Assembly (NCBI GenBank): GCA_031315865.1
Contig: JALDRJ010000002.1
Location: forward strand, 2,702,001-2,766,000
Direction: 5' to 3'
From: Nitrospirales bacterium
Lineage (GTDB): Bacteria > Nitrospirota > Nitrospiria > Nitrospirales > UBA8639
Length of the DNA: 64,000 nucleotides
The translations under genes were made by a program, and so were the position numbers. Below the pieces are notes generated by a model. The model ran no database searches, was not told where the DNA came from, and saw only the letters and a list, made by a program, of their open reading frames with translations. This document shows, piece by piece, positions 1 through 64,000 of the stretch; the stretch's first letter is position 1, and each line of letters starts with the position of its first letter.

Positions 1-519
1 TCTCTCTACAGCAAGCCCTACTTGCTCAATGCCGGCAGTCAGCGGACCAATGAAGCCCATCGTCATGGATACCCGTTGAGTCTGGTGGTGCTCAGCGTGG
101 ATCATTTCGAACGCTTGATTGATCAGTTCGGGCAGATTCTCGGGGATTTGGTCTTACAAGAAATGGCCACGATTTTGAAGGCTTTCTCGCGGGAAGAAGA
201 TATCGTTGCCAGAACGAACGATGATGAGTTCGCGATCGCGTTTCCGCACTGTAGCGAACTGGATGCGCTCGCCAAGGTCGATCGTCTTCGACAACGTGTC
301 GAGTCGGCGAATCCGGGCGGTGTTCCGGTGACTGCCAGCTTTGGTGTCGCCAGCCTTCCCCTGACCTTTCCCTGTGATTTTGAGGACCTGTTCTCAGCCG
401 CTGATCGTGCGATGACGCAGGCCAAATCAGATGGTCACAACCGTGTCGTAAGTAGCGAACTCGTCCCCTCCGATTCCGGCCTCCTCAAAGTTGTGCTGAC
501 TCAACGCATGGCTTCGTAA
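1..519 (+). CDS. GGDEF-domain protein with degenerate signature, 5' end missing
   Basis: The reading frame is open from the first base of the window, so the N-terminus and any sensor domain lie outside. The visible 172 residues match the GGDEF (diguanylate cyclase) fold: an HGYPLSLVVLSVDHF strand with a metal-binding-type Asp, a central helix, then the signature loop at bases 211-231, and a C-terminal ADRAMTQAKSDGHNRV helix typical of the family. The signature reads RTNDDEF instead of RxGGDEF, so the two glycines that hold GTP are replaced by Asn-Asp. From family knowledge this makes cyclase activity doubtful; the domain may bind GTP, act as a receptor, or be inert. The domain assignment is firm, the activity is not. 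Confidence 0.85.
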   Translation, partial: SLYSKPYLLNAGSQRTNEAHRHGYPLSLVVLSVDHFERLIDQFGQILGDLVLQEMATILKAFSREEDIVARTNDDEFAIAFPHCSELDALAKVDRLRQRVESANPGGVPVTASFGVASLPLTFPCDFEDLFSAADRAMTQAKSDGHNRVVSSELVPSDSGLLKVVLTQRMAS

Positions 520-585
520 CTGTCTGCCCTCTCTTTGCCCGTTACGTCCCCAGGCGCTCCGCCATCGTTTGACTCTTCTCGATAT

Positions 586-978
586 TTAACGCCCGAATTC
601 AAAGAGCTTAATCAAAGGCTTTTCTTCCCGCGTAATCGGGTCAAAGTCATCGGTACGTCCCGGGCGATATCGAGGGAAGAGTTTGAGCCCGCCAATCGAT
701 CTGCTCGAAGAAGATTTTGGAGGCGGAGAAGTTCGCCAGTCTAATTCGGGTTTGGCCGAGGCTCTCCACGGTAATTCCGGGACGGGCGGTTTGCGCCATT
801 CAGTGGAATCGAGAATAGAGTCCGAGAAATTTGAACGATACGAGCCTTCGTCAGGAAGGATGACAGACTTTTCCGGTTGCGTAAGACCTCCTGCTGCGAT
901 CAGCAGGGGAACGGCTAGTAGCAGGCCCCAGGCGTCACTTAGGTTCAACCATGTCTCTTCGCGATAGCGAGGGATCAT
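586..978 (-). CDS. small hypothetical protein with one N-terminal membrane segment
   Basis: I do not recognise this 130-residue protein. The ATG at 978 overlaps the stop of the upstream solute-binding protein gene as ATGA, so the two are probably translationally coupled; a longer form starting at 1005 is possible but ignores this overlap. After about ten polar residues there is a hydrophobic stretch (AWGLLLAVPLLIAAGGL, about residues 13-29), then a hydrophilic, Pro/Ser/Arg-rich tail. It could be a membrane-anchored accessory of the binding protein, or a signal-peptide protein. Opposite-strand frames here are shadows. Existence is moderately supported by the coupling only. Confidence 0.5.
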   Translation of the reverse strand: MIPRYREETWLNLSDAWGLLLAVPLLIAAGGLTQPEKSVILPDEGSYRSNFSDSILDSTEWRKPPVPELPWRASAKPELDWRTSPPPKSSSSRSIGGLKLFPRYRPGRTDDFDPITREEKPLIKLFEFGR

Positions 979-1829
979 TCTTTCACACCGAGTTCTGTTC
1001 TCCACTCGAGGGATTGAAACCAGTACTTATGAGCGGAGGCTAACCAGGTATCGGCTTCACGTGCCGTAATCCACGCATTCAAAAAATTAATGAAATCAGC
1101 ATCGCCTTTATTGATGGCAAAGCCCGCTTTCGTGGTCAGGAGGGGTTTGGATAACGGTTGATCGACTTTCCCTGGATAATCTATGGTGAGGAAGGTTGGG
1201 AGTGGCTCATGTTCGATATATCCATGGACCGTTCCCTTGGTCACCGCGTTTTTCGCCTGTTCGCTCGTCGTAAATGTCTGAACGTTCGCTTTCGGGAAGA
1301 TCCGACGGGCTAACTCATCAGCCACTGTCCCCGTGACCGCGGCGAGGGTGACCTGTGAGCGGTTCAGGTCTTTGATATGAGAAAATGACCTGGTTAATTC
1401 AATATTCGTGGCCAGTCCGATTCCCGATTCGACGTAGGGTTGACTGAAATTCACTTTGAGCGCTCTTGCGGGGGTAATGACCATTCCGGCGATAATGATG
1501 TCTATTTTCCTGTGCAGGAGGGCCGGTAGAATGTCTTCCCAATCAAGGACGTGAAATTTTGGCTGAACGCCTAAGTCCTTGGCCAATTGTTTGGCGACGT
1601 CAATATCGAAGCCAACGAGCTCTCCTTTCGCGTCTCGTAACGTCCAGGGCGTGAATAACGAGACGCCAATTTCCAATGTGCCCTGTTTGAGCACATTTTT
1701 TAGGATACTGTTCGGCTCCTGTGCGTGATTCTCCGCATACGTCATCGGCGGGGTACGAACCACGACACAACATATGGCCAAAAGAAGCAATACGAGAGCG
1801 GTTTTCCAGGCTATTCGAAGAATGTTCAT
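975..1829 (-). CDS. family 3 extracellular solute-binding protein (amino-acid type)
   Basis: A 284-residue periplasmic ligand-binding protein of the SBP_bac_3 family (relatives bind polar amino acids; some are ligand domains of other proteins). The N-terminus MNILRIAWK followed by a Leu-rich segment is a signal peptide or anchor. The mature part begins with the family pattern VLKQGTLEIGVSLFTPWTLRDA and then GFDIDVAKQLAKDLG. WEDILPALLHRKIDIIIAGM and RALKVNFSQPYVESG are further family hallmarks. I chose ATG 1829 because AAGGA lies six bases upstream; ATG 1841 and a much longer frame to 2054 exist. No permease or ATPase gene is adjacent, only the small coupled gene downstream, so the substrate and transporter are unknown. 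Confidence 0.85.
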   Translation of the reverse strand: MNILRIAWKTALVLLLLAICCVVVRTPPMTYAENHAQEPNSILKNVLKQGTLEIGVSLFTPWTLRDAKGELVGFDIDVAKQLAKDLGVQPKFHVLDWEDILPALLHRKIDIIIAGMVITPARALKVNFSQPYVESGIGLATNIELTRSFSHIKDLNRSQVTLAAVTGTVADELARRIFPKANVQTFTTSEQAKNAVTKGTVHGYIEHEPLPTFLTIDYPGKVDQPLSKPLLTTKAGFAINKGDADFINFLNAWITAREADTWLASAHKYWFQSLEWRTELGVKE

Positions 1830-1968
1830 GATGTCCTTCATTTCATGATAAGAAGATGGGTAATGGTTGAATGTATACCATAATCGATCGCGGTGCGGCA
1901 GCGAGAGATAACGACGCCCCTGATTGAAACGTGAACGTGATGGTCCATCCTGGAGCAAACGATTGTCA

Positions 1969-3555
1969 ATGAATGAACAGCAAAATACCAAAATCCGGGC
2001 ACGAGCCTTCGCGATATTAGGGACCGGCTCGGATGTCGGGAAAAGTCTTGTCACAGCCGGCCTATGTCGTCTGTTCTTTCGCGCCGGCGTGCGGGTTGCG
2101 CCCTTTAAGGCTCAAAATATGGCATTAAACTCCTTTGTCACTCCTGAAGGCGGTGAGATGGGACGAGCGCAAGTGCTGCAAGCCCAAGCCTGCGGGCTGA
2201 AGCCCCATGTCGATATGAATCCTATTTTGCTGAAGCCAGAAGCGGATTGCCGCTCACAGGTGATCGTGCAAGGAAAAGTGTGGAACACACAAGATGCGCA
2301 AACATACTTCCGGAAGAAGTCAGATCTGATGAAGATCGTGGAGGAGAGTTACGAACGGTTAGCCCGGCGCTATGAAGTCCTCATGATTGAAGGAGCCGGG
2401 AGTGCGGCCGAGATGAATCTTCGAGAACGGGATCTCGTCAATTGGCCAGTCGTGAACATGGCCGATGCGTCGGTGATTCTCGTGGCTGACATTGATCGTG
2501 GCGGCGTGTTCGCACAAATCATCGGAACGATGGATTTGCTTGCTTCAGAGGAACGCCGCCGGGTTATCGGGTTTGTCATCAATAAATTCCGGGGCGATGT
2601 CACGTTATTTGAAGACGGCGTGAGAATGATCGAAGAACGGACTGGTGTTCCTGTCCTGGGTGTGCTTCCGTATCTGAAAGGACTTGACCTCGATCAAGAA
2701 GACAGCGTTGTCGTAGATCGGTATGCCTCATCACCATTTGGTTCCGACATGGTCAATGTGGCCGTGTTGCTGTTGCCGCATATGAGTAACTTTACGGATT
2801 TTAACCCGCTCGCGGCGGAGCCGGATGTCGTCCTTCGTTATGTCCGTCATCCCAAAGACCTTGATGGGGCCGATGTCGTCATTCTTCCCGGTTCCAAAAC
2901 CACCATGACCGATTTTGCGTATGTACAGCAGGAGGGCTTTCAGGAAGCTATCGCCAAGAGACTTTCCCATGGCGTGGAAGTCGTGGGTATTTGCGGAGGG
3001 TTTCAGATGCTGGGGCAACAGATACGCGACCCTCAAGGAGTCGAAGGCGGTGGCACGATAGACGGTTTCGGTCTTTTGGATCTGACGACTGAACTCCTTC
3101 CTGAGAAAAAGACGATTCAGGTCACCGCACGACCGTTGCATGACAACATCGGGGGAGCGTGTGTGGTGGAGGGGTATGAAATCCATATGGGGGTGACGAC
3201 GGGAGCCTGTCTTCGATCATGTTTCCACGTCACTTCCAGGAATGAATCCCAATTTGATGGGTATATGCGGGATGACGGCCTTGTTTGGGGAACCTATATC
3301 CATGGCCTGTTTGACCGGCCAGGCTTTCGCCGGCTGTGGCTGAACCGGATACGAGTACGTAAGAACCTGCAAGAGCTTGATATCACGATTTCGGAGGCGG
3401 TCTCTCAAAGATTATCTCAAGAGATAGATCGCTGGGCCGATCATGTGGAAACGCACCTTAATGTTGATCCACTCTTTTCTCATATGAAGCTCAAACCGCA
3501 ATGCGTCATTGAATGCGGGCTGAGTCGGAAAGGATGTTCTCATGGCGAGGTTTGA
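1969..3555 (+). CDS. cbiP: cobyric acid synthase (CbiP/CobQ)
   Basis: Amidates four side chains of adenosylcobyrinic acid a,c-diamide with glutamine and ATP to give adenosylcobyric acid. The 528 residues hold an N-terminal dethiobiotin-synthetase-like ATP domain with a P-loop variant GTGSDVGKS (residues 18-26) and the FKAQNMALNSF signature. A C-terminal class I glutamine amidotransferase follows, with nucleophile Cys342 in GICGGFQMLG and a late WGTYIHGLFD containing the conserved His. ATG 1969 gives the normal family N-terminus; the frame continues open upstream to 1924. It stands apart from the main B12 cluster, 5 kb downstream, and overlaps the following amidase gene by 14 bases. No other corrin-ring gene is in the window. 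Confidence 0.96.
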   Translation: MNEQQNTKIRARAFAILGTGSDVGKSLVTAGLCRLFFRAGVRVAPFKAQNMALNSFVTPEGGEMGRAQVLQAQACGLKPHVDMNPILLKPEADCRSQVIVQGKVWNTQDAQTYFRKKSDLMKIVEESYERLARRYEVLMIEGAGSAAEMNLRERDLVNWPVVNMADASVILVADIDRGGVFAQIIGTMDLLASEERRRVIGFVINKFRGDVTLFEDGVRMIEERTGVPVLGVLPYLKGLDLDQEDSVVVDRYASSPFGSDMVNVAVLLLPHMSNFTDFNPLAAEPDVVLRYVRHPKDLDGADVVILPGSKTTMTDFAYVQQEGFQEAIAKRLSHGVEVVGICGGFQMLGQQIRDPQGVEGGGTIDGFGLLDLTTELLPEKKTIQVTARPLHDNIGGACVVEGYEIHMGVTTGACLRSCFHVTSRNESQFDGYMRDDGLVWGTYIHGLFDRPGFRRLWLNRIRVRKNLQELDITISEAVSQRLSQEIDRWADHVETHLNVDPLFSHMKLKPQCVIECGLSRKGCSHGEV

Positions 3556-4174
3556 AATACTTCCAGACTTGATGTTCGTCGACCGTCAGGGGTGGGGAGC
3601 CAAAAACTCTTTTCCAAGGCTGGGGCACCGTGTTCCTCGAACAAAGCGGACACATGTGATTATTCATCATACGGTGGTCACCGATCGAAGCGATACTTCA
3701 CCCGTCGTGTGGGAAACGCTACGGGAAGTGTACCGAAATATGCGTCGATTGCAGACGATTCGTCCGGACTTGGGGAACGATGTGCCTTATAACTTCGTCG
3801 TCTATTTGATGGCCAAGAAGAAGGGAATGGTGATCTGCGAAGGGCGGGGCGAGGATCGATCCGGCGCTCACACCAAAGGCCATAATACCGAGGGTATTGG
3901 TGTGGCATTCGCTGGTGATTTCGAGGATGAAACGGTGGCTGGAATTGAAGTGAGCAGACGCTTGTTCTTGCTCTCCGGGTTTCTCGGGTGGCTCAAGCAT
4001 GATCCTAGTCATCCGGATTATGGGATGTATCCTGCGATGAAAAACCTTGGCGTGATGCGTCCATCTGACCGGGCTGTGTATTTTCACCAGGACTTTAAGA
4101 GCACGGCCTGTCCCGGGAAGCGCGCGATTCCCCATCTCGCGCAGTTGGCATTTATCAACCCAAAAGATTTTTAA
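3542..4174 (+). CDS. PGRP/amidase_2-type N-acetylmuramoyl-L-alanine amidase-like protein
   Basis: A 210-residue protein of the peptidoglycan-recognition/T7-lysozyme-like amidase fold, whose members cut the lactyl-amide bond between MurNAc and L-Ala using zinc. Expected ligands are visible: His42/His43 in VIIHHTV, and His182 and Cys190 in FHQDFKSTACPG, with the His-Cys spacing of eight typical of the family. YNFVVYLM and EGIGVAFAGDFED are further family strands. There is no signal peptide, so an intracellular role in wall recycling, or another substrate, is possible. Its start lies 14 bases inside cbiP, which implies co-translation although no B12 role is evident. Confidence 0.8.
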   Translation: MARFEILPDLMFVDRQGWGAKNSFPRLGHRVPRTKRTHVIIHHTVVTDRSDTSPVVWETLREVYRNMRRLQTIRPDLGNDVPYNFVVYLMAKKKGMVICEGRGEDRSGAHTKGHNTEGIGVAFAGDFEDETVAGIEVSRRLFLLSGFLGWLKHDPSHPDYGMYPAMKNLGVMRPSDRAVYFHQDFKSTACPGKRAIPHLAQLAFINPKDF

Positions 4175-4396
4175 TGTCTATTCTCGAGGATCTAGGTGTG
4201 AAGCAAGGCCTGCATTCAGTCTCCTGTCTGAGTGGAAGGCGTCACACAGCGAATGCTGTGCGGTCCAAAACATACGTTGCGCATAAAGTCTCCAGAGGGT
4301 TGATATTCGGGGAATTGGGTCCGTAGGTTACAGTGTAACTCCGATGATAATTCGTCTTCATCGTTGGAATTGTTGAAAATGTGGGGAATACACAAT

Positions 4397-6064
4397 ATGC
4401 AAGAATATAGAACCTTTCTGCTGTGCCTCGTTTGTCTATTATGTACCGGAGCGGTTTTGGCTGGAAGTGATGCCGATCGACAGATCGAAAATGTTTTGGC
4501 CGACATTGATCGTTACGAGAAGCAATTCGAGGGGAAGCCGGACGTGAATCTCAATACGGTCAAGCGAACCTTGAAACTGCTTGACCTGACTCGTCAACGT
4601 CTCGATGGTGTGGCTGATCAATCGACTCCGGCCTGGAAGGAAGCCGATGCCCGGTACAAGGCTTTTTATGAACAGTTGAATGGATTAGCGCAACCAGGCA
4701 GTGCTCAGAAATCTCGCCCAGTCTCACAGGACCATACTTCTTCCTCTCCCAAACAGGCGACGAAGCCATTGGGGTCATCCAAGCCGCAAGAAATGCTTTC
4801 ACAGCATCAAATTCGAGTCAAAAAAATCAAGAGGGACGTCGAGAGCGTGTTTGAGACGATGGATAAAAGTGGCGTAAAACCGTTTCAAGATCCCAAGTAT
4901 GTTCAGAAATACCAGGAATCGTTGGATCGGTCTAAACAGGCTCTCAAGAAATACGAAGCGTTTTCTTCTCATCCGACGGTCGTGTCCGCTCAAGAGTCCA
5001 TCGACAAGCTTGAAAACATGATCAATTTCGGAAAACAGCAGGCCGCCAAGGATTTGGAGACTCTCGGTGACGTGCAGTCTCGTTTGCGGGCGATTCACGA
5101 GACGACGAAAAAGCTCAATGTTCCACCAGCGCCTCGGATTCCATTAGAAAAAGGGGAGATTGCCGCGTGGCTTGCCGTCCTGAGCGCTGCCCGTCAAGCG
5201 GCCATCCAGACCTATCAGCCTCTTCCACAGATCAAGCAACTGGCGTATTTGCCGAACACTCGTTTAACGGTTGAACAGTCTGGAGTCTATGAAATGGATG
5301 ATGTGGAAAGGTTAGACCGTTCCTTACGTGGGATCGTGGCGCAGGTAGATTCTGGATTAACGCAATTCAACGAGTATCTGCACGTGAATGTCGCGGAAGT
5401 CGGGAAATCGTTGAGTCTCTATCAAGGGTACGACCCCACAAAAGAAGAGGATCGACTCAAACATTTTCTGTATGAAGGACGCGCGAAGCAGATCAAGCGT
5501 CGTCTGGCTGCCCATCATACTCTTGTGAGTGAAGCCATTATCTTTTCCCGGCAGCTCAAGACGAAGGATTTGGAAGCACGGGTGAATCTGCTTGCACAGA
5601 TCGAGCAGGTCACGAAACAATATGAATCCAACTTTCACAAAGCGCTCAGCTTGGCAAGAATGCCGAAATCCGTGTCAACTGATGCCGAATTGCTGGACAT
5701 CGCACGCAAAGCCCTAAAAAGTCCCATGACAACCGGTTACGACGCAGTCGGTGACATCAAGCGAATCGTGATTACATCCCAAAAGGTGCATCGTGCGAAT
5801 GATGTCACCCATGAAACCTTCGATGATATCGATATTTCAAGCAGTGGAAACATCACGATGAGCGGCACGGCGATTACCAATCATTTCGAGTGGGATGAAT
5901 TTAAAGTCGCGAGTGCGGAGGCGGTCGGGGACAAACATTATATTTTTTACAATTCACTGGCGTACTACACGCAGGGTGGGCAGAAGACGCCATTGAACCG
6001 TTGGGTGATAACTAATCGTTTAAAGGGCGCTGAAATTCAGGAAGAACATATACATGCTGAATAG
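4397..6064 (+). CDS. secreted coiled-coil-rich hypothetical protein
   Basis: I do not recognise this 555-residue protein. It begins with a signal peptide (QEYRTFLLCLVCLLCTGA, likely cut after VLA) chosen with ATG 4397, which has GGGGA about ten bases upstream; ATG 4379 and TTG 4364 are in frame too. Most of the chain is Lys/Glu/Gln-rich helix with heptad character (DADRQIENVLADIDRYEKQF, then a long helical stretch around residues 130-240 and 320-430). A Ser/Pro/Lys linker lies near residues 105-140. The C-terminal 110 residues look beta-rich (DIDISSSGNITMSGTAI). It may be a periplasmic scaffold or envelope protein. It stands alone between an amidase gene and a convergent membrane-protein gene. 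Confidence 0.75.
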   Translation: MQEYRTFLLCLVCLLCTGAVLAGSDADRQIENVLADIDRYEKQFEGKPDVNLNTVKRTLKLLDLTRQRLDGVADQSTPAWKEADARYKAFYEQLNGLAQPGSAQKSRPVSQDHTSSSPKQATKPLGSSKPQEMLSQHQIRVKKIKRDVESVFETMDKSGVKPFQDPKYVQKYQESLDRSKQALKKYEAFSSHPTVVSAQESIDKLENMINFGKQQAAKDLETLGDVQSRLRAIHETTKKLNVPPAPRIPLEKGEIAAWLAVLSAARQAAIQTYQPLPQIKQLAYLPNTRLTVEQSGVYEMDDVERLDRSLRGIVAQVDSGLTQFNEYLHVNVAEVGKSLSLYQGYDPTKEEDRLKHFLYEGRAKQIKRRLAAHHTLVSEAIIFSRQLKTKDLEARVNLLAQIEQVTKQYESNFHKALSLARMPKSVSTDAELLDIARKALKSPMTTGYDAVGDIKRIVITSQKVHRANDVTHETFDDIDISSSGNITMSGTAITNHFEWDEFKVASAEAVGDKHYIFYNSLAYYTQGGQKTPLNRWVITNRLKGAEIQEEHIHAE

Positions 6065-6128
6065 GATGTTCCACTGTATGGCCACCAGCCAGAGGTGTAG
6101 GCGCGTGAGGGGACGTCTTGCGAAAACA

Positions 6129-7133
6129 TCACGAACTTACGTGGGACATGAGGAAGGAGCCGATCGGTCCAGCCAAAAGGGGACCAAGGATGACGCCAAT
6201 TTGCGGTAATTGTTCTCCCAACGTAATCGAAAAATGATTGTCGTGCAGCCAACGTTGTGGGTCTTGAATGGTCCCGGCTTGTCTGGCTCGTTCGGCAAAG
6301 TCTCGAGCTTGAAAACTCAGGTAACTCGCAGCCGGTCCATACGTTGTGATGAGCATGAGTGTGAAGGTCGTCCCCCAAAACATCGTGATGGCAAGGGCGG
6401 CGCCGGCATAAGCCGACTGGACGTTTGAATCGAGGACTAGCCCTGTTGGCCACCTCAGCCAAGCGTGCATGTTGAGGGTCCCGCCAACGAGAATAGCCGA
6501 ACCAATATTTAACACGCCCCTGAGGTGACGCATTTGTATCGTGAGATGGGCGAGGTGATCCTGGGTCTTGTCGACGGGTGGTGCGAGAGTGCTGGACGCG
6601 GCGAGTAAGACGAGGCAGGGCACGATGACGGCTAAGGCGTTGGCCAGTGCCAGTAACGCGTCAATATGACCAAGAAATGTGGGACCATAGTATTTTGTGT
6701 GTTCAAGCGTATGAAAACTGAAATAATAGATGAGCTGAAACATCATATTTTTGGTCATCGCACTATAAATCAAACTTCCGATGCCCGCGATAACCAAGAC
6801 CAGGCCAATCGCCTTCATCAGCATTAAGCGTCTGACGGAATGTGATCGGTAGATGATCGTGCCGCACAATACCGCGGCATAGAGACAGACCGTAAAATTT
6901 ACGACGGTTGTGGCAAACCACATGTATCGAACCTTCATTTCAGTAAGCTGAAAGGACAAGGTGGTGAGATTTTGCGAAGCGATCAATGCCCCGATTTTGC
7001 TAGGCAGATCCCCTGAACGGTTTGTAGCGCTCAGTTCGAAAAGGACTGTTGCGACGAGATAGACGAAGATTGGCGGCAACATGAGCAGAAGATAGCCATG
7101 TTTCATTTGATATGTAGAGAATGCTCTTCGCAT
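6129..7133 (-). CDS. multi-pass membrane protein of unknown function
   Basis: A 334-residue integral membrane protein that I cannot assign. About seven hydrophobic segments can be read, including YLLLMLPPIFVYLVATVLF near the start, a segment in MWFATTVVNFTVCLYAAVL, AIGLVLVIAGIGSLIYSA, ALLALANALAVIVPCLVLLA, and two after residue 215. A cytosolic-looking tail precedes a final hydrophobic stretch (GVILGPLLAGPIGSFLM). His residues in FHTLEH and NMHAW sit in or near membrane segments, but no known heme or metal motif is clear. The frame is open back to 7259, inside a repeated sequence, so I prefer ATG 7133; ATG 7106 is the alternative and neither has a good ribosome binding site. Confidence 0.65.
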   Translation of the reverse strand: MRRAFSTYQMKHGYLLLMLPPIFVYLVATVLFELSATNRSGDLPSKIGALIASQNLTTLSFQLTEMKVRYMWFATTVVNFTVCLYAAVLCGTIIYRSHSVRRLMLMKAIGLVLVIAGIGSLIYSAMTKNMMFQLIYYFSFHTLEHTKYYGPTFLGHIDALLALANALAVIVPCLVLLAASSTLAPPVDKTQDHLAHLTIQMRHLRGVLNIGSAILVGGTLNMHAWLRWPTGLVLDSNVQSAYAGAALAITMFWGTTFTLMLITTYGPAASYLSFQARDFAERARQAGTIQDPQRWLHDNHFSITLGEQLPQIGVILGPLLAGPIGSFLMSHVSS

Positions 7134-7173
7134 GAGATGGCATAGGGTGAAGGAATTCGTCGTTGAGGTCAAG

Positions 7174-7316
7174 TCAGGCGACGTGCGGCAGGGCCATGGC
7201 TCATGGGTTGGACATCGCAGGTGGGCTTGCCCACGTGACGGGATGGTTGCACGGGACATGCACTCAGGCGACGTGCGGTAGAGCTATGGCTCTTGGGTAG
7301 GACATCGCAGGTGGGC
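7174..7316. repeat. 53-bp imperfect direct repeat, two copies 90 bp apart
   Basis: Copies at 7174-7226 and 7264-7316 match at 48 of 53 positions by eye. Both start TCAGGCGACGTGCGG and end GACATCGCAGGTGGGC. The first copy runs into a short perfect hairpin, GTGGGC-TT-GCCCAC (7221-7234), which the second copy lacks. The pair separates the minus-strand membrane-protein gene from the promoter of the B12-import operon and is probably non-coding. It could be a dispersed repeat family of this genome. Confidence 0.8.
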
Positions 7317-7319
7317 AAG

Positions 7320-7349
7320 TTGACAATGCTTTTGTTGCTGACCTACAGT
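7320..7349 (+). promoter_or_regulatory. sigma-70-type promoter of the btuFCD operon
   Basis: A perfect -35 box TTGACA (7320-7325) is followed after 18 bases by TACAGT (7344-7349), four of six matches to the -10 consensus. Transcription would begin near 7356, just ahead of the cobalamin riboswitch, which is where a promoter is required. The -35 begins only four bases after the end of the second repeat copy. Confidence 0.5.
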
Positions 7350-7362
7350 CGAGCTTAACATA

Positions 7363-7537
7363 TATTCGGAATGCATGGAGGGAAGCGGGTGTGAATCCCG
7401 CACGGTCCCGCCGCTGTAACTAGGCTATAGCCGCTTCCGATAACTTTCACAGCTTGAAGTATTTTATGACGCTGCGTCAGTTTAGGTGAGCTGACTGAGA
7501 AGTTCATTGGATTCGCTATAGTCCAGAAGTCAGAATA
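7363..7537 (+). ncRNA. cobalamin riboswitch upstream of btuF
   Basis: The conserved core is clear: GGGAAGCGGGTGTGAATCCC, then GCACGGTCCCGCCGCTGTAA (7380-7420), as in AdoCbl-binding riboswitches. The B12 box near 7520-7536 reads AGTCCAGAAGTCAGAATA, which departs from the usual AGYCAGGAGACCTGCC. TATTC at 7363-7367 can pair with GAATA at 7533-7537 to close the element. It lies between a promoter and btuF and should lower import-gene expression when adenosylcobalamin is plentiful. Whether control is by termination or start-site masking is not evident. Confidence 0.88.
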
Positions 7538-7583
7538 CTTCTTCATTCTATGACCGTCTTTCCTTCGTGGGCTGAGGAAAAGG

Positions 7584-8669
7584 GTGAGGATGATGATACG
7601 GGTGCAATCCTCAAGGTCCGTCAGGCCTTGGGGATTTTTTATTTTGCGAACGATCCGGTGTCAGCGAAGTTTTTCCAAGGGCCTTCTTTATTTGACGGCT
7701 CTGTGTCTTATTGGATGTTTGCAACATGCTCTCTTGACACCCCTGTTTGCGGGAGACGGTGAATCCATGAACAAACGTCGCCAACAAGGAATTTTGACTG
7801 GCATGCCGTTTATGGCGAATGTGGCGCCCCGGACGTTTATTGACGACATGGGCCGGAAGCTGTTTCTGGCCAAGCATCCCAAGCGGATTATTTCTCTTGC
7901 CCCCAGTATTACCGAGATGTTGTATGCCATTGGGTCCGGTGGGGAAATTGTTGGCGTGACGGAATTTTGCAATTTTCCTGAGGAAGTCAAAACGAAGCCC
8001 AAAGTGGGGTATGCTCAGCCGAATATTGAATCGATAGTCTCGCTCCAACCCGATTTGATCTTAGCCCCAAAATCGTTCGTGCGCGTCGATCTTTTAAAGA
8101 AATTAGAGCAACTGAAGATTCCGACTTTTATCCTTGAAGCTCATACGGTTGAAGAGATCATGGCGCATATCAAGCTGTTGGGACGGATGGTGGGACGCTC
8201 CGATGCGGCAAATGAGCAAACGACGGCCTTGCGTAAACAAATATCTGAACTTTCTGACCGTCTGAAAGGACGAACGCGGCCTCGAATACTCTATGTATTG
8301 AACTCTGACCCGCTGATCACGGTCGGACCAGGAAGCTTCATCCACCATTTGATTGAATTAGCCGGTGGGCAAAATGTCGCCGAGCGGACGGCGACACCGT
8401 ATCCGCGCCTCGCGATGGAAGAAGTCTTGCGGCAAAACCCTGAAGTCCTGTTGTTCCCTGTCGGTCGATTTGAGGGCATTCCACCAGCCGAACAAGATCA
8501 ATGGAAACGCTGGACCACCCTCACGGCCGTCAAAGAGGGAAAGCTTTTTCAAGTCGAGAGCGACTTGCTGAATCGTCCGGGGCCGCGAATCATTCAAGCG
8601 TTAAGGCAATTGGTCAGCTTGCTCCACCCCGATGTGTTACAGGACGATCGGGTGGCCGTTGAGAGATGA
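7584..8669 (+). CDS. btuF: B12/corrinoid ABC transporter substrate-binding protein (BtuF-like)
   Basis: Periplasmic corrinoid-binding protein of the helical-backbone TroA/BtuF fold, delivering cobalamin or cobinamide to BtuCD. The core carries the family pattern KRIISLAPSITEMLYAIGSG, then VGVTEFCNFPEE, VGYAQPNIESIVSLQPDLIL, and a C-terminal domain with GPGSFIHHLIELAGG and RPGPRIIQALRQL. The N-terminus is long: a hydrophobic segment around residues 34-54 contains LIGC, a possible lipobox with Cys45, so it may be a lipoprotein. GTG 7584 is chosen because GAGG lies six bases upstream; ATG 7590 is close by. The riboswitch upstream and btuC-btuD downstream make a corrinoid more likely than an iron chelate. 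Confidence 0.88.
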   Translation: MRMMIRVQSSRSVRPWGFFILRTIRCQRSFSKGLLYLTALCLIGCLQHALLTPLFAGDGESMNKRRQQGILTGMPFMANVAPRTFIDDMGRKLFLAKHPKRIISLAPSITEMLYAIGSGGEIVGVTEFCNFPEEVKTKPKVGYAQPNIESIVSLQPDLILAPKSFVRVDLLKKLEQLKIPTFILEAHTVEEIMAHIKLLGRMVGRSDAANEQTTALRKQISELSDRLKGRTRPRILYVLNSDPLITVGPGSFIHHLIELAGGQNVAERTATPYPRLAMEEVLRQNPEVLLFPVGRFEGIPPAEQDQWKRWTTLTAVKEGKLFQVESDLLNRPGPRIIQALRQLVSLLHPDVLQDDRVAVER

Positions 8670-8733
8670 GTGCCGGGCCAGGCGATCAGGTTTTTCATGA
8701 ACATGACTCTCGCAACGAATTGAATAACCTCCT

Positions 8734-9885
8734 GTGAAATCTACCATCGATAGGCCTCCATTGCCTTCTTCTCATTCTTCAATGGGTCGTGTGGAGTTGG
8801 CCTCTTGCCCCTCTCGCAGTCATCCCACTCCGACGAGTTTTCGCCCACTTACGCTCAGCCGTTGGAGTTTCTGGGTCAGCCTATTTTGTCTGATTACGCT
8901 AGGGGTATTGATGGCTTGTCTTCGGTATGGCACGCAAGTCATCGAGTTCTCGACCATCGTGAAGGTCTTCACGCAGGTTATACTAGATCGTGCGGTGAGT
9001 AGTGGGGAAACTGACCTGACACAGACGATTCTGCTGGATGTTCGGCTCCCCCGTCTTCTCTTAGCCTTTTGTGTCGGGGGAAGTCTGGCGGCCGTTGGCG
9101 TCTCGCTTCAGGCTCTTCTGCGAAACCCGTTGGCAGATCCGTCGGTGCTCGGTATTTCCAGTGGGGCGGCCCTGGGGGCAGCGGTGGCCCTCCTGTTCGG
9201 AGCGGGTGCCTCGGTGTGGAGTTTATCATCTCTTCCCATTTGCGCCTTTCTTGGAGCTGTGGTAGCACTCTTGATCATTTATCGGATTGCCGCGACACAC
9301 TATGGATTTTCGATTTATACCCTATTGTTGGCAGGCGTCGTCCTGAGCATGATTTTTTCTGCGCTCATTACGTTTCTCACCAGTATCGCTGACCCGAATC
9401 GCGCATTCGGCATGATGGCCTGGTTGCTGGGCTCACTGACCGGGCCTGATTATCCGACTCTTATGGTTTTGATCTTGTATCTTGGCGTTGGCCTCTGTGT
9501 GCTGGGTTCTCAGGCTCAGTCATTGAATCTCTTAACCCTCGGCGAGGAAGCCGCACGCTCTCTCGGAGTCGAAGTGGAACGAGTCAAGAAACTGGTGTTC
9601 TTCGCGACGGCCTTGATGACTGGAGCTGTCGTGGCTTTTAGCGGTGTCATCGGATTTGTGGGGCTCATTGTCCCACATGCCGTACGTTTGGCAATCGGGG
9701 CCGATCATCGTTTATTGCTCCCAATCGCCAGTTTGACAGGCGGAACCTTTCTCATGGTGGTTGATACGGTGGCCAGAACGGTCTTGAGCCCTGCGGAAAT
9801 TCCAGTAGGCGTGGTCACTGCGCTCGTGGGGGGGCCGGTGTTTTTATATCTGTTAATGAATCGCCGGGCACAATTGATCACATGA
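8734..9885 (+). CDS. btuC: corrinoid ABC transporter permease (BtuC/FecCD family)
   Basis: Integral membrane subunit of the corrinoid importer. The 383 residues start with about 45 polar residues, then the FecCD fold with around ten membrane helices. Family signatures are DVRLPRLLLAFCVGGSLAAVGVSLQ followed by LADPSVLGISSGAALGA, then GEEAARSLGVEVERVK, the ATPase-contacting loop, and GVIGFVGLIVPHAVRL (near residue 305). GTG 8734 is the listed start; ATG 8782 would trim the atypical polar N-terminus and cannot be excluded. It lies 64 bases after btuF, and its stop overlaps the btuD start as ATGA. Confidence 0.9.
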   Translation: MKSTIDRPPLPSSHSSMGRVELASCPSRSHPTPTSFRPLTLSRWSFWVSLFCLITLGVLMACLRYGTQVIEFSTIVKVFTQVILDRAVSSGETDLTQTILLDVRLPRLLLAFCVGGSLAAVGVSLQALLRNPLADPSVLGISSGAALGAAVALLFGAGASVWSLSSLPICAFLGAVVALLIIYRIAATHYGFSIYTLLLAGVVLSMIFSALITFLTSIADPNRAFGMMAWLLGSLTGPDYPTLMVLILYLGVGLCVLGSQAQSLNLLTLGEEAARSLGVEVERVKKLVFFATALMTGAVVAFSGVIGFVGLIVPHAVRLAIGADHRLLLPIASLTGGTFLMVVDTVARTVLSPAEIPVGVVTALVGGPVFLYLLMNRRAQLIT

Positions 9886-10712
9886 GAAATAGAGAAAACG
9901 TCAGAACCATGCCGGCGATGTCCGTCTCGAATCTCACGTTTCGGTATCCCTCTCGGTTTGTGAAGAATCCTGAAATGGTCTTGACCGGCATAAACCTGAG
10001 TATTGAGGCCGGGACCATCCTCGGTATTCTTGGTCCCAACGGTTCCGGGAAAAGTACCTTACTCAAATTGCTAGCTCGAGTATTCTCTCTTCAAGAAGGA
10101 TGTATTGAATTCTACGGTCAAGACATGCAGGGGCTCTCGCAAGCCTCCATCGCCAAAACCGTGGCCTTTGTGCCACAGGAAACACAGCAAATTTTCCCCT
10201 TTACCATCGGCGAAATGGTCTTGATGGGCCGTTTTCCGCATCATGCCGGGTGGGGTGGCTGGCACTGGGAAGATTCTGAAGATCAGAAGATTGCGGAACG
10301 TGCGATGGAGGATCTTGATGTGGCGCATCTCGCTGATCGGCTCATCACCGATGTCTCGGGTGGTGAACGCCAGCGTGCGATTATCGCGCGGGCTCTCACT
10401 CAAGAACCCAGAATTTTACTCTTGGATGAACCGACGGCGTTTTTGGATCTGCATCATCAATTGGATATCGCGAGAATTCTTCGGCGATTCAATCAAGACC
10501 GTGGGCTCACGGTCGTTCTGGTTTCACATGATCTCAACTTAGCGAGTCAATACTGTGATCAATTGCTGCTTTTGGATCGGGGACAGATCGTGACAACAGG
10601 GACGCCGGAGGACGTGATTCGGCCTGAGGTCTTGGAACAGGTCTATGGGTGTGAGGTGTTAATCGATCGGCATCCGCAATCTGGAATGCCAAGGGTTTCG
10701 TTGCCAATGTAG
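9882..10712 (+). CDS. btuD: corrinoid ABC transporter ATP-binding protein (BtuD-like)
   Basis: The ATPase that powers corrinoid import with BtuC and BtuF. In 276 residues the ABC motifs are intact: Walker A GPNGSGKST (51-59), Q-loop VPQE (97-100), signature VSGGERQR (158-165), Walker B ILLLDEP (178-184), and the switch His in VLVSHD. It is closest to the FepC/BtuD type, with FPHHAGWGGWHWEDS typical of these proteins. The ATGA overlap with btuC implies coupled translation. A second cobalamin riboswitch follows about 120 bases after its stop. Confidence 0.92.
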   Translation: MRNRENVRTMPAMSVSNLTFRYPSRFVKNPEMVLTGINLSIEAGTILGILGPNGSGKSTLLKLLARVFSLQEGCIEFYGQDMQGLSQASIAKTVAFVPQETQQIFPFTIGEMVLMGRFPHHAGWGGWHWEDSEDQKIAERAMEDLDVAHLADRLITDVSGGERQRAIIARALTQEPRILLLDEPTAFLDLHHQLDIARILRRFNQDRGLTVVLVSHDLNLASQYCDQLLLLDRGQIVTTGTPEDVIRPEVLEQVYGCEVLIDRHPQSGMPRVSLPM

Positions 10713-10834
10713 CGTATCGATGTTTGTTGTTCGCGATCCGTCTCTCGATTGCTTGTCCTGCGAGTGTCGAGTGACGAGATGCGTTGTGATGTAACCTTAA
10801 ACATAAGGAGGAGGGGAATTTAAGGAGCAACGCT

Positions 10835-10975
10835 GGTTGTGACGGGGAAGCTGGTGTGAATCCAGCACGGTGCCGCCACTGTATGCGGGAAGCGACTCTG
10901 CAACAAGGTCACTGTGGATGAATCGTCCATGGGAAGGCGCAGGGAAGTGATGATCCGCGAGTCAGGAGACCCAAC
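10835..10975 (+). ncRNA. cobalamin riboswitch upstream of btuB
   Basis: A second, more canonical AdoCbl riboswitch. GGGAAGCTGGTGTGAATCCA and GCACGGTGCCGCCACTGTAT (10854-10895) form the core, and the B12 box GAGTCAGGAGACCCAAC (10959-10975) matches consensus well. GGTTG (10835-10839) pairs with CAAC at the 3' end. It ends 36 bases before the btuB ribosome binding site. Having its own switch suggests that btuB and the downstream adenosylation and DMB genes respond to B12 separately from btuFCD. Confidence 0.93.
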
Positions 10976-11022
10976 GGCCAGATCATTCCATAACACCCTT
11001 CGTGCCAAAGGGAGGTCGGTGC

Positions 11023-13035
11023 ATGTGGTTGCGTGATGATCAAATTCGTGTGGTTTTACGGTTTTTCTGGGTTCTTCCTGCCTGTGTATTTTTTCCGTGC
11101 ATGGTCTTTGCCGCGTCTGAGCCTGACCCCGAGGTGATTCAGAAGCTTGAGCCGGTTGTGGTAACCGACACAAAGACCCCGACGCCTATCAGTGAAGTCA
11201 CGAGCGCAGTGGAGATGATCACAGAAGAGGACATTCGTCGACGGAATGATCGAACGCTGGTTGATGCGCTTGGGTTGAGTCAAGGTGCCGCGATCTTCTC
11301 CACGGGAGGATACGGGGGCACATCAACGTTTCGGATTCGCGGCGGAGCGTCTGGGCAAACCCTGGTCTTGATCGATGGCGCTATCATTAATAGCGCAACA
11401 TTGGGTGAAGCCAATTTCGGGACGTTGACGACCGACAATATTGAATCCATTACCGTGCTCCGTGGCGCTCAAAGCATGTTGTATGGTTCGGACGCCATGG
11501 GAGGCGTAGTCGATATCCGGACGAAGCGAGGGGAAGGGGCGCCAGTCGCACGGATTTTCTCAGAGTATGGCTCGTTTAATTCTCTGCGTGAAGGAGGCAG
11601 TTTTTCAGGTCAGATGGGGCCAGTCGATATGTCGATTGCCTTATCCCGTTGGGATATGGCGAAGTTTTCTTCAATCAATTATCGGCGTGGGGCAGGCGAG
11701 CGTGATGCGTTTCGAAATTGGCAGGGATCTTCCCTCATCGGCATGAATCTGCCATGGAAGGGGCGATTGGAGTTGGCCTTCCGGTGGGTGAATCAAGATA
11801 TCGATATCGATAATCCGAGTACCTTTGGCGGACCCTTTGATGTGTACAAAGCGAAGTCAACGAGCCGTCAGTATATCTACAGTGGTACCTATCATCAGCC
11901 AATGACCGATTGGTGGGACCAAAAAATTACATTGTCACAAGCTCGCGAAACCGGCATTAATCAAGCCGGGACGAATCAAATGAGCATCGCGACCGGGGCG
12001 ATGAGTGTCCCGCCCGATTTCGGAAATTCTGATATTCGAACGAAAAGTAATCGCATTGAATGGCAAAGTAATTTTTATATTGGAAAACCAGTTATCGTAA
12101 CGGTCGGGTATCAATTCCGTGAACAACTCGGCAAAAATAAAGGAAATTTTTCTGAGCATGTCATCTCCAGTCATGCCGGGTTCGCCCAGATGCAAGTGAA
12201 ATTGTTCGACCGGCTATTCGGCACGGCCGGGTTTCGTCAAGACTCTCATAATACGGCCGGGTCGAAAACGACATACCGATTCACGGGCGGCTATTTGCTC
12301 AAAGAAACCGGGACCAAGGTTCGGGGAAGCTACGCAACCGGGTTTCGCACGCCTGATATCAATGAGCTCTACTTCCCAAATTTTGGGAATCCGACATTAG
12401 TGCCTGAAACCAGCAAAAATTTCGATGTAGCGGTCGATCAGACCTTCTTGAACAAGCGTGTCACGATAAGCGCCGGATATTTTTGGAGCCGGTATAAACA
12501 GTTGATCGTGACGGCGTTCGATCCGGTAGGCTGCGCGCCATTTACGATCTTTGGATTTTGTGCTCAGAATGTGGGGAAAGCCAGAGCCAAAGGTGTCGAG
12601 ACGAGCCTCAAGATTCTTCTCATTCGAGAATTGCCGTTCCTGAAGCGGCTTGATTTCGATGGACAATATACCTATACCTCGACGCGTGATCTTGAGACCG
12701 GAACGCGATTGGCCCGATGGCCGGTGCATCAAGCGAGTGCGACGTTGACCTATCAACCGGTCGAACCGCTCAGAGTGACGGGAACCTTCCGATACGTTGG
12801 TTCGCGATTCAGTACGACGGGGAACCAAAGCCCGTTACCTCATTTTTACCTGTTTAATCTTGCGGCGACCTATCAGGTGAATAGCCACCTCGAAGTCTAT
12901 ACTCGTGTAGAAAATCTTGCAGACCGCAAATACGAAGAGGTCCTGTTTTTTGGCACGCCAGGTCGCTCGATCTGGGGGGGGGTGCGTGTCAACTTTGAAA
13001 TACCGGTGTCGTCCGAGTCAGATACGAACGAATAA
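11023..13035 (+). CDS. btuB: TonB-dependent outer-membrane cobalamin receptor
   Basis: Outer-membrane beta-barrel that takes up corrinoids with TonB energy. ATG 11023 has GGAGG (11011-11015) seven bases upstream and opens a signal peptide ending near VFAAS. A TonB-box-like EPVVVTDTKT follows, then the plug domain (SAVEMITEEDIRRRN, FRIRGGASGQTLVLIDG, ESITVLRGAQSMLYGSDAMGG). The barrel ends with a C-terminal GGVRVNFEIPVSSESD, with the terminal aromatic set slightly inside, which is unusual. A cobalamin riboswitch directly upstream and cobO downstream support B12 over siderophore specificity. At 670 residues it is a little longer than E. coli BtuB. Confidence 0.93.
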   Translation: MWLRDDQIRVVLRFFWVLPACVFFPCMVFAASEPDPEVIQKLEPVVVTDTKTPTPISEVTSAVEMITEEDIRRRNDRTLVDALGLSQGAAIFSTGGYGGTSTFRIRGGASGQTLVLIDGAIINSATLGEANFGTLTTDNIESITVLRGAQSMLYGSDAMGGVVDIRTKRGEGAPVARIFSEYGSFNSLREGGSFSGQMGPVDMSIALSRWDMAKFSSINYRRGAGERDAFRNWQGSSLIGMNLPWKGRLELAFRWVNQDIDIDNPSTFGGPFDVYKAKSTSRQYIYSGTYHQPMTDWWDQKITLSQARETGINQAGTNQMSIATGAMSVPPDFGNSDIRTKSNRIEWQSNFYIGKPVIVTVGYQFREQLGKNKGNFSEHVISSHAGFAQMQVKLFDRLFGTAGFRQDSHNTAGSKTTYRFTGGYLLKETGTKVRGSYATGFRTPDINELYFPNFGNPTLVPETSKNFDVAVDQTFLNKRVTISAGYFWSRYKQLIVTAFDPVGCAPFTIFGFCAQNVGKARAKGVETSLKILLIRELPFLKRLDFDGQYTYTSTRDLETGTRLARWPVHQASATLTYQPVEPLRVTGTFRYVGSRFSTTGNQSPLPHFYLFNLAATYQVNSHLEVYTRVENLADRKYEEVLFFGTPGRSIWGGVRVNFEIPVSSESDTNE

Positions 13036-13099
13036 TTTATTCGAGTGTCCATGAAAATCGAAGGATATAACACAGTGTACGTCAAAGGAGTTCCTTTGG

Positions 13100-13696
13100 A
13101 TGTCTGACCAAGATCATCAGTCACGAATGCAACGACTAAAAGCCTCAGTTGATCGGCGGATTGAAGCCGCGCAAGAAGAAAAGGGCTTGCTGATCGTGTA
13201 TACGGGAGCGGGGAAAGGCAAAACCACTGCTGCACTCGGTATGGCCATGCGAAGCGTGGGGCATGGGATGCGTGTTGCCGTCGTGCAGTTTATCAAAGGG
13301 GCGATCGATACGGCGGAAGAACGCATTTTGAAAGGTTTTGGTGAACGAGTCACGTTTCTCCGCATGGGAGAAGGCTATACATGGGAAACGCAGGACCGGG
13401 AACGCGACAAGCAATTTGCGCAAGAGGCATGGAGAACCGTTCTCACAATCTTGCATGATGAGCGGTATGGCATGGTCATTCTCGATGAATTGAACATTGC
13501 CATCCATCACGAGTACGTCACTCTTCAGCAAGTGTTGGATGGCCTCAATGAACGTCCTCCGATGATGCATGTCGTGATTACCGGGCGTGGGGCGAAGAAT
13601 GAGCTGATCGAAGCGGCTGACCTTGTCTCGGAAATGAAGATGATCAAGCATCCGTTTCGAAAGGGAGTGAAAGCACAGAAAGGTGTGGAGTTTTAA
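13100..13696 (+). CDS. cobO: cob(I)yrinic acid a,c-diamide adenosyltransferase (CobO/BtuR type)
   Basis: Transfers the 5'-deoxyadenosyl group of ATP to the cobalt of reduced corrinoids. The 198-residue protein has the CobA/CobO P-loop VYTGAGKGKTTAALG (TGAGKGKTT at 35-43), VVQFIKG, and VILDELNIAIHHEYV, the Walker B-like strand, and ends with the family tail MKMIKHPFRKGVKAQKGVEF. AAGGAG lies ten bases before ATG 13100. It follows btuB by 64 bases and should share the btuB riboswitch. The unrelated PduO-type enzyme for the same reaction is encoded at 15473. Confidence 0.95.
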   Translation: MSDQDHQSRMQRLKASVDRRIEAAQEEKGLLIVYTGAGKGKTTAALGMAMRSVGHGMRVAVVQFIKGAIDTAEERILKGFGERVTFLRMGEGYTWETQDRERDKQFAQEAWRTVLTILHDERYGMVILDELNIAIHHEYVTLQQVLDGLNERPPMMHVVITGRGAKNELIEAADLVSEMKMIKHPFRKGVKAQKGVEF

Positions 13697-13719
13697 TAGT
13701 TTCTCTGGATAACAGGACT

Positions 13720-13941
13720 TTGGATAACCAAAGACAGAAATCGTGCAGTCGATGTGGAGCCACGTTTGAGTGTCTGTCCGGCCATGGATGTTGGTGTCAG
13801 GATGTGTCGTTGACGTGCGAACACCTTCGATGGATTGAATCACACTATGACAATTGTCTCTGCCCGGCATGTTTGAAGGCCGTGGGGCAGGAGCAAGGCA
13901 GCGGTGTTGACGGAAACACGGTGGTAGTTCCAGATGAATAA
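13720..13941 (+). CDS. small cysteine-rich CWC protein, copy 1
   Basis: A 73-residue protein of the cysteine-rich CWC family, named for its Cys-Trp-Cys. Cysteines come in the order CSRCGATFEC, then GHGCWCQD, then DNCLCPACL, eight or more in total, which suggests metal binding. Function is unknown. The start is TTG 13720, with an AGGA seven bases upstream; no ATG lies ahead of the first Cys. It overlaps bluB by eight bases. A paralogue at 18557 shares the same spacing, so B12-related function is a reasonable guess but only from context. Confidence 0.8.
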   Translation: MDNQRQKSCSRCGATFECLSGHGCWCQDVSLTCEHLRWIESHYDNCLCPACLKAVGQEQGSGVDGNTVVVPDE

Positions 13942-14629
13942 GCATATGTTTTCCACGATAGAACGTGATGCAGTCTATCGCGCGATCTTTGAACGTCGTG
14001 ATGTCCGACGAGACTTTCTCTCGAAATCCATACCCAAAACGACATTACACAGAATTCTCAACGCGTCTCATCATGCGGGCTCCGTCGGGTTCATGCAGCC
14101 GTGGGATTTTCTCGTGATTCGCGACTCAGGCACCAAACAAGCGGTCAAGCGATTGTTTCTGCAGGCGAATGAAGAGGCGGCGCGGCGGTATCGTGGAGCG
14201 AAAGCCACATTGTACCGTGGCCTCAATCTGGAAGGTATCGAGGAAGCCCCTATCAATCTTTGTGTGACCTGCACCAGGCAGCGCGGCGGTCCGCACGTGC
14301 TGGGACGATCAACCATCCGTGAGACCGATTTGTACAGCACGTGCTGTGCCATTCAAAACCTCTGGTTGGCGGCCAGGGCCGAGGGAATCGGAATCGGCTG
14401 GGTGAGTATCTTGGATTATGAGGCATTAAAAAAACTGGTGGGTATTCCACGGCCCGTCAAGCTCGTAGCTTATTTGTGCATGGGGTATGTCAAAGAATTT
14501 TCTTCTCATCCAGAATTGGAGAAGGCCGGCTGGCGAAAACGATTGCCGCTCGACCAATTAGTGCATTATGAGACGTGGGGCCGAACATATAGCAATGGCA
14601 ATGGAAAGAGAGCTGCGAAACGGTCATGA
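13934..14629 (+). CDS. bluB: 5,6-dimethylbenzimidazole synthase (BluB)
   Basis: Uses O2 to break reduced FMN into 5,6-dimethylbenzimidazole, the lower ligand of B12. The 231 residues show the nitroreductase-like BluB fold: YRAIFERRDVRRDF at the N-terminus, ASHHAGSVGFMQPWDFLVI (FMN-binding segment), RETDLYSTCCAIQNLWLAARAEGIGIGWVSI, and the lid-type C-terminus. LDYEALKKLVGIP is typical of BluB rather than general nitroreductases. It overlaps the CWC gene by eight bases and converges on the minus-strand exonuclease-like gene. Oxygen dependence fits an aerobic host making true cobalamin with CobT. Confidence 0.94.
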   Translation: MNKHMFSTIERDAVYRAIFERRDVRRDFLSKSIPKTTLHRILNASHHAGSVGFMQPWDFLVIRDSGTKQAVKRLFLQANEEAARRYRGAKATLYRGLNLEGIEEAPINLCVTCTRQRGGPHVLGRSTIRETDLYSTCCAIQNLWLAARAEGIGIGWVSILDYEALKKLVGIPRPVKLVAYLCMGYVKEFSSHPELEKAGWRKRLPLDQLVHYETWGRTYSNGNGKRAAKRS

Positions 14630-14649
14630 GCCCTCACGATGATCGTCTT

Positions 14650-15363
14650 TTACGTTGAGGAGTCGAGCCAAGCCGTAAATTTGGACCGGGGCCATGGCTT
14701 ATCCATCCATGAGGTATCAGGAAGCGGGCGTTTCATGGCTTCGTTGACCGAGAGCCAACCCGAGGGAATATCGAGGCAGGCAGTCGTACCTTTACGCGTG
14801 ATCCACCGGAAAGCTTTGTGTTGTTCGCTCGATTCGGCGATGTCCAGGGTCAGGCGGCAGTCTTGAGCCACGTAGTCTAAGACCTGTCCATGCTGGCCGT
14901 CTTTCCATAATTGCGGAGCGACGGAACCATCGATATTTTCTGGCTTACTGAGCCCTATGGCTTTCGCGGCGGCGTTCAGCCCCACGCCAAAGCCCTTTTC
15001 GCAGAAAATATGAAACAACATATCAACGTGGGTTCGTGCCAAATGCCGGCAGTCATCCCAACGATTGGATTCTTCGGCGAGAACATCGAAGTCAAAGCCT
15101 AATCCGTTCAGTGTGAGGATGGTGTACCCGTTGGCGGTTTGGGAAAGAAGAAAGTCGACGAATGCGGATAAATCCTGTTGGGTCATTTGCCCATCCGGAG
15201 TGCCGTCAGGCTTTTTCGAGTAGAAAAGGGCGGGCGATTGGTTGTGGCTGGCCCATGTGGCGGCACAACAAATGCCTAGCGGGCGGTGCGCGAGTAATTC
15301 CCCAAAGTCCGGGGGCAGAATTTTCGCGGTTTCGATATCAAACGCTAGATATTTTCGATCCAT
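14650..15363 (-). CDS. predicted DEDD-type 3'-5' exonuclease-like protein
   Basis: A 237-residue RNase H-fold protein resembling PolB-like predicted exonucleases. The acidic motifs can be read: FDIET (Exo I), LNGLGFDFDVL (Exo II, with a Gly-rich variant of Nx3FD), and YVAQDCRLTLDI (Exo III, D in YxxxD-like context). It should cut 3' ends of DNA or RNA with two metal ions, but its substrate is unknown. ATG 15363 has AGGTGA nine bases upstream. It sits alone on the minus strand, splitting the B12 cluster between bluB and pduO, with no apparent B12 role. Confidence 0.7.
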   Translation of the reverse strand: MDRKYLAFDIETAKILPPDFGELLAHRPLGICCAATWASHNQSPALFYSKKPDGTPDGQMTQQDLSAFVDFLLSQTANGYTILTLNGLGFDFDVLAEESNRWDDCRHLARTHVDMLFHIFCEKGFGVGLNAAAKAIGLSKPENIDGSVAPQLWKDGQHGQVLDYVAQDCRLTLDIAESSEQHKAFRWITRKGTTACLDIPSGWLSVNEAMKRPLPDTSWMDKPWPRSKFTAWLDSST

Positions 15364-15472
15364 GCTGATCGTTCACCTGTCAGAATGGTCAGCATTGTAA
15401 TGCACTCTGGTAGGATGTGTCATTCAGCTCGATTCATACGGAATGTTTGGAGAATATTGAGGTGAGGAGGCG

Positions 15473-16087
15473 ATGATGAGGATATCGAAGGTCTATACAC
15501 GAACAGGAGATGCCGGAAAAACGCGTTTGGCCGGAGGCCAGGAGATCTGGAAGGACTCCTTGCGAGTCGAAGTGTATGGGACGGTCGATGAGTTGAATGC
15601 TGTCGTGGGGTTAGCCCGTGTGTTTCATGAAGCAGAAGAGGCGGGCGAGAATTCGGCGATGCGTTTGGAATGGGCACTTCGCTGGATTCAGAATACGTTG
15701 TTTGATCTGGGAGGAATCCTGGCTACGGCCCCAGGAGACGCGTTCAATAATATGCCGTCGATCACGGCTGAGCACGTTCAGTATTTAGAAAATCTCATCG
15801 ATGATTGCCAGACAGACCTCCAGCCATTAAAGGAATTCATCCTGCCCGGCGGCGGAAAAGTCGCTGGTTTCCTGCATCTTGCGCGTACAACGTGCCGTCG
15901 TGCCGAGCGACTGTGTGTGAAACTCGCACGAGAAGAGCCAGTGGATGAACATCTTGTGAAATTCTTGAACCGGCTCAGCGATGCGTTCTTCGTACTGGCC
16001 AGGTGGGTGGCTCACACGCGAAATGAGCCAGAATATTTGTGGGAACGGGAGACGGGAGCAGACCGGAACAAACCGGAAAAAACGTGA
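15473..16087 (+). CDS. pduO: PduO-type cob(I)alamin adenosyltransferase
   Basis: Second, structurally unrelated adenosyltransferase for corrinoids, a helical-bundle trimer that uses ATP. The N-terminal KVYTRTGDAGKTRLAGG is the family ATP-binding signature, followed by VEVYGTVDELNAVVG. FILPGGGKVAGFLHLARTTCRRAER contains the conserved Arg/Glu active-site helix, and LSDAFFVLARW ends the bundle. At 204 residues it is full length. GAGGAGG lies three bases ahead of ATG 15473 and six ahead of ATG 15476, so the second ATG is the likelier start. It opens the rightward run pduO-cobU-cobT-cobS-CWC-cbiB-cobD. Confidence 0.94.
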   Translation: MMRISKVYTRTGDAGKTRLAGGQEIWKDSLRVEVYGTVDELNAVVGLARVFHEAEEAGENSAMRLEWALRWIQNTLFDLGGILATAPGDAFNNMPSITAEHVQYLENLIDDCQTDLQPLKEFILPGGGKVAGFLHLARTTCRRAERLCVKLAREEPVDEHLVKFLNRLSDAFFVLARWVAHTRNEPEYLWERETGADRNKPEKT

Positions 16088-16121
16088 TGGATAAGAGATT
16101 GAGTTATTCGATAATCGTCGT

Positions 16122-16709
16122 GTGGCAAGTCAAATGACAAAGTTTGTCGAACCAAAACGCTCTTCGAAGAAACGCTCTGTGCAAGGCGGACGAAAAAATG
16201 AGTTCATCTTCATACTGGGAGGAGCGCGATCGGGGAAAAGCGACCTGGCGCTTCAACTCTGCCGGTCGTTTACGCCGCGGGCATTTGTCGCGACGGCGGA
16301 GCCTTTAGATCAGGAAATGGAGAGCCGCATTCGGACGCATCAACGCCATCGTCGTGGAAAGTGGGATACGGTCGAGATTCCGGTGGAACTAAGCGCCTGG
16401 TTTCGAACCCAGGGAAGAAACTATGAAGGCGTTGTGGTCGATTGCCTGACATTGTGGCTGAACAATGTTCTTGGAGAGAAGACCCTTCGAAAAAAAATCC
16501 CTTCTTTGCTGAAGGATTGGCTGCAATCTGTTCGTGAAGTCCCTGGCCGAGTCATCGTGGTCAGCAATGAAGTGGGGCTTGGCATCGTTCCTGGTGAGCC
16601 TCTCGCTCGAAACTTTCGGGATGTGGCCGGTCGCATGAATCAACAAGTCGCCTCAGTGGCCGATGAAGTCTACTTTGTGGTAAGCGGCATTCCTCTTCGT
16701 CTTAAATAA
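16122..16709 (+). CDS. cobU: adenosylcobinamide kinase / adenosylcobinamide-phosphate guanylyltransferase
   Basis: Phosphorylates adenosylcobinamide and then attaches GMP to give AdoCbi-GDP. In 195 residues the P-loop ILGGARSGKS (31-40) is followed by FVATAEPLDQEMESRIRTHQRHR, with the His that carries GMP, and then VVDCLTLWLNN and VVSNEVGLGIVPGEPLARNFRD, all family motifs. GTG 16122 is used; ATG 16134 would remove only four residues of an unconserved basic leader. Its stop and the cobT start overlap as TAATG. Confidence 0.94.
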   Translation: MASQMTKFVEPKRSSKKRSVQGGRKNEFIFILGGARSGKSDLALQLCRSFTPRAFVATAEPLDQEMESRIRTHQRHRRGKWDTVEIPVELSAWFRTQGRNYEGVVVDCLTLWLNNVLGEKTLRKKIPSLLKDWLQSVREVPGRVIVVSNEVGLGIVPGEPLARNFRDVAGRMNQQVASVADEVYFVVSGIPLRLK

Positions 16710-17758
16710 TGAAAGCGATCACGATGAAGACGATTCTTCCGATAGACCCACGACTCATCACCCGAGCGCAAGCCCGGTTGGATCGGTTGACGAAACCACT
16801 GGGCAGTCTGGGGCGTTTGGAACACCTGGCCGCACTCTATTCGGCCATTTCTCAAGAGGAAAAGCCTCAATGTCCACGGGGGAGAGTGTTGACGTTAGCC
16901 GGTGATCATGGAGTCGTTACGGAGGGCGTCAGCGTGTATCCCAGTTCTGTGACCGCCCAGATGGTCGTGAATTTTCTGCATGGTGGTGCGGCCATTAATG
17001 TGTTGGCTCGTCAAATGGGAGTAGAGGTCCAAATCGTGGATATGGGTGTGGCGAGTGACCTTGATCACCTTGATGGCCTCGTTGTGCGAAAAATCGGCCC
17101 AGGCACAAAAAATATGGTTTTGGGACCAGCCATGACTCGCGATGAGGCTATTCGATCTGTCGAAACCGGCATTGAATTAGTCGAACAGGCCTTTTCGGAT
17201 GGCGTGCGTCTGGTGGCTACCGGGGAAATGGGTATTGGCAATACCACATCGAGTGCAGCCATCACGGCGGTGATGACGGGACAACCCATTTCCCGTGTCA
17301 CGGGACGGGGCGCCGGTTTGGACGACGATGGATTGCGTCGGAAAAGACATGTGATCGAACAGGCTCTGCGAGTCAATGATCCTCAAGCCGGCGATGCCTT
17401 TGATGTGCTGAGCAAGGTTGGCGGGTATGAAATTGGCGGGCTGGTCGGTGTCATACTTGGCGGGGCGAGTTGCCGCATACCCGTGATCTTGGATGGGTTC
17501 ATTGCCGGAGCGGCGGCTCTCCTTGCGGTGACGCTTTCACCGACGTGCCGGGAGTATCTGATCGCCTCTCATCGCTCGGCAGAAGACGGTCACCAACTGG
17601 TGTTGGAACATTTGCGACTGGATCCGCTCCTCGATCTTCAGCTTCGTCTAGGCGAGGGGACAGGAGCATGTCTGGCGATTGGGTTGCTGCAATCGAGCAT
17701 TTTGCTCATGACGCAAATGGCCACTTTTGATGATGCCGGTGTCGATCAGGCTTCGTAA
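16709..17758 (+). CDS. cobT: nicotinate-nucleotide--dimethylbenzimidazole phosphoribosyltransferase
   Basis: Makes alpha-ribazole phosphate from nicotinate mononucleotide and the DMB supplied by BluB. The 349-residue protein contains RLDRLTKPLGSLGRLE, LAGDHGVVTEGVSVYPSSVT, and GEMGIGNTTSSAAI, and the late RLGEGTGACLA with the catalytic Glu. All are standard CobT motifs. ATG 16709 is coupled to cobU; ATG 16724 is a minor alternative. The stop is 14 bases before cobS. Confidence 0.96.
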   Translation: MKAITMKTILPIDPRLITRAQARLDRLTKPLGSLGRLEHLAALYSAISQEEKPQCPRGRVLTLAGDHGVVTEGVSVYPSSVTAQMVVNFLHGGAAINVLARQMGVEVQIVDMGVASDLDHLDGLVVRKIGPGTKNMVLGPAMTRDEAIRSVETGIELVEQAFSDGVRLVATGEMGIGNTTSSAAITAVMTGQPISRVTGRGAGLDDDGLRRKRHVIEQALRVNDPQAGDAFDVLSKVGGYEIGGLVGVILGGASCRIPVILDGFIAGAAALLAVTLSPTCREYLIASHRSAEDGHQLVLEHLRLDPLLDLQLRLGEGTGACLAIGLLQSSILLMTQMATFDDAGVDQAS

Positions 17759-17772
17759 GAGGCGAATCGTCG

Positions 17773-18540
17773 ATGCGAAACCTGTGGATGTCATTTTCGT
17801 TGGCCTGGAATTTTCTCACCATTCTTCCTTGGCCATGGGGGACGCAGGCCCACGTTTCAACCTCACAGTTGGCTCAGTCGATGAGATGGTATCCGTTCGT
17901 CGGCTTTCTTCTTGGAGGCATGCTGGCTGTGAGTGATTCAATTCTCCTGTCGGCGTTCTCTGAATCAGTGGCGAACATGATGGTGATCGTGATTCTGGTG
18001 TGTATAACCGGAGCGCTTCATCAGGACGGATTGGCCGATACGATTGACGCGCTGGTTGGAGGTAAAGAGAAAACGCAACGCTTGACCATACTTCGGGATA
18101 GTCACATCGGTGCCATCGGGGCCACCGGACTCATGTTGGCGCTCGGGCTTCGGTATGCTGGTCTGGTGAGTCTTCCTTCGGGGAGCCGGGAGTGGGTACT
18201 CCTGTGTTTTCCTGCCCTTGGCCGTTGGGCCATGGTGATCGGAACATGGAAGGTTTTTTATGCTCGGCCTGACGGAGGTGTTGCGGCCGCTTTTATCGAA
18301 TACCTTTCGATACGGGATGTCATCGTGGCCACGCTCATCCTCGCTGCAGGCATGTTCTGGTCACTTGATCCCTTAAGAGCTATCTTTCTTTTACTGAGTA
18401 TCGTGGTGGTCGTACGAATCATCGTATGGGGAGCGACGCGTCTCTTTGGAGGGATGACTGGTGATATTCTTGGTACGATCAACGAGATTGTCGAAATCGG
18501 ATTTCTTCTCTCGGCGCCATTTTTAGTGCGGAATGTGTAA
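17773..18540 (+). CDS. cobS: adenosylcobinamide-GDP ribazoletransferase (cobalamin synthase)
   Basis: Membrane enzyme that joins AdoCbi-GDP to alpha-ribazole (phosphate), completing the nucleotide loop. The 255-residue chain has five to six hydrophobic segments, and the signature ALHQDGLADTIDALVGG (about residues 79-95), with HIGAIGATGLMLAL after it. FFTILP-type start (NFLTILPWPWG) and the GGMTGDILGTINEIVEI near the C-terminus match the family. It is tightly placed after cobT and 16 bases ahead of the second CWC gene. Confidence 0.95.
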   Translation: MRNLWMSFSLAWNFLTILPWPWGTQAHVSTSQLAQSMRWYPFVGFLLGGMLAVSDSILLSAFSESVANMMVIVILVCITGALHQDGLADTIDALVGGKEKTQRLTILRDSHIGAIGATGLMLALGLRYAGLVSLPSGSREWVLLCFPALGRWAMVIGTWKVFYARPDGGVAAAFIEYLSIRDVIVATLILAAGMFWSLDPLRAIFLLLSIVVVVRIIVWGATRLFGGMTGDILGTINEIVEIGFLLSAPFLVRNV

Positions 18541-18556
18541 GGCCAGCGAGGATGTC

Positions 18557-18778
18557 ATGAAACGAAGACTCCCCAAGACCTGTGAGCGATGTCACCGGAC
18601 CTTTGTCTGCGGTCTGTTCGGGTGTTGGTGTCGTGAATTACCAATCACAGATCAGCAGTATGTGGAGATCACCGAACGGTACCACGATTGTCTCTGTCCC
18701 TCATGTCTTGCCGAATGGTCGGGGAAACCTCTCAACGCAGACCTGCTAAAGCTGAGCTCTCCCGCTTCCGAGTCATGA
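18557..18778 (+). CDS. small cysteine-rich CWC protein, copy 2
   Basis: A 73-residue CWC-family protein similar in layout to the one at 13720: KTCERCHRTFVCGLFGCWCRE, cut here to CERC, GCWC and CLCPSCL, with the shared HDCLCPSC / DNCLCPAC tail. The number and spacing of cysteines suggest a bound metal or a structural zinc. ATG 18557 has GAGG close upstream. Its stop overlaps the cbiB start as ATGA, so it is a genuine member of the operon. Function is unknown. Confidence 0.82.
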   Translation: MKRRLPKTCERCHRTFVCGLFGCWCRELPITDQQYVEITERYHDCLCPSCLAEWSGKPLNADLLKLSSPASES

Positions 18779-19722
18779 CCCTTGCCTTGAAAGTTCTGGC
18801 GGTCAGCGGTCTGGATTTGCTGGCAGGCGATCCACGATGGATTCCCCACCCGGTACGATTCATGGGGCGGATGATCGCTGGATATGAACGAGTCGTATTG
18901 CAACGGACGCAAGGCCGGATAAGTCGCTATGTGGCTGGAGGCATACTCGCACTGGGTCTTCCCTGCCTGTTTTATGCCGGTGCAGCATGGCTCATTGAAG
19001 CCGTGACCCAACTGCATCCATGGGCCGGTCATGCGGCATGGATAGTTCTTGGGTACACGACGCTGGCTGCCCGGGACCTTGCAGATCATGCGAGTGAAGT
19101 CTACAGGAGGTTACAAGACGGAACGTTCGAGGAGGCGCGAAGAGCCGTTTCTCAGATTGTCGGACGGGATACTGCCAGCCTCTCTGAACAAGACATTGTT
19201 AAGGCAACCGTAGAATCAGTGGCCGAAAGTACTTCTGATGGCGTGATCGCACCTTTGTTCTACCTGGCCATTGGAGGGCCTCCATTGGCTCTTGCATATA
19301 AAGCGGTCAACACCTTGGACTCCATGATTGGGCATCGAACAGAGGACTATCAGTATTTCGGGTGGGCTGCGGCACGCTGTGATGACGTCATGAATTGGGT
19401 TCCAGCCCGGCTCAGCGGCCTTTATCTCGTCGTGGCCTCGGCATTGTGTTTGAAAAGCGGTCGAACGGCAGCGCGGGTTTTGCTGCGTGATGCCCGTAAA
19501 CATTCGAGTCCTAACAGTGGATGGCCGGAGGCCGCCATGGCTGGCGGACTTCGAGTTCAGCTTGGGGGAGTAAATGAGTATGATGGCAGAAGTCTTGAGC
19601 GACCCTTCCTCGGTGATGCGATACGCATCTTGAAACCACAGCAGATTCCACGCGCTATTCAGTTGATGTACACGGCATCGGGATTGATGCTGCTTACGGT
19701 CCTTGGGGTTGTTGCCTGGTGA
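18775..19722 (+). CDS. cbiB: adenosylcobinamide-phosphate synthase (CbiB)
   Basis: Membrane enzyme attaching (R)-1-amino-2-propanol phosphate to adenosylcobyric acid, the step after CbiP. The 315-residue protein starts LDLLAGDPRWIPHPVRFMGR, the family hallmark, and continues VGRDTASLSEQDIVKATVES, with VAESTSDGVIAPLFY and AYKAVNTLDSMIGHRTEDY after it, and SPNSGWPEAAMAGGL. Four to five hydrophobic segments are present. I chose ATG 18775 because it overlaps the CWC stop; the frame is open back to 18688 but that part repeats the CWC gene in another frame. The stop overlaps the cobD start as GTGA. Confidence 0.95.
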   Translation: MTLALKVLAVSGLDLLAGDPRWIPHPVRFMGRMIAGYERVVLQRTQGRISRYVAGGILALGLPCLFYAGAAWLIEAVTQLHPWAGHAAWIVLGYTTLAARDLADHASEVYRRLQDGTFEEARRAVSQIVGRDTASLSEQDIVKATVESVAESTSDGVIAPLFYLAIGGPPLALAYKAVNTLDSMIGHRTEDYQYFGWAAARCDDVMNWVPARLSGLYLVVASALCLKSGRTAARVLLRDARKHSSPNSGWPEAAMAGGLRVQLGGVNEYDGRSLERPFLGDAIRILKPQQIPRAIQLMYTASGLMLLTVLGVVAW

Positions 19723-20849
19723 GTGCAGAGGTTTTGCATGGAGGACAAGTACATCAGGCTTCGCTAAAACGAGGTAAAGCACTCGACAAAATTCTTGACT
19801 TTAGCGCGAGTATCAACCCATTGGGGCTCTCTTTGGCCGTCCGTCGAGCCATCCACGGCGCGGTTCCTTCCCTTGTGCATTATCCAGATATCGAGGCGAC
19901 AGTCTTAAGGCAAACGATCGCTGAGACTTATCGAATTTCTGAAGACATGATCCTGGTCGGCAATGGATCTGCCGAGCTGATTTCTGTCTTGCCCCGTGCG
20001 CTCGGTAGCCAGCACGGTGTAATCGTAGGGCCGACTTTCATGGAATTTGAGCGGGCGCTGATCGTCGCTGGAGCTTCTTGTTCCTACGTTCATGCCCGGC
20101 GCGCGACACAATACCGTCCACCTATTGATGCTGCCTGCCGCCAATTGTCGAAGGCAAGAAAGCGTCCTTCCCAACATAAAACGTCCCGCTCAGGGAGCCT
20201 TAGCCCTCCGGTCGATATGGTGTATTTGTGCAATCCCAATAGTCCAACAGGGCAACATTGTTCGCGACGCCAAATCCTTCAATTGTTAGGCATGACTGAG
20301 AAGGCAAATATCTATCTGGTTGTCGATGAGGCGTTTATTGAGTTCTGTGCACGTGGCTCTGTCCTGAATGAAGTCAAGAAGTATCAACGATTGATCGTGC
20401 TGAGGAGCCTCACGAAATTTTATGCAATGCCGGGAATACGAGTGGGATTTTTAGCGGGGTCACCAGGGATCGTTCAACGGCTGGCGGAGTATTTGCCTCT
20501 TTGGTCGGTGAATACTGTAGCCCAAGTAGCCGCGCGAGCTGCACTTGTTGATGAGACATTCCGTGTTCGTTCCCGTGAATTCATGAAACGGGAGCGAAAA
20601 CGATTCTCCCAGCGTTTAACGCATTTGCCGAACGTGCGAGTCTATCCATCCGTTGCAAACTTCGTGATGGTCGAGCTTTCGTCCTACGAGCAGGTTCGAG
20701 TGATAAAGGCTGGCCTTCTCGAGCGCGGCATCTTGATTCGGGATTGCCAAAATTTTTCGGGTATCAAGGCTCCGACGATACGTCTTGCGGTTCGAAAACC
20801 GAGAGACAACGATCGACTCATTAAGGCTCTCCACTCTCTTTTGATATGA
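19719..20849 (+). CDS. cobD: L-threonine-O-3-phosphate decarboxylase (CobD/CobC type)
   Basis: PLP enzyme that makes (R)-1-amino-2-propanol phosphate, the arm that CbiB adds. In 376 residues the aminotransferase class I/II fold is visible: HGGQ start, DFSASINPLG, YPDIEATVLRQTIAETY, VGNGSAELI, YLCNPNSPTG, VDEAFIEF, and LRSLTKFYAMPGIRVG with the PLP-binding Lys. An insert of about 20 polar residues (around 135-158) precedes the CNPNSPTG strand. Annotation as histidinol-phosphate aminotransferase is the main confusion, but the operon position decides for CobD. GTG 19719 is coupled to cbiB. Confidence 0.92.
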   Translation: MSAEVLHGGQVHQASLKRGKALDKILDFSASINPLGLSLAVRRAIHGAVPSLVHYPDIEATVLRQTIAETYRISEDMILVGNGSAELISVLPRALGSQHGVIVGPTFMEFERALIVAGASCSYVHARRATQYRPPIDAACRQLSKARKRPSQHKTSRSGSLSPPVDMVYLCNPNSPTGQHCSRRQILQLLGMTEKANIYLVVDEAFIEFCARGSVLNEVKKYQRLIVLRSLTKFYAMPGIRVGFLAGSPGIVQRLAEYLPLWSVNTVAQVAARAALVDETFRVRSREFMKRERKRFSQRLTHLPNVRVYPSVANFVMVELSSYEQVRVIKAGLLERGILIRDCQNFSGIKAPTIRLAVRKPRDNDRLIKALHSLLI

Positions 20850-21207
20850 CCTCAACATCGACGATCGATGCGTCCAGAACTTCCTTGCGATCGTTGATAC
20901 TACGGAAGATGCCCCACGCCTACAGGTGACCAAATATCGGGTCTTAAGTGTACGGGAAACCCTACACTTGCGTTGAATAATAAAGGCAAAAATTATCCCA
21001 TTTCATCGCGACAGTGTTGTTTTCAATCAACAAGTTACCAGGAACTCATGAACGGGAAACTCTACAAGGCATAAATTGTGCTGTTCATATAAGTTGGTGA
21101 ACGTTTATCTCTGACCAAGGAATGCTCAATACGCGGGGCATGTGCTTGCAAGGGTTGGGGCGGCCAACTCTTTTCTTTGTCATGATCTTAGATTTGGAGG
21201 GGGCTCT
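20850..21207. other. intergenic region after the B12 cluster
   Basis: About 358 bases with no convincing gene. A minus-strand frame across 20616-20933 is antisense to cobD and looks like a shadow. No strong terminator hairpin was found after cobD. The last 20 bases hold the GGAGGGGG ribosome binding site of the following gene. Confidence 0.6.
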
Positions 21208-21666
21208 ATGCACAAGAGATCGCTTTTCATGTATGCGACGGTTTTTTTCGCGGTTCTTACTATCATTGGAATGGGTTCCGTGCCTGTTCAATCAGAGATG
21301 TCCTCGTCAGAGGCGTATGTTGATAAAAACATAGGTGCGAAAGAGATTTTCGTTGTGAAGCCAATTCTGGTCAAAGAAGAGCCGATTTGTAGTCCGAATA
21401 AACGACCGCATATCGATGCTGTCGAACCAGATGAGGTCAAGCCCGGTGATAAGATGATCGTGACTGGCCGTTTTTTTGGAGAGAAAAAAGAGTGCCTCTA
21501 CAAGGTCATTATTGGGTCGGAAGAAGCCAAAAACCTGACCTACATTAACGAGCAAAAGGTTGAGGTCATTGTTCCAGATTCGGCGAGACCAGGGATGACT
21601 TTTTTAAACATTCAATCGGGTGGCGGAGCGGCACGTTCTGCCATACTCGTACAGCGTGCTCAGTAA
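21208..21666 (+). CDS. secreted IPT/TIG-like domain protein
   Basis: A 152-residue exported protein. ATG 21208 with GGAGGGGG just upstream opens a signal peptide (HKRSLFMYATVFFAVLTII, cleaved about VQS). After a linker with a lone Cys in EEPICSPNKRP, the pattern HIDAVEPDEVKPGDKMIVTG and the closing PDSARPGMTFLNIQSGGG resemble an IPT/TIG immunoglobulin-like fold. Such domains mediate binding in secreted or surface proteins; no enzymatic role is suggested. It is monocistronic as far as the sequence shows. The longer frame back to 21142 lacks a start signal. Confidence 0.7.
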   Translation: MHKRSLFMYATVFFAVLTIIGMGSVPVQSEMSSSEAYVDKNIGAKEIFVVKPILVKEEPICSPNKRPHIDAVEPDEVKPGDKMIVTGRFFGEKKECLYKVIIGSEEAKNLTYINEQKVEVIVPDSARPGMTFLNIQSGGGAARSAILVQRAQ

Positions 21667-22019
21667 ATGCCGGGTCGAGTATGCTAACAATATTGACGTC
21701 GTCGATATCAAAAACGACATAAAAGCTTCACTTCTTATTGACTGACGCTATGGCGGTCGGCGGCTACGTTCCTTCTCTGCGAGCCGCCAACTTCCACAGT
21801 TTTTCTTTCCCGCTTCGTTTCATTACAATTCTCAACACGCTCCTTCCTGGGCAGGACGAGTTTTCGCACTGAAATCTATATAGGTTTTCCTCTACATTTT
21901 TAGCTATGGTTCAACGTCGTACCGCGCGGGGTTTGTCGTCTGTATCGATTGGAACTTATTAGGATTCCCTGTAAAAGTTGAAATCTCAATCTTGGGGTTT
22001 CTCTTCGTGATCTAGCTCC
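21667..22019. other. intergenic region with a GC-rich hairpin
   Basis: No gene is supported in these 353 bases. GGCGGCT and AGCCGCC, near 21758-21790, can form a seven-pair stem with a loop of about 16, followed some bases later by a T-run (TTTTTCTTTCC). It might end transcription of the preceding gene, but the fit to an intrinsic terminator is poor. Confidence 0.4.
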
Positions 22020-22704
22020 ATGCAACTCGAACACGTCGTTCCCTTCGGGCGGTCGTTGAATGAATATCGGGCGATGTTCGATCTGTCACAGGATGATTTA
22101 GGCAGAAAGATTCTTGGGGTGGGCGATGGTCCTGCCAGTTTTAACACAGAAATGCGTGAACGGGGGCACAGCGTGATATCCGTCGATCCGCTCTATTCGT
22201 TCACGGGGAAAGAAATTCAACGGCAGTTCGATAAGGTCGTTAACGATGTATTCGAACAAGTAAAGTGTACTCCATCGGATTGGGTTTGGACGTATCACAA
22301 GAGCGTCGATGACCTGCGAATGCATCGAGTCTCCACTCTAGAAATGTTTTTGTCTGATTATGAAATCGGGAAAGAACAGAAACGGTACCGGATCGGGGAA
22401 TTACCGCGTTTGCCTGAATTGTCCGATCACGTGTTCGATCTCGCGTTGTGCTCACATTTTCTCTTTTTGTTCTCCGAGCATTTTGATGCGCAATTTCATG
22501 TCACATCCATGATGGAGATGTGGCGAGTCGCCAAGGAGGTGAGAGTTTTTCCACTGTTGACATTGGGGGGGGACTCGATCAGCACATGTTGGTCCAGTGA
22601 TTCAGGAGTCAACACAACGAGGGTATGCCGTTGAGGTCAAACATGTGCCCTATGAATTGTAACGCGGTGGGAATGAGATGCTCGTAGTTCGACACCGTGA
22701 ATGA
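22020..22704 (+). pseudogene. decayed class I SAM-dependent methyltransferase-like gene
   Basis: The first 180 codons read as a Rossmann methyltransferase-like protein: KILGVGDGPASFNTEM is motif I, GHSVISVDPLYSFTG the acidic strand, and DLALCSHFLFLFSEHFD the motif IV region. At a run of eight G (22565-22572) the frame shifts. The +1 frame then encodes a sensible C-terminus (SAHVGPVIQE..., GYAVEVKHVPYEL...RGGNEMLVVRH) ending at TGA 22702-22704. That part is itself interrupted by TAA at 22660-22662, where a CAA Gln codon would fit. One G too many could be a sequencing error, but the additional nonsense codon argues for a real pseudogene. The intact-frame ORF ends at 22634. Confidence 0.75.
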
Positions 22705-22764
22705 TCTTCTCAGGACCACGATCTTTACGGATTGGGGTATCGCCTGATATAGAGAGTACACGTC

Positions 22765-23205
22765 ATGTCAAAACCACTTCTCTTCGCCATCGCTCTTCTC
22801 GCATTTGGGGTGCTGTGGGTGTTTTCCACTCAGCCACCCAAGGGGCCTCAACTTCCCGATGATCCAAAAGCCCTCGAAGCCTTAGAACGAGTCAAGACCC
22901 ATCAATCACGTGACTCAAGCACGATTGAACAGGCCTTGGAGCACGTCATTGCAGATATCAAGGCGCTTGGACATCCGATCCGTGTCGGGAATTGGCGCGT
23001 GGCCGTCGCCGGCGATCCATCGAAAGAAACCTACGTGGTCAGCCGGTTGATTCGAGAAAAGGGGGAGACCGGGTGGATCGAACGAGATTTCGCCTGGCGA
23101 GTCAACTTGAAAGAAAAGTGGATAAAGGTCGTGACCCTGGCCGCGAGCAGCGTGATGCCGTTGCATGAATTGGCCCCGCTGCCGCACTCCGACGAGATAT
23201 CTTAG
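22765..23205 (+). CDS. hypothetical protein with N-terminal membrane anchor
   Basis: I do not recognise this 146-residue protein. It starts with a hydrophobic helix (LLFAIALLAFGVLWVFS, residues 5-21), then Pro-rich linker and a soluble domain of mixed helix and strand, including NWRVAVAGDPSKETYVVSRL and FAWRVNLKEKWIKVVTLAA. The topology suggests a periplasmic domain tethered to the inner membrane. Its stop overlaps by four bases the convergent Rieske gene. Confidence 0.65.
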   Translation: MSKPLLFAIALLAFGVLWVFSTQPPKGPQLPDDPKALEALERVKTHQSRDSSTIEQALEHVIADIKALGHPIRVGNWRVAVAGDPSKETYVVSRLIREKGETGWIERDFAWRVNLKEKWIKVVTLAASSVMPLHELAPLPHSDEIS

Positions 23206-23540
23206 GAATTGTGTTGTTCAGTGGCTGGAAGCAAGACCTGTATCTGTCCATCCGATTCACGGACTTCGTACCGTTTGACTCTCCACGAATCGATCGGGTT
23301 CTTCATGCAAGTCCCTGTCGGAATATCAAATTTCCATCCATGCCAGGGGCATGCGACAAGCTGACCCTCAATCGTGCCTTCCCCGAGCGGCCCGCCCGCA
23401 TGAGGACATGTGTTGTCCAGCGCGTAGATCGTACCGTCGAGGTTGAACAGCGCGAGACTTCTCTCTTGTAACTCGACAGACCGGCAACTTCCGGGTGCGA
23501 TTTCTTCAGTTTTGGCCACAGTGATAAATCGTGTAGTCAT
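23202..23540 (-). CDS. Rieske-type [2Fe-2S] ferredoxin
   Basis: A 112-residue soluble Rieske protein. The cluster motifs are intact: CPHAGGPL (C-x-H) and CPWHGWKFD (C-x2-H), spaced 17 residues apart, giving two Cys and two His ligands. The short length and ALDNTCPH / LVACPWHG context match the small ferredoxin subunit of nitrite reductase or dioxygenase electron carriers, but no such enzyme is adjacent. It probably moves one electron in the cytoplasm to an unknown partner. ATG 23540 gives a compact N-terminus. Confidence 0.88.
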   Translation of the reverse strand: MTTRFITVAKTEEIAPGSCRSVELQERSLALFNLDGTIYALDNTCPHAGGPLGEGTIEGQLVACPWHGWKFDIPTGTCMKNPIDSWRVKRYEVRESDGQIQVLLPATEQHNS

Positions 23541-23704
23541 GAATGGAAGGGGATGATCAGCCGGGAAACGAATAGTGTAGCAAGGGGATAGCCTAGCATC
23601 AAGACGATCAATTGGCCTGTTGATTCCTCACTGTGGAGGGTGCTATAGAAATATTATGTGTCATTCGGGTCGGTGATAGTTTTTGACTCTCATTAGTTAC
23701 CCCC

Positions 23705-24241
23705 ATGGAAATGACCTTACTCCTCAATGCTACCTATGAACCACTGCGGGTAGTCGATTGGCAAAAAGCCATTACGCTCCTGTGGCAGGGAAAGGTGGAA
23801 GTCCTTGAGTTTCACGACCGTGATATCAGGGGCGTGTCAATTAGTCTGAAACTGCCTTCGGTCATGCGGCTCCTCAAGGTTGTCAAACTCCGTGGCAACT
23901 ATCATGCGGTAAAGTTTTCCCGCATTAATATTTTTACCCGCGATAATTACACCTGCCAATATTGCTGCAAACGGTTTCGGACCGAAGAATTGACCTTTGA
24001 CCATGTCAGGCCTATCGCGCAAGGCGGGAAGAAAACCTGGGAAAATATTGTCACGGCCTGTTGGCGGTGTAATAACCGTAAGAGTGGGCGCTTGCCGCAT
24101 GAGGCAAACATGAAGTTATTGAAAAAACCTGTCAAGCCCCGGTGGACGCCCCGCCTTACGTTAATGATCGGCATCCGTCATGCCCCGGAAAGCTGGCGGG
24201 ATTATCTCTATTGGAATATGGAGTTGGATGCTGAGGGTTAG
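23705..24241 (+). CDS. HNH endonuclease family protein
   Basis: A 178-residue protein with an N-terminal LLLNATYEPLRVVDWQKAITLL domain and an HNH nuclease core: CQYCCKRF, LTFDHVRPIAQGG (the catalytic His), WENIVTACWRCNNRKSGRLP (the Asn and second Cys pair). The CxxC...CxxC pair should hold a structural zinc. This arrangement is common as a chromosomal housekeeping-like HNH gene in many phyla, not a homing endonuclease. Its natural role is not known. No mobile-element borders are visible around it. Confidence 0.88.
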   Translation: MEMTLLLNATYEPLRVVDWQKAITLLWQGKVEVLEFHDRDIRGVSISLKLPSVMRLLKVVKLRGNYHAVKFSRINIFTRDNYTCQYCCKRFRTEELTFDHVRPIAQGGKKTWENIVTACWRCNNRKSGRLPHEANMKLLKKPVKPRWTPRLTLMIGIRHAPESWRDYLYWNMELDAEG

Positions 24242-24607
24242 CGATTTGCTTCATCCTTTCTTCAATTTTGTTTCTTCTTGTTTTTCATCATCTCGTTTTC
24301 ATCGTTGATTCACATTTCTTTATATTGACGTTCAGGTTTTCGAATTATTTCGTCCCACGCGAGTTCTCTGTTCGCTGGAAGAACCCGTCACAGGCTTCGA
24401 TCGCTTGTAAATGGGGCGGCTGAAGGAAAGCTTCGAGGCATGGAGATCCTCGAAGCAAGGATGGGCAATGGATGAGCATTACGGTGTTGGCTCGGAATGA
24501 ATCACAGCGAATGGGTACGGCCTGTTCCAACATGCAATAGACGCGATGTTTGAAAATCTACCATTTCGGTAATCATCCTGATTGCGTAATAGATATGCAG
24601 CCTGGGG
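24242..24607. other. intergenic region, no supported gene
   Basis: About 366 bases, T-rich near the HNH gene (24250-24345). A 62-codon minus-strand frame (24345-24533) is open but has no ribosome binding site and no recognisable features, so I leave it unannotated. No terminator or promoter is convincing. Confidence 0.5.
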
Positions 24608-24757
24608 TTAGGTCCGAACGAGTGGGTTTGGCGTCTGTTCTGCTTGCTTTCGACGACCACAATTAATACACACAAAAACCATTAAAGCCATGCCTGCTTC
24701 CATGTCAACTTCGCGATCGAGAATCATCGTGCCGTCACATTTTTCGCAACTTCGCAT
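24608..24757 (-). CDS. 49-residue zinc-ribbon protein
   Basis: A short gene easily missed by length cut-offs. The peptide starts MRSCEKCDGTMILDREVD and ends with a second pair CINCGRRKQAE, so it has two CxxC motifs 23 residues apart, as in small zinc ribbons. AGGAAAGGA sits about eight bases upstream of ATG 24757 on the minus strand. Function is unknown; it might be a nucleic-acid or protein-binding mini-protein. It is divergent from the metallopeptidase gene that begins 240 bases to the right. Confidence 0.7.
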   Translation of the reverse strand: MRSCEKCDGTMILDREVDMEAGMALMVFVCINCGRRKQAEQTPNPLVRT

Positions 24758-24994
24758 CAAACTGTTCCTTTCCTGACTTGAATAAATGAAAAAATGAAAA
24801 ACAGGTAATCATGCGACAGAGAACAATAAAAACTGCTTTTCGTCTTGCGCACAATAAAGTGCTGACACGCTAACACAGTCCGATGCCCTTACGCTATAGT
24901 GCCAATGAGCCGTACGTCGAGGCTGTCAGGATGCGTGATCAGTTCTGTATGAGTCCACGGTGGAGTAGATCACGATGATGTCGTTTTTGAGGTT

Positions 24995-26152
24995 GTGGGG
25001 CATGAGACCGGTATCGTCATTGAGAAGAATGCCGGATGTACGGGATGTGTCGGGCGTAATTGCATGACTGTGATGAATCGAAAGGCCAGCGCTTGCGAGC
25101 GAGAGTCGGTGGCGACGGCGAGGGAAGAGAGCACCGTCATCGAACCGGAATGGGCCGAATGGTCCGATAGGCAACTCTTGGAGTTGCGTCTCTGTGATCT
25201 TCATGTTCAAATCAAAGGTACATCTCTCGCCAAACAGATCAAGCAACTTCATAGAGAACTCGCAACGCAAAAATTACTGTTTCGTCCGCACTGTTGGCTG
25301 TCGGATGACTGGTACTGCCCGGACGGCATCCCGGGTATCGCCATACCGTTTTACATGGGGCATCCACGGTTAGCCAAGTTGGAGCACAGTCAAATGCTTG
25401 AGGTTGAAGGAGGGACTGCAGAGTGGTGCATGCGCATTCTTCGACATGAGGCCGGGCATGCGATTGAAAATGCGTTTCGATTGCGACGGCGTACCCGGAG
25501 GCAGCAGCTCTTTGGCAAAACGTCCGAGCCGTATCCGGAGAATTATCTGCCAAAACCCTACAGTAAAAGCTTTGTCTTACATTTAGACACCTGGTATGCG
25601 CAGAGTCATCCCGATGAAGATTTTGCTGAAACTTTCGCGGTGTGGCTGACTCCCGGTTCGGATTGGAAAGAACGATATAAGGGGTGGCCAGCGCTCCGGA
25701 AGTTGAACTACATGGATAGTCTGATGAAGGAGTTGGCTGGCGTGCCTCCTCCCGTCACGAACAAGCAACGTCTGGATCCATTGCCGGCGCTCTGTAAGAC
25801 ACTTGGGGAACATTACCGACAAAAGCGTGAACGCTACGGCCTCGACTATCCGAATTTTTACGAACGAGATGTGCGACGATTGTTTTCAGACTCGAAGGAA
25901 TACCAGGGGCAGCCGACCGCTGTGAGCTTCATTCGGCGGTTTCGAAAAGAAGTCCGGCGAAAAGTGGCTGATTGGACCGGGGAATATCAATATACCATCG
26001 ATCAGGTCCTGGAAGACATCGTGAACTATTGTCGCGATCGACAGCTCCGCCTTACCATTCCTGAAGATCAGGCGAAACTCGACTTTACGATCCTGCTTAC
26101 GGTTCAAACGATGAACTATCTTCATGGAGGAGGCCATCGGGTCGTGTTATGA
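24995..26152 (+). CDS. putative zinc-dependent metallopeptidase of unknown role
   Basis: A 385-residue protein with the zinc-peptidase motif HEAGH (residues 151-155) in MRILRHEAGHAIENAF, and a later DEDFAETFAVWL that can give the third, Glu ligand of a gluzincin. The rest is helical and basic (RRFRKEVRRKVADW). There is no signal peptide. It corresponds to the group annotated as putative zinc-binding metallo-peptidase, for which I know no established function. The start is uncertain: GTG 24995 is listed, with ATG 25061 and ATG 25073 as alternatives that remove a Cys-containing leader. The stop overlaps the ATP-grasp start as ATGA, so the two are coupled. Confidence 0.75.
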   Translation: MGHETGIVIEKNAGCTGCVGRNCMTVMNRKASACERESVATAREESTVIEPEWAEWSDRQLLELRLCDLHVQIKGTSLAKQIKQLHRELATQKLLFRPHCWLSDDWYCPDGIPGIAIPFYMGHPRLAKLEHSQMLEVEGGTAEWCMRILRHEAGHAIENAFRLRRRTRRQQLFGKTSEPYPENYLPKPYSKSFVLHLDTWYAQSHPDEDFAETFAVWLTPGSDWKERYKGWPALRKLNYMDSLMKELAGVPPPVTNKQRLDPLPALCKTLGEHYRQKRERYGLDYPNFYERDVRRLFSDSKEYQGQPTAVSFIRRFRKEVRRKVADWTGEYQYTIDQVLEDIVNYCRDRQLRLTIPEDQAKLDFTILLTVQTMNYLHGGGHRVVL

Positions 26153-27171
26153 GAAAACTTCGCGTTCTGGCGCTCATGCATGAAGCCCTAGTTCCCCCAG
26201 ACAATCCGGGGGACGTGGATTTGGCGACCGTGGAGTGGAAAACGGAATTTGATGTCACCACAACCCTTCGGGATATGGGACATGAAGTGCGGAGTGTGGG
26301 CGTACGAGATGATTTGGAGGGTATTCAAAAAGCCATTCAAGAATTCAAACCGCACATTGCCTTTAATTTACTCGAAGAATTTAACGGACTTGGAAGTTTT
26401 GATCAGAATGTCGTGTCATACCTGGAACTGCTGGGGGTCCGGTACACCGGGTGTAATCCTCGCGGGTTGGTGCTCACACGCGACAAGGGATGGTCCAAAA
26501 AAATCCTGACCTACCACGGGATTCTCTGTCCGGAATTCGTGGTGTTTCCACATGGTCGGGCCGTGAAGTGGAATAATGATATCCCGTTTCCAGTCATCGT
26601 GAAATCAATATCAGAAGAAGCCTCGCTCGGGATCTCGCAGGCCTCTATCGTGAATGATGCCGAAAAGCTCGAAGAGCGGGTCAAGTTCATTCACGACAGT
26701 GTCGGTAGCAGTGCGATCGTCGAACAGTTTATCGAAGGACGAGAGCTGTACGTGGGAGTGTTGGGGAACAAGCGGTTGCAGGTGTTTCCAGTTTGGGAAC
26801 TTATCTTGAATAATCTTCCGGAGGATGTCCATCGAGTGGCGACACAACGAGTCAAGTGGAGCGTTAAATATCAAAAGAAGTACGGCATTACGTCACAGGA
26901 GGCTAAGGATCTCACCAAGTCGATGATGCAGAAGATGAAACGGTTGGCCAAACGCGCGTATGGAATTTTGGGGTTGAATGGCTATGCGCGATTGGATTTT
27001 CGATTGGACAAGGATGGAAACCTGTATTTTTTGGAAGCCAATCCCAACGCGCAAATCGCCTATGGCGAAGATTTAGCGGAATCGGCTGAACATGCTGGCA
27101 TGTCGTATGAGCAGTTGTTGCAATGCATCGTGAACCTGGGGCTGCGCTGGAAACCGGAGCATGTTCGTTAG
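26149..27171 (+). CDS. ATP-grasp ligase related to D-Ala-D-Ala ligase
   Basis: A 340-residue ATP-grasp enzyme, the fold that forms amide bonds through acyl phosphates. LLGVRYTGCNPRGLVLTRDKGWSKKIL, PVIVKSISEEASLGIS, VEQFIEGRELYVGVLG and the metal site LDFRLDKDGNLYFLEANPNAQI are the expected elements. The substrate-binding part differs from true Ddl: a long insertion (about residues 225-270, basic) is present and the N-terminal domain has LLEEFNGLGSFDQNVVSYLE. Coupling to a zinc metallopeptidase suggests peptide or peptidoglycan-like chemistry. I infer that it is not the housekeeping D-Ala-D-Ala ligase. Confidence 0.85.
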   Translation: MRKLRVLALMHEALVPPDNPGDVDLATVEWKTEFDVTTTLRDMGHEVRSVGVRDDLEGIQKAIQEFKPHIAFNLLEEFNGLGSFDQNVVSYLELLGVRYTGCNPRGLVLTRDKGWSKKILTYHGILCPEFVVFPHGRAVKWNNDIPFPVIVKSISEEASLGISQASIVNDAEKLEERVKFIHDSVGSSAIVEQFIEGRELYVGVLGNKRLQVFPVWELILNNLPEDVHRVATQRVKWSVKYQKKYGITSQEAKDLTKSMMQKMKRLAKRAYGILGLNGYARLDFRLDKDGNLYFLEANPNAQIAYGEDLAESAEHAGMSYEQLLQCIVNLGLRWKPEHVR

Positions 27172-27261
27172 TGATGGCATGGACTCCGAATGCACGACCG
27201 TAGAATTTGTCGAACTGGAATGGTTGTCGTTCATGAACGTACACATTTTTTTGAAAGCCCG

Positions 27262-27489
27262 ATGAATGGTTCGCATACCGATTGGTATTTATTGATCGTG
27301 TGCCTATTGGTTATTGGTGCTGGGACCTATATCGTATCTATGGATGAAGTGGTATTTACGTTGACACACACGTCCACTGGTGGTTACCAAGACACTCCTC
27401 ACACAGGGTGGTTCAAAGATCTCGTCGGTTGGACTCTGATCGTTGGTGGTGTTTATTTTGGTTGGAAAGCGGTGTCAACTAATGACTAG
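27262..27489 (+). CDS. small two-helix membrane protein
   Basis: A 75-residue hypothetical protein with hydrophobic helices at about residues 9-27 (WYLLIVCLLVIGAGTYIV) and 56-70 (GWTLIVGGVYFGW), separated by a polar loop. I do not recognise it. ATG 27262 is preferred because the 24 residues encoded upstream to 27190 are not membrane-like and have no start signal. It follows the ATP-grasp gene by 90 bases and may be cotranscribed, but no functional link is visible. Confidence 0.5.
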   Translation: MNGSHTDWYLLIVCLLVIGAGTYIVSMDEVVFTLTHTSTGGYQDTPHTGWFKDLVGWTLIVGGVYFGWKAVSTND

Positions 27490-27550
27490 GTTATGTCAGG
27501 CTTCTTCTTTCAAGCCGACCGTTGTGCTTACTTTAAAGCTCCACTTCGCC

Positions 27551-27901
27551 TTAGTTGAAAGCCAGGAATCGGTCGCAGCCGGTAATGATGTTTGAGAGGA
27601 CGACCAATCCGCAAAACGTCACTTCTTTCGGATACCCCTCGGTAGAAACCTTGTGTTGTTGGCATCCGTAGGCGCAAACAAAAAACTTGACCCCCGACGA
27701 TGCCAGCTTCAGTAACGGCGGGTTATGTAGATTTTTCACGCCTTCGTCGATCAGGTACAGGTACACATCGACTCCAGCGGTTACCGCTTCTTCACTCAGT
27801 CGCGTCACGGAATGGGCGTTAGGGTTTTCCGGTGGGGTGGACAATAAAATCCCCAGTTTTTTGCCCTGAACCGAAAACCCTTCTGGGAGTGGAATCGCCA
27901 T
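27551..27901 (-). CDS. DsrE/DsrF-like family protein
   Basis: A 116-residue protein of the DsrE-like sulfur-relay fold: KLGILLSTPPENPNAHSV, TAGVDVYLYLIDEGVKNL, SGVKFFVCAYGCQQHKV and LVVLSNIITGCDRFLAF follow the family strand order. Two Cys in CAYGC occupy the place where DsrE/TusD proteins have their active Cys, so persulfide carriage is possible but not shown. It lies convergent to the small membrane protein and divergent from moaC, a sulfur-requiring pathway; that link is only suggestive. Confidence 0.72.
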   Translation of the reverse strand: MAIPLPEGFSVQGKKLGILLSTPPENPNAHSVTRLSEEAVTAGVDVYLYLIDEGVKNLHNPPLLKLASSGVKFFVCAYGCQQHKVSTEGYPKEVTFCGLVVLSNIITGCDRFLAFN

Positions 27902-28008
27902 AACATAATACGTGGTACAAGCTATCGGTATGGAAATGACCGTAAAAACGATGAGTGAATCTACGCGGAACGGAAGGGGCTGTCAAGGGTTTGTGTTCGA
28001 TGATTTGC

Positions 28009-28038
28009 TTGACGATGTTTTTCGGCCAATGTCATAAT
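28009..28038 (+). promoter_or_regulatory. sigma-70-type promoter of the moa operon
   Basis: TTGACG (28009-28014) and CATAAT (28033-28038) each match consensus at five of six positions with an 18-base spacer. Transcription would start near 28045, about 50 bases ahead of moaC. No molybdenum-cofactor riboswitch is evident in the short leader. Confidence 0.55.
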
Positions 28039-28094
28039 GTGGTACCTAATTTTTCTGTTTTTATAAGGGGTTTCTGGGGTTTTTGAGGCAAGAT

Positions 28095-28589
28095 ATGGGA
28101 GAATTCACACATTTCAACGAGTCGGGCCGCGCAAGAATGGTCGATGTGTCTCAGAAAGCCTCGACCGACCGAGTCGCCACGGCGACAGGAAAGGTGTTCG
28201 TTCTGCCAGAAACCCTTGAAAAGATTCAAAAAGGACGAATTGCGAAAGGCGATGTGCTGGCGGTCGCGCAAGTTGCAGGGGTGATGGGAGCGAAGCGTAC
28301 GCCGGACCTCGTTCCCATGTGTCATCCTTTACTCCTGACCAGCATTGACGTGAATTTCGAGGAAGAGTCGCAACCTGACGATTCAGGGAGATGTTCGATC
28401 TCTATTTCTGCCACGGTCAAGACGACTGGAGGAACCGGCGTTGAAATGGAAGCGATGACCGCTGTGTCCGTCGCGGCATTAACGATTTATGACATGTGCA
28501 AAGCGATCGACAAAGGCATTCGTTTTGGCGATATTTGTCTGCTCACGAAGTCTGGCGGGAAGTCAGGAACGTATACGCGTGCGAGTTAG
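28095..28589 (+). CDS. moaC: cyclic pyranopterin monophosphate synthase (MoaC)
   Basis: Converts the MoaA product, 3',8-cyclo-7,8-dihydro-GTP, to cyclic pyranopterin monophosphate in molybdopterin synthesis. In 164 residues, FNESGRARMVDVSQKASTDR starts the family fold, VLAVAQVAGVMGAKRTPDLVPMCHPLLL gives the conserved MCHPL, and GVEMEAMTAVSVAALTIYDMCKAID carries the catalytic GVEMEA segment. ATG 28095 has GAGG six bases upstream; a TTG at 28083 is less likely. It heads moaC-moaD-moaE-moaA. Confidence 0.96.
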   Translation: MGEFTHFNESGRARMVDVSQKASTDRVATATGKVFVLPETLEKIQKGRIAKGDVLAVAQVAGVMGAKRTPDLVPMCHPLLLTSIDVNFEEESQPDDSGRCSISISATVKTTGGTGVEMEAMTAVSVAALTIYDMCKAIDKGIRFGDICLLTKSGGKSGTYTRAS

Positions 28590-28607
28590 AGGGAAAGGGG
28601 AGGAACG

Positions 28608-28862
28608 ATGCTGACGGTCAAACTGTTTGGGATGGTGAAAACCTTGGCGCAACAGCAAAAAGAACTGGTCATCGATTTCCCTTCAGAGAAGACCGTGAAA
28701 GATTTGGTCGAATATTTCCATCTTGAATATCCGAAGATAGGAGACTTGCTCAAGACGAAAAAAGTCTTGATTTCCGTGAATCAAGAAATTGCGCATCCGG
28801 ATATGATCGTGAACGCCGCAGATGAAATAGCCTTATTGCCCCCATTCTCAGGTGGCTCCTGA
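28608..28862 (+). CDS. moaD: molybdopterin synthase small subunit (MoaD), ending Gly-Gly-Ser
   Basis: Ubiquitin-like sulfur carrier that, as C-terminal thiocarboxylate, donates sulfur to molybdopterin precursor on MoaE. The 84 residues start MLTVKLFGMVKTLAQQ and end IALLPPFSGGS. The position after moaC and the IALLPPFSGG tail identify it. The unusual point is a Ser after the Gly-Gly that should be the free C-terminus; the codons GGT GGC TCC TGA are plain. Either the Ser is removed by a protease or this copy works differently. Confidence 0.92.
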   Translation: MLTVKLFGMVKTLAQQQKELVIDFPSEKTVKDLVEYFHLEYPKIGDLLKTKKVLISVNQEIAHPDMIVNAADEIALLPPFSGGS

Positions 28863-28988
28863 ATCTGTAGCGACAGGCAATATACATAAAATAGCGAGCA
28901 CGCAAATGCACGAAACATCTAAGTCCGCGCCATACGATCGGACGTGGACGAGTTCACATTCCGTGTTTACCCAAGAGGAGTTCTGACG

Positions 28989-29432
28989 ATGGCTGTTGAG
29001 ACTGAAGAAACCATGTTGGTTCGTGTGCAAGCCGAAGATTTTTCTGTGGACGCAGAGATCGATCGCGTACGGGCTCGTTCGACTCGGATTGGCGGGATTG
29101 CTACGTTTTTGGGGACGGTACGGGATCGATCGAAAGGAAGAGATGTCAAGCTGCTGACGTTCGAACATTATGAAGGCATGGCGCAGAAAAAACTGCGTGA
29201 AATTCGAGAGCGGGCACTGCACGATTTTGATGTGATTGAAGTGCTGGTGCTGCATCGTTATGGAGCGATTGACATCGGTGAAAATGTGGTCTTAATCGTC
29301 GTTGGCGCGGAACATCGAGCCGATGCGTTTCGGGCCTGTGAATGGTGTATTGATGAACTCAAAAAAATTACTCCGATCTGGAAGTTGGAAGAGACGCCGG
29401 ATGGCGAGGTGTGGGTCGAAGAACATCCTTAG
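28989..29432 (+). CDS. moaE: molybdopterin synthase large subunit (MoaE)
   Basis: Catalytic partner of MoaD that converts cyclic pyranopterin monophosphate to molybdopterin. The 147 residues show STRIGGIATFLGTVRDRSKGR, TFEHYEGMAQKKLREI, VLHRYGAIDIGENVVLIVV and HRADAFRACEWCIDELKKITPIWKLE, including the conserved Lys of the active site in IWK. ATG 28989 has GAGGAG about nine bases upstream and removes 15 non-family residues present in the longer open frame. It lies 126 bases after moaD. Confidence 0.95.
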   Translation: MAVETEETMLVRVQAEDFSVDAEIDRVRARSTRIGGIATFLGTVRDRSKGRDVKLLTFEHYEGMAQKKLREIRERALHDFDVIEVLVLHRYGAIDIGENVVLIVVGAEHRADAFRACEWCIDELKKITPIWKLEETPDGEVWVEEHP

Positions 29433-29472
29433 TCTGTGTGGTTAACCTATAAGTTTCGCGAGCGAGAATGAC

Positions 29473-30531
29473 GTGAAGGGGCCTTTGGAAGAAACGGTGG
29501 CGGGTCTATTGGATACCATGAATCGTCCGTTGCGGGCGTTACGTGTATCAGTCACCGACCGGTGTAATCTCCGTTGTCAATATTGCATGCCGGAAGAGGA
29601 TTATGTCTGGTTGCCACGCGAAACCCTGTTGACCTTCGAGGAAATCGCACGACTTACGCGAATCTTTACTGCTCTAGGAGTTGATAAGGTCAGGATTACC
29701 GGAGGAGAACCGTTACTCAGAAAAAATCTTCCCGCGTTGATTCGTTTACTGAAGCAGAATACGCAGATTAAGGATATCGCGCTCACGACCAACGGCATCC
29801 TGCTCTCGGAACAGGCGCCGTCCTTATATGAGGCTGGGCTGAATAGAGTAACGGTGAGTCTTGATACGCTCAAGAGCGAGCGATTTAAGGCCTTAACGAA
29901 ACGATCCACTTTTGCCCAAGTTCTCGAAGGGATCGAGTCGGTCGGGAAGACAGGCTTTCAAGACCTTAAACTTGATACCGTTGCGATGCGAGGATTTAAC
30001 GATGATGAACTGGTCGATTTAATCGAATATGGAAAACGTGTCGGCGGTGAGGTGCGATTCATCGAATACATGGATGTTGGAGGAGCGAATGATTGGTCGG
30101 CTGATAAGGTGATCTCTAGCGCGGAAATCATACGGACCCTGACAGGCCATTATGGTTTGATCGAGCCCATTATCGAAGACTCTTGGGCTCCGGCCAATCG
30201 ATACCGACTTCTTGATGGCACGACGTTTGGTATTATTGCTTCCACGACGCTTCCCTTCTGTTCCACGTGTGATCGAAGCCGTCTCACGGCTGACGGCATG
30301 TGGTATTTATGTCTCTATGCGAAAATCGGAGTCGATCTTCGGCGGTTTGTACGATCCAACTCGAGTGAAGATGAGTTGCTGAACCTTCTGCGTTCCACTT
30401 GGCAAGCCAGGAACGATCGTGGAGCTGAACAACGTAAAGCCCTTGAGCGTGATAACTCGCGAGGACGGTTTGTAGAGATTGAACGACTCCGTCAAGATCC
30501 ACATTTAGAAATGCATGCTCGTGGTGGTTGA
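29473..30531 (+). CDS. moaA: GTP 3',8-cyclase (MoaA)
   Basis: Radical-SAM enzyme that rearranges GTP in the first step of molybdopterin synthesis. The N-terminal cluster motif CNLRCQYCMP gives Cys31, Cys35 and Cys38. KVRITGGEPLLR is the SAM-binding GGEP region. The second 4Fe-4S site is Cys263, Cys266 and Cys280 (FCSTCDRSRLTADGMWYLCL). The chain ends HARGG, the conserved double-Gly tail that enters the active site. GTG 29473 is the start. At 352 residues it is slightly longer than average owing to the first 20 residues. Confidence 0.95.
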   Translation: MKGPLEETVAGLLDTMNRPLRALRVSVTDRCNLRCQYCMPEEDYVWLPRETLLTFEEIARLTRIFTALGVDKVRITGGEPLLRKNLPALIRLLKQNTQIKDIALTTNGILLSEQAPSLYEAGLNRVTVSLDTLKSERFKALTKRSTFAQVLEGIESVGKTGFQDLKLDTVAMRGFNDDELVDLIEYGKRVGGEVRFIEYMDVGGANDWSADKVISSAEIIRTLTGHYGLIEPIIEDSWAPANRYRLLDGTTFGIIASTTLPFCSTCDRSRLTADGMWYLCLYAKIGVDLRRFVRSNSSEDELLNLLRSTWQARNDRGAEQRKALERDNSRGRFVEIERLRQDPHLEMHARGG

Positions 30532-30761
30532 GTGACGATTGTTTGTTGGTTCTGTTCTCCCCTGTATTTTTCTTCTTCTGCTCGATTTTCCATTCATCAA
30601 ATCCGTGTTGCTGCCTCTTGAGGGCTATGATATGGTGAAGCTTTCTGGGGAGATGAACCTTCTTGCGTCCAGTCGTTAACGTGATGAAGCGAATCCTGAA
30701 CTATTCAATGTTTCTGACGTGCCTGGTGACGATTTTCCTTGGTGTAATCGAGGGCTAAGCA

Positions 30762-31601
30762 ATGGGATGGTTTAAACGACAAAAATCCTCGGATGACCGC
30801 GAAAAGTCGTCAAAAGTTGTCGAGGGCATGTGGTTGAAATGCAACTCGTGTCGAGCCATTATTTACGCCAAAGAAGTCGAACGCAATGAAAAGGTCTGTC
30901 CTAAATGCAATTACCACTTTCCCTTAACCGTCGAGGAACGTATCGCGCTTATCGCTGACCCTGAGTCGTTCAGAGAATGGGACGCAGAGTTGGTTCCCGA
31001 CGATCCTCTCGAATTTACTGATACCGTCTCCTATACGGAACGCCTGGAGACGGCACGACAGAAGACCGGTCGAAATGAAGCCATTGTCGTCGGTGAATGT
31101 GCCGTTGGAGGACGACGTGTCGGGCTGGGCGTGTTTAATTTTCGGTTCATGGGGGGAAGTATGGGGTCGGTGGTGGGAGAAAAAATTTGTCGAGCCATTG
31201 ATCGTTCCCTTGAATCCCGGATACCCTTTGTGTTGGTCACGACGTCCGGAGGAGCCCGGATGCAAGAAGGCGCCTTATCCCTGATGCAAATGGCCAAGAC
31301 CGCATCATCGCTGGCTCGCCTCGATGAAGCTCGTCTTCCCTTTCTTGTCTTGCTGACTGACCCGACCTTCGGTGGCGTGACGGCCAGCGTCGCGATGTTA
31401 GGCGATGTCATTTTGGCCGAACCCAAGGCGTTGATAGGATTCGCCGGACCTCGTGTCATCGAGCAAACGATCAAGCAGCGACTGCCGGAAGGTTTTCAAC
31501 GCGCAGAATTTCTGCTGGAACACGGGATGATTGACCGTATCGTGTCAAGAAAAATCCTGAAAGCCGAACTTCAGACGATCCTCGAACACTTGATGATGTA
31601 A
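30762..31601 (+). CDS. accD: acetyl-CoA carboxylase carboxyltransferase subunit beta
   Basis: Beta half of the carboxyltransferase that makes malonyl-CoA for fatty-acid synthesis, acting with AccA. The 279-residue protein has an N-terminal zinc ribbon (Cys27, Cys30, Cys46, Cys49) and the crotonase-like core with FNFRFMGGSMGSVVGEK, SGGARMQEGALSLMQM, LTDPTFGGVTASVAMLGD and GFAGPRVIEQTI. ATG 30762 is chosen for its normal N-terminus. folC follows after 117 bases, an accD-folC pairing common in bacteria. Confidence 0.96.
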   Translation: MGWFKRQKSSDDREKSSKVVEGMWLKCNSCRAIIYAKEVERNEKVCPKCNYHFPLTVEERIALIADPESFREWDAELVPDDPLEFTDTVSYTERLETARQKTGRNEAIVVGECAVGGRRVGLGVFNFRFMGGSMGSVVGEKICRAIDRSLESRIPFVLVTTSGGARMQEGALSLMQMAKTASSLARLDEARLPFLVLLTDPTFGGVTASVAMLGDVILAEPKALIGFAGPRVIEQTIKQRLPEGFQRAEFLLEHGMIDRIVSRKILKAELQTILEHLMM

Positions 31602-31718
31602 GGGGTCTCCTTGTGATGGTCTGGCTTTCACGATGCATCCTGTCACGATTTAACCCGCCGCCAATATTTCCGACTACCATACTCGTCTTCTCCTTCGTCA
31701 ACGGTTGTCTTGTCTGGT

Positions 31719-33014
31719 ATGGATTATAAAGATACGATTCAGTTTCTTTATGGTCTGTATCGACATGGAATTCGGCTAGGGCTTCAGTCAATCTCGGTCG
31801 CGCTCGAAGTCCTGCACAACCCTCATCTTCGCTACCCTTCCTTGCACATCGGCGGGACAAATGGAAAAGGATCAACGTCCGCAATCGCGGCGGCGATACT
31901 CCAGGCTTCCGGGTATCGAGTAGGATTATACACGTCACCTCATTTAGTCGATTTTCGTGAACGAATTCGTGTTGATGGGCAACGTATTTCAGAAATGCAA
32001 GTCGTGAACCTTGCGCGACAAGTGCAGGCGACGTCTCCTGTCCCTTTGACGTTTTTTGAATTCACCACGGCGATGGCATTCCAATATTTTTCCGACCGTG
32101 AGATCGATATCGCGGTTGTCGAAGTGGGAATGGGGGGACGATTCGACGCGACGAATGTTCTCTCTCCTCGGGCAGTCGCCATTACCTCAATCGCCCATGA
32201 TCATGAGTCTTACCTCGGACAGCACATTTCCGAGATCGCATTCGAGAAAGCCGGGATCATCAAGCCTAATACTCCGGTAATCGTGGGTGAGTTGCCGCCA
32301 GACGCCGAGGTGGTCATACAACGTATCGCGGCGGAAAGACAGGCTCCCTACTTTGCGCTGGGGCGTGAGTTCCGGATTGATGGAGCCGAGCCAGGATTCT
32401 TTAGGTATGATGGGGTGCGGCAACGATTTCCGCATCTCTCCTGCTCGCTGCTGGGAACACACCAACGAAAAAACGTTGGATGCGCGTTGGCGTTGCTGGA
32501 ACAGCTTACGCTGCAAGGATTTGAACTGCGAGAGGCAACGGTGCGTTCGACGCTTCCCGAGGTCGTGTGGGAGGGAAGGCTTGAGGTTCTTGAAGACCAG
32601 CCACGCCTGTTGATTGATGGAGCCCATAATGTTGCTGCGGCGCAGGCTCTTGTCGAGGCCCTAGCGCCTATGGTTGAGATGCAGGGGGGCAGACTTATTA
32701 CCGTTCTCGGAATGATGCGGGATAAACATCATGCGCAGTTCATGAACACTATCGCGCCCTACGTGAGCTGCCTCATTTTGACCACCATGTCTGTTTCGCG
32801 TGCCGCCACCGTCGATGAGTTGAAAGAAAGTGTGCCTCATGGATTGTTTGAGGTTTTGACGTCATTCAATCCAACAGAGGCCTTGCAATTGGCCAGACAA
32901 ATAGCGAAGCCAACAGATGTGATTTGTGTAACGGGTTCGCTGTTCTTGGTAGGTGAGGTGCGTCATCTTCTCGTACGCACGACAGAATCCACATCGATCC
33001 GGGCTTGCGAGTGA
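31719..33014 (+). CDS. folC: folylpolyglutamate synthase / dihydrofolate synthase (FolC)
   Basis: Mur-ligase-family enzyme that adds glutamate to dihydropteroate and folates. The 431 residues show the P-loop IGGTNGKGSTSA, YTSPHLVDFRERIRVDG, FEFTTAMAFQYF, EVGMGGRFDATNV, the His in ITSIAHDHESYLG, and the ADP/glutamate-domain signature LLIDGAHNVAAAQAL. ATG 31719 is preferred over the TTG at 31710. Its stop and the lptD start overlap as TGATG. Confidence 0.93.
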   Translation: MDYKDTIQFLYGLYRHGIRLGLQSISVALEVLHNPHLRYPSLHIGGTNGKGSTSAIAAAILQASGYRVGLYTSPHLVDFRERIRVDGQRISEMQVVNLARQVQATSPVPLTFFEFTTAMAFQYFSDREIDIAVVEVGMGGRFDATNVLSPRAVAITSIAHDHESYLGQHISEIAFEKAGIIKPNTPVIVGELPPDAEVVIQRIAAERQAPYFALGREFRIDGAEPGFFRYDGVRQRFPHLSCSLLGTHQRKNVGCALALLEQLTLQGFELREATVRSTLPEVVWEGRLEVLEDQPRLLIDGAHNVAAAQALVEALAPMVEMQGGRLITVLGMMRDKHHAQFMNTIAPYVSCLILTTMSVSRAATVDELKESVPHGLFEVLTSFNPTEALQLARQIAKPTDVICVTGSLFLVGEVRHLLVRTTESTSIRACE

Positions 33015-35239
33015 TGATGAGTCGGATGTCCGTTGTGTTTTGGCCAATTCTCATGTGCGTGATGATCGGCCTTGTGACGCTTCCTGAGGTGTTTGCTCAG
33101 GAACCGCTTCCTGAAAAATCCTCGAACGCTGAATCGACATCTTCCCCTGTGGAGTTGACGGCTGACAGTCTTGATTATGATCAGGTTACCGAGGTGTACG
33201 TGGCGGATGGATCAGTTGAGATCGTGCAAGGGACCGTGCAGTTAACCGCTGATCATGTGACTCTGCATAAGCTGTCTGGAGATGTGAAGGCACGCGGCCA
33301 TGTGCATCTTCGTGATCGACAGACGGATGTGTGGTCCGAGGCATTAGACCTGAACCTGAACACAGAGAAGGGAATCGTGACGGACGGTGAGGTCTTCATG
33401 CGTGAACAAAATTCCTTCGTGACCGGACAGCGTCTCAGACGATACTCGGAAACGCATTACCGCGGGACTGAAGGGTCATTTACCAACTGTGACGCCAAAG
33501 ATGGCGAGGTGCCAGCCTGGCGTTTTACCTTTCGCGAGATGAACTTTGACTGGGATGATAGCATTTATGGGGAGGGGGTGTGGTTTAACATCAATGACGT
33601 GCCGATCCTGCCGCTTCCGCCCTTTCGCTACCCGCTCGGCAGCAAGCGAAAAACCGGTCTGTTAATTCCTACCGTCGGAGTCGACAACGTCTTTGGTTTC
33701 CGGTATCGACAGGGATTTTTCTGGGCGATCACGCCAAGCCAAGACTTCACGGTGAGCCCTCTCATCCTGAGTAAGCGCGGAGGCGGCAGTGATTTTGAGT
33801 ACCGGTACATCATCGACCGTCAGTCGAAAGGAAACTGGATCCTGAGCACCTTGTACGATACGGAGCAAAATCGGGGGCGGGCTGATATTAACGGTGCTCA
33901 TATTCAAGAAGTGAACCCCGATCTATCGCTGAAATTACGGGTCAACTACTCGACCGATCGTTCTTTTTTGCAGGATTTGAGCAATACGGGAGCTCTGCGA
34001 GCCCTTCCCAGTCAGGAATCTCTCATCAATATCAATCAACGATTACCCTATGGAAGCGCATACTTACTCGGTCAATACCTTCAGCCGTTGTCCGCTGGAG
34101 GGACGACGACGTTTCAACGTGTTCCCGAGCTTGGAGTCCGACTCCCCAGTTACTCCCTGTTTGGGAGTCCGCTGGCCATCAGCATGGACTCAACATTCGT
34201 TCATTTTTTCCGCCAAAAGGGCTATCAGGTCAGCCGTTTAGACCTTATGCCCGGTCTTGAACTCACGGGACTTCATCTTGGTCACGTGGTGGGCCTCAAG
34301 CCTCAAATGAAATTTCGTGATGTCTCCTATACGCGAGGAACGACCTCCAAGCAGGTTCAAAGCCGTGAGACGTTTTGGGCGGCTCTGGAAGCTAGTACCT
34401 ATCTGTCTCGGCGTTTCAAGTTTGGACCGGAGACGCGAATACGTCACTCTATCGAGCCGAGCGTGATCTATGAGTTTGTTCCGCCCACCGATCAGTCAAA
34501 GCTGGTGCAGATCGATGCGGTCGATGATTTGCAGAAAAAAAGTCTCGTCACCTATTCATTGAAAACCCGGCTCAGCGAACAAAATCTCTCACAGGGATCC
34601 AGTACCTGGGTAGATTTCTTTATTGCTCAGAGCTACCACGTCGGGACTCCGCCGTCTCCGGCCAAACGATTTTCCGATATCTGGGGTTTGGTGCATTTGA
34701 ATCGGCCAATCGCCTTCACCCAGGTCTTTTCGGATTTTCAAGCCTCCATAGACGCGTTTTACGATCCCCATCGTAAGCACTTTAGTCAGTGGAATACAGA
34801 TGCCAGAGTCCTATCTAATCGATCCTGGTACCTTGAAGTCGGTCAACGGTATACGAGGTCTGGCCCACGCGTTCGGCGTGGGGATATCTGGAACCCCATC
34901 TCCTTTAATGAAGTCTTGTCCTCCGAAGATGAAATTCTCTTTCTCACGGCTGGCGGGGCTATTCGATTGCCTTTTGGCCTGTCTGTGGGGTCGAAGATTT
35001 ATCGGGACATAAAAAAAGATGAAACGTCCGAACTCGATATCGTGGGATTTTATCAGAATCCTTGTCGATGCTTTTCACTCGGATTGTACTATATCCAATT
35101 TCCTGACCGGACGCAGTTTAACTTTTTGTTTAGTTTAACGGGTTTGTGGGCTGGGGCAGGAGAAGGACAGGGATTAATGAAAACAATCTTCGAGCCCATC
35201 TTTGGCGGCGAACGAGGGGTACCCTGGTCCATGAATTGA
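33014..35239 (+). CDS. lptD: LPS-assembly outer-membrane protein LptD
   Basis: Outer-membrane beta-barrel of the Lpt machine that inserts lipopolysaccharide in the outer leaflet, with LptE. The 741 residues begin with a signal peptide (SVVFWPILMCVMIGLVTL, cut about VFA), then an OstA/LptA-like beta-jellyroll (ELTADSLDYDQVTEVYVADG, ADHVTLHKLSGDVKARG), and a long barrel (YPLGSKRKTGLLIPTVG, RYIIDRQSKGNWILSTLYD). The size is near that of E. coli LptD. It shows that the cell is diderm with LPS. It is coupled to folC by a one-base overlap. Confidence 0.93.
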   Translation: MMSRMSVVFWPILMCVMIGLVTLPEVFAQEPLPEKSSNAESTSSPVELTADSLDYDQVTEVYVADGSVEIVQGTVQLTADHVTLHKLSGDVKARGHVHLRDRQTDVWSEALDLNLNTEKGIVTDGEVFMREQNSFVTGQRLRRYSETHYRGTEGSFTNCDAKDGEVPAWRFTFREMNFDWDDSIYGEGVWFNINDVPILPLPPFRYPLGSKRKTGLLIPTVGVDNVFGFRYRQGFFWAITPSQDFTVSPLILSKRGGGSDFEYRYIIDRQSKGNWILSTLYDTEQNRGRADINGAHIQEVNPDLSLKLRVNYSTDRSFLQDLSNTGALRALPSQESLININQRLPYGSAYLLGQYLQPLSAGGTTTFQRVPELGVRLPSYSLFGSPLAISMDSTFVHFFRQKGYQVSRLDLMPGLELTGLHLGHVVGLKPQMKFRDVSYTRGTTSKQVQSRETFWAALEASTYLSRRFKFGPETRIRHSIEPSVIYEFVPPTDQSKLVQIDAVDDLQKKSLVTYSLKTRLSEQNLSQGSSTWVDFFIAQSYHVGTPPSPAKRFSDIWGLVHLNRPIAFTQVFSDFQASIDAFYDPHRKHFSQWNTDARVLSNRSWYLEVGQRYTRSGPRVRRGDIWNPISFNEVLSSEDEILFLTAGGAIRLPFGLSVGSKIYRDIKKDETSELDIVGFYQNPCRCFSLGLYYIQFPDRTQFNFLFSLTGLWAGAGEGQGLMKTIFEPIFGGERGVPWSMN

Positions 35240-35279
35240 CACCGGTTTTAATGCGGTCTTCATTTGGCTATAACACGAT

Positions 35280-35927
35280 ATGCTGCGGCACCCTCAAGGC
35301 AGAGGCAAGTGGTTGGTCATCATTCTGATCGGCGCCATGCTGTCTCTTCCCTATCTTTCCTGGTCTCAAAGTCCGGTGACGGATCAAGTGGCCGTCACGG
35401 AAAGTCAAGGGATTATCTTAGGTATTCATCAGGGGGAAGGGATTGCACGGGTTCCATTAGCGGCTGGGGAGACGATCATTACGAAGCAGGCGAAGGGAAT
35501 CACCGGTTTTGTGCAGACTTCGTTGCGGTTACTCGGCTATTCTGGGAGGCTTCAACGATGGAGTCCCCAAGAATTCGATGTGTCGGAACGTATGCTCGAA
35601 ACATTTGTCTCGCCCAGATTGATATTGGTCGTGAGTGAACGACGGCTATACGGGTTCCAGACTGAGATTGGAAGATGGAAAGTCCAGGACCTCCGTCCAC
35701 GCGATTCCATGCAGCAAATCATCGTCAAAGATCATGTCGCGGTCTTGGTGGGTTCTGATCGAGTGTTTGGGTTTTCGGCATTTACTGGCGGGTTTTTTTT
35801 AAAAGACCTTCCACTTTCCGAGGAGATAACGAATATTCAGGCGAACGATAATATCGTGATACTCCAGTTCCAGGAAAAACAACTCATCTTTCGATCGGGG
35901 CTGGCCCTATGGGCTGAAATTCGATAG
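35280..35927 (+). CDS. hypothetical exported protein with beta-propeller-like repeats
   Basis: A 215-residue protein I cannot name. A signal peptide (WLVIILIGAMLSLPYLSWS, residues 11-29) is followed by short beta-strand-like segments: SPRLILVVSERRLYGFQTEI, IIVKDHVAVLVGSDRVFGFS, and NDNIVILQFQEKQLIFRSG, which repeat a value-lookup pattern as in small beta-propellers. It lies 40 bases after lptD and may be in the same transcript, so an envelope role is plausible but unproven. Confidence 0.65.
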   Translation: MLRHPQGRGKWLVIILIGAMLSLPYLSWSQSPVTDQVAVTESQGIILGIHQGEGIARVPLAAGETIITKQAKGITGFVQTSLRLLGYSGRLQRWSPQEFDVSERMLETFVSPRLILVVSERRLYGFQTEIGRWKVQDLRPRDSMQQIIVKDHVAVLVGSDRVFGFSAFTGGFFLKDLPLSEEITNIQANDNIVILQFQEKQLIFRSGLALWAEIR

Positions 35928-36046
35928 AGGCGGGTGACAACGAAAGGATGGATACACAGTCTATGTTCGTGTTGGACCGAACGTATATATGCAGCCTTGC
36001 TGGGCTGTTTGTCACCTTGGAACTCGTTGGGAGACTCTCCGCTGCG

Positions 36047-36259
36047 TTAATTCGAAGAAAGTGTGTTTGAAGTGAGGCTGGTTTGGGTGAGCCCCGGATA
36101 ATCGACCCCAATCGGGCTAGTAGAGCAGTGTGTTCCCCACCATTCCACGACTTCATGCAAAAAGGGATCTTCTGGCCCAGTGGCGAAGAGATGTCCGTAG
36201 AGATATCCGGTCTTCGTGTCGAATAGAATGAAGATCGGCATGGAAGCGTTTTTAGGCAC
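36047..36259 (-). CDS. possible 70-residue hypothetical protein
   Basis: A short minus-strand frame with protein-like composition (FILFDTKTGYLYGHLFATG, EDPFLHEVVEWWGTHC) and a Ser/Thr-rich tail. GTG 36259 is preceded by AGAGGA seven bases upstream, which supports translation; an internal ATG at 36241 is the other start. I do not recognise it and there is no neighbour on the same strand. It may be spurious. Confidence 0.4.
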   Translation of the reverse strand: MPKNASMPIFILFDTKTGYLYGHLFATGPEDPFLHEVVEWWGTHCSTSPIGVDYPGLTQTSLTSNTLSSN

Positions 36260-36513
36260 GATTCATTCCTCTGGTCAATCTGAAGCGGTCAATGCTCCTG
36301 GTATTTCCCTAGGATGCTTACTCCCCTCTTCGGTCAATCTGAAAAATTTCTTTAGGCCATTTCCTTGCTTTTTCTCAAGAAATAGAGATGACATTTCAGG
36401 TGTTACACGATCAAATTCGATGGTGTCAGAGAACGATTTCACCCATGAATTGCCTAGAAGAAAACTAACAATATTGTATGTTTGGAGAGGATTGAGACCA
36501 TGATCTCCAGGAA

Positions 36514-36541
36514 TTGACTTGACCTTTATTGCATGAATAAT
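36514..36541 (+). promoter_or_regulatory. possible sigma-70 promoter of the NtrC-type regulator gene
   Basis: TTGACT (36514-36519) and AATAAT (36536-36541) are five-of-six matches to both boxes with a 16-base spacer. The start would be near 36548, about 75 bases ahead of the regulator. An imperfect inverted repeat, AACACTAA (36557-36564) with TTAAGTGTT (36574-36582), lies just after and could be an operator or a 5' UTR hairpin. Confidence 0.4.
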
Positions 36542-36622
36542 GTTAGCTACACGGTTAACACTAAGTCTTGCCGTTAAGTGTTTCGAGTATTTCAGTAAAA
36601 AGTTCTGAAAAAAGGAGGGTTT

Positions 36623-38086
36623 ATGAGCTCCTCTGACTCACGCACTTCCCCACATTGTTCTTCTCCTGCCCATATCTTGCTCGTTGAAGACGAAAAAGAC
36701 GTTCGCGAGGCGCTTAGCGCACAACTGCAAGACGAAGGCCATCAAGTGGTCGAGGCAGAGACAGGAACCGAAGCCCTCTCGTTGTTACAACAATCGCCAT
36801 ACGACATTCTTCTGACAGATGTCATGATTCCCGGAATTAGCGGGATTGAGCTCGTAGAACATATCACTGATCTCGAACATCAACCGGTGACCATCGTGAT
36901 GACTGGGTACGGGTCCGTGGAAATGGCAGTGAAGGCCATTAAGGCTGGAGCCTTTGATTTTTTGCAAAAACCGTTTTCCGTCGAAGTCTTAAGCGCGACG
37001 ATTGAAAGCGCTCGACGGGTAAAATCCTTACACAATGAAAATGTCGAATTGCGTCGAACCGTGAAAGGCCAATTTGGGTTGGGTAATCTCGTGAGTTCAA
37101 GCGAGGTGATGAAAGAAGTGTTTCGATTGATTGAATGTGTGGCTGATTCAGACAGTACGGTTCTCATCCTTGGAGAAAGTGGGACGGGGAAAGAGTTGAT
37201 CGCCCAAACGACGCACTTTCACAGTAACCGGAGAAAAGGCTGCTTGATTCCTGTCAATTGCGGCGCTATTCCTGAAGCCTTGCTTGAAAGTGAATTGTTC
37301 GGCCATGAGAAAGGGGCGTTTACCGGAGCGGTGGCCACGCGTGTTGGACGGTTTGAACTCGCGGCTGGCGGAACGATTTTCCTTGATGAGATCGGCGATT
37401 TGAGTCCGCCCTTGCAAGTCAAGTTGCTCCGTGTGCTGCAAGAAAAGACATTCGAGCGTGTAGGGGGAAGCCGAACGTATAAAGCGGATGCCCGGGTTAT
37501 TGCGGCGACCAATCAGGACCTTGAAGAATTGGTGGCCAACAAACAATTCCGAGAAGATCTGTATTATCGACTGAATGTCGTCCCGATCATGGTCCCGCCC
37601 CTTCGACATCGAACGGAAGACATTCCCTTACTGATCGAACATTTCATGCAACAATTTAACGACCGTCGGGCATCGAAATTAACAGGGGTGTCCGAAGAAG
37701 CCATGACGCTTCTTTGCCGGTATCAATGGCCAGGAAACGTGCGCGAACTGGGGAACATCATCGAACGAATGGCGATCTTAAAACGAGAAGGGCAGATTGA
37801 CATCTCCGACCTTCCCGAGAAAATACGATCTCCTCATCCCATGGCGGTCGCCGAGGTGCCGGCGGCCATTCCAGTGGGTGGCATCAACCTGTCGAGTACG
37901 GTCGAAGAATTTGAAAACCGGTTAATCCTCGAAGCGCTCGAACGAACCAATTGGGTCAAGAGCAAGGCCGCCCAATTGCTCCACATCAATCGGACAACCT
38001 TAATTGAAAAGCTGAAAAAAAAGTCACTCGCTGAGATTGTCGCAAGCCGAGCCGGTAAAGAGCCCGACCCCGTGACGCCCTTCTGA
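36623..38086 (+). CDS. sigma-54-dependent response regulator, NtrC family (first)
   Basis: A 487-residue activator with receiver, AAA+ and helix-turn-helix domains. The receiver has the acid pair Glu22-Asp23 and phospho-acceptor Asp66 (LLTDVMIPG), with the Thr and Lys switch residues in VMTGYG and LQKPF. The AAA+ domain has Walker A GESGTGKE, the sigma-54 contact loop ESELFGHEKGAFTGA, and the FLDEIGDL Walker B. The C-terminal segment ends in a Fis-like HTH (NWVKSKAAQLLHINRTTLIEKLKKK). GGAGGG precedes the start. It probably sits above the flagellar genes downstream, or serves a separate pathway; the HK partner is not fixed by the sequence. Confidence 0.92.
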   Translation: MSSSDSRTSPHCSSPAHILLVEDEKDVREALSAQLQDEGHQVVEAETGTEALSLLQQSPYDILLTDVMIPGISGIELVEHITDLEHQPVTIVMTGYGSVEMAVKAIKAGAFDFLQKPFSVEVLSATIESARRVKSLHNENVELRRTVKGQFGLGNLVSSSEVMKEVFRLIECVADSDSTVLILGESGTGKELIAQTTHFHSNRRKGCLIPVNCGAIPEALLESELFGHEKGAFTGAVATRVGRFELAAGGTIFLDEIGDLSPPLQVKLLRVLQEKTFERVGGSRTYKADARVIAATNQDLEELVANKQFREDLYYRLNVVPIMVPPLRHRTEDIPLLIEHFMQQFNDRRASKLTGVSEEAMTLLCRYQWPGNVRELGNIIERMAILKREGQIDISDLPEKIRSPHPMAVAEVPAAIPVGGINLSSTVEEFENRLILEALERTNWVKSKAAQLLHINRTTLIEKLKKKSLAEIVASRAGKEPDPVTPF

Positions 38087-38335
38087 TTATCCTCGTCATC
38101 GGCAATTTTTTCCTAGCTTTTTACCTCCTGAAGCGCTTGCCACGCAGACCAAGTTTCTGACCATAACGTCAACCGATTGACGTTTTTCTTTCCTTCTAAA
38201 ACCCACACAATTCACGTCAATTCTTTGAAATGCCAAAGAGTTCAATTCTTTCCGTTCAAATCTGACTTGTTCTGAAGCTCGGTCTGGTTTTTGCTCAACT
38301 GTCGTACATTTGAGAAGTGCAGAGGATCGAATCCT

Positions 38336-40381
38336 GTGAAGGAAACACTGATGGCCTTGGGACTTTTGATGGTACCGATGCTCAGCTATGCCTCGCCGTG
38401 TTCGGAGTTTCAATGGCACTATCCCCACGAGATGAACGTGCCTGAAGCTTTCGAGCACGGGAGAGAGTCTTTACAGCATTTCGAGTATGCCCATGCTCGC
38501 GAATACTTTAGCGAATTTTTGAGGGAACAGCCTGAGGGTGTTTTGGCCGAGGCCGCAGCGTATGCGTTGGCATCCTTGCCGGCCGAAGATGATCCTCCTG
38601 ATGAGCAAGCCTTGAATGTCATTAAACGTCTGTCTGTCCAGAGACAAGCAACTCCGCAAAGCCCATATGCGCCATGGGCACTATGCCGTATGGGAGAACT
38701 CTATCAAGAAAGTGGGTGGTCGACAGAGGCCAAAGGGGCGTTTGAGGAGTTCCTTGCAACCTATCCCGAACACCCTCTCGTGGGTGGCATCTTGTTAAAC
38801 GCGGGAAATAGTTTTCTGAAAGATCGACAATACATCGAAGCGTCCCTCGTTTATCGACGCATCGTGCAAGAGCCTCGGTGGTCTCGCTACCAAGTCCAGG
38901 GGGCACTTGGTCTTGCCGATGCCACAGCGTTTTCAGGAGCCTGGGATCAAGCGTATTACTGGTACCAAGTCGTCGACGCGGAGAATCCTCGATTAATCCG
39001 CACGTCAGCGGCTTCTTCTTTTTATTATGGTTTGACGAAAGCCAAAAAGAATCAACCCTTGGACGCTGTAGACTGGTATCTCATCACCTATAACCTCCAT
39101 CCTCAAGCAATCGAATCAGGATACGCCTTAAATCACATAGGGCAGTACCTTCTCAGTCAGCATCGTGAACTGGCAGCATTGTGGTTTTTTCAGGAATCAG
39201 CTTCGCACTATGCACAGGAGGAGCCAGGCCGTCGTGGAAAAGCCGGGATTATCCGGTGGATGGTGTCTTATCTCTCCTCAGAGCATACCCGTGACGAGTG
39301 GAAAGCGCTGCATGACCGCTTAGACGCGCTCGACCTCTTTTTGCTGGTGTCATGGGACGGGGTCATAGAGGCCGCCAGGTCGTTGGTGAATTCACCAGAG
39401 CCGGAGTTAGCAGAGGAGGCACAATTTTGGCTGGGGAAAGCACATGAGGGGCTTGAAGATCAAGAGGGCGCTATAGCCGCGTATGGGGAACTCGTGATAT
39501 CGGGACAATACGAACCCTGGAAGACTCACGCTCAAGAGATTTTGACGGCCATGCTCTTACGTGAGTTTCGTGCATTGTCGAAAGAGAAAAAATGGGTAGA
39601 GCTGCTTCGGTTTTACGATACACAACAATTGCGCTTACGTTTCCTGCCTCAAAAGCAGGAATGGATGAGGCTTTTGGCCAATGCATACGATCAGATAGGG
39701 CTCTCTAGGCAAGCACTCAAATGGTATGACGCGATTCTCCAACTTGCACCCCCCATCGAACAACACGACGAAATTCTTTTTCGATCCGTGCGTCTCGCTC
39801 AAGCCATTCGCGATGATGCGCATGTGCGTCAAGCGGCTGAAACGTACCTGCAAGCGTACCCCACGGGAACGCGACGCGACGACGTATTGCTGATATTGGG
39901 GCATCTCGATGCGGCAGACAAACGGTATAAGGAGTCTGTCCAACATTTTTCGAGCATCGTGGATTCCGGTCATGACAAGACGGCGCAGCGACACGCACGT
40001 CATGCCCGGGCCAGAGCGCATGTCGCGCTCAAACAATTCAAAGAAGCCATCGACGATTATCGATACCTCGTCGAACACGGCCCAGCACCGTTGGCCGTGA
40101 AGTTTGCGCTCGCTGATCTGTTGTATGAGCAACAGAGGTACGCGGAGGCCATTCCTGTCTATCGAGGAATCGTCGATTCAGAAGCCCCCGTTGAAGCCGA
40201 CACTTGGGCGACGTTCCGGTTGGCGCTGTGTTTTCAAAAGACCGGGAAATCGGGCGAAGCTACGAAGTTGCTTGAAAAAATCAGAAAACCAGGTCAAGAA
40301 GTGAAAGACTTGGAGGCGACGATACGAGCCGCTGCGGCTGCCGTGATCGAAGAATACCTCCCAATCAAGGAGACGAGTTAA
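38336..40381 (+). CDS. exported TPR-repeat protein in the flagellar regulator operon
   Basis: A 681-residue protein built from many tetratricopeptide-like helical repeats, such as AHAREYFSEFLREQPEGVLA, AKGAFEEFLATYPEHPLVGG, AIAAYGELVISGQYEPWKTH and QRYAEAIPVYRGIVDSEAPV. The N-terminus (MALGLLMVPMLSYAS region) is a signal peptide, so the repeats probably face the periplasm. GTG 38336 has AGAGGA nine bases upstream; ATG 38351 is the alternative. The stop overlaps the kinase start as TAATG. I know no established role. As an exported TPR protein translationally coupled to an FlrB-like kinase it may be an assembly or sensing partner, by inference. Confidence 0.8.
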   Translation: MKETLMALGLLMVPMLSYASPCSEFQWHYPHEMNVPEAFEHGRESLQHFEYAHAREYFSEFLREQPEGVLAEAAAYALASLPAEDDPPDEQALNVIKRLSVQRQATPQSPYAPWALCRMGELYQESGWSTEAKGAFEEFLATYPEHPLVGGILLNAGNSFLKDRQYIEASLVYRRIVQEPRWSRYQVQGALGLADATAFSGAWDQAYYWYQVVDAENPRLIRTSAASSFYYGLTKAKKNQPLDAVDWYLITYNLHPQAIESGYALNHIGQYLLSQHRELAALWFFQESASHYAQEEPGRRGKAGIIRWMVSYLSSEHTRDEWKALHDRLDALDLFLLVSWDGVIEAARSLVNSPEPELAEEAQFWLGKAHEGLEDQEGAIAAYGELVISGQYEPWKTHAQEILTAMLLREFRALSKEKKWVELLRFYDTQQLRLRFLPQKQEWMRLLANAYDQIGLSRQALKWYDAILQLAPPIEQHDEILFRSVRLAQAIRDDAHVRQAAETYLQAYPTGTRRDDVLLILGHLDAADKRYKESVQHFSSIVDSGHDKTAQRHARHARARAHVALKQFKEAIDDYRYLVEHGPAPLAVKFALADLLYEQQRYAEAIPVYRGIVDSEAPVEADTWATFRLALCFQKTGKSGEATKLLEKIRKPGQEVKDLEATIRAAAAAVIEEYLPIKETS

Positions 40382-41580
40382 TGCAGGAGATCGCAAGGTC
40401 ATTCTCGATGGACGAACATTCAGGAAATTCCGTGATGGGTCAGGTTGATGATGTGCATCAACGGTTGCTCGATAGAGTACGGTATTTAGATTTGGAATTA
40501 CGTGCAGTCTCCATCGGCCTTAAAAGCAAACTTGAAAAAACGTGCCTCATTCGAGATCAATTGACACAATGCATGGAAACTGTGCCGGTGGGAGTGATTC
40601 TGGTCGATCAAGACGGGCATGTACAACGGGCCAATGGGGCCGCGCGAATCATCTGCGGGTGGGAGGTGAGTGACTACGAGGGAAGATCTCTTGAAGCGCT
40701 GTGGAAGTGTCTAGGATGGCCGCCTGCGCCTTTTACCGACCTTCCCGTTGAGAATCGTATCTTGAGTTGTTGGGAGGAAGTGCTCGGAACACCGGGAACC
40801 GTGCCATGTTGGACCGCGCGATTTCTGTCGGACAGCGGCCGTGTGCTCAACGAGACGAAGGAACATTCGAGAGAGCGAAGCTTGAAGTCATTGGGTGAAC
40901 GAGTCGCAAAAATTGCTCATGACCTTCGAAATTCCATGTCGAGTGTTGAACTGTTGGTTTCGCTCGTCGAACGACGCGTTTGCGGTGACCCGGGAGCCCA
41001 TAAAATTGCCCAACAACTTTCACGATCAGTGCGATCACTCGAGTTATTGGTCGACAATCTTTCCACATCGGCAAATCCTCGAAAGCCGAAGATGAAAATG
41101 ATATCCGTGAACTCGTTGTTTGACCAGATTGAGCTCTTATTAGCTCATCCGATTCAGAGTCATCAGATTGTCCTGAATCGGACGATCGACTCGGGTGCAG
41201 AAAACATCCTTGGCGACCCCATATTACTCACTCAAGCATGTTTGAATCTGGTCAATAATGCGATTGCCGCGTCACCGCGTGGGGGAGTGATTAATGTCGA
41301 TAGCCGCATCACGTTTCCGCCTTCGAATGTCGTACCGCCTCTGACTGACCAAGGTTACGTACGAATTCAGGTTCAGGATTTTGGGTGTGGAATTGACCCA
41401 GAAGATCTTCCGCATGTTTGTCAACCGTTTTACTCAAAAATGAAGAGTGGGACTGGCCTTGGATTATCGATCGTCCGCGATGTGACGGACGTACATGCTG
41501 GAACCGTCGACATCCAAAGTCAGAAAGGGCAGGGGACAACGGTGTCCTTATATTTTCCACGACAGAGGAGACTCGCATGA
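40381..41580 (+). CDS. soluble PAS-domain histidine kinase (FlrB-like)
   Basis: A 399-residue cytoplasmic sensor kinase, with no membrane segment. A PAS-like domain lies at about residues 60-160 (VPVGVILVDQDGHVQRANGA). The phospho-acceptor His180 is in ERVAKIAHDLRNSMSSVELL. ATP-binding boxes are ACLNLVNNAIAAS (N), DFGCGIDP (G1) and SGTGLGLSIV (G2), and it ends at the catalytic domain. Its stop overlaps the next regulator as ATGA. The pair resembles FlrB-FlrC of polar flagellates, which switch on sigma-54 hook and basal-body genes. The sensed signal is unknown. Confidence 0.9.
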   Translation: MQEIARSFSMDEHSGNSVMGQVDDVHQRLLDRVRYLDLELRAVSIGLKSKLEKTCLIRDQLTQCMETVPVGVILVDQDGHVQRANGAARIICGWEVSDYEGRSLEALWKCLGWPPAPFTDLPVENRILSCWEEVLGTPGTVPCWTARFLSDSGRVLNETKEHSRERSLKSLGERVAKIAHDLRNSMSSVELLVSLVERRVCGDPGAHKIAQQLSRSVRSLELLVDNLSTSANPRKPKMKMISVNSLFDQIELLLAHPIQSHQIVLNRTIDSGAENILGDPILLTQACLNLVNNAIAASPRGGVINVDSRITFPPSNVVPPLTDQGYVRIQVQDFGCGIDPEDLPHVCQPFYSKMKSGTGLGLSIVRDVTDVHAGTVDIQSQKGQGTTVSLYFPRQRRLA

Positions 41581-42968
41581 CTCAATCAGAGTGGTACGAA
41601 AAGCAATCGATCTTAGTTGTGGAAGACGATGTTCATTTGCAAGAGGCGTTGTCTCAAACATTGGGAGAGCATGGGTATTCGGTTTCCGTCGCGAAAGATG
41701 GCTATGAGGGGATGGATTGGCTGCAACGACATGGAGCGAGCCTGATATTGGCTGACGTCAATTTGCCGGGGAAAAGCGGTATGGAAATGTTGCGGGATAT
41801 CCGGCTGTCTGGAAACCAGGTGCCAGTGGTGATGATGTCGGCGTATGGGACACTCGAGACGGCCGTCGAGGCGGTGAAGTTGGGTGCAACGGAATTCTTG
41901 CAAAAGCCATTTGCCACTGAAAAACTCGAGGCCATCATGTCTCGGATCAAGGGTGAGGAAGATGGCCAGAAATCGGAGCTCCCTCAGATTGCCAAAAACG
42001 ACGTGGCGTCAGTCGGGTTTCTCACACGAAATGAACGTGTCCTGGAAACATTGCGAACGTTAGAGACCGTGGCCGTTAGTCAGGCCACTATCCTGATTCA
42101 AGGAGAAAGCGGGACAGGAAAAGAAGTGCTCGCTCGTTATGTCCATCGAAATAGTCCTCGCGCCAACCAGCCGTTTGTGGCCGTCAACTGCGCAGCGCTC
42201 CCTGAAGGCCTGCTGGAAAGCGAATTATTCGGGTATGAGAAGGGGGCCTTTACAGGCGCGTTGGCTCGACGATGTGGGAAATTCGAACTTGCGCATCAAG
42301 GTACCCTCCTGTTGGATGAGATTGGAGAGATGACATTGGGCCTTCAAGCCAAGTTATTGCGTGTCTTGCAAGAGCGTGAAGTTGATCGTTTGGGATCTCG
42401 AAGTCCCATCCATGTCGATGTTCGAGTAATCGCCACGACGAATCGGAATCTCTTACAGGAAGTGCAGGCTGGACGATTCAGAGAAGATGTGTACTACCGG
42501 CTGAGTGTGATGCCGGTTACGATTCCTCCTCTTCGTGAACGGCCAGAAGATATTGAGGTGTTGGTTGAACATTTTGTGCGGCAGTCTTGTGAACGAAACG
42601 GTCGTCCCAAAGTGCATATTTCGGAAGAAGTCATGAGCTACCTCAAGACCCGTCGATGGCGAGGCAATGTCCGAGAATTGGAAAACGTCATCGAACGAGC
42701 GGTCTTGTTGTCCGATGCCGGTTCCTTGCGCATTCAACATGTCACCTGTGAAGAGCCAGTCACGGCAATCCCGATCGCCTCCAATCAACCAACGGGGTCA
42801 ATCTGGGAAATGGAGCGGGACCTGATCTTCCGGGTGCTCGATCGGCACGGCGGGAATCGTACGCACGCCGCCAGGACATTGGGTATTAGCATTCGAACAC
42901 TACGTAACAAGCTGCGAGAGTATCGGCAGCTCAATGGCGGAGAGAATCTTGAACTCTACAATGATTGA
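41577..42968 (+). CDS. sigma-54-dependent response regulator, FlrC-like (second)
   Basis: A 463-residue NtrC-family activator. The receiver holds Glu16-Asp17-Asp18 and Asp60 (LILADVNLPGKSG), AAA+ motifs are GESGTGKE, ESELFGYEKGAFTGA and LLDEIGEM, and the C-terminus is a Fis-type HTH (GNRTHAARTLGISIRTLRNKLREY). It is translationally coupled to the kinase at 40381, its likely phosphodonor. A sigma-54 promoter lies 170 bases downstream in front of flgB, so this protein probably activates the basal-body operon. The open frame extends upstream to 41418 only as a shadow of the kinase. Confidence 0.93.
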   Translation: MTQSEWYEKQSILVVEDDVHLQEALSQTLGEHGYSVSVAKDGYEGMDWLQRHGASLILADVNLPGKSGMEMLRDIRLSGNQVPVVMMSAYGTLETAVEAVKLGATEFLQKPFATEKLEAIMSRIKGEEDGQKSELPQIAKNDVASVGFLTRNERVLETLRTLETVAVSQATILIQGESGTGKEVLARYVHRNSPRANQPFVAVNCAALPEGLLESELFGYEKGAFTGALARRCGKFELAHQGTLLLDEIGEMTLGLQAKLLRVLQEREVDRLGSRSPIHVDVRVIATTNRNLLQEVQAGRFREDVYYRLSVMPVTIPPLRERPEDIEVLVEHFVRQSCERNGRPKVHISEEVMSYLKTRRWRGNVRELENVIERAVLLSDAGSLRIQHVTCEEPVTAIPIASNQPTGSIWEMERDLIFRVLDRHGGNRTHAARTLGISIRTLRNKLREYRQLNGGENLELYND

Positions 42969-43139
42969 GGGAAGAAGGGCAGCGATGAATAGGTAAACAT
43001 TGCCGATAGGAACATTATGACTCCATACCGCATTGCCCTTCAGCACCAAAAATGATGATGCGAGCTCAAAGAGACGGGGAAATCCCGGGACGACTGCCGT
43101 TACGGAAGAATTTTCCTTTCTGCTGTTGGGTTTGGCAGG

Positions 43140-43156
43140 TTGGTATGAGGGTTGCT
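43140..43156 (+). promoter_or_regulatory. sigma-54 (RpoN) promoter of the flgB operon
   Basis: TTGGTATGAGGGTTGCT holds the -24 GG (43142-43143) and the -12 GC (43154-43155) exactly ten bases apart, with TTGG and TTGCT on consensus. The transcript would begin near 43167, 36 bases ahead of flgB. It is the only clear RpoN site I found in the window, and it directly follows the FlrC-like activator gene. Confidence 0.75.
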
Positions 43157-43202
43157 CAGTCTAGACGAATGGTACGTTGAATAGAAAGGAAGGAAAACAG
43201 CG

Positions 43203-43613
43203 ATGGTGAGCTCCATCTGGGATAGTGGAACTGTACTGTACGAACGAGCGCTCGATGTCCGAAGTGCCGTTCACGAAACCATAGCCTCGAATCTCGCCAA
43301 TGAAGAAACGCCTGGCTATAAACAACGAATACTGCCGTTCAGGGAGACCCTTGCTGCGCTGCAACGGGGAGAAACCCCGTTGGATATGAGTCAAAGCAAC
43401 GCTCGACATCTGTCGCTGTTCAATCCTCAGACTCACATTTTTCACCACGTCAACATCGTGCACTCTGGTGGCGGCTTGGATGGAAATACCGTGAATCTCG
43501 AGCAAGAAATGACGAACATGGCCGAAAATACCATGATGTACATGGCGGTAAGTCAATTTTTAAAGGGGCGTTTTGATGGGTGGCGAACGGCCATCGCTGA
43601 AGGACGGGGATGA
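43203..43613 (+). CDS. flgB: flagellar basal-body rod protein FlgB
   Basis: Proximal rod subunit, exported by the flagellar type III system. The 136 residues have the rod/hook N-terminal signature ETIASNLANEETPGYKQRI and the C-terminal helix EQEMTNMAENTMMYMAVSQFL. A purine-rich GGAAGGAAAACAGC precedes ATG 43203. It starts the flgB-flgC-fliE-fliF block under the sigma-54 promoter. Confidence 0.95.
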   Translation: MVSSIWDSGTVLYERALDVRSAVHETIASNLANEETPGYKQRILPFRETLAALQRGETPLDMSQSNARHLSLFNPQTHIFHHVNIVHSGGGLDGNTVNLEQEMTNMAENTMMYMAVSQFLKGRFDGWRTAIAEGRG

Positions 43614-43688
43614 TCGGGGGAAATATGAACGGAATGATGAGCCCTGTCACGCGTATCGAGGCTTCACGGGAATAAAAAGGAGCAGTTC

Positions 43689-44132
43689 ATGAATGTCAAT
43701 CGACTTTTTCACGTGGTTGGATCAGCATTGAATTCTCAACGGCAACGGCTCAATATCATCGCCGGGAATCTGGCCAATGCGGAATCTACTCGCGCTCCGA
43801 ATGGGGGGCCTTACGTACGGCGAGATGTCGTCTTTCGGGCGAATGTCCCATCTTCTCCCTTTGCGACGGTGTTCTCGCAGGCTTTTGGCCGACCGGCGGA
43901 ACCGCATGGGGTCAAGATTGAAAAGCTTGTATTCGATCAACGTCCTCCTCGCGAAGTGTATGACCCCCATCACCCAGACGCCGACAGTAAAGGCTACCTC
44001 CATCTGCCGAACGTGAACGTGATCGAAGAAATGACGAACATGTTGTCCGCTTCCCGCGCTTACGAAGCCAATCTGGCCGTCTTGGAGACTGGTAAATCGA
44101 TGACCATGCGAGCGTTACAGATGGGGCAGTAG
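43689..44132 (+). CDS. flgC: flagellar basal-body rod protein FlgC
   Basis: Rod subunit next to FlgB. In 147 residues the N-terminal LNIIAGNLANAESTRAPNGG and the DPHHPDADSKGYLHLPNVN motif, then EEMTNMLSASRAYEANLAVLET, match FlgC closely. AAAGGAGCAG lies ahead of ATG 43689. Spacing to flgB is 75 bases and to fliE 30 bases, as expected of one operon. Confidence 0.96.
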   Translation: MNVNRLFHVVGSALNSQRQRLNIIAGNLANAESTRAPNGGPYVRRDVVFRANVPSSPFATVFSQAFGRPAEPHGVKIEKLVFDQRPPREVYDPHHPDADSKGYLHLPNVNVIEEMTNMLSASRAYEANLAVLETGKSMTMRALQMGQ

Positions 44133-44162
44133 AACGGCATGGCTATCAAAGGATAGAGAGAA

Positions 44163-44468
44163 ATGGAAGATTTTTCTATTCGTGGCTTTGATCCCATCCT
44201 CGAATCCGTCGCCAAAGATGCGTTGCGAGGTTCATCGTCGACGCATGGACCACGTTTTGGTGAATTGCTGAAGAATGCCGTGGAAGCGGTCAATCATCTT
44301 CAGCATGAATCGGACAGACTCGAGACTGCGGTTGCCAAGGGTGAAGATATCAGTATTCACGAGGCGATTATCGCAGGAGAAAAAGCAGGGCTGTCATTCC
44401 GGCTGATGATGCAGATGCGCAATAAGCTTCTGGAAGCCTACCAAGAAGTTCTTCGCATGCAAGTCTAA
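44163..44468 (+). CDS. fliE: flagellar hook-basal body complex protein FliE
   Basis: Adapter between the MS ring and the rod. The 101-residue protein has the FliE pattern FGELLKNAVEAVNHLQHESD and IHEAIIAGEKAGLSFRLMMQMRNKLLEAYQEVLRMQV at the C-terminus (shown here in part: the helix spans residues 65-101). Place between flgC and fliF and length confirm the call. A short run of GAGAGA precedes ATG 44163. Confidence 0.95.
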   Translation: MEDFSIRGFDPILESVAKDALRGSSSTHGPRFGELLKNAVEAVNHLQHESDRLETAVAKGEDISIHEAIIAGEKAGLSFRLMMQMRNKLLEAYQEVLRMQV

Positions 44469-44572
44469 TTCTGAGAAGGAGTCATGCATGAGGAGTCAAC
44501 GTGATGAGTCGAGAATCGGTGATGATAGCAGGCTCGACGTGTTTTCTAACTCACTCGTAAATTGCTCGATTT

Positions 44573-46207
44573 ATGGCTGAAGCGACGAAACGCCCACAAT
44601 CACTACCTGAGACGATCCTTCACAATTTCCAGTCGTTGACGATGCCTCAACGCATTGGATTAGTGGTGGTATTGGCCTTGGGGATTGCAGTGATTCCCGT
44701 TCTGGCTCTTATGGGAAAAGACCCGGAAATGGGCGTGTTATTCTCCAAGTTGGAACGGGAGGATGTCCAGGCCATCGTGTCAAAGCTCGATCGTCAAGGT
44801 ATTCCCTACCGAGTTTCAGAGAGCGGGGAAAAGATAGAGGTTCCTGCTGAAAAAGTGCATGAGCTGCGTCTGCAAATGGCATCCGATGGTTTGCCTGAGG
44901 CCGGAGGAGTCGGATTTGAAATTTTTGATCGAACCGGATTAGGCGTCACGCAATTCGTGCAGAAGATGAACTATCGCCGTGCGCTGCAGGGAGAATTAGC
45001 GCGCACGATTTCGCAGATACGTGAAGTCGAGCGGACACGGGTACATCTGGTGTTGCCGGAGCGCCGTTTGTTCACCTCGGATCAACAGCCCGCACAGGCG
45101 GCTGTGGTTCTCACGCTCAAACGAGGAGCAGCCCTGACGCAAGGGCAGGTACAGGGCGTGATGCATTTGGTGTCGAGCAGTGTGGAAGGTCTCGATCCCG
45201 CAGACGTCACGATCGTGGATAATCATGGACAAGTGTTGAGCAGCAGCACGGCCCAAAAAGATTCCCCGTTGACGACGTCGCAAGTGGAGATGCAGCGGGA
45301 TGTCGAGCAGGATTTAGAGCGACGAGTGCAAACCATGCTGGATCAAGTCTTAGGGCGAAATAAATCCGTCGTGCGCGTGACGACGGAACTCGATTTTCGT
45401 CAGGTGGAAGTCACGGAGGAGACCTACGATCCTGAGAGTCAAGTCGTGCGTAGTGAAAATCGTAGTCAAGAAAAAGTCGTCGAGGAGAATGGTCCTGTTG
45501 AGTCCGGTATCCCTGGCGTTCGCAGTAATGTTCCCAATGATGGAGACGTCACGGTCGACAATGGACGGCCGAAAGAGGCGAAAAGAAAAAATGAGACGTT
45601 AAATTATGAGTTGAATCGAAAAGTGAGCAAAGTCGTGGAAGCGACGGGTTCGATCAAACGATTATCCGTAGCCGTGCTGGTTGATGGGACCTATACCGCG
45701 GGAGAAGGAGCTGAGACTGCGACATCCGGAGATAATGCCGACTTGAAATACGTTCCACGTTCGGAAGAAGAAATGGGGAAATTGGTCGACATCGTGAAAA
45801 AGGCCGTCGGTTTTTCCGAGGCTCGAGGGGATGAGATCGAAGTGGTCAATACTCCGTTTGAAGCCACTTCGGTCAAAGAAGGCGACGAACATATTTCGAC
45901 CGTTGTTCACTCATTTCTTGCGACGTGGGGGGGCGTGATCAAGCCTGCGGTCTTTTTACTGCTCGGGCTGCTCGTACTGCTTTTCGTCGTGCGTCCCATG
46001 GTGACGAGCCTTATCACGCCTCCCCCGGAACCCGTACAAATCCCTCAAGATGGACTACCGGTTACGGTGGCGGACTACGAGGCGGAAATTTCTGAATCTC
46101 CAGAAGAGAGCGCGATTAAGCTAGCTGCCGATAATCCGACCACTGCCGCGCAGGTGATTCGTACGTGGATCAAAGGCGAACAGGAAGAAAAGATGGAGAA
46201 GGTTTAG
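44573..46207 (+). CDS. fliF: flagellar MS-ring protein FliF
   Basis: Builds the MS ring in the inner membrane and holds FliG. The 544 residues have transmembrane helices at about 27-46 and 458-480, with large periplasmic ring-building motifs between (GVLFSKLEREDVQAIVSKL, GGVGFEIFDRTGLGVTQFVQ, ALQGELARTISQIREVERTRVHLVLPERRLF). The cytoplasmic tail ends in an acidic, FliG-binding segment. ATG 44573 has no clear Shine-Dalgarno sequence; short frames with better sites overlap or precede it (see findings). It abuts fliG. Confidence 0.96.
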   Translation: MAEATKRPQSLPETILHNFQSLTMPQRIGLVVVLALGIAVIPVLALMGKDPEMGVLFSKLEREDVQAIVSKLDRQGIPYRVSESGEKIEVPAEKVHELRLQMASDGLPEAGGVGFEIFDRTGLGVTQFVQKMNYRRALQGELARTISQIREVERTRVHLVLPERRLFTSDQQPAQAAVVLTLKRGAALTQGQVQGVMHLVSSSVEGLDPADVTIVDNHGQVLSSSTAQKDSPLTTSQVEMQRDVEQDLERRVQTMLDQVLGRNKSVVRVTTELDFRQVEVTEETYDPESQVVRSENRSQEKVVEENGPVESGIPGVRSNVPNDGDVTVDNGRPKEAKRKNETLNYELNRKVSKVVEATGSIKRLSVAVLVDGTYTAGEGAETATSGDNADLKYVPRSEEEMGKLVDIVKKAVGFSEARGDEIEVVNTPFEATSVKEGDEHISTVVHSFLATWGGVIKPAVFLLLGLLVLLFVVRPMVTSLITPPPEPVQIPQDGLPVTVADYEAEISESPEESAIKLAADNPTTAAQVIRTWIKGEQEEKMEKV

Positions 46208-46208
46208 G

Positions 46209-47204
46209 ATGGCGAGTGGATTATCGGGGTATGAAAAAGCGGCGATTTTACTCCTGGCGATCGGGGAGAGTGCGGCCATCGAAGTCCTCAAGGTTTTGGA
46301 CCAAAAAGATATTCGTGCGATTGGGGCTTATCTGGGAGGGATGGTCAATGTGGGGCAAGAAGAGCATAAAACCGTCTTGCGAGAATTTGTCCAAGTTGCT
46401 GGTGCATCAGGTCTCTCCGTTGAAGGGAAAGCCTACCTGGCGAAGATCCTGAATTCTGCGCTTGGAAAAGATAAAGCGCGTCGAATTTTGAGTTCTCTGA
46501 ACACTTCCGAGAACGCGGGGTTTGAAACCTTAAAATCCATGGATCCGGCCTCGATCGCCAACATGCTGACCTATGAACATCCACAAACCAGTGCGCTTCT
46601 TCTCTCCAATCTGGAGTCTGACCAGTCCGGACAAGTGTTGGCTCTTTTGCCGGCTCACAAGCGGGATGCCATCGTCTATCGGATGGCGACGACGGAGGAA
46701 GTTTCCCCCAACATGCTGGAAGAATTAAACGGCGTGTTGCAGGACGAACTGCGCGCAGGCTCCTCCAAAAATGCCGTGGCCGTGGGCGGTACCGGCTTAG
46801 TCGCTGAAATCCTCAATACCGTGAAACGAAACGTCGAAGGTGAAATCATGTCGGCCTTAGAGGAGAAAAATGCTGAAATCGCAGAAGAGATACGGTCGAA
46901 AATGTTCGTCTTCGAAGATCTCGAGGATATTGATGATCGTGGCATGCAGGAAGTCTTGCGGGATGTGAGCAAAGAAGAATTAATCCTGGCGCTTAAGGCC
47001 GTGGACGATGTCTTGAAGGAAAAATTCTTTAAGAACATGTCCAGTCGCGCTGCAGAATCCTTGAAGGAAGATATGGAAAGCCGTGGTCCGGTCAAGCTGA
47101 GTGATGTGGAAGCCGCCCAGCAAAACATCCTGAAAATCGTGCAGAAAATGGCATCGGAAGGTCGTGTCGTTCTTGGAGGTAAAGGTGAAGAGCAAATGGT
47201 CTAA
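46209..47204 (+). CDS. fliG: flagellar motor switch protein FliG
   Basis: Rotor protein that couples stator force to FliF and sets rotation direction. The 331 residues contain LSGYEKAAILLLAIGE at the N-terminus, the EHPQ motif in LTYEHPQTSALLLSNL, and the charged C-terminal torque helix region RSKMFVFEDLEDIDDRGMQEVLRDV. It starts one base after the fliF stop and its 3' end overlaps fliH by 20 bases. Confidence 0.96.
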   Translation: MASGLSGYEKAAILLLAIGESAAIEVLKVLDQKDIRAIGAYLGGMVNVGQEEHKTVLREFVQVAGASGLSVEGKAYLAKILNSALGKDKARRILSSLNTSENAGFETLKSMDPASIANMLTYEHPQTSALLLSNLESDQSGQVLALLPAHKRDAIVYRMATTEEVSPNMLEELNGVLQDELRAGSSKNAVAVGGTGLVAEILNTVKRNVEGEIMSALEEKNAEIAEEIRSKMFVFEDLEDIDDRGMQEVLRDVSKEELILALKAVDDVLKEKFFKNMSSRAAESLKEDMESRGPVKLSDVEAAQQNILKIVQKMASEGRVVLGGKGEEQMV

Positions 47205-47880
47205 GGTGATCAAGTCCGAGACGCATGGGTTGGCCGTTCACGCATTCGAGATGACGGAGCTGATTCCGTTGCTGCCCAGGGAGATGGCCCAACGTCTGAC
47301 TCAATACGACGAGGAAGAGGATCGTGAGCCGCCTCATGATTGTTCCGCTCTTCAACGACAAGCATTTGAGGCTGGGAAAGACGAAGGGAAAAGAGAAGGG
47401 ACAGCTGAATGCCGAGAAGAGGTTCATCGAGAAATGCAGCGCGCGCTCGGTTTGGTCAAGCAAGTTGAAGAGGCCAAGGTCACGCTCTTGCGGCAGGTTG
47501 AGGGCGATTTACTTACGCTGGCCTTTGCCATCGCTAAGAAAGTGATCCATCGCGAAACCCAGATGGATCATCATATCGTCGCTGAACAGGTTCGACGGAT
47601 TGTTCAGCATCTGTCGACAGCAAGCCATGTCCGTATACTGGCTCATCCGGACGAAGTTGAATCTTTGAAGACATTGCAATCCACATTGGTCGATCAGAAT
47701 GGTGAAACGCCTACTATTCGAATCGAAGCTGACGCGACTGTCGGTATGGGAGGCTGTATCCTTCAGACCGATGGTCTGTATATCGATGCCACGATCCAGC
47801 AGCAGCTTGAGGTAATCGGGCAAGCACTCGAGTTGCAAAGCGAGCCACATGAATCTTCCCTGCCTGCTTCCTCTTCTTAA
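47185..47880 (+). CDS. fliH: flagellar assembly protein FliH
   Basis: Regulator of the FliI ATPase at the export gate. A 231-residue acidic, helical protein with RQAFEAGKDEGKREGTAECR, a helix of Gly-repeat type seen in FliH, and a C-terminal V/F-ATPase-subunit-E-like domain (DLLTLAFAIAKKVIHRETQM, VRILAHPDEVESLK, TVGMGGCILQTDGLYIDATI). GTG 47185 has GGAGG five bases upstream; the open frame back to 47164 lies inside fliG. It overlaps fliI by 32 bases. Confidence 0.93.
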   Translation: MKSKWSKVIKSETHGLAVHAFEMTELIPLLPREMAQRLTQYDEEEDREPPHDCSALQRQAFEAGKDEGKREGTAECREEVHREMQRALGLVKQVEEAKVTLLRQVEGDLLTLAFAIAKKVIHRETQMDHHIVAEQVRRIVQHLSTASHVRILAHPDEVESLKTLQSTLVDQNGETPTIRIEADATVGMGGCILQTDGLYIDATIQQQLEVIGQALELQSEPHESSLPASSS

Positions 47881-49195
47881 CGACATTCATCCCGTGACGA
47901 TATACGGGAAAGTTGTGAATGCGATTGGACTGACCATCGAAGGGACCGGTCCCCATGTGGCACTCGGACAGAATTGTCGAATCCTGAACCGAGCGGGAGC
48001 GACGGTGACCGAAGCGGAAGTGGTAGGCTTTCGACACAACCGTGTCATGCTTATGCCGTTCGGGGAAATGCAGGGAATAGGCCCAGGCGACAAGATTCGT
48101 TATGACTGTCGGCCCTCGCGAGTCGAGGTTGGCCCTGGCCTCCTAGGCCGCGTATTGGATGGATTGGGCCGGCCGATCGATGGTCGTGGTCCGATTCCGT
48201 TCGTTGAAACCTATTCGTTGACAGGGAACATTCCGAGCCCTCTTGAACGTGATCGAATCTCCCAGCCCATGGATCTCGGTATCCGTTCCATGAATGCCTT
48301 ATCGACTTGTGGCGTCGGGCAAAAGCTTGGAATTTTTGCGGGAAGTGGAGTGGGGAAAAGTGTGTTATTGGGCATGATCAGTCGTCATGCTACCGCCGAT
48401 ATTAACGTGATTGCCCTTATCGGTGAACGTGGAAGAGAGGTGAAGGAATTCATCGAACGAGAACTGGGGCAAGAAAGTTTACAGCGATCCATCGTGATCG
48501 CCGCCACCTCGGATCAATCTCCATTGGTACGGTTGCGCGGTGCGTCGATCGCTACCGCCATCGCTGAATATTTCCGTGATCAGGGCAGGCATGTCTTGTT
48601 GATGATGGATTCTGTCACGCGGTTGGCTCATGCTCAGCGAGAAATCGGTCTGGCTGTCGGTGAGCCTCCGACCGCCAAGGGGTATCCTCCGTCGGTGTTT
48701 CATCTGTTGCCCAAAATCTTGGAGAGGGTTGGCCCGGCTCGGGGGGGATCAATTACCGGACTGTACACTGTGTTAGTCGATGGTGACGACTTGACCGATC
48801 CGATTGCCGACGCGGTACGTGCCATCTTGGATGGCCATATCGTGTTGTCCAGAAGTCTGGCCTCTCAGGGGCATTTCCCCGCCATAGACGTTCTCGGCAG
48901 TCTGAGTCGCGTGATGTCGGATGTGGTTTCTTCCGAGCATGTGGATGCTGCGAGGGCCTTTCTGGAGATCATGGCGGTGTATAAAAATTCAGAAGAACTT
49001 ATCAACCTTGGCGCTTATCAACCAGGAAGCAACAGGAAACTCGATGTCGCCATCGCGATGCATGAACCCTTTCAAGAGTTTTTAGCGCAGAAACGGGATG
49101 TACGAATAGGTCTTGCTGCAAGTCTGGAGAATCTTCGGCAGGTCTTACAGCACGCCAGGAAGATGGCCTCTGGAAAAATGAAGGGAACTCCTTAG
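47849..49195 (+). CDS. fliI: flagellum-specific ATP synthase FliI
   Basis: ATPase that unloads export substrates into the flagellar type III pathway, with FliH and FliJ. The 448 residues follow the F1-beta-like fold: Walker A GIFAGSGVGKSVLLG (AGSGVGKS at 164-171), IALIGERGREVKEFIE, HVLLMMDSVTRLAHAQREIGLAVGEPP, and GSITGLYTVLVDGDDLTDPI. ATG 47849 gives the usual length; the start region is shared with fliH in another frame. Confidence 0.96.
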   Translation: MNLPCLLPLLNDIHPVTIYGKVVNAIGLTIEGTGPHVALGQNCRILNRAGATVTEAEVVGFRHNRVMLMPFGEMQGIGPGDKIRYDCRPSRVEVGPGLLGRVLDGLGRPIDGRGPIPFVETYSLTGNIPSPLERDRISQPMDLGIRSMNALSTCGVGQKLGIFAGSGVGKSVLLGMISRHATADINVIALIGERGREVKEFIERELGQESLQRSIVIAATSDQSPLVRLRGASIATAIAEYFRDQGRHVLLMMDSVTRLAHAQREIGLAVGEPPTAKGYPPSVFHLLPKILERVGPARGGSITGLYTVLVDGDDLTDPIADAVRAILDGHIVLSRSLASQGHFPAIDVLGSLSRVMSDVVSSEHVDAARAFLEIMAVYKNSEELINLGAYQPGSNRKLDVAIAMHEPFQEFLAQKRDVRIGLAASLENLRQVLQHARKMASGKMKGTP

Positions 49196-49197
49196 TC

Positions 49198-49635
49198 ATG
49201 AACTGGTCAACACTCTTGCGATTTCGGAAACAAGTTGAAGATGTCATTCGGGAAGAAGTGGTAATGGCCGAACTGGAGCAATCTCGAGAGGAAACCAAAA
49301 CGGCTCAACTACGGTCTGAAATGAATCGCCTATCGGAGGATATCGATCGGAGTCTTCGGACCGGAATCAGTACTATTTTCCTCGAACAACGATTCAGGTG
49401 GCTCGAAGAGAGTGGGAGTGCTTTGGAAGTTCAGGCGAACTGTATGCAAGAGTGGAATCGAAAACTGGCTGAATTACGAAAACGCCTCAAGGCCGCCTAT
49501 CACGCTCGACGAATCGTGGAAATCGTTATCGAGAAAAAAGAAACCGCCTACATGCGAAAACTGGCCAGGGATGAACAGATGCTGATGGAGGAGGTGACCG
49601 CGCATAAATATGCGGATGTGATGGTCAATGAATGA
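49198..49635 (+). CDS. fliJ: flagellar export protein FliJ
   Basis: Coiled-coil chaperone-like rod of the export ATPase, similar in place to the F1 gamma subunit. The 145 residues are almost wholly helix (LRFRKQVEDVIREEVVMAEL, and the AYHARRIVEIVIEKKETAYM helix near the C-terminus). Sequence identity in this family is low, so the call rests on fold character, length and the place just after fliI. It starts two bases after the fliI stop. Confidence 0.9.
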   Translation: MNWSTLLRFRKQVEDVIREEVVMAELEQSREETKTAQLRSEMNRLSEDIDRSLRTGISTIFLEQRFRWLEESGSALEVQANCMQEWNRKLAELRKRLKAAYHARRIVEIVIEKKETAYMRKLARDEQMLMEEVTAHKYADVMVNE

Positions 49636-49914
49636 CAGGGGAGGAGCCGAAGTGCGAGGAGGAAAAGATGTAGGGGTTCTCTGTGGCTATCCAAAACACG
49701 ACATGAGGAATAGGCATGAAGACATTTCAGGAACGCACAGGACAAGATCGTGTCAGGATCGATGTTGAACAGATCCGGCGTGAGTATCATCCTATGAGGT
49801 ATGGACGTTCGTCTTCTCGTACTCGTCCAAATGCTTTAAGGGCATGGTTCCCGAAGCATACGATGGACAATTTCAGGCTATGGCATGTATGGGAGAAGAT
49901 CAATGTTTTGTCTT

Positions 49915-50379
49915 GGCGACCGGCGGGGCTATCTGGCTGGCCATTCACGTTGGTGACGAACAAGAGTAGGCCACAGGAGTTCAAGAGAACCATGCAAAAT
50001 TCGCCTGGGCGACCAGCGGGGCTATCTGGCTGGCCATTCACGTTGGTGACGAACAAGAGCAGGCCACAGGAGTTCAAGAGAACCATGCAAAATTCGCCTG
50101 GGCGACCAGCGGGGCTATCTGGCTGGCCATTCACGTTGGTGACGAACAAGAGCAGGCCACAGGAGTTCAAGAGAACCATGCAAAATTCGCCTGGGCGACC
50201 AGCGGGGCTATCTGGCTGGCCATTCACGTTGGTGACGAACAAGAGCAGGCCACAGGAGTTCAAGAGAACCATGCAAAATTCGCCTGGGCGACCAGCGGGG
50301 CTATCTGGCTGGCCATTCACGTTGGTGACGAACAAGAGCAGGCCACAGGAGTTCAAGAGAACCATGCAAAATTCGCCCA
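49915..50379 (+). repeat. five-copy 93-bp tandem repeat between fliJ and motE
   Basis: Units begin at 49915, 50008, 50101, 50194 and 50287 with GGCGACC(A/G)GCGGGG and run to about 50379. Copies 2-4 look identical, copy 1 differs at two bases, and copy 5 diverges only in its last bases. The 93-bp period is 31 codons, so the motE reading frame stays open throughout; the opposite strand is open as well (49787-50365). Each unit has an ATG preceded by AGGAG at 12 bases and a GTTC-aaga-GAAC hairpin. Near-identity indicates recent expansion or gene conversion. Confidence 0.95.
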
Positions 50380-50993
50380 GTAGAACAATGTTGCCGCGTT
50401 TCCTGATTGTCCCGTGGTGGATGGTCTTTGTCGTGCTTGGGGCGACAGCGGTCGTATCGGTCTCGTACTCCGAAGGCGAAGAACCTCAAATTGCGGAGAA
50501 AACTTCTCAAGAAAAACAAGATGTTGAGGTTCATGAGCCAGATACTGCGATGACTGAGGAGGGATCGCTCATTCAACAATTACAACATCGGCTCAAAGAA
50601 TTAGATGAGCGGGAACAACGTTTGCAGCAAAAACAACAACGTATCGAAGGGTTACAACGTGATGTAGAAGACTTAGCTGCACGACAGGCCAAAGAAGCCG
50701 AACGTTTGCAGAAGAAAGCAGCCGAACTTGAGTCCAAGCGTCAGGGCAAAAAAAAGGATGATCCTTCCTTGAGACATTTGGTGAAAGTGTATGGCGCGAT
50801 GGACCCTGAAGAAGCGGCTTTGAGGATAGAAAAGATGGATGAGCATCTGGCATTGGAAATACTGTCAGGCATTAAAGATAAGAAGGCTGCCGTGATACTG
50901 GCAGGGGTTAATCCCCAAAAGGCTGCGTCGCTTTCCCAGGGATTGCGTCGGTTTAACGCCATACCGAAAGAGTCGAGTCAGAAACAACGATAA
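50364..50993 (+). CDS. MotE-like flagellar protein (MgtE-N-like C-terminal domain)
   Basis: A 209-residue protein in the place where MotE/YlxF-like proteins occur, between fliJ and fliK. A membrane helix (IVPWWMVFVVLGATAVVSVS, about residues 14-33) is followed by a periplasmic coiled coil (residues 68-130, HRLKELDEREQRLQQKQQRI) and an MgtE-N-like helical domain (HLVKVYGAMDPEEAALRIEK). MotE in other bacteria chaperones the stator MotC. I use ATG 50364, inside the last 93-bp repeat. The frame is open to ATG 49716, which has its own GAGGAA site, so a 425-residue form with five 31-residue repeats before the membrane helix is possible. Confidence 0.78.
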   Translation: MQNSPSRTMLPRFLIVPWWMVFVVLGATAVVSVSYSEGEEPQIAEKTSQEKQDVEVHEPDTAMTEEGSLIQQLQHRLKELDEREQRLQQKQQRIEGLQRDVEDLAARQAKEAERLQKKAAELESKRQGKKKDDPSLRHLVKVYGAMDPEEAALRIEKMDEHLALEILSGIKDKKAAVILAGVNPQKAASLSQGLRRFNAIPKESSQKQR

Positions 50994-51030
50994 GGACGAA
51001 AACAAGAACGCGTACCGCCGTGTGTGTATA

Positions 51031-52470
51031 ATGGACAGTTTTCTTTTTCCTCTCATTCCCAACGAACCGAATATCGCGCCAAATACGGTGAAGACCGGTC
51101 CTAAGCCGTCTGGTACGAGTTCCGCATTGGATACAACCTATGAGGGTACGTTTCTTGATGTGTTAGGAGGATCTCAATCTGCCATCGACCAGAGCGCCAT
51201 ACTGTCCTCTGATTTCGATGGAGACAGCTTGCTGCAATTTACCGCATCCACGAATCAAGAGAATCTGGAGGACCCGCTTCTGCCGGTTTCATCTTTGGGT
51301 GATGGGGCTGAAGTCGTTCTGAGACAGGTCGATGCGGGATTCACAAACCAGGTTCTTGTACACATTCCAGTCAATGTGAATCCATCGCAGGATTTGCCTA
51401 TTGACGTGACGCGAGCCGATCTGGGAGCGCAGCCTCCAAGTCGTATTCCTCAGTCTGTGCCGGTAACTCAGACTCCTCTCCTGACTATCGGTGATGAACC
51501 GAATGCATCTCTCCCTCCACAAGTATCCCGAGGGACAACGGAGGCGGGAACGCTTTCGCCGAGCACGGCATTGCTCCATTCATTGAATGAGGAGCCGGAA
51601 AGTGTGGCACGGCGCATCATCGCTTCTCCCTCTGAGCAATCTGGAAAGAATCAAGAATCCCGGGTACAACCTTTATTGAATCAGCCCGTTTCTCCGGCTG
51701 CTCACACGCTGTCGTTCATAGCGCCTGCGGGCTCGCCGTCGCCGGGAATCGATACAAATGCGCAACAGGTTCATGCTCAATTCGACGTGTCTTCCCAACT
51801 CAAATCGGATGTCAGCGCACACTTCCTTCAAAGCGGACTTTCTCAAGCGCGCGATGACCTATCCTTGCCTTTATCCCGGATTGATGGTGATGGAAAGAGC
51901 TCAGCCAGTCTTGGGATCTCAACGGGTGGAGAGTCGGGCGTCGGAAATGGAAGCAGTGGTCTTACGTTTGGAAGTCAATCCGGTCAGACTCACGGACAAT
52001 TATTGGATGCTTCACCACATACTTTGAACGCGACGGGGCATGCTCATACCAGCGTGAGAGCGGGAAATTTTGACGAGCGCCTGAATCTGATCAATGCATC
52101 GGTGCCTCATCGATTGCAAATAGACGTTCAGCTATCTGAGACGTCTCGCGTACAGGTGGATGTGGGTGTTCAGCAACGACAAGTGTTCGCAGGCGTGCTG
52201 ATGGATAATCCTGTGTTACGAAATTTGGCCATTCAAAATGTCCAGGACTTGGATCAGCAGTTGGGGCAGGCAGACATGGATCTGGAAGAATTTGACGTCC
52301 ATGATGAGAATGAATATTTAAAAGGAGCCACTGATGATCATGGTTTCGCTCAAGGAGGAGCCTCTCAAAGGGCGAGACACGCCTCCGGGCATGAACATCT
52401 CACGGCCCCGCTATCTGAACGCTCTCAAGGCAGGCTTGGGCATGAACGGGGTTGGCATGTGGTGGCCTGA
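51031..52470 (+). CDS. fliK: flagellar hook-length control protein FliK
   Basis: Molecular ruler that is exported during hook growth and switches export to late substrates. The 479-residue protein has a long Ser/Gln/Pro-rich variable part (about residues 1-350) and a C-terminal hook-length domain (RLQIDVQLSETSRVQVDVGV, RQVFAGVLMDNPVLRNLAIQ). The poorly conserved N-terminal part is normal for FliK. ATG 51031 is preferred to GTG 51022. It lies 37 bases after motE and before flgD. Confidence 0.85.
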   Translation: MDSFLFPLIPNEPNIAPNTVKTGPKPSGTSSALDTTYEGTFLDVLGGSQSAIDQSAILSSDFDGDSLLQFTASTNQENLEDPLLPVSSLGDGAEVVLRQVDAGFTNQVLVHIPVNVNPSQDLPIDVTRADLGAQPPSRIPQSVPVTQTPLLTIGDEPNASLPPQVSRGTTEAGTLSPSTALLHSLNEEPESVARRIIASPSEQSGKNQESRVQPLLNQPVSPAAHTLSFIAPAGSPSPGIDTNAQQVHAQFDVSSQLKSDVSAHFLQSGLSQARDDLSLPLSRIDGDGKSSASLGISTGGESGVGNGSSGLTFGSQSGQTHGQLLDASPHTLNATGHAHTSVRAGNFDERLNLINASVPHRLQIDVQLSETSRVQVDVGVQQRQVFAGVLMDNPVLRNLAIQNVQDLDQQLGQADMDLEEFDVHDENEYLKGATDDHGFAQGGASQRARHASGHEHLTAPLSERSQGRLGHERGWHVVA

Positions 52471-52528
52471 CGTGACGAACAATCTCTTCAATATGTGAGT
52501 GTGCGTAGCTAACAAGGGAGTAGGAGAA

Positions 52529-53203
52529 ATGGATGCAGTGACCTCATTGTTTGAGACGACGCCCCCTCCAGTCAATAATATTACGTCGGCCAATGTTCAG
52601 GAACTGGGGCGAGATGTGTTTCTCAGACTGCTCGTCACACAATTGGAAAGCCAAGACCCGACAAATCCAGTTCAGAATGAAGATTTTATCGCTCAATTGG
52701 CGCAGTTCACCTCATTAGAGCAAACGACGAACATCAATGAAAACCTGGAAAGTCTGATCGGGCAAAATGATCAACAGGCAAAGCTCGATTTGGTGAATTT
52801 GATCGGAAGAGAAGTCAGTGCTCAAGGCAATGTTATCCCCCTGAAGGACACGGGGGACGTTTCGCTCGCCTATGTGCTGGAGGAAACTGCCGCGAACGTG
52901 GGGATTGATGTAGTCAATGAAAACGGAACCGTGGTTCGAAGGTTCAGTAATCTCGGCGTGCAGGAGGCTGGCCCACACAATATCGTGTGGAACGGAGAAG
53001 ATCAGAATGGAGATCGAGTCGATGCGGGTGTGTATAGTTTTCTACCCACGGCCGTGAATCGGGATGGCGGCCCGGTGGTCGCCAGAACATACATGCGTGA
53101 CATCGTAAAAAGCGTGATGATTAGCGAGGAGCAGCCGCTGGTCACTTTGGAGAGCGGGAAAACTCTCCAACCAAATGAAATACTGTCGGTCCAAGCTTTG
53201 TAA
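52529..53203 (+). CDS. flgD: flagellar hook-assembly (cap) protein FlgD
   Basis: Scaffold that caps the growing hook. In 224 residues, FLRLLVTQLESQDPTNPVQN and EDFIAQLAQFTSLEQT form the conserved N-terminal region, followed by a FlgD Ig/tudor-like domain (NENGTVVRRFSNLGVQEAGPHNIVWNGED, of which the NIVWNGEDQNGDRVDAGVYS core is typical). GGAG lies before ATG 52529; the frame is open to 52499. It precedes flgE by 53 bases. Confidence 0.94.
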   Translation: MDAVTSLFETTPPPVNNITSANVQELGRDVFLRLLVTQLESQDPTNPVQNEDFIAQLAQFTSLEQTTNINENLESLIGQNDQQAKLDLVNLIGREVSAQGNVIPLKDTGDVSLAYVLEETAANVGIDVVNENGTVVRRFSNLGVQEAGPHNIVWNGEDQNGDRVDAGVYSFLPTAVNRDGGPVVARTYMRDIVKSVMISEEQPLVTLESGKTLQPNEILSVQAL

Positions 53204-53256
53204 TTGATGTTCATCGTTGATAAGGCATTTTTCAGCCGTAGGAGGAATGAAAGAAT

Positions 53257-54591
53257 ATGGGTATTACCTCTGCATTTTTTACAGCCACTAGCGGGATTAA
53301 TGCGACAAGTCGCGCACTGAGCGAGATCGGCAATAACATCGCGAATGCGCAAACGACTGGGTATAAAACCCGGACCATTACATTTGGTGATCTCTTTGGA
53401 GCTTCCATAGGCGGGGGAGGGACGACGAATGCTCTCGTCGAAGGTCGAGGCGTTCGTGTGCTGGGCATCGATCCGAGCTTTAGTCAAGGATCGTTGCAGA
53501 CAACGTCCAACGCCTTGGACCTGGCAGTCGACGGAGATGGGTTTTTTCAAGTCGTCGATCCGAATGGAGACAATTTCTACACTCGAGCAGGACAGTTTGG
53601 GACTGATGCTTCGGGCAATATCACCAATCCGGCAGGACTGAAGTTGCAAGGATACCAAGCGGATGCGAATGGCGTGATCACCGGGACAATCGGCGATTTA
53701 GTCCTCACGACGACTCAACAAGTGGGCACTGTCACTTCTGTCGTTGACATGTCGGGCAATCTTAACGCTGGAGAAACGGCCACGACATTCGATATTGACG
53801 ACCCGTTGACGACTTCGTCATTCAGCACAGGATTTCAGTTGTATGACTCCCTCGGATTTGGACATGGAGTGACGATGTACTTTACGAAAACCGCGAACAA
53901 TGCGTGGCAATACAATATTGTAGGAAATGCCTCGGAGTTCACCGTGGTGGCAGGCTCCACGTCCTCGGACGGCAATAGTGATTTGATCGCGACGGGGTCA
54001 CTGGGCTTTACCAGTGGCGGTCTGCTCGATACGGAAAGTGCCGTGACCTATTACAATTCCGGAACCCCGACGGGCATTACATTTACGAATGGGGCCGCGG
54101 ATATACTCTCCGCTAACTTGACCTTTGACTTCGGCACCAGCGTCACGACGGACAGCGGCCCAGGGACCGATGGAATGTTGCAGCAGGGCGGGTCTTCTGT
54201 GATTCTTACGCAGTCGCAAAACGGTTTCGCGAATGGGACGTTAGCTGGAACTTCGATCGGAGAAGACGGCACCATCTCGGGCCGATTTTCGAATGGAACG
54301 ACGAGAAACCTTGGACAGGTCTTGCTCACGAGGTTTAGTAATCCTGACGGATTGCAGCCCATCGGACGGAACCTGTTTATCCAAAGTGCCGACTCAGGGG
54401 ATCCATTAGATGGGAGCCCAGGGACTGGGGGATTTGGGAAAATCTTCGCAAACACCTTAGAAGCTTCGAATGTCGATCTTGGAGACGAGCTCGTCAACAT
54501 GATTACTATGCAGCGTGGATTTCAAGCCAACGCTCGAATCATCACGACGACCGACACCCTTCTGGGCGAACTGGTGAATCTGTCGAGGTAA
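53257..54591 (+). CDS. flgE: flagellar hook protein FlgE
   Basis: Main subunit of the hook. The 444 residues show SGINATSRALSEIGNNIANA with TTGYKTRTITFGDLF at the N-terminus, ALDLAVDGDGFFQVVDPNG, and the C-terminal helix EASNVDLGDELVNMITMQRG then FQANARIITTTDTLLGELVN. The middle is a Gly/Thr/Ser-rich exposed domain. AGGAGG lies 11 bases before ATG 53257. A terminator follows 42 bases after the stop. Confidence 0.96.
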   Translation: MGITSAFFTATSGINATSRALSEIGNNIANAQTTGYKTRTITFGDLFGASIGGGGTTNALVEGRGVRVLGIDPSFSQGSLQTTSNALDLAVDGDGFFQVVDPNGDNFYTRAGQFGTDASGNITNPAGLKLQGYQADANGVITGTIGDLVLTTTQQVGTVTSVVDMSGNLNAGETATTFDIDDPLTTSSFSTGFQLYDSLGFGHGVTMYFTKTANNAWQYNIVGNASEFTVVAGSTSSDGNSDLIATGSLGFTSGGLLDTESAVTYYNSGTPTGITFTNGAADILSANLTFDFGTSVTTDSGPGTDGMLQQGGSSVILTQSQNGFANGTLAGTSIGEDGTISGRFSNGTTRNLGQVLLTRFSNPDGLQPIGRNLFIQSADSGDPLDGSPGTGGFGKIFANTLEASNVDLGDELVNMITMQRGFQANARIITTTDTLLGELVNLSR

Positions 54592-54633
54592 TCGCCGTCA
54601 ACAGCAGATATACACGGCAATCCAACGAACGTG

Positions 54634-54668
54634 AGAGGGGAACGGGCAGACCGATTCCCCTCTTTTGT
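54634..54668 (+). terminator. intrinsic terminator after flgE
   Basis: AGAGGGGAA (54634-54642) and TTCCCCTCT (54655-54663) pair perfectly over nine positions around a 12-base loop, and TTTT follows at once. This closes the flgB-flgE transcript. Confidence 0.85.
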
Positions 54669-55215
54669 TTTCTTCCCTGAGTTCTTTGTTATAATCAGCA
54701 GTACTTACCTCGATTGGTGTTGGTCTCGTCTTTTTGTCTTCCTTTTTTCACTGTTTTCAATCGCATTATCCTTTTGTTTCACGAGATACGTTATCTTATC
54801 GCCCCGACCATGGTGGTCGCCAATGTTAAGCCTCTGTTCTTGGCCTGATCCGTCGCGGATGGTCAGGGAATTTGATTGTCCCTCATTGACTGAAACTTGT
54901 CGCGTTCATCTCTTGAAAAAGCATAAGCACGCGTCAAAATTTGCGACGAGCTGCTGGCGCTTTTGACAGGAGCACGCTGAGAAGGTGGGCAAAAAATGAC
55001 TCTCACAGAATTTCTATGTGTCCTACGTAATGCTCGATGAACCGTCTCCCCCCGAAGCGACTGTGAAATAACGGTTATTTTGATGTTTGCTGGAGAGGAA
55101 TCTTGAGGCTCAGGCAGGCAAAAGTTGCCCATAAAAAATATGGCCATGGCATGAACGTTGCTCGCTTACATTCCAAGGAAGTCGCCAAATTGGAAACCGT
55201 GAAAGAGGGCAAGCT
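54669..55215. other. long intergenic region between flgE and fliL
   Basis: About 547 bases with a T-rich first third. Two overlapping open frames, one plus-strand to 54966 and one minus-strand from 55147, are low-complexity or lack start signals, and neither resembles flbD, motA or motB, which often occupy this place. I found no clear sigma-54 or sigma-28 promoter for fliL. Confidence 0.55.
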
Positions 55216-55722
55216 ATGGCTGAAGAAGAGAAAAAAGAAGAGGCCGATGTTGGAGGAGGATCGAGCAAGAAACTTATCTTGATGATTGTCTTGGCAGTGG
55301 CGATTTTAGGTGGTGGCGGTGCCGCCGCTTGGCTGATGCTGGGATCAGGTGGAGGAGAAGAGTCCCACGCCACACAGCAATCACATGATGAGGAGGCAGC
55401 AGACGGCCATGCTGCTGAACCAGGACCGATCGTTGAGTTAGACGGTTTCGTCCTCAATTTGGCGGATCGTGAAGAATTGCGTTACTTGAAGATGACGATC
55501 AAGCTTGAATTAGACCGGCCGGAAGAAAAAACGGATTTTCCGAGCAAAGTTCCCGCGATCAGAGACTCTCTGCTGGTGCTGCTCTCGAGCAAAGAATCTC
55601 ACATGCTTCGCACGACGAATGGAAAGCGTCGTGTCCGGGAAGAGATCTTGGAACGCGTGAACGGTATCATGAAAAAAGGCAAAATCGCGAATGTGTTCTT
55701 TACAGACTTCGTGATTCAATAA
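55216..55722 (+). CDS. fliL: flagellar basal-body associated protein FliL
   Basis: Inner-membrane protein that surrounds the stator. The 168 residues have a charged N-terminus, one membrane helix (LILMIVLAVAILGGGGAAAWL, about residues 20-40, quoted in part), an acidic linker, and the FliL domain (VELDGFVLNLADREELRYLK, IRDSLLVLLSSKESHML, GKIANVFFTDFVIQ at the C-terminus). It opens the second flagellar block. Confidence 0.93.
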   Translation: MAEEEKKEEADVGGGSSKKLILMIVLAVAILGGGGAAAWLMLGSGGGEESHATQQSHDEEAADGHAAEPGPIVELDGFVLNLADREELRYLKMTIKLELDRPEEKTDFPSKVPAIRDSLLVLLSSKESHMLRTTNGKRRVREEILERVNGIMKKGKIANVFFTDFVIQ

Positions 55723-55819
55723 TACATCACGGAATGTCAGTGGTGAGTCATGCATATCGAACATAGATGGCTTTTTCTCTAACCAAGAATTGATATCTTT
55801 ACTTTTGCTTCGAAATTAA

Positions 55820-56803
55820 ATGGAAAAAATTCTCTCACAAGATGAAGTCGATGCGCTCCTGCGCGGGGTTTCTGGCGGAGATGTCGAAGAAGCCCCTCCT
55901 GAGGTCGAAGAACCGACAGACGGCCCTGTCCCGTATGATCTTGGCAATCAAGAGTGGATTGTTCGCGGGCGCATGCCCACGCTTGATGTCATTCATCAGC
56001 AATTTTCACGGCTCTTCCGTATCTCCTTGGGGGAAGTTCTTCGGAAGACGATCGAAGTTACGGTCACGAATCAATCGGTGCTCAAATTCAGCGAGTTTAC
56101 TCGCCGCTTGCCGGTGCCGGCCTACCTGCAAATCATTTCTCTGGAGCCGCTTCGTGGATACGCGATGGTCGCAACCGACGCGGCAACCGTCTATCTGCTC
56201 GTCGACCACTTTTTTGGAGGGATGGGGCAAACTCATGTCAAGCCTGAAGGCCAGGATTTTACGCTGATCGAACAGCGTATTATGCGAAAGGTCATGCTCA
56301 TGGGGTTGGCCAACCTTGAGAAAGCGTGGGAACCGGTCCATAAGGTGATGATTAAAGCCGTTCGTGCAGAAATGAACCCGCAATTGGCTTCGATTGTGTT
56401 GCCATCCGACATCGTCATCGTGATCACCATCGGGATCGAATTGGGTGATGCGGTTGGAGATCTGCATTTGTGTATACCCTATGCGATGCTTGAGCCACTA
56501 CGCGAGCGTCTTCAAGTCAGCTTCCAGAGCGATTTTTATGAAGTCGATCAAGGCTGGGTTCGTCGATTTTCCGACCGGATTCGCGAAACCTCCGTCACGA
56601 TGTCGGTTCATCTTGGTTCGACGAGAATTTCTGTAGAGGACCTGATGAATTTTTCGGCGGGAGACGTCATCGTTCTGGAACAGGCGACGGATACCCCTCT
56701 CGTGGCGACGATAGAAGGCGTTCCCAAATTTTATGGTTATCCTGGTGTCACGAAGGCTTCTCAATCCTTTCAAATCGAGTCCATGATTACGACCAAAGAT
56801 TGA
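55820..56803 (+). CDS. fliM: flagellar motor switch protein FliM
   Basis: C-ring protein that binds CheY-P and, with FliG and FliN, sets rotation. The 327 residues start with the CheY-binding motif LSQDEVDALLRG, then the CheC-like middle domain (LGEVLRKTIEVTVTNQSVLK, LLVDHFFGGMGQT) and a C-terminal SpoA domain (ISVEDLMNFSAGDVIVLEQA). ATG 55820 lacks a clear Shine-Dalgarno sequence. fliN follows after 97 bases. Confidence 0.96.
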   Translation: MEKILSQDEVDALLRGVSGGDVEEAPPEVEEPTDGPVPYDLGNQEWIVRGRMPTLDVIHQQFSRLFRISLGEVLRKTIEVTVTNQSVLKFSEFTRRLPVPAYLQIISLEPLRGYAMVATDAATVYLLVDHFFGGMGQTHVKPEGQDFTLIEQRIMRKVMLMGLANLEKAWEPVHKVMIKAVRAEMNPQLASIVLPSDIVIVITIGIELGDAVGDLHLCIPYAMLEPLRERLQVSFQSDFYEVDQGWVRRFSDRIRETSVTMSVHLGSTRISVEDLMNFSAGDVIVLEQATDTPLVATIEGVPKFYGYPGVTKASQSFQIESMITTKD

Positions 56804-56900
56804 AGAGGAGAGTAGATGAATCAGGAATTCCGACAGGGTGAAAGACCGGACAATCAAGGCAGATCGCTGGCTGAACATTCTTTGAAAAGGAAACAATGGC

Positions 56901-57326
56901 ATGAGTGAAGAACCCGATGATTCATTTGACCCGGAGATGGACGCTGAAGCGGAAATGGCCAAAGCCATGGCGGAAGCTGAGGCGACTCAAGCCGTGCAGC
57001 CGGTCAACGCGGCTCAACCACCAGCAACCACGAGCCTGCCAGCCACGAGTCGCGAAGAATTCAATGATGCCAATCTGGATCGTATCCTAGATATTCCCCT
57101 GATGATTTCCGCGCAGCTGGGGAGCGCGCGAATGTTAATCAAAGAGTTGCTCCAATTAGGACCAGGTTCTGTGGTTGAGTTGGATAAATTGGCGGGAGAG
57201 CCGTTAGAGGTGTTGGTGAACGAGAAACTGGTGGCGCGCGGGGAAGTGGTCATGGTGAATGAAAAATTCGGCATACGGCTCACCGATGTCGTCAGTCAAA
57301 CGGAACGTGTCAATCATCTTTCCTGA
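56901..57326 (+). CDS. fliN: flagellar motor switch protein FliN
   Basis: C-ring subunit below FliM. The 141 residues have an acidic, Ala-rich first half and a SpoA domain (NLDRILDIPLMISAQLGSAR, LDKLAGEPLEVLVNEKLVAR, VVMVNEKFGIRLTDVVSQTE). AAGGAA lies close upstream. The next gene, fliO, is 90 bases away. Confidence 0.95.
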   Translation: MSEEPDDSFDPEMDAEAEMAKAMAEAEATQAVQPVNAAQPPATTSLPATSREEFNDANLDRILDIPLMISAQLGSARMLIKELLQLGPGSVVELDKLAGEPLEVLVNEKLVARGEVVMVNEKFGIRLTDVVSQTERVNHLS

Positions 57327-57415
57327 GCGAGAACGCCTTGCGTGAAACGCGTCAGTCATGTCAAACCGGTCGTGACGGAGCTATGCGTGACAACCAACGA
57401 ACCGTGAGCTGATTC

Positions 57416-57835
57416 ATGGATTTTGCGGATCAAGCCTTGAAAATGGCCGGAGCGTTAGCGGTAGTCGTGACGGCGCTCTTGAGCGGCACGTATCTCGTGA
57501 AGCGGTTTCTTGGGGACTCTTGCATGAGTTTTGGGAAAACCATGGTGCGACTGTTAGGGGGATTACGGTTGGGTCAGGGCAAGTCCATCATGCTGGTTGA
57601 AGTCGCGGGAGAAGTCCTGGTCCTTGGGGCAACGGCTCGAGATCTTACTCTCCTGACTCGCGTCACCGAGGCATCGCGAGTGGAGAAACTTCGTTCGCAT
57701 GCTACCCGTTCCATCGGGGCGTTTGACCTGTTGTACGCGGGACGATGGGGACGCTCGACGAACGAGACTCCTGGAATACAGGAAAACCATGAGCCCGCCA
57801 ACGTGAATCTTTCGACGCCATCAAACATTGCATGA
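57416..57835 (+). CDS. fliO: flagellar biosynthetic protein FliO
   Basis: Small inner-membrane factor that helps FliP assembly in the export gate. In 139 residues, a membrane helix (ALAVVVTALLSGTYLVKRFL, about residues 13-32) is followed by a cytoplasmic FliO domain (VRLLGGLRLGQGKSIMLVEV, VLVLGATARDLTLLTRV). Sequence conservation in FliO is low, but place between fliN and fliP is diagnostic. Its 3' end is very close to fliP. Confidence 0.9.
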   Translation: MDFADQALKMAGALAVVVTALLSGTYLVKRFLGDSCMSFGKTMVRLLGGLRLGQGKSIMLVEVAGEVLVLGATARDLTLLTRVTEASRVEKLRSHATRSIGAFDLLYAGRWGRSTNETPGIQENHEPANVNLSTPSNIA

Positions 57836-57842
57836 GTCATCG

Positions 57843-58646
57843 ATGAACACCATGAACAGCCCGCGCTCTCTTCTTAGACGCCCGATTCGCTGGAACCCGT
57901 ATCCTATCGTCTTGGTGAGTTGTATCCTTGGGTTCTGGTTGGGGGTTCCAACTACCTACGCACAAGGTACGCAAGATCCATTGTTGACGTTTCAATTGTC
58001 TGGAGGGGAAGGAACTGAGCCTTGGACGATCGGTATCAAGATCCTGGTGCTCCTTACCGTCTTGTCGCTGGCTCCGGCTCTGTTGACGCTTTTAACCTCA
58101 TTCACCAGACTCGTGATCGTGCTCGGCTTGTTGCGGCAAGCCATGGGCACCATGCATGCCCCTCCCAATCAAGTGGTGATTGGAATGGCTTTGTTCATGA
58201 CCCTGTTCATCATGATGCCGGTTTGGGAGGAAATCCGGGTTGAGGCGATCAATCCCTATCTTGAGCAGCGAGTGGAGCAAGATGTCGCCATGGAGCGGGC
58301 GATTACGCCAATACGAGAATTTATGTTACGGCAGGTTCGTGAAAAGGACTTGACTCTCTTCGTTGAGATGGCTGGCTTGAAAGATCTCCGGAGTTCTGAA
58401 GATGTGCCGCTCCATGTCCTGATTCCCGCATTTGTCACGAGTGAACTGCGGACGGCTTTTCAGATCGGGTTTCTCATCTACGTCCCATTTTTAGTCATTG
58501 ACATGATCGTCGCAAGCATTCTGATGTCTATGGGCATGATGCTGCTCCCGCCAATTATGATCTCTCTTCCTTTTAAGCTCGTGTTATTTGTATTGGCCGA
58601 TGGATGGTTTTTGATCGTGGGTTCTCTCATGAAAAGCTTTCAGTAA
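57843..58646 (+). CDS. fliP: flagellar biosynthetic protein FliP
   Basis: Core of the export gate. The 267-residue protein has a cleavable signal peptide (PIVLVSCILGFWLGVPTTYA) and about four membrane helices; hallmarks are LLTSFTRLVIVLGLLRQAMG, PPNQVVIGMALFMTLFIMMP and DMIVASILMSMGMMLLPPIM. ATG 57843 is chosen; TTG 57828 overlaps the fliO end. Confidence 0.96.
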   Translation: MNTMNSPRSLLRRPIRWNPYPIVLVSCILGFWLGVPTTYAQGTQDPLLTFQLSGGEGTEPWTIGIKILVLLTVLSLAPALLTLLTSFTRLVIVLGLLRQAMGTMHAPPNQVVIGMALFMTLFIMMPVWEEIRVEAINPYLEQRVEQDVAMERAITPIREFMLRQVREKDLTLFVEMAGLKDLRSSEDVPLHVLIPAFVTSELRTAFQIGFLIYVPFLVIDMIVASILMSMGMMLLPPIMISLPFKLVLFVLADGWFLIVGSLMKSFQ

Positions 58647-58752
58647 AGGCGTGAGATGAAAGACGGCACACGTCAGAAGCGTCAGGGAAGGCCCGTTTTG
58701 ACACCTGGCGTGTTCGGTTTTCCATCCGAGGTTTCACGGATCATGAGCTGTT

Positions 58753-59022
58753 ATGACACCTGAAGGCGTCTTAGATATCGGGACCTCGGCGATTCAAACG
58801 ATTTTACTCGTTGCCGGGCCCATGCTGGGCCTCAGCCTGGTCGTCGGGTTGCTGATCAGCGCCTTTCAGGCCATGACGCAAATCAATGAAGCGACACTGA
58901 CATTCGTTCCGAAGATCGTGACGGTATTTCTTGTGATTCTCCTTGGATTTCCATGGATCTTGCAAACCATTCTTGGTTTTATGTTGTCCGTTTGGATGCA
59001 AATCCCTGATATGGCCCGATAG
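58753..59022 (+). CDS. fliQ: flagellar biosynthetic protein FliQ
   Basis: Small export-gate membrane subunit. The 89 residues form two membrane helices (LLVAGPMLGLSLVVGLLISA and KIVTVFLVILLGFPWILQTI) around the conserved FQAMTQINEATLTFVPK loop. It is placed as expected between fliP and fliR. Confidence 0.95.
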   Translation: MTPEGVLDIGTSAIQTILLVAGPMLGLSLVVGLLISAFQAMTQINEATLTFVPKIVTVFLVILLGFPWILQTILGFMLSVWMQIPDMAR

Positions 59023-59050
59023 GGGCGCCTCCTACGTGTGACAGTCGGCC

Positions 59051-59836
59051 ATGTTGAACTTTGAGTTTGCCGTACAGGAGTTATGGAGCTTTATCGTTGT
59101 GCTAGTTCGCACTGCGGCCATTTTATCAGCTATGCCACTCCTCGGAAGCGGGAATGTTCCCCTGCGCATCAAAGTCACGATGGCCGCAGGAATCGCCATA
59201 CTTTTGACGCCGGTCGTTTCGCTTCATTTTGAGCCGAATTGGTTGCAACCGTTTACGTTATTGATGGGACTGATTGCCGAAGTGTTCGTCGGCATCACCC
59301 TCGGACTGGGGACACGTCTGTTGATGGCGGCGGTAGAGTTAGCCGGTCAAATCATGGGGTTTCAGGTGGGATTTGGGTTCGCGCAAGCCGTGGACCCGGC
59401 TACGCAACTGCAAACGCCGGTGTTTGGGCAATTGCTGACGGTGTTTGCCACATTACTGTACTTTCAGGTCAATGGTCATCATTTGATCCTGCTGGCATTG
59501 GGGAGCAGCTTCAAGCTGATTCCGCCCTTTGGGGCAAGCCTCCATGCCCCTCTCCTTGCGGACATTACGCAGTTGATACAGGAAATGATGCACACGGGGC
59601 TTCAGCTAGCGTTACCCGTCATCGCGGTCACATTCGTGATACATCTCACGATGGGCATTTTGGGGAGGCTCGTTCCGCAAATGAATGTCTTGGTCACGAG
59701 TTTTCCCATTACTATTTCTATGGGGCTTTTGGTGTTGGGATTCGGTCTTCCGTTGATGGCGATGATCTTTCAAGAATCCATCATGGGCCTGGAAGCGATC
59801 GTGTGGGATATTTTGAGAGAGTTAGGACGTGGCTGA
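59051..59836 (+). CDS. fliR: flagellar biosynthetic protein FliR
   Basis: Export-gate subunit. In 261 residues six hydrophobic segments can be read, with VRTAAILSAMPLLGSGNVPL, GLIAEVFVGITLGLGTRLLM and GQIMGFQVGFGFAQAVDPAT as family patterns. Its end overlaps the flhB start by eight bases, so the two are probably coupled. A second open frame inside it (59239-59886) is a shadow. Confidence 0.95.
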   Translation: MLNFEFAVQELWSFIVVLVRTAAILSAMPLLGSGNVPLRIKVTMAAGIAILLTPVVSLHFEPNWLQPFTLLMGLIAEVFVGITLGLGTRLLMAAVELAGQIMGFQVGFGFAQAVDPATQLQTPVFGQLLTVFATLLYFQVNGHHLILLALGSSFKLIPPFGASLHAPLLADITQLIQEMMHTGLQLALPVIAVTFVIHLTMGILGRLVPQMNVLVTSFPITISMGLLVLGFGLPLMAMIFQESIMGLEAIVWDILRELGRG

Positions 59837-60908
59837 GAATAAAGAAGGCCAAGAGAAATCAGAACAACCCAGTGGAAAACGGCTAGCCGATGCTCGCCGG
59901 AAAGGACAAGTCCCGAGCACGAAAGAATTGGCCCCTATTTTTGTGTTATTTGGCGGAGCCGGGATGATCGCGTTATGGGCTCCAATGGCCTGGAAACATC
60001 TTCAAAACAACAGTCGTCAATGGTTTGAATTAATCGGCACGTTTCAGCTCACGCCGGAATCCTTGCAGATATACGTGTCGTCCATCGTCGAAGAGATTTT
60101 TTTACCGCTTCTGCCCTTTGCGCTGATCGTGGGAGGGCTCGGGGTGTTGGCTTTATTCCTTCAGACTGGACCGTTGTGGGTTGAATCCGCGTTGCAACCG
60201 AAGATATCGAAACTCAACCCTAAGAACGGGCTGAAGAAAATCTTTTCTCTCCGAGGCGTGGTGGAGTTGTTGAAGTCCTTGTTCAAAGTGGGGCTGATTT
60301 CGGTGATTGTGTATGTCATCGTCAATCCGAAGATGACAGCGTTGATACACTTACAAAGTCAGAGTTTTAGCGATGCCTTCTCGACGATTTGGGAGATAAG
60401 CCAACAGATTATCCTCTGGGTTGGCCTCACGATGTTGGTGATGGCTATTGGAGATTTTCTGTATCAACGTTGGCAGATGACTGAAGATTTGAAAATGACG
60501 AAACAGGAAGCCAAGGATGAATCCAAGGACGTAGAAGGTGACCCACAAATCCGTTCACGTCGTTTGAGCTTACAACGGGAACGAGCCCGTCAACGGATGA
60601 TGCAAGCTGTTCCAAACGCGGATGTCGTGATTACAAACCCGACCCACATTGCCGTGGCCCTGCGCTATGACGCCAACGCGATGGAGTCGCCGGAAGTCGT
60701 GGCCAAAGGGGCGGGAGTGTTAGCAGAAAATATTAAGAAAATCGCGCGGCATGCCGGTATCCCGATTATCGAAAACCGGAGTCTGGCGCGTGGCCTCTAT
60801 CGCCTCGTGAAAGTCGGACAGGAGATCCCTGGCGATCTCTACCGAGCCGTGGCTGAAGTGTTGGCGTACGTGTATCGACTTCGGCAAGGCCAGGAGAAGG
60901 CAAGCTGA
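59829..60908 (+). CDS. flhB: flagellar biosynthetic protein FlhB
   Basis: Export-gate protein that sets substrate specificity through self-cleavage. The 359 residues have a GQEKSEQPSGKRLADARRKGQ start, four membrane helices, and the autocatalytic site NPTH at 270-273 (ITNPTHIAVALRYD). FLYQRWQMTEDLKMTKQEAK links the membrane and cytoplasmic parts. GTG 59829 lies inside the fliR end. Confidence 0.96.
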   Translation: MAENKEGQEKSEQPSGKRLADARRKGQVPSTKELAPIFVLFGGAGMIALWAPMAWKHLQNNSRQWFELIGTFQLTPESLQIYVSSIVEEIFLPLLPFALIVGGLGVLALFLQTGPLWVESALQPKISKLNPKNGLKKIFSLRGVVELLKSLFKVGLISVIVYVIVNPKMTALIHLQSQSFSDAFSTIWEISQQIILWVGLTMLVMAIGDFLYQRWQMTEDLKMTKQEAKDESKDVEGDPQIRSRRLSLQRERARQRMMQAVPNADVVITNPTHIAVALRYDANAMESPEVVAKGAGVLAENIKKIARHAGIPIIENRSLARGLYRLVKVGQEIPGDLYRAVAEVLAYVYRLRQGQEKAS

Positions 60909-61004
60909 GACGGGTGAAACATCAGGCCGAGGTGAAAAGAGAGAAATGGCGGTCGTAGAACACGAGGGTGTTTTTTAATAGTGCCTTGCTTCTGAAGGAA
61001 ACGT

Positions 61005-63113
61005 ATGGCTGTGGACGTAAAGTCATTAAAAGCGGAATTGATGCCGTCTCATTATGGAGACATGATGCTCCCGGTCGGCGTCGTGGGTATTCTGTTGATC
61101 ATGTTATTGCCGCTTCCATCGTTTCTTCTCGACCTGTTTTTGTCCTTTAGTCTGACGGTTTCTATTTTAATCCTGTTAGTGACCATGCATGCCGGAAGAC
61201 CCGCAGATTTTTCAGTCTTCCCTGCCGTGCTACTCCTGGGAACTCTGTTCCGCCTCGCTTTGAATATCGCTTCCACACGCGTCATTCTGTTGCATGGTCA
61301 CGAGGGGGCGGACGCGGCTGGAGACGTGATTCAGGCGTTTGGAGACTTTGTCGTCGGTGGAAACTTCGCGGTGGGCTTAGTCGTCTTTTCCATTCTGGTC
61401 ATCATTAACTTTGTGGTCATTACCAAAGGCGCTGGGAGAATCGCTGAAGTCGCCGCACGGTTTACGTTGGATGCTATGCCGGGGCGACAAATGAGCATCG
61501 ACGCCGACCTGAATGCCGGCATTATCGATGAGACAGAGGCTCGCAAACGTCGGGAACTGATCGCACAAGAAGCTGACTTCTATGGCTCCATGGACGGTTC
61601 AAGCAAATTCGTGCGTGGTGATGCGGTCGCGGCTCTGCTGATCATCTTTATCAACATTTTAGGCGGACTTTCTATCGGCGTTCTGGATCATGGATTGACG
61701 TTCGCGCAAGCGGCGCAGACGTTTACGCTCTTGACCGTGGGCGATGCCGTCGTCGCACAGGTGCCAGCCCTGATTATGTCAACGGCTGCCGGTATCATCA
61801 TCACTCGTGTCAGTACGAAAACGAGTCTTGGCCGGGATCTTACCGAACAGATTTTCTTTAATCCGAACTTGCTTGCCGTCGTCTCCGGCATCTTTATTTT
61901 TCTTGGGCTCATCCCGGGATTACCGCATCTGGCCTTTTTGCTCCTAGGCGGTTTGAGCGGCGGAATGGCCTATATGTTGTTGCAGAAAAAAAATGAGGAT
62001 GCCGAGGCGTTCACGCCAACGGCCACAGAGGCCAAAAAACCAGCCACCCACGAGACGGAAGCCGTCGAAACGGTGACGCCCCCTGATCTATTGGAGTTGC
62101 ATGTGGGATATGGGCTTGTGCCGTTAGTGGACACGGCTCAGGGAGGAGAACTTCTCGAACGAGTCCGAGCCATTCGCCGGCAAACGGCGCAAGACTTGGG
62201 ATTTGTGGTGCCTTCTGTCCACATCAGAGACAACCTCCAATTGAAACCGCATGAATACAGTATTTTGCTCAAAGGGGTACAGGTGGCGAAAGGAGAACTC
62301 GTGCCCAGGCATCTACTGGCGATCAATCCCGGCTCTGCAAAAAAGGGGATTGAGGGAAAGCCTGGAAAAGATCCTTGTTTTGGCTTGCCGGCATTGTGGA
62401 TCACTCCACAAGATAAGGAGCGAGCGCAGATGGATGGGTATACGGTCGTCGATGGGGCAGCGGTCATTGCCACGCATCTGACCGAAATTATCCGCGCAAG
62501 TGGGCATGAAATTCTCGGTCGTCAAGAGGTCCAGAACTTGCTGGATAATCTAGCTAAGATGTATCCCAAAGTGGTCGATGACTTAATCCCAACGCAGTTA
62601 TCCCTCGGCGCCGTCGTGCGAATTCTGCGAAATCTCCTGCGGGAACGGGTATCTATCCGAGATTTGAGGACGATCTTGGAATCAGTCGCTGACTACACGA
62701 TTCAGACGAAAGATCCCGACCTCCTGACAGAATATGCCCGGCAAAATTTATCTAGGACGATCACGAACCAATATGCCACTCCTGAAGGACTCCTGCACGT
62801 GATAAGTCTGGAGCCAATGCTAGATCGGCGTTTGGCCGAGGCGGTCAATCCTGCACAGGGCAGTTTGCCGAATATCTCGCCCTCTTTCATGAATCAGTTC
62901 GTTGAATCCTTGAAGAAAGCGATAGAAAAAACAGTCGGACAGGGGTATCAGCCCATCGTGTTATGTTCTCAGACGGTTCGAAGCTATGTGTATAAGTTGA
63001 TTTCTCCCGGGCTCCAAACGTTAGCGGTCCTTTCGCCGAATGAAATTGACGGAAAGGCCAAAATTCAAGCCATAGAAGTTGTGAGGTTGCCGCATGAAGC
63101 TGAAACGGTTTGA
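61005..63113 (+). CDS. flhA: flagellar biosynthetic protein FlhA
   Basis: Large export-gate subunit with a nonamer cytoplasmic ring that receives chaperone-substrate pairs. The 702 residues have about eight membrane helices in the first 320, with the FHIPEP loop ELIAQEADFYGSMDGSSKFV and GDAVVAQVPALIMSTAAGII. The cytoplasmic domain includes IRDNLQLKPHEYSILLKGV and DPCFGLPALWI. It is followed by flhF with a 20-base overlap. Confidence 0.96.
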   Translation: MAVDVKSLKAELMPSHYGDMMLPVGVVGILLIMLLPLPSFLLDLFLSFSLTVSILILLVTMHAGRPADFSVFPAVLLLGTLFRLALNIASTRVILLHGHEGADAAGDVIQAFGDFVVGGNFAVGLVVFSILVIINFVVITKGAGRIAEVAARFTLDAMPGRQMSIDADLNAGIIDETEARKRRELIAQEADFYGSMDGSSKFVRGDAVAALLIIFINILGGLSIGVLDHGLTFAQAAQTFTLLTVGDAVVAQVPALIMSTAAGIIITRVSTKTSLGRDLTEQIFFNPNLLAVVSGIFIFLGLIPGLPHLAFLLLGGLSGGMAYMLLQKKNEDAEAFTPTATEAKKPATHETEAVETVTPPDLLELHVGYGLVPLVDTAQGGELLERVRAIRRQTAQDLGFVVPSVHIRDNLQLKPHEYSILLKGVQVAKGELVPRHLLAINPGSAKKGIEGKPGKDPCFGLPALWITPQDKERAQMDGYTVVDGAAVIATHLTEIIRASGHEILGRQEVQNLLDNLAKMYPKVVDDLIPTQLSLGAVVRILRNLLRERVSIRDLRTILESVADYTIQTKDPDLLTEYARQNLSRTITNQYATPEGLLHVISLEPMLDRRLAEAVNPAQGSLPNISPSFMNQFVESLKKAIEKTVGQGYQPIVLCSQTVRSYVYKLISPGLQTLAVLSPNEIDGKAKIQAIEVVRLPHEAETV

Positions 63114-64000
63114 AGCATTGACTCTGCAGGGTGCTCTTGAGTCTGTCAAAGCCGAGTTAGGGCCGGATGCCGTGATTGTCTCCACTCGGCGGGTGAATAA
63201 AGGGGGAGGCCTCTTTGGGTTGCTCAGTCAACCCGTCGTCGAAGTGACGGCCGCGGTGGATCGTCAAACCAAAAAGAAACAGACTGAGACGACGATTCTG
63301 GAACGAATTGCTCGCTCTCATGAAGCGGCTGATCCGACCCCGGTCGAGGTTTCGTCACAGGTTGATGCGGTGTCTGAAACGCCAAGAGGTGACAGTTTTC
63401 ACGATCAACTTCGAATGGCCACGATGTTAGATCCGTTTACCGAACAATTAACCGCGGTACGAGAGGAATTGAAGCGATTGCGAGAAGAGCGCAATGATCC
63501 AGAGTCTGTCGTCAGACCGTTACGGCAGGAACTCGAAGGGCTTCGGATTATCGTGGGAGAAGCTCTGGGCGATCGTATGCGGAAACAGGTCGATGCGTTG
63601 CCGGGGAATCTGACGTCCGATTATGAGGCCCTTGTGAGTCAAGGCGTGCAGCCGCAGCTGGCTCATGAACTTCTACGGTCGGTCGTCGAGACACTAGGAA
63701 CAGCCGGCATCAAAGACCGTGTCATCGTGGAAGAAATGCTTCAAGAGCGAATTGAGCAAGCCATCTCGACATCAGGATCATTCTTGCCGACCAATGGACT
63801 GCAAAAAATCGTGATGCTGGTCGGTCCGACGGGTGTCGGAAAAACCACCACAGTGGCAAAACTTGCCAGTCTTGCGACCCAAGTGGAACGGCCTCGAAAA
63901 ACGGTATTGATCACGCTTGACACGTATCGGATCGCCGCGGTCGAACAGCTTCGTGTCTTTGCCAAAATCCTGAAGCTTCCGTTAGAAGTCGCGATGTCTC
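63094..64000 (+). CDS. flhF: flagellar GTPase FlhF, 3' end cut by the window
   Basis: SRP-type GTPase that sets place and number of polar flagella. The visible 302 residues start MKLKRFEALTLQGALESVKA, the usual basic B domain with DAVIVSTRRV and GGLFGLL, then a variable linker, the N domain, and the G domain with P-loop VGPTGVGKTTTVAKLA (from residue 244) and TLDTYRIAAVEQL. The gene runs off the end in the G domain. It overlaps flhA by 20 bases. Confidence 0.95.
   Translation, partial: MKLKRFEALTLQGALESVKAELGPDAVIVSTRRVNKGGGLFGLLSQPVVEVTAAVDRQTKKKQTETTILERIARSHEAADPTPVEVSSQVDAVSETPRGDSFHDQLRMATMLDPFTEQLTAVREELKRLREERNDPESVVRPLRQELEGLRIIVGEALGDRMRKQVDALPGNLTSDYEALVSQGVQPQLAHELLRSVVETLGTAGIKDRVIVEEMLQERIEQAISTSGSFLPTNGLQKIVMLVGPTGVGKTTTVAKLASLATQVERPRKTVLITLDTYRIAAVEQLRVFAKILKLPLEVAMS

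Follow-up and report, generated by a model that had tools for sequence, protein, structure and literature searches.

Genes and repeat units at the fliJ-motE junction

The window, which is the whole 64,000-nucleotide stretch of Nitrospirales DNA that was analysed, carries fliJ directly 5' of motE with a tandem repeat array between them. The features of this junction are as follows.

49198 to 49635, forward strand: fliJ, the upstream cistron (Pfam FliJ, E 4.4e-9), with orthologs at the matching place in relatives
49636 to 49914, forward strand: unique 279-bp stretch from fliJ to the array, with an ATG at 49716 that has a GAGGA Shine-Dalgarno and with non-coding-like codon usage
49915 to 50007, forward strand: repeat unit 1, 93 bp, two substitutions compared to the other units, AGGAG at 49975-49979 and ATG at 49992
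50008 to 50100, forward strand: repeat unit 2, ATG at 50085
50101 to 50193, forward strand: repeat unit 3, ATG at 50178
50194 to 50286, forward strand: repeat unit 4, ATG at 50271
50287 to 50377, forward strand: repeat unit 5, which terminates within codon 5 of motE; its AGGAG (50347-50351) and ATG (50364) are motE's own initiation site
50364 to 50993, forward strand: motE, 209 aa, of the E-ring family (MotE/FlgY/FlbB/YlxF), with a transmembrane helix, a long coiled coil and an MgtE_N-like head

FliJ also matched TIGR02473 (E 2.9e-10, under the cut-off of the model), and its C-terminus was equal in length to that in other genera. Downstream of motE, a 482-aa frame with no family match in the profile search was called fliK on position alone. 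MotE matched Pfam MgtE_N (E 8.8e-5, 23.4 bits, under the curated cut-off of 25.9) and the FlbB model (E 1.6e-5, also under the cut-off). The AlphaFold2 model of MotE (mean pLDDT 76) showed helices at residues 19-35 and 62-131, the second of them long, and a helical head at 134-199, and the best Foldseek match was FliF-YlxF 9a67_B (E 5.8e-5). The hydrophobic helix 19-35 is presumably a transmembrane segment. As modelled, the protein has the architecture of the E-ring family, i.e. an N-terminal transmembrane helix, a long coiled coil and a small helical head, and an N-terminal extension of it would be cytoplasmic. MotE is now grouped with the E-ring proteins FlgY and FlbB, whose genes often adjoin fliJ or fliK (PMC13023049); the term stator chaperone, used for it before, is an older label. 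In the window, too, motE adjoins fliJ, and its product combines a transmembrane helix and a coiled coil with a putatively MgtE_N-like head, as described for the family. The match of motE to all four sister genomes begins at ATG 50364, and since the orthologs begin there, MotE proper appears to start at this last ATG.

Tandem Repeats Finder showed a single tandem array in the 64-kb window, at 49915-50377, with a period of 93 bp, 5.0 copies, 99% matches and no indels. Copies 2-4 were mutually identical, copy 5 was the same across its 91 bases and copy 1 had two differences (98%). The 3' end of every unit was CAGGAGTTCAAGAGAACC ATG CAA AAT TCG CC, and the last copy contained the Shine-Dalgarno, the start codon and the first five codons (MQNSP) of motE. 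As the end of the unit is the motE initiation region, the array consists of copies of that region and a linker, with five start codons (49992, 50085, 50178, 50271 and 50364). A search of the 93-bp unit across the 3.78-Mb genome (main contig 3.77 Mb) gave no second locus. A dispersed or mobile repeat was ruled out, with no further copies in the genome or in plasmid records. A reverse-strand frame of 192 aa merely reads the repeats of the array. The stretch at 49636-49914 had no match in the four sister genomes.

Initiation, promoter and RNA signals

Almost all unit starts had Shine-Dalgarno energies between -6.8 and -8.4, compared to a mean of -2.9 for all ATGs of the window. The start regions were more easily opened than control positions on average, which was not so at every start. 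No sigma-70-like promoter was found in 49600-50420, where sites of the sigma-70 type were scored, and a duplicated promoter of this type is an unlikely identity for the unit. No terminator was found in the array. The array had no match in Rfam and a known RNA family was rejected. One weak hairpin followed directly on the ATG (z -3.4 relative to column shuffles); its pairs hardly vary and so gave no compensatory change or covariation, and a conserved RNA hairpin was not accepted.

Comparison of the junction between sister species

The comparison included five species of one genus of Nitrospirales (the window species, NPIRA01, NPIRA02, NPIRA04 and OFTM51), four of them draft MAGs. The junction carried three starts in NPIRA01, four in NPIRA02, six in NPIRA04, one in OFTM51 and five in the window species, with unit lengths of 89-93 bp across the genus. 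Counts of the core ATGCAAAATTCGCC in the five genus members were 5, 1, 2, 4 and 5, all at the motE junction, and none of 36 other relatives had it. Arrays with units of different sequence occupied this junction in three sister genomes, each from its own assembly, so an assembly artefact is an unlikely source of the array; the five copies are the count as assembled.

The gaps between fliJ and motE within the genus were 70, 358, 529, 731 and 885 nt. Elsewhere in the family, several genera have the two genes overlapping by about 8 nt or close together. A tree of FliI-FliJ-MotE put the window species at the base and OFTM51 on the following branch, with the three NPIRA species in one group (bootstrap 81-95, the basal node moderately supported). 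Given this order, an ancestral array that collapsed in OFTM51 fits best, with moderate support for the basal node, and the site of the array probably dates back to the origin of the genus.

An earlier note, made from the letters of the window, had described five near-identical 93-bp repeats with copies 2-4 identical, and both points agreed with Tandem Repeats Finder and with the comparison of copies. Its array start held as well, and its end at 50379 was placed two bases too far. The word young, which it had used for the array, suits the homogenised copies of the window genome only and does not suit the site. The copy number, which it had expected to vary, did so between species (1 to 6 starts in five congeneric species). 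The search of the unit in this genome and its relatives, which it had proposed, gave one locus here and sister arrays at the matching junction. What the note did not mention is that motE's own Shine-Dalgarno, start codon and first five codons recur in each unit.

Other observations were made at the same junction. In OFTM51, a 25-codon frame (L010:1440-1517) begins directly after the fliJ stop (TAGATG) and ends within the motE start, as if it coupled fliJ to motE. In NPIRA02, a dispersed repeat of about 550 bp lies between fliJ and the array (L009:2407-2997), with 55 matches in NPIRA02, 17 in NPIRA01, 9 in NPIRA04 and none in the window genome or OFTM51. As this repeat is there too, the junction seems to tolerate insertions. 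In another genus of the same family (L015, L016, L018, L019, L020 and L021), the junction has an unrelated gap of 193-239 nt, and in several of these the motE frame is also open back across the gap.

Reading frames through the array

The motE frame was open from ATG 49716 (GAGGA Shine-Dalgarno, -6.3 kcal/mol) to the stop at 50993, which gives 425 codons through the whole array. The open frame and the ribosome site had both been reported in the earlier note and were confirmed. A random tandem 93-mer of like composition was open in a given frame in 49% of cases and in at least one of three frames in 87%. The open motE frame by itself is therefore weak evidence of coding, since roughly every second repeat of this kind would have one by chance. 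For the upstream 66 codons together with one unit, 2.7% of random sequences remained open.

In the motE frame, the unit had a codon usage score of -0.22 bits per codon and resembled a wrong frame; for real 31-codon stretches, the 5th percentile was -0.11. The 66 codons upstream (49716-49914) scored -0.12 bits per codon, and fliJ, motE proper and fliI scored 0.20 to 0.22. The synonymous ratio in the motE frame between species was 1.02-1.04, i.e. no synonymous excess. In NPIRA01, NPIRA02 and NPIRA04, each upstream start opens a frame that a stop closes after 14-27 codons, and sister units of 89 or 92 bp shift the reading frame. A conserved repeat extension of MotE was rejected on the closed sister frames, the codon usage and the substitution pattern. 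The earlier note had suggested a 31-residue repeat array on the protein, which is thus not conserved, and its alternative of a repeat-rich leader inside the operon is the better reading.

For the window species itself, a MotE that is extended on its cytoplasmic side by functional 31-residue repeats, translated from 49716 or from the ATGs within the units, is very improbable. The 425-codon open frame, the good Shine-Dalgarno at 49716 and in every unit, a unit length divisible by three and the basic character of the extension, compatible with the cytoplasmic side, all suit such a product. However, the frames are closed in all sister arrays, codon usage is off-frame both in the units and in 49716-49914, the motE frame has no synonymous excess between species, the openness of the unit equals the chance expectation and motE orthologs start at 50364.

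A second frame outside that of motE, ATSGAIWLAIHVGDEQEQATGVQENHAKFAW (...YAKFAQAPAGT...), extends over 50008-50377. It had a coding-like codon score for one window unit (0.098) and a mild synonymous excess across species (1.28-1.38), and was nearly open across the NPIRA02 array. This frame was not accepted as coding, with stops in window copy 1 and in the arrays of NPIRA01, NPIRA02 and NPIRA04; the small synonymous excess leaves room for some coding there. It resembles the end of fliJ that overlaps motE in another genus (L013), from which it may have originated.

Conserved cores and divergent linkers

The ATG was retained in every unit. The conserved core continued beyond the initiation site into a GC-rich block (GGC-CCAGCGGG) after each internal ATG, and this block was missing after motE's own ATG. 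Units 4 and 5 of NPIRA04 had no differences in the 38 positions of core and Shine-Dalgarno and 33 differences in the 52 positions of the linker (63%; Fisher p 3e-11). The linkers of NPIRA04 were of two types, of which one groups with NPIRA01 and the other is nearer to NPIRA02; with this split in affinities, the unit lineages seem to be older than the NPIRA species. A neutral simulation of whole-unit turnover, with selection on the last unit only and conversion confined to cores left out, produced no pair like units 4 and 5 of NPIRA04 in 3,600 arrays. As this simple turnover failed to give identical cores beside 63%-different linkers, the cores look constrained. Two internal cores were degraded, ATGAAAAATCGCC in NPIRA01 and ATGAAAAAAACGCC in NPIRA04. 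Selection on the internal units is likely and not proven, because of these two degraded cores and because core-confined conversion was not part of the simulation.

Proposed origin and possible function of the array

The array is best explained by amplification, in tandem, of the region that initiates motE translation. The upstream copies would most likely be extra initiation sites and copy number would set the level; we hold this reading with about even confidence. Each unit of about 90 bp would comprise a Shine-Dalgarno, an ATG, CAAAATTCGCC, a short GC-rich block and then the linker. The comparison of species indicates that the array may have originated early in the genus, after the ancestral overlap of fliJ and motE was pulled apart, and that it has since probably been expanded, contracted and re-homogenised species by species. 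With the overlap lost, ribosomes that end fliJ would not be handed straight to motE, and inter-cistronic RNA of up to 885 nt would be left bare. Ribosomes may then load at each upstream copy, make a peptide of 14-27 residues in the sister species and terminate, which would keep ribosomes on the inter-cistronic RNA and feed motE initiation at a level following the number of copies. In other systems, short upstream frames have been proposed to deliver ribosomes (PMC12548453). In the window species, the copies are in frame and have no stop between starts, so ribosomes loaded upstream would continue into motE and yield minor forms of 240, 271, 302 and 333 residues (31, 62, 93 and 124 residues longer). 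This ribosome-loading role is inferred from the anatomy of the array. The fuller proposal of a selected initiation array, tunable by copy number, that carries translation across the widened gap and produces in the window species a ladder of E-ring forms in 31-residue steps, is tentative and rather unlikely to hold in all its parts. OFTM51, which manages with a single start, counts against an initiation array.

The serious rival is neutral tandem duplication, a distinctly possible history in which slippage or unequal exchange amplified the junction and the upstream copies do nothing. Since every copy ends in a full initiation site, any copy number would leave motE intact. The spread from 1 to 6 starts across species with one species without an extra copy, the freshly homogenised copies of the window, the decay of some cores and the lack of an Rfam match or of conserved RNA structure with covariation all agree with such drift, and core-confined conversion tracts could preserve the likeness of cores without function. 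It is harder to reconcile with identical cores beside 63%-different linkers in one array, which the simple neutral simulation did not reproduce, with the conservation also of a block outside the motE coding region, and with arrays kept in four of the five species, among them the lineage that is probably basal. The conserved core also exceeds the need of an initiation site (AGGAGT...ACTATGCAAAATTCGCCCAGGC.CCAGCGGG), which together with the weak hairpin after the ATG would suit binding sites for a regulator in RNA or DNA, e.g. a CsrA-type protein at GGA motifs or a small RNA on the core, the ATG being incidental. However, the pairs of the hairpin are near-invariant with no compensatory change, no known RNA family was matched and the ATG itself is preserved in every unit, and regulator sites are considered improbable.

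Comparison with known repeat systems

The closest known kinds of repeat are MIRUs and the promoter tandem repeats of mycobacteria. MIRUs are similar to the motE array in unit size and tandem form. They are short repeats at start codons inside operons, and their small frames can pass ribosomes to the next gene (PMC12548453). The motE array likewise stands inside an operon, with its tandem units at a start codon. However, MIRUs are at many loci and appear mobile, whereas the core of the motE array is at one locus in all five genus members and its unit copies the start of motE itself. MIRUs also overlap the next gene by 4 nt, whereas frames in the sister arrays end before the next ATG with no overlap and the window array has no stop before motE.

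Promoter tandem repeats or VNTRs of M. tuberculosis (lpdA, dop) lie directly upstream of their genes and vary in copy number, with changes in lpdA expression (PMC12817950). These are promoter elements before leaderless genes, whereas the motE array is intra-operon with no sigma-70-like promoter found, has a Shine-Dalgarno and an ATG in each unit and shows its copy variation between species. In Beggiatoaceae, TAACTGA heptamers are direct repeats just 5' of start codons with a proposed translational role (PMC4679880). These seven-base units are spread over many loci with few canonical ribosome sites, in contrast to the units of about 90 bp with good ribosome sites at one locus described here.

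No paper on tandem ribosome-binding-site arrays was found in the open-access literature, though this does not prove that there are none. Most of the repeat arrays known to tune bacterial genes are promoters or tracts by which a reading frame is turned on or off, and we know of no described E-ring family member with an array of initiation sites upstream. If the favoured reading is true, bacteria would have a further means of adjusting how much is made from a single cistron of an operon, namely tandem copies of the ribosome-binding and start site of that gene, retained across a genus with conserved cores and free linkers. For annotation, a long open frame over a repeat with a length that is a multiple of three may mimic a repeat protein, and sister species show otherwise.

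Tandem repeats were also present 3' of motE at L024 (99 bp, 3.6 copies), L027 (90 bp, 2.3 copies), L029 (90 bp, 3.0 copies) and L011 (129 bp, 2.0 copies), probably in or near fliK.
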